Of a stretch of 7,589 nucleotides of DNA, positions 1-7,589 are shown one piece after another. The notes below the pieces were generated by a model that had not been told where the DNA came from, ran no database searches, and was given only the letters and a program-made list of their open reading frames with translations. This stretch comes from Candidatus Muproteobacteria bacterium RIFCSPHIGHO2_01_FULL_65_16 (lineage in GTDB: Bacteria > Pseudomonadota > Gammaproteobacteria > Acidiferrobacterales > Sulfurifustaceae). The stretch lies in NCBI GenBank assembly GCA_001785175.1, contig MFSY01000035.1, positions 1-7,589 on the forward strand, read 5' to 3'. Every line of letters begins with the position of its first letter. Positions within the stretch are counted from its first letter, which is position 1. The position numbers and the translations under genes are program-made.

Positions 1-75
1 GGGCCGCGCCCTTGCCGCGCGGGCGCCCGGCACGTAGGCTTGGCGAACGTAAACCGAGAACCGCAAACAAGGCAT

Positions 76-95
76 AAATCGAGTCTGACCCTAAT
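76..95 (+). repeat. Left flanking motif of the RayT element
   Basis: An A-run followed by GAGTCTGACCC lies directly before the open transposase frame. A related motif (GACTCCCGACCCC after an A-run, at 678-700) lies directly after the gene. I see the two as diverged direct copies of an end sequence. RayT-type transposases are known to sit between REP-like repeats, so these are inferred to be the element's borders. From memory, GAGTCTGACCC-like strings often accompany this transposase family in proteobacteria; that was not checked here. Confidence 0.4.
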
Positions 96-679
96 GGATT
101 CCCGAGCGCACCCTGGAGGAGGCGATCCAGCGCACCGGTATCCGCCTCACCACCTACTGCGTGATGCCCAACCACTGGCACCTGCTCCTCTGGCCTCGGG
201 GCGACGATGAGCTTTCGGAAACACTGCGCTGGCTGACTGTCACCCACACCCAGCGCTGGCATGCCGCGCACCGGACCGCCGGCACCGGACCCCTCTACCA
301 GGGGCGCTTCAAGTCCTTCCCGGTCCAAACCGACGAGCACTTCCTGACCGTGGCGCGCTACGTCGAGCGCAACGCCCTGCGGGCCAACCTGGTACGACGG
401 GCCGAGAACTGGCGCTGGGGAGGCCTCTGGCGTCAACACCGGGGCGACGCCAAAGCCAAGGCCCTCCTGAGCGATTGGCCCGTCCCGCGCCCCCGAAACT
501 GGCTCACCTACGTCAATCGGCCCGAGACCGCGCAGGAGCTTGAAGCCCTGCGGGGCAGCGTCCAGCGCGGGCGCCCGTACGGCGGCGAGCCGTGGCAGGC
601 TCGTGTGGCCAAGCGTCTTTCTCTAGAATCGACCCTGCGGCCGCGTGGCCGACCCAAGAAGGAAGACGATGGGCTTTGA
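95..679 (+). pseudogene. REP-associated tyrosine transposase (RayT / Y1 transposase family), 5'-truncated
   Basis: This is a single-strand DNA transposase of the HUH/Y1 (IS200-like) superfamily, whose RayT branch acts on REP-type palindromes. The HUH metal-binding motif is seen as HWH within MPNHWHLLL (codons 173-181). The probable catalytic tyrosine is in ARYVERNALRANLV (near 354-396). The C-terminal GRPKK tail is typical of the branch. The reading frame is open from base 95, where residues PERTLEEAIQRTG match the region just before the HUH motif in full-length relatives. A TAA at 92-94 closes the frame just upstream, and no upstream frame encodes the usual N-terminal HVxxR segment, so about 30-40 residues are missing. 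The only starts are weak (GTG 161, ATG 164) and would remove still more of the fold. It is probably a decayed, inactive copy. Its last 172 bp overlap the cheR-like gene antisense. Confidence 0.8.
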
Positions 680-1518
680 AAAGACTCCCGACCCCTTTTC
701 CCCCTCCGGTAGATGTCGAGCTTCTCGGCGCCGGGCCAGGGTGCGAGGGCCCAATCGCCAGCCGGCAGCGATTCCCGCCGCCCGAGCACCAGCGCGCCGC
801 CGGGGCGCAGGCGCTCCAGCAGGCGCCGCAGGGCGTTGCTTTGCCCTTGCTCGTCGAAATAGGTGAAGGCCAGGTTGCGGCACAGGATGAGATCGAACAC
901 GCCCGGCGGCATTTCTTCTCGTATGTCCTGGCGCAGAAACTCCACATCCCGCCTGTAGGCCGCGCGCAGGCAGTAGCCGCCGTCCTCGCGCTCGAACGCC
1001 GCCTCGCGCCACGCGCGCGGCAGGTGCTTCAGGCTGCCGGCGGAATAGCAGGCGCCGCGGGCGCGCAGCAGTATCTCCTCCAGCACGTCGGTGGCGACGG
1101 TGTGCAGCGTCATCTGCGGAAACTGCGGTGCCACCGCGAAGCGCCACGCGAGCATCAGGGTATACGGCTCCTCGCCCGAGGCGCAGCCGAGGCTCGCAGC
1201 GCGCAGCTCATGCGCACCGCGCGCGGCCGCGTCCCGCGCCAGCGCGGGCAGGACGGTCGCGGCGATGAAATCGAACACCGCCTTGTCGCGGTAGAAACTG
1301 GAGATGGTGATCGGGCAGAGGCGGTCGAGGACACGCCACTCCGCCGGAACGCGCTCAAGATAGGCGCGGTAGTTCAGCGTCCCGGGCAATCCCAGCTCCT
1401 GCATCCGCCGGCCGACGCGCTTGCAGATCTGGCGCCGCACCTTGCGGTATCCCTCCCAGCACAGGCCGAGCCGCGGCAGCGCCCAGCGCAGGAACCCGAT
1501 GCACTCGGAGTCTTTCAT
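508..1518 (-). CDS. CheR-family SAM-dependent methyltransferase with element-derived C-terminal tail
   Basis: CheR proteins methylate glutamates of chemoreceptors using S-adenosylmethionine in the cytoplasm. Visible here are a basic helical N-terminus (residues 1-75), the F-[YF]-RD segment (SSFYRDKAVF, 73-82), SAM motif I as GCASGEEPYT (111-120), the acidic ATD (142-144), and the family signature ILCRN...YFDEQ (211-224) followed by LRPGGALVLGRRESL. Homology ends near LDIYRR (residue 272, base about 703). The remaining 64 residues are low-complexity, Arg/Ser-rich and encoded antisense to the RayT element, so the native stop was probably lost. The ATG at 1518 is the best start, but I see no strong Shine-Dalgarno sequence. 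No chemotaxis or receptor genes are nearby, so the substrate is unknown; it may be an orphan methyltransferase rather than a true chemotaxis enzyme. Confidence 0.8.
   Translation of the reverse strand: MKDSECIGFLRWALPRLGLCWEGYRKVRRQICKRVGRRMQELGLPGTLNYRAYLERVPAEWRVLDRLCPITISSFYRDKAVFDFIAATVLPALARDAAARGAHELRAASLGCASGEEPYTLMLAWRFAVAPQFPQMTLHTVATDVLEEILLRARGACYSAGSLKHLPRAWREAAFEREDGGYCLRAAYRRDVEFLRQDIREEMPPGVFDLILCRNLAFTYFDEQGQSNALRRLLERLRPGGALVLGRRESLPAGDWALAPWPGAEKLDIYRRGKRGRESFQSPSSSFLGRPRGRRVDSRERRLATRACHGSPPYGRPRWTLPRRASSSCAVSGRLT
678..700 (+). repeat. Right flanking motif of the RayT element
   Basis: The stop codon of the transposase runs into an A-rich/GACTCCCGACCCC motif whose outer edges, GAAAAG and CTTTTC, are inverted copies of each other (6-bp arms). 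The motif is related to the left flank at 76-95. Read on the minus strand it encodes KRGRESF, and so becomes part of the predicted C-terminus of the CheR-like protein. This suggests the element border landed at the end of that gene. Confidence 0.4.
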
Positions 1519-1524
1519 GGGAGA

Positions 1525-1555
1525 GCGTTCAGCGGTCGGCTTTCAGCGATCGGCA
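1525..1555. repeat. Degenerate heptad repeat (NTYRGCN family)
   Basis: Four consecutive 7-bp units with a GC at a fixed position and TCA/TCG following (TTCAGCG and ATCGGCA are examples) lie just upstream of the cheR-like start. They match the heptad pattern found between dapA and bamC and after bamC in this window. The period of 7 and the location between genes point to a dispersed non-coding repeat. Confidence 0.55.
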
Positions 1556-1567
1556 TGATCGCCTTGC

Positions 1568-1591
1568 CCTCTCCCCCTTGCGGGGGAGGGG
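1568..1591. terminator. C/G-rich hairpin between BCAM0308-like gene and cheR-like gene
   Basis: A 10-bp stem (1568-1577 with 1582-1591, one G-T wobble) closes a TTGC loop. It lies downstream of the minus-strand BCAM0308-like gene and upstream of cheR. On the minus strand no T-run follows, so a classical intrinsic terminator for that gene is not clear. On the plus strand ACTTTTC follows. It could instead be a dispersed CCCTC/GAGGG palindrome. Confidence 0.4.
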
Positions 1592-1684
1592 ACTTTTCAA
1601 CAAACTGCCGATGACTTGTGCCGTTGGGCACGAACGTGGATCACGAGATGCTCGGCGTTTCGTGGCACCGGCCGGCGCGGCGAC

Positions 1685-2185
1685 TCAGCGGCGCCAGCTC
1701 ACGCGCAGGATGTTGGCCTCGTCCGTGTACTGGTAGTCGAGCTCGCCGTGATAGGCGTGGTGCACGGCGTCGCCGATGGCGCGCGCCATCTGCATGTCCG
1801 TGGTGGTGATCATGACGTCGTCGTCCTGGGCGTCGAGCGTCATGATCCGCCGCAGCGGGTGCTCGGCCTTCTCGCGCGCCTCGACGTTGCGCGCGAGATG
1901 CAGGATCTCGTCGCGGTGCTGTTGCAGAAACGGCCCGCCGAGCGTGAGGTAGCCGCCGGGGTAGCGGTCGTGGATCCGGTGGCACGCCGGGCACAGGGCG
2001 CGGTGGGCGCCGGCGGGGGCGGCGAGCCACTGCCATCTGCCCTTGTGGTACACGGCCCCGCATTCGTTGCAGACCGTCGGCTCCTGCGGTTTGGCTCTGA
2101 GTTTGTAGGTGTCGTGCTCGTGTTCCCGGATCAGCCGGTCGCGCCGCATCCGGCGCGTCTTGTTTATGTTATACCCGTTCACCAT
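1685..2185 (-). CDS. BCAM0308-like zinc-binding protein
   Basis: The predicted product is a 166-residue cytoplasmic protein of unknown biochemical role. The basic N-terminus (RRMRRDRLIREHEHDTYK) leads into a probable zinc site made of CNEC (39-42) and CPAC (65-68). After that come RIHDRYPGGYLTL and a C-terminal half with EAREKAEHPLRRIM and ITTTDMQMARAIGDAVHHAY. This pattern is what I recall of the family named after BCAM0308, a gene in the low-oxygen-activated locus of Burkholderia cenocepacia. The ATG at 2185 is chosen because GGGAG lies 8 nt upstream; the frame stays open further upstream only as Arg-rich non-conserved sequence. It is the last gene of the minus-strand cluster, 62 bp behind the DUF6763-like gene. 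Regulation is probably from the FNR-type promoter at 2863-2911. No signal peptide or membrane segment is visible. Confidence 0.75.
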   Translation of the reverse strand: MVNGYNINKTRRMRRDRLIREHEHDTYKLRAKPQEPTVCNECGAVYHKGRWQWLAAPAGAHRALCPACHRIHDRYPGGYLTLGGPFLQQHRDEILHLARNVEAREKAEHPLRRIMTLDAQDDDVMITTTDMQMARAIGDAVHHAYHGELDYQYTDEANILRVSWRR

Positions 2186-2215
2186 GGCCTGTTCTCCCGC
2201 AAGTTGTTCAAGGGT

Positions 2216-2241
2216 CCGGCCGCGTCGGCCGGTTCCGGCCG
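2216..2241. repeat. Alternating GGCCGG/CCGGCC palindromes in the DUF6763-BCAM0308 gap
   Basis: Three 7-bp arms (2216-2222, 2226-2232, 2235-2241) alternate in sense, so the middle arm can pair with either neighbour (loops of 3 and 2 nt). It sits in the 62-bp gap inside the minus-strand cluster and could partly terminate transcription or protect mRNA ends. There is no T-run, so simple intrinsic termination is not supported. Confidence 0.4.
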
Positions 2242-2247
2242 GCGACC

Positions 2248-2580
2248 TTATTCCTCCTCGCCTTCCTCCTTTTCCGTTCCCTCCGTGGCGCCGCGCTCTT
2301 CGAGCGGCTCGTTCCAGTCCGACTTCGTCATGTCGGTTTCGGTGTAGCCGAGATCGTCCGGCTCGACGCCGTCCATCGGCCCGGTCCAGTCCTCCGGCGG
2401 CTCGATCGGCTCGATCTCGAGCCCATACCAATCGTCCAGGTCCAGCTCCTCCACGTCGCCGTCGAAATGCTGGATATCAACCGTGCCCTCGATCTGGTCC
2501 ACGGACGTGATCTGGAACCGGTACCCCTTGTCGAGGTGCCGGTACCACTGTGCTACCACGGGATCGTTTTCTATGGGCAT
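2248..2580 (-). CDS. DUF6763-like small acidic protein
   Basis: The product is a 110-residue, strongly acidic protein with no known function. It has a conserved-looking core PVVAQWYRHLDKGYRFQI, then TVDIQHFDGDVEELDLDDWY, EPIEPPEDWTGPMD and DDLGYTETDM, which I associate with DUF6763. The C-terminal 15 residues are almost all Glu, Gly and Thr and look like a disordered tail. The ATG at 2580 has GGAGG 7 nt upstream. The gene starts 16 bp after the 75-residue gene ends, so the two are very probably co-transcribed. No cysteines, signal sequence or membrane helix are present. The family assignment is by pattern memory; the function is unknown. Confidence 0.75.
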   Translation of the reverse strand: MPIENDPVVAQWYRHLDKGYRFQITSVDQIEGTVDIQHFDGDVEELDLDDWYGLEIEPIEPPEDWTGPMDGVEPDDLGYTETDMTKSDWNEPLEERGATEGTEKEEGEEE

Positions 2581-2596
2581 GGCCGTCCTCCGTATG

Positions 2597-2824
2597 CTAC
2601 TCCTTGCGCGTCCAGATGCCGCGTTCGATGCATTGCAACAGCTCGCTGCCGCTCAACACGAACTGGCCGATCGGATAGCGGGCGTCGTTGAAATAGCACG
2701 CGCCTTCCTCCAGTTCGAGATCGAGCGACAGCTCGCTGTTCTCCTCCGCCCGGTCGAATATCGGCGACGTCTTGCGTTCCGGGTCCGGGGTCCCGACCTG
2801 GGGTGCATGGCGTGGCTTGATCAT
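2597..2824 (-). CDS. Small conserved-looking protein of unknown function (75 aa), first gene of the minus-strand cluster
   Basis: I do not recognise this family securely. The first 40 residues are polar and probably flexible (PRHAPQVGTPDPERK). The second half is compact: GACYFNDARYPIGQFVLSGSELLQC, then IERGIWTRKE, with two cysteines (43 and 65) spaced like a small beta-rich domain that could form a disulfide or bind metal. The ATG at 2824 is preceded by GGGAGAA at close spacing, a good ribosome binding site. It is the promoter-proximal gene, about 38 nt behind a predicted FNR-dependent start, with 16 bp to the next gene. Codon use and GC content match its neighbours, which supports a real gene. 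Confidence 0.65.
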   Translation of the reverse strand: MIKPRHAPQVGTPDPERKTSPIFDRAEENSELSLDLELEEGACYFNDARYPIGQFVLSGSELLQCIERGIWTRKE

Positions 2825-2869
2825 CGTTTCTCCCTCGCGTTGTCCGGTCTGTTGTGTATCTGCGAATTC

Positions 2870-2875
2870 ATTAGA
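2870..2875 (-). promoter_or_regulatory. -10 hexamer of the minus-strand cluster promoter
   Basis: On the minus strand this reads TCTAAT, five of six matches to TATAAT. A start at base 2863 puts the hexamer at -12 to -7 and the FNR-like box (centre 2904.5) at -41.5, the classic class II activator position. No good -35 hexamer is present, as expected for an activator-dependent promoter. The leader to the ATG at 2824 would be about 38 nt. Confidence 0.5.
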
Positions 2876-2897
2876 GCCAAGCCCGCGGGCGGCGGCA

Positions 2898-2911
2898 TTG
2901 ATCTAACTCAA
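2898..2911. promoter_or_regulatory. FNR/ANR-like operator 1 (TTGAT-N4-CTCAA)
   Basis: The sequence TTGATCTAACTCAA matches the FNR consensus TTGAT-N4-ATCAA at nine of ten fixed positions. FNR/ANR regulators bind such sites when their iron-sulfur cluster is intact, that is at low oxygen; DNR/NNR-type nitric-oxide sensors use similar sites. Its centre lies 41.5 bp from the predicted start of the minus-strand cluster and 82.5 bp from that of the plus-strand gene. Confidence 0.6.
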
Positions 2912-2938
2912 ATTAGGGAGCGGGACCCGAAAGCAGTA

Positions 2939-2952
2939 TTGACGTAAATCAA
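2939..2952. promoter_or_regulatory. FNR/ANR-like operator 2 (TTGAC-N4-ATCAA)
   Basis: The sequence TTGACGTAAATCAA matches the FNR consensus at nine of ten fixed positions and is a common ANR/FNR variant. Its centre is 41.5 bp upstream of a start at 2987 for the zinc-ribbon gene. It lies 41 bp, about four helical turns, from operator 1, so both dimers would sit on the same DNA face. Confidence 0.65.
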
Positions 2953-2975
2953 AGTATCAAAAAACCGGTTGTTCA

Positions 2976-2981
2976 TAGAAT
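2976..2981 (+). promoter_or_regulatory. -10 hexamer of the zinc-ribbon gene promoter
   Basis: TAGAAT matches TATAAT at five of six positions. With a start at 2987-2988 it occupies about -12 to -6, while FNR-like operator 2 is centred at -41.5 to -42.5 and replaces the -35 element. The resulting leader to the ATG at 3020 is about 33 nt. Confidence 0.5.
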
Positions 2982-3019
2982 CCACAAGCTAAAGAGATCC
3001 AATGGAAGGAGGAACAGTC

Positions 3020-3727
3020 ATGGCGAAAATGAAGGTAGCAAAGAAAGAACCGACGGGCGGCGTGGCCGGCCAGCAGGGCCAACCCGGCCGACTGGTCCCG
3101 GAGGCCGAGCGGCAGCACATGGTCGCCGAGGCCGCCTATTTCCGGGCGCTGGAGCGTGGCTTCACCGGCGGCGACTCCGTGGATGACTGGCTGGTGGCCG
3201 AGCGCGAGATCGGTCGGTTGCTGCCCAGCCCGGAGCAGCAGAAAGAGGAACTCGAGGCGTATGAAAAGTTGCGCCTGGAGTTGAAGCGGCGCCTGACCGA
3301 GGTGCGCGACACGATCAACGCCGAGACCATCCGCCAGGTCTTCGACAAGGCGGCCGCGCGGCTCAAGGAGGCCGGCGAGTACACCGCCGACACCGTTGAC
3401 AAGGTCGCGGCCAGCATCGAGAAAGACATCGCCGGCGCCGCGGCGAAGATGGGGCCGCGCTGGGAGGCGTTCACGGAGAAGAGCGCCGACCTGTTCGGGG
3501 TCTGGCGCGACCGCGGCGGCATGTTCCTCGCGCGCGCCGCCGGCGCCGTGGGCGAATGGCTGCAGCGGTCGGGGGTCAAGCTGGGGCAGCGCGTTTACCG
3601 CACCGGCGAGATGGCCGCGCCCGGGACCTTCGAGTGCACCGCCTGCGGCGAGCGCACGGAGTTGCAGACACCGGCCCACCTGCCGGCATGCGGTCACTGC
3701 CAGAAGATGGAGTTTCGGCGCTGCTGA
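3020..3727 (+). CDS. DUF2934 and zinc-ribbon domain protein
   Basis: The product is 235 residues, cytoplasmic and of unknown function. A Lys-rich start is followed by a DUF2934-like segment (about 31-64: VAEAAYFRALERGFTGGDSVDDWLVAEREI in pattern). Next comes a long charged helical region (65-185) with amphipathic, phasin-like character, and a C-terminal zinc ribbon with CTAC (206-209) and CGHC (224-227) that resembles the DUF1451 type. The ATG at 3020 is preferred over the in-frame ATG at 3002 because AGGAGG (3007-3012) lies 7 nt before it; the upstream ATG has no such site. It is divergent from the minus-strand cluster and shares the double FNR-like operator region, which suggests low-oxygen induction. 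It is convergent with the sugar dehydrogenase gene, with an 18-bp gap. The role is inferred at most as a stress or anoxia accessory protein. Confidence 0.75.
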   Translation: MAKMKVAKKEPTGGVAGQQGQPGRLVPEAERQHMVAEAAYFRALERGFTGGDSVDDWLVAEREIGRLLPSPEQQKEELEAYEKLRLELKRRLTEVRDTINAETIRQVFDKAAARLKEAGEYTADTVDKVAASIEKDIAGAAAKMGPRWEAFTEKSADLFGVWRDRGGMFLARAAGAVGEWLQRSGVKLGQRVYRTGEMAAPGTFECTACGERTELQTPAHLPACGHCQKMEFRRC

Positions 3728-3734
3728 GCCGCTC

Positions 3735-3755
3735 CGCGCCGGTGTTCACGGCGCG
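3735..3755. terminator. Bidirectional hairpin between convergent genes
   Basis: A perfect 7-bp GC stem (3735-3741 with 3749-3755) closes a 7-nt loop. A short T-run (3760-3763) follows on the plus strand, which would suit termination of the zinc-ribbon gene. The stop codon of the minus-strand dehydrogenase lies in the loop (3746-3748), so the hairpin is shared by both transcripts. Confidence 0.45.
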
Positions 3756-4909
3756 ATGATTTTCAGGATCTTGCCGCTCTTGTGATCGGCGAGGTAAAGC
3801 TCGCCGCGTTCGTCCACCCCGAAGCTGCTGACGTTATGGCGCAGACGCGCGAGCTCGCGGTTGACCGTCACGCGCGCGCCGTCGTAGCGCAGGCCCCACA
3901 GGCGTCCGCTGACGTAGTCGGCGTAGAGATAGACGCCGCACAGGGCCGGGAACTCCGCGCCGCGGTAGACGAAGCCGCCGGTGACGGACTCGCCCGCGGG
4001 ATGGCGATAGACCTGGATCGGCGGCCTGAGCCCGGTCCGGTCGCAGTCGGGATTGACGCCCGGCGTGCAGATGTCGCCCTCCATGATGTTCCAGCCGTAG
4101 TTGCCGCCCTTCTCGATGACATCAATCTCTTCCGCGTCGTCCTGGCCCACGTCGGCGAGGAAGAGCCGGCCGGTCGGCGCGTCGAACGAAAAGCGCCACG
4201 GATTGCGCAACCCATAGGCCCAGATCTCGGCGCGGCGATCCTTTCCGCCGGCGAACGGGTTGTCCCTGGGAATTGAGTAACGCAAGGGCGGTGTCTCGCG
4301 GTCCACGTCAATGCGCAGCAGCTTGCCGAGCAGGCTTGCGAGGTTCTGCCCGTTCCCGTGCGGGTCGTCGCGCCAGCCGCCGTCGCCCATGCCGATGTAG
4401 AGGTACCCGTCCGGGCCGAAGGCGAGCTGGCCGCCGTTGTGGTTGCCGTATGGCTGTTGGATCTCGAGCAGCACCGTCTCGCTCTTGCGCTCGGCGCGGT
4501 TGCGGTCGCGGCGTTTGAACCGGGAGATGCGGGTGTAGAGGCGGTCCGCGCGCGTGGTGTAGTCAACATAGAACAGGCCGTTTTCCCGGTAGCGCGGGTG
4601 GAACGCGACGCTCAGCAGCCCCTTCTCGCCGCCGCTCTCCACGCGGTCGCTGATGTCGAGGAACGGCTCCGGCAGCACCCGTCCGTCTTCAACGATGTGG
4701 ATGACGCCGCGCTGCTCGACGACGAACAATCTCCCGCCGCCGTCACCGGCGTGCGCCACGTGCGTGGGATTTTTGAAACCGCCCGCGACCTCCTGAAATG
4801 CGACGTCCGGGATCGGCGCGGTTGGGCCCTTGTCCGCACACGGCGCGGCATGGGCCGCCGTGGCCGCGCACAGAAGCGCGAAAAATATGCCTGCCTTCGG
4901 ATACGGCAC
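3746..4909 (-). CDS. Secreted PQQ-dependent sugar dehydrogenase (GSDH family)
   Basis: This is a six-bladed beta-propeller quinoprotein that would oxidise aldose-type sugars in the periplasm and pass electrons to the respiratory chain; the true substrate is unknown. The 387-residue product begins with a signal peptide (cleavage predicted after AHA, residue 21). Family hallmarks are GNHNGGQLAFGPDGYLYIGMGDGG with the likely catalytic His157, EIWAYGLRNPWRF with Arg235 near the cofactor, LADVGQD, GGNYGWNIMEG and ESVTGGFVYRG. The start is taken as GTG 4909, because AAGGAG lies 7 nt upstream and the signal peptide follows at once. The ATG at 4930 would place that ribosome site inside the gene and add residues before the signal. 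Length fits the family. Many relatives have not been shown to bind PQQ, so activity is inferred. It is divergent from dapA. Confidence 0.88.
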   Translation of the reverse strand: MPYPKAGIFFALLCAATAAHAAPCADKGPTAPIPDVAFQEVAGGFKNPTHVAHAGDGGGRLFVVEQRGVIHIVEDGRVLPEPFLDISDRVESGGEKGLLSVAFHPRYRENGLFYVDYTTRADRLYTRISRFKRRDRNRAERKSETVLLEIQQPYGNHNGGQLAFGPDGYLYIGMGDGGWRDDPHGNGQNLASLLGKLLRIDVDRETPPLRYSIPRDNPFAGGKDRRAEIWAYGLRNPWRFSFDAPTGRLFLADVGQDDAEEIDVIEKGGNYGWNIMEGDICTPGVNPDCDRTGLRPPIQVYRHPAGESVTGGFVYRGAEFPALCGVYLYADYVSGRLWGLRYDGARVTVNRELARLRHNVSSFGVDERGELYLADHKSGKILKIIAP

Positions 4910-4963
4910 GTTTGTTCTCCTTCCTGTCATACAATCAGTGGCGGCGTCCGCGGGCGCCGCGCC

Positions 4964-4997
4964 GGCCGGCTCCGACCGGCCAAGCGTGGCCGGTCCG
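4964..4997. repeat. Triple alternating GGCCGG/CCGGCC palindrome in the divergent dehydrogenase-dapA gap
   Basis: Three 6-bp arms (4964-4969, 4976-4981, 4988-4993) are spaced every 12 bp and alternate in sense. The last two extend to a 10-bp stem with one mismatch (4972-4981 with 4988-4997, 6-nt loop). It may be an operator for divergent transcription or a structured leader. It resembles the arms at 2216-2241. In GC-rich DNA, chance contributes. Confidence 0.4.
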
Positions 4998-5018
4998 CCC
5001 GTAAAAGGCCGCCGCGCC

Positions 5019-5048
5019 TTGTCAGGGAGGGCGCCGGCAAAGTACCAT
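5019..5048 (+). promoter_or_regulatory. Candidate sigma-70 promoter for dapA
   Basis: TTGTCA (5019-5024, five of six matches to the -35 consensus) is followed after 18 bp by TACCAT (5043-5048, four of six to the -10). A start near 5055 would give a leader of about 28 nt before the dapA ATG at 5083. It is the best match I see in the gap, but it is only moderate. Confidence 0.3.
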
Positions 5049-5082
5049 GCGCCTTCTTTTTCCTGCACCCGGTCAAGGGCTT

Positions 5083-5961
5083 ATGTTTCACGGCAGCATG
5101 GTGGCGCTGGTCACCCCGATGAACGAGGACGGCTCGCTCGACGTGCCGGCGCTGCGCCGGCTCGTGGATTTCCACGTCGAAAACGGCACCGAGGCCATCG
5201 TCGCGGTCGGCACCACCGGCGAGTCGCCCACGCTCGACATGGAGGAGCACTGCGAGGTCATCCGCCTGACCGTGGAGCACGCCCGCGGCCGCCTGCCGGT
5301 GATCGCCGGCACCGGCGCCAACTCCACCCGCGAGGCGATCGAGCTCACGCGCTGCGCCGAGGCCGCCGGGGCCGACGCCTGCCTGCTGGTGACGCCGTAC
5401 TATAACAAGCCGACCCAGGAGGGACTGTACCTGCACCACAAGGCCGTGGCCGAGGCCGTGCCGATCCCCCAGATACTATATAATGTACCCGGCCGCACCG
5501 CCTGTGACATGCTGCCCGAGACCGTCGAGCGTCTGTCCCACATCCCCAACATCGTCGGCATCAAGGAGGCCACGGGCGACATGGATCGCGCGCGCGACAT
5601 CCTGCGCCGCTGCGACGACCGGCTGGATCTGTACTCGGGGGACGACGCCACCGCCCTGGATTGCATCCTGCTCGGGGCCAAGGGCGACATCTCGGTCACG
5701 GCCAACGTCGCCCCGCGGCTGATGCACCAGATGTGCCAGGCCGCGCGCGCGGGCAAGGAGGGCGAGGCGCGGGCGCTCAACGACCGCCTCATGGGTCTGC
5801 ACAAGCACCTCTTCGTCGAGGCCAACCCGATTCCCGTGAAGTGGGCACTAAAGGAGATGGGGCTGATCCAAGGTGGTATCCGGTTGCCGCTGACGCCGCT
5901 TTCGGCCCGGCACCACGAGACGGTGCGCCAGGCGCTGCGCGCGGCGGGGGCTATATCCTGA
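5083..5961 (+). CDS. dapA: 4-hydroxy-tetrahydrodipicolinate synthase
   Basis: DapA condenses pyruvate with aspartate semialdehyde, the first committed step of the diaminopimelate/lysine pathway, in the cytoplasm as a homotetrameric TIM barrel. The product is 292 residues, the same as the E. coli enzyme, when started at ATG 5083 ([13 protein letters not shown]). All key residues keep the E. coli numbering: Thr44 and Thr45 (VGTTGES), Tyr107 (TPYYNKP), Tyr133 and Arg138 (LYNVPGR), and the Schiff-base Lys161 (GIKEATG). The ATG at 5047 would add 12 residues outside the family. AAGGG a few bases upstream of 5083 is a weak ribosome site. Downstream, 125 bp of repeats separate it from bamC; the dapA-bamC order is conserved in gamma- and betaproteobacteria. 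The enzyme is probably functional. Confidence 0.97.
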
Positions 5962-5977
5962 ACATGATTATCACCGC

Positions 5978-5989
5978 AGAGGCGCGGAG
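5978..5989. repeat. 8-bp repeat, copy A
   Basis: The unit AGAGGCGC is followed by GGAG. It is preceded by CATGATTATCACCGC (5963-5977), which is matched at 14 of 15 positions by 7320-7334 before copy C. It lies just after the dapA stop. The shared flank shows that copies A and C are longer related elements, not chance octamers. Confidence 0.5.
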
Positions 5990-5999
5990 TGGGCACGCG

Positions 6000-6027
6000 A
6001 TTGGCAATTGGCGATTGGCTATCAGCT
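6000..6027. repeat. Heptad repeat array in the dapA-bamC gap
   Basis: Four 7-bp units run in register: three of the form ATTGGCN, then ATCAGCT. ATCAGCT is a rotation of the GCTATCA unit that dominates the arrays after bamC, and ATTGGCN differs from it by transitions only. This ties the gap to the same repeat family. Confidence 0.6.
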
Positions 6028-6054
6028 TAAGCAAGCGAACGCCGATCTCACCGC

Positions 6055-6078
6055 AGAGACGCGGAGGCGCGGAGAGAA
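6055..6078. repeat. 8-bp repeat, copy B, carrying the bamC ribosome binding site
   Basis: Three octamers run in register: AGAGACGC, GGAGGCGC and GGAGAGAA. The GGAGAG of the last unit (6071-6076) lies 10 nt upstream of the bamC ATG and is the only good Shine-Dalgarno match there. Copies A (5978) and C (7335) belong to the same family. Confidence 0.55.
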
Positions 6079-6086
6079 AAGCGAAG

Positions 6087-7232
6087 ATGAAGTGGACTAT
6101 GAACAAGACACTGACACTGGCGGCAAGACTTCTCCTGGGTCTGTTGGCGGCGGCGGTGACCGCCGGCTGCCAGACGGTCAACGAGAAGCGCATGATTGAT
6201 TACAAGACCACCCGGACCCTGCCGCCGCTGGACATCCCGCCGGACCTTTCGATCCCGCCGCAGGCGGACGTCCCGGCGACCGCGGCCCCGGCGGAGACGG
6301 CCACGTTCTCGAAATTCACCGCCGCCAAGAACGCCGCCGCCGGCGCGCCCGCCGCCGCGGGCGTGCTTCCGGAGTTCCCGGACGTCCGGCTCGCGCGCGA
6401 CGGCCAGGTGCGCTGGCTCGTGGTGAAGGCCGCGCCCGAGGGCCTCTGGCCCAGGGTGCGCGAGTTCGTGCTGAGCAACGGCCTGTTGATTGACAAGGAA
6501 AATCCGCAGACCGGCGTCATCGAGACCGACTGGGCGGAGAACCGCGCCAAGGTCGGGACGACGGGCCAGACGATGCTGGCGAAGTGGCTGGGCACCGCCT
6601 ACTCGACTGACGTGCGCGACAAGTTTCGCATCCGTCTCGAGCGCGGCGCCGCGCCGGGCACGACCGAGATCTATCTCAGCCATCGGGGGATGGAGGAGAC
6701 CGTCACCGCGGGCGTGACCCCGGCCGACGCGGGCAAGATCGTGTGGCGCTCGCGCCCGTCCGATCCCGAGCTCGAGGCCGAGATGCTGCGCCTGCTGCTG
6801 GTCCATCTCGGCCGGAGCGAGGAGCAGGCCAGGGCCGCGGTCGCCCCCGCCGCGCCGCAGCAGCCGGCGGAGCGCGCGCGGCTCGGCCGCAGCGGCCAGA
6901 GCGCGTTCCTGAGCCTGGAGGACAGTCTGGATCGCGCCTGGCGCCGCATCGGGCTGTCGCTCGACCGCATCGGATTCACGATCGAGGACCGCGACCGCTC
7001 GCGCGGCATTTACTACGTCCGCTACATTGATCCGGACCGCCCCGAACAGAAGCAGGGATTCTTTTCGCGGATGATCGGCGGCGAGGAGAAAAAACCCGGC
7101 GAGCAATTTCAGATCCATCTCAAGCCCGCCGACGCCGGCACCGCGGTCGAGGTGCTGGACAAGGACGGCGCGCCGGAGGCCTCGAAGACCGGCGAGCGCA
7201 TCCTGAGCCTGCTTTACGAACAACTCAAGTAA
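6087..7232 (+). CDS. bamC: Outer membrane protein assembly factor BamC (lipoprotein)
   Basis: BamC is a lipoprotein of the BAM complex, which folds beta-barrel proteins into the outer membrane; its N-terminal stretch binds BamD. The 381-residue product has a signal sequence and lipobox TAGC with lipidated Cys28. The family signature TRTLPPLDIPPDLSIPP follows, then an Ala/Pro-rich linker. An N-terminal helix-grip domain runs from about 105 to 225 (VRWLVVKAAPEGLWPRVREF to EIYLSHRGMEE), a variable linker follows, and a second similar domain occupies about 255-381 (LEDSLDRAWRRIGLSLDRIGFTIEDRD to the end). It is somewhat longer than the E. coli protein (344). ATG 6087 is chosen because GGAGAG lies 10 nt upstream; ATG 6099 has no site. 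The start region overlaps a short-period repeat. It probably shares a transcript with dapA. Confidence 0.93.
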   Translation: MKWTMNKTLTLAARLLLGLLAAAVTAGCQTVNEKRMIDYKTTRTLPPLDIPPDLSIPPQADVPATAAPAETATFSKFTAAKNAAAGAPAAAGVLPEFPDVRLARDGQVRWLVVKAAPEGLWPRVREFVLSNGLLIDKENPQTGVIETDWAENRAKVGTTGQTMLAKWLGTAYSTDVRDKFRIRLERGAAPGTTEIYLSHRGMEETVTAGVTPADAGKIVWRSRPSDPELEAEMLRLLLVHLGRSEEQARAAVAPAAPQQPAERARLGRSGQSAFLSLEDSLDRAWRRIGLSLDRIGFTIEDRDRSRGIYYVRYIDPDRPEQKQGFFSRMIGGEEKKPGEQFQIHLKPADAGTAVEVLDKDGAPEASKTGERILSLLYEQLK

Positions 7233-7246
7233 CAATAATTTGGAAC

Positions 7247-7276
7247 CACAGATGCACACGGATGAACACAGATTAA
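7247..7276. repeat. Three 10-bp tandem units (CACRGATNNA)
   Basis: CACAGATGCA, CACGGATGAA and CACAGATTAA follow each other without gaps, 14 bp after the bamC stop. From memory, strings of the CACAGATGAACACAGAT kind are dispersed in many environmental bacterial genomes; this was not searched here. Confidence 0.7.
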
Positions 7277-7284
7277 GAAATAAT

Positions 7285-7317
7285 GCTATCAGCTATCAGC
7301 GGTCAGCTATCAGCTAA
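7285..7317. repeat. Heptad array GCTATCA, block 1
   Basis: About 4.7 units of period 7 are present, with one variant unit (GCGGTCA), ending in GCTAA. The variant is the same kind of unit seen in degenerate form upstream of the cheR-like gene. Confidence 0.75.
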
Positions 7318-7334
7318 AGCATGATTTTCACCGC

Positions 7335-7354
7335 GGAGGCGCAGAGGCGCGGAG
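7335..7354. repeat. 8-bp repeat, copy C
   Basis: GGAGGCGC and AGAGGCGC are followed by GGAG and an A-run, preceded by CATGATTTTCACCGC. It splits the heptad arrays in two, so the two families were probably inserted or expanded independently. Confidence 0.6.
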
Positions 7355-7360
7355 AAAATA

Positions 7361-7432
7361 AGCTATCAGCTAAGTGAGCGATCAGCTATCAGCTAAATTA
7401 GCTATCAGCTATCAGCTATCAGCTATCAGCTT
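7361..7432. repeat. Heptad array GCTATCA, block 2
   Basis: Three sub-blocks (7361-7373, 7380-7395, 7401-7432) are separated by short AT-rich joins. The last has four perfect GCTATCA units (7401-7428), making it the least diverged and probably youngest part. Confidence 0.75.
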
Positions 7433-7442
7433 GAACCGTGCC

Positions 7443-7477
7443 CCAAGGGCTTCGGAACACCAAGGGCAACGGAAGCA
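7443..7477. repeat. Tandem duplication of about 17 bp
   Basis: CCAAGGGC-N2-CGGAA occurs twice in direct succession (from 7443 and from 7460), with small differences. It looks like another short-unit tandem repeat rather than coding sequence. Confidence 0.5.
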
Positions 7478-7546
7478 CAGACCTGAGTGTGTGGTTTTTC
7501 GGGTCCACGTATGGCGCAAACCCGAGCACCGCAGGGCTTTGGGAGA

Positions 7547-7581
7547 GCGCCCCGAAGGGGGCGCGGACAGGATGTCCGCGC
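7547..7581. repeat. Two overlapping hairpins at the right edge
   Basis: Stem 1 is 7 bp (7547-7553 with 7558-7564, loop GAAG). Stem 2 is 9 bp (7561-7569 with 7573-7581, loop GGA). They share bases 7561-7564 and cannot both form fully. It may be a REP-like palindrome or belong to a gene beyond the window. Confidence 0.5.
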
Positions 7582-7589
7582 CTGATCTT

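Follow-up and report, generated by a model that had tools for sequence, protein, structure and literature searches.

The window, meaning the whole stretch of 7,589 nucleotides that was analysed, contains two divergent gene sets. The gap at 2825-3019 parts a leftward DUF1496-DUF6763-BCAM0308 set from a rightward DUF2934-DUF1451 gene, and it carries two FNR-type boxes, each with a -10-like hexamer on its outer side. The features of the locus are:

1685..2185, minus strand, lxa_BCAM0308-family gene (NF040826, 219 bits, cut-off 100)
2248..2580, minus strand, DUF6763 gene (PF20549, 108.8 bits, cut-off 27)
2597..2824, minus strand, DUF1496-like gene of 75 aa, first of the leftward set (PF07383, 18.2 bits, just under the cut-off of 20.2)
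2863, minus strand, predicted leftward start, inferred from the -10 placement, with the left box at -41.5
2870..2875, minus strand, -10-like hexamer TCTAAT, 5.0 bits, second best of the gap (sigma-70 -10 scoring)
2898..2911, minus strand, left box of FNR type, TTGATCTAACTCAA, putative class II site for the leftward genes (motif match and a -10 at a centre offset of 32)
2939..2952, plus strand, right box of FNR type, TTGACGTAAATCAA, putative class II site for the gene on the right (motif match and a -10 at a centre offset of 33)
2976..2981, plus strand, -10-like hexamer TAGAAT, 6.2 bits, best of the gap (sigma-70 -10 scoring)
2987..2988, plus strand, predicted rightward start, inferred from the -10 placement, with the right box at -41.5 or -42.5
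3020..3727, plus strand, DUF2934-DUF1451 zinc-ribbon gene of 235 aa (PF11154, PF07295)

The DUF1496 label of the first leftward gene rests on the sub-cut-off PF07383 match and on one source name, one of the 54 homologues of the protein (P0053) being labelled DUF1496 by its source. Elsewhere in the window, a short AGCTATC-like unit, noticed by eye, is repeated 3′ of a BamC-like gene (about 7283-7432). An open frame at 161-679 adjoins a CheR-like gene and contains PNHWHLLLW, a motif typical of REP-associated transposases.

The boxes TTGATCTAACTCAA and TTGACGTAAATCAA each have one mismatch to TTGAT-N4-ATCAA, their centres are 41 bp apart, and no third site of this quality occurs in the window. 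Both are in place where the sequence-only reading had located them, with 0.05 such sites expected; shuffled versions of the window contain a mean of 0.05 sites, and none of 200 shuffles contains two. The wider motif TTGA-N6-TCAA occurs 22 times in the organism's own 1.7-Mb draft genome, against 6 times for the reversed motif, and outnumbers the reversed control in 57 of 57 genomes of the order. A chance origin of the window boxes was rejected on the shuffles, the reversed control and the 57 genomes. At a spacing of 34-48 bp, 16 pairs of this motif occur, spread over 13 of the 57 genomes, and at 49-78 bp there are 9, in 7 of them; the control gave 0 pairs in both ranges. The window boxes are the sole pair at 34-48 bp in their own genome, which has one further pair, 75 bp apart. 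A class-wide scan of 369 genomes for two perfect boxes gave matches in 9 genomes. The own genome is absent from these matches, the window boxes being imperfect, and the scan added nothing on spacing.

The gap was scored for -10 hexamers on both strands with a sigma-70 -10 table. TCTAAT and TAGAAT, which had been proposed as the two -10s, are present and are the top two hexamers of the gap across both strands. Their centres lie 32 bp (left) and 33 bp (right) outward of the box centres, and a composition estimate gives about 9e-5 for the chance that each box has a hexamer of this quality at 31-33 bp. A distance of 32 bp from box centre to -10 centre corresponds to a box at -41.5. The proposed placement of each box at -41.5 from starts at 2863 and 2987 fits the left box and its predicted start; the right box is at -42.5 if the hexamer is put at -12 to -7, as is customary (start 2988), and at -41.5 if the start is 2987. 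The proposed mirror symmetry holds in the window, on the predicted starts, to within 1 bp, and as an exact symmetry it is not conserved in relatives. Class II FNR promoters need no -35 element. The description of both promoters as class II without a -35 agrees with -10s at class II distance and with a promoter scan of 2500-3800 that detected no -35/-10 pair of the sigma-70 type. Crossed use of the boxes was rejected: the best hexamer at 31-33 bp scores just 1.2 bits for the left box acting on the plus-strand gene and just 3.3 bits for the right box acting on the minus-strand gene.

Relatives of the flanking genes also have boxes upstream. A box lies within 350 bp in 32 of 86 DUF1496 loci, the window included, and the control motif in 0 of 86. 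These 86 come from the 98 loci L009-L106; loci with less than 350 bp upstream, repeats of another locus, and L023, which shares a contig with L025, were left out. For the DUF1451 gene, 7 of 16 loci (from the 30 loci L107-L136, window included) have a box within 300 bp, with a control count of 0 of 16. The BCAM0308 family, in all 20 loci found, has a box within 600 bp in 15 (control 0/20). Of the five BCAM0308 loci lacking a box, two are the window and G024, and another offers just 47 bp to search. In the window and G024, BCAM0308 stands behind DUF1496-DUF6763; a box precedes DUF1496, and none lies directly before BCAM0308.

The boxes of these relatives are phased with -10 elements. Of 59 non-redundant boxes from relatives, 27 have their best -10 in the range of 14-75 bp at a downstream distance of 31-33 bp, where 2.9 are expected. 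The set comprises boxes of DUF1496, DUF1451 and BCAM0308 genes, reduced by identity from 65, with the window left out. The corresponding binomial P, 3e-20, presupposes independent loci, an assumption that related genomes do not satisfy. When the 51 boxes upstream of DUF1496 and DUF1451 genes are taken together, window included, a strong -10 lies at exactly 32 bp in 15, and each of the other offsets between 12 and 69 has 0 to 4 -10s of the same strength. One relative of the DUF1451 gene, L114, has a box with a strong -10 at 32 bp. This phasing is the strongest evidence suggesting that the boxes are activating class II sites.

No box was found within 350 bp in 54 of the 86 DUF1496 loci, nor within 300 bp in 9 of the 16 DUF1451 loci. 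In 14 of the 54 (L029, L032, L033, L034, L043, L047, L050-L053, L057, L090, L091 and L100), a gene matching the DUF2934 part stands in tandem just upstream, and 8 of these 14 have betaproteobacterial record titles. Of the 14, three carry a box some 555 bp upstream of the DUF2934 gene, with no fitting -10. As the 14 tandem loci are without a box within 350 bp, the DUF2934-DUF1496 partnership is broader than the box. At L048, L055 and L065, where DUF1496 is divergent from a DUF2934-like gene that lacks the ribbon, there is either no box at two mismatches or one without a fitting -10.

Several other boxes of the own genome lie 50 to 107 bp before genes for PilZ, nitronate monooxygenase, starch synthase, DUF4912, CBS and pyridine-nucleotide oxidoreductase proteins. 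The remaining ones are inside open frames or without a clear target; a polyketide-cyclase-like gene was rejected as a target, the box sitting behind the end of the gene. One own-genome box (L003, about 1501) is 52 bp upstream of a PilZ-domain gene that encodes MEHRW in its N-terminal part, and genes with a similar start sit across the gap from DUF1496 in G039, G056 and G038. In four genomes, double boxes 35-37 bp apart occur in or near the start of one gene (L147 154-204, L149 1501-1550, L151 1501-1551, L144 1501-1549). This gene reads like a haem A synthase / COX15, and its double boxes are a possible conserved double-FNR promoter.

Double-box loci were viewed for 15 of the 16 pairs at 34-48 bp, one pair being without a locus, and for outer -10s in the 14 that remain when the window is left out. 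Strong -10s on both outer sides occur in 2 of these 14. They are mirrored pairs, one of them between USP and AAA/APH genes at a spacing of 35 bp (L137, G023), the other between DUF2934 and USP genes at 36 bp (L142, G033). The spacing of 41 bp is found in the window alone among the 15 loci. A single relative, G036, turned up in which the two genes are likewise divergent neighbours; those of G039 also diverge, with some 2.4 kb between them. The DUF1496-side box of G036 has two mismatches with a -10 at 34 bp, and its other -10, TAGCGT, is weak. The relative with the same divergent genes keeps two boxes, one of them weaker, and does not keep the spacing of 41 bp, the boxes of G036 being 92 bp apart. 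Downstream of the DUF1451 gene of its divergent pair, G036 carries genes for Hsp20 and S30AE (ribosome-hibernation-like) proteins (L152 4502-5582).

The spacing had been read as a design that sets both boxes on the same DNA face. The distance does not behave as a design feature, measuring 92 bp in G036 and 35 or 36 bp in the two further mirrored pairs. The shared face fails likewise: the offset from whole helical turns is 1.0 bp in the window, and 2.5, 3.5 and 4.5 bp in the other mirrored pairs and G036. A fixed 41-bp spacing with a shared helical face was therefore rejected, as both spacing and phase differ in relatives. The value of 41 bp is probably incidental because relatives differ, and the mirror symmetry, judged from these comparisons, is probably incidental as well. 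Double class II sites between divergent genes are met repeatedly, at spacings that vary, and the symmetry should therefore not be over-read.

A single regulator had been proposed for both directions; the own genome encodes at least three FNR/DNR-type candidates for the two boxes. Four of its proteins pass the HTH_Crp_2 cut-off. Two can be aligned almost throughout with a solved regulator of FNR type (PDB 8qto, 5cvr; best E 6.6e-64 and 6.5e-49), and both have the four cluster cysteines, three in CX2CX5C and a fourth, and an E-T-x-S-R recognition helix. The nearest solved relative of a third protein is DNR (3dkw, E 1.8e-44); this protein lacks the FNR cysteine motif and has the helix E-T-L-S-R.

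The best reading, and in our judgement a highly probable one, is that the gap holds two divergent class II promoters of FNR/ANR/DNR type. It is based on the enrichment of boxes by gene family, the -10 phasing at 31-33 bp, the regulators in the genome and the two other mirrored pairs, and these same lines agree with the earlier assignment of an FNR/ANR-type class II site to each divergent gene set. At low oxygen (or with nitric oxide), a regulator dimer would bind each box, take the place of a -35 and touch the sigma and alpha subunits of the polymerase on its outer side. Leftward transcription would cover DUF1496-DUF6763-BCAM0308, probably as one operon, and rightward transcription the DUF2934-DUF1451 gene. 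Both promoters would be induced together because both are predicted targets of the same regulator class.

The boxes may instead be read mainly by the DNR-like regulator, with the same anatomy and a response to nitric oxide rather than oxygen. DNR is a haem-based sensor of NO, as opposed to the iron-sulphur oxygen sensor. This reading has in its favour that such a protein is encoded (the one nearest to 3dkw) and that the right box carries TTGAC, which DNR tolerates or favours; to our knowledge, DNR boxes and ANR boxes cannot be told apart by sequence alone. It is nevertheless rather unlikely, as two FNR-type regulators are encoded too and the BCAM0308 family is named after a locus described as induced at low oxygen (PMC9104464, PMC4981469). 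A single working box, the other being a remnant or a chance match, would agree with the single box upstream of the DUF1496 gene in many relatives and with the mismatch in each window box. This is very unlikely given that each box has a matching outward -10, the two hexamers being the best of the gap, and that relatives of the DUF1451 gene have boxes too (the 7 of 16 with the window, including L114 with its strong -10 at 32 bp).

A further alternative accepts both class II sites and adds coupling, in which each box would also influence the opposite gene from a position near -82.5, either helping as a class I site or acting as a brake, and the 41 bp would matter. The distances in the window fit, 41 bp being within 1 bp of whole turns, and in tandem-FNR work in E. 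coli an upstream FNR site is said to act as a brake. Such coupling is quite improbable against the spacings seen in G036 (92 bp) and in the two further mirrored pairs (35 bp, 36 bp), their phase shifts of 2.5-4.5 bp, and the restriction of 41 bp to the window among the 15 double-box loci. A wider form of the idea is speculative and unlikely. It would make mirrored class II box pairs a recurring module of the order, which ties a pair of low-oxygen stress genes together as a single two-way switch. Each box would drive its own promoter from -41.5 and adjust the opposite one from a more distant upstream position, and in the window the module would couple the DUF1496-DUF6763-BCAM0308 operon to the DUF2934-DUF1451 gene.

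The reading as two divergent class II promoters ties DUF1496, DUF6763, BCAM0308 and DUF2934-DUF1451 to one likely low-oxygen regulon. It offers a testable function class for DUF1496, DUF6763 and DUF2934-DUF1451, families known mainly by their DUF numbers, and it connects the BCAM0308 family with FNR/DNR-type boxes outside the order of Burkholderia. The BCAM0308-family gene of the present order usually has its own box; where it stands behind DUF1496-DUF6763, the box heads that set instead.

Of 23 FNR-activated E. coli promoters whose starts are known, 19 have a site within 4 bp of -41.5 (PMC3688515). The window promoters resemble the E. coli class II FNR promoters of the narG, dmsA and nirB type in having a box at about -41.5, measured in the window from predicted starts, and differ from them in that two such promoters stand back to back. 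No exact match to a divergent arrangement with two FNR boxes was found in the open-access literature, which does not show its absence from print. Separate Fnr sites are suggested for the divergent genes narU and ftrB of Sphingopyxis granuli in PMC7713065, where the ftrB sites are the authors' suggestion; the window is similar in having a separate site per direction, and the genes differ. In Pseudomonas, PMC6588701 places Anr boxes between divergent qor/hemF and cioA/PA3931. For nirS/nosR2 of Dinoroseobacter shibae, reporters and a mutated box were tested, and one box serves two divergent low-oxygen operons (PMC5398030). The window, with its predicted low-oxygen genes, is like the Fnr/Dnr regions nirS/nosR2 and hemA3/dnrE of D. 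shibae in having divergent genes, one gap and class II-positioned sites. However, D. shibae has one central box for both directions (-39.5, -41.5), whereas each direction in the window has its own box.

The Burkholderia lxa locus is induced at low oxygen according to PMC9104464 and PMC4981469. The latter also reports expression of the lxa locus of B. contaminans in normal aerobic conditions, which counts against a low-oxygen reading. The window shares with this locus the BCAM0308 family, the sole family compared. The kind of promoter found here is known from these systems, and the value of the locus is in the gene families that it brings together.
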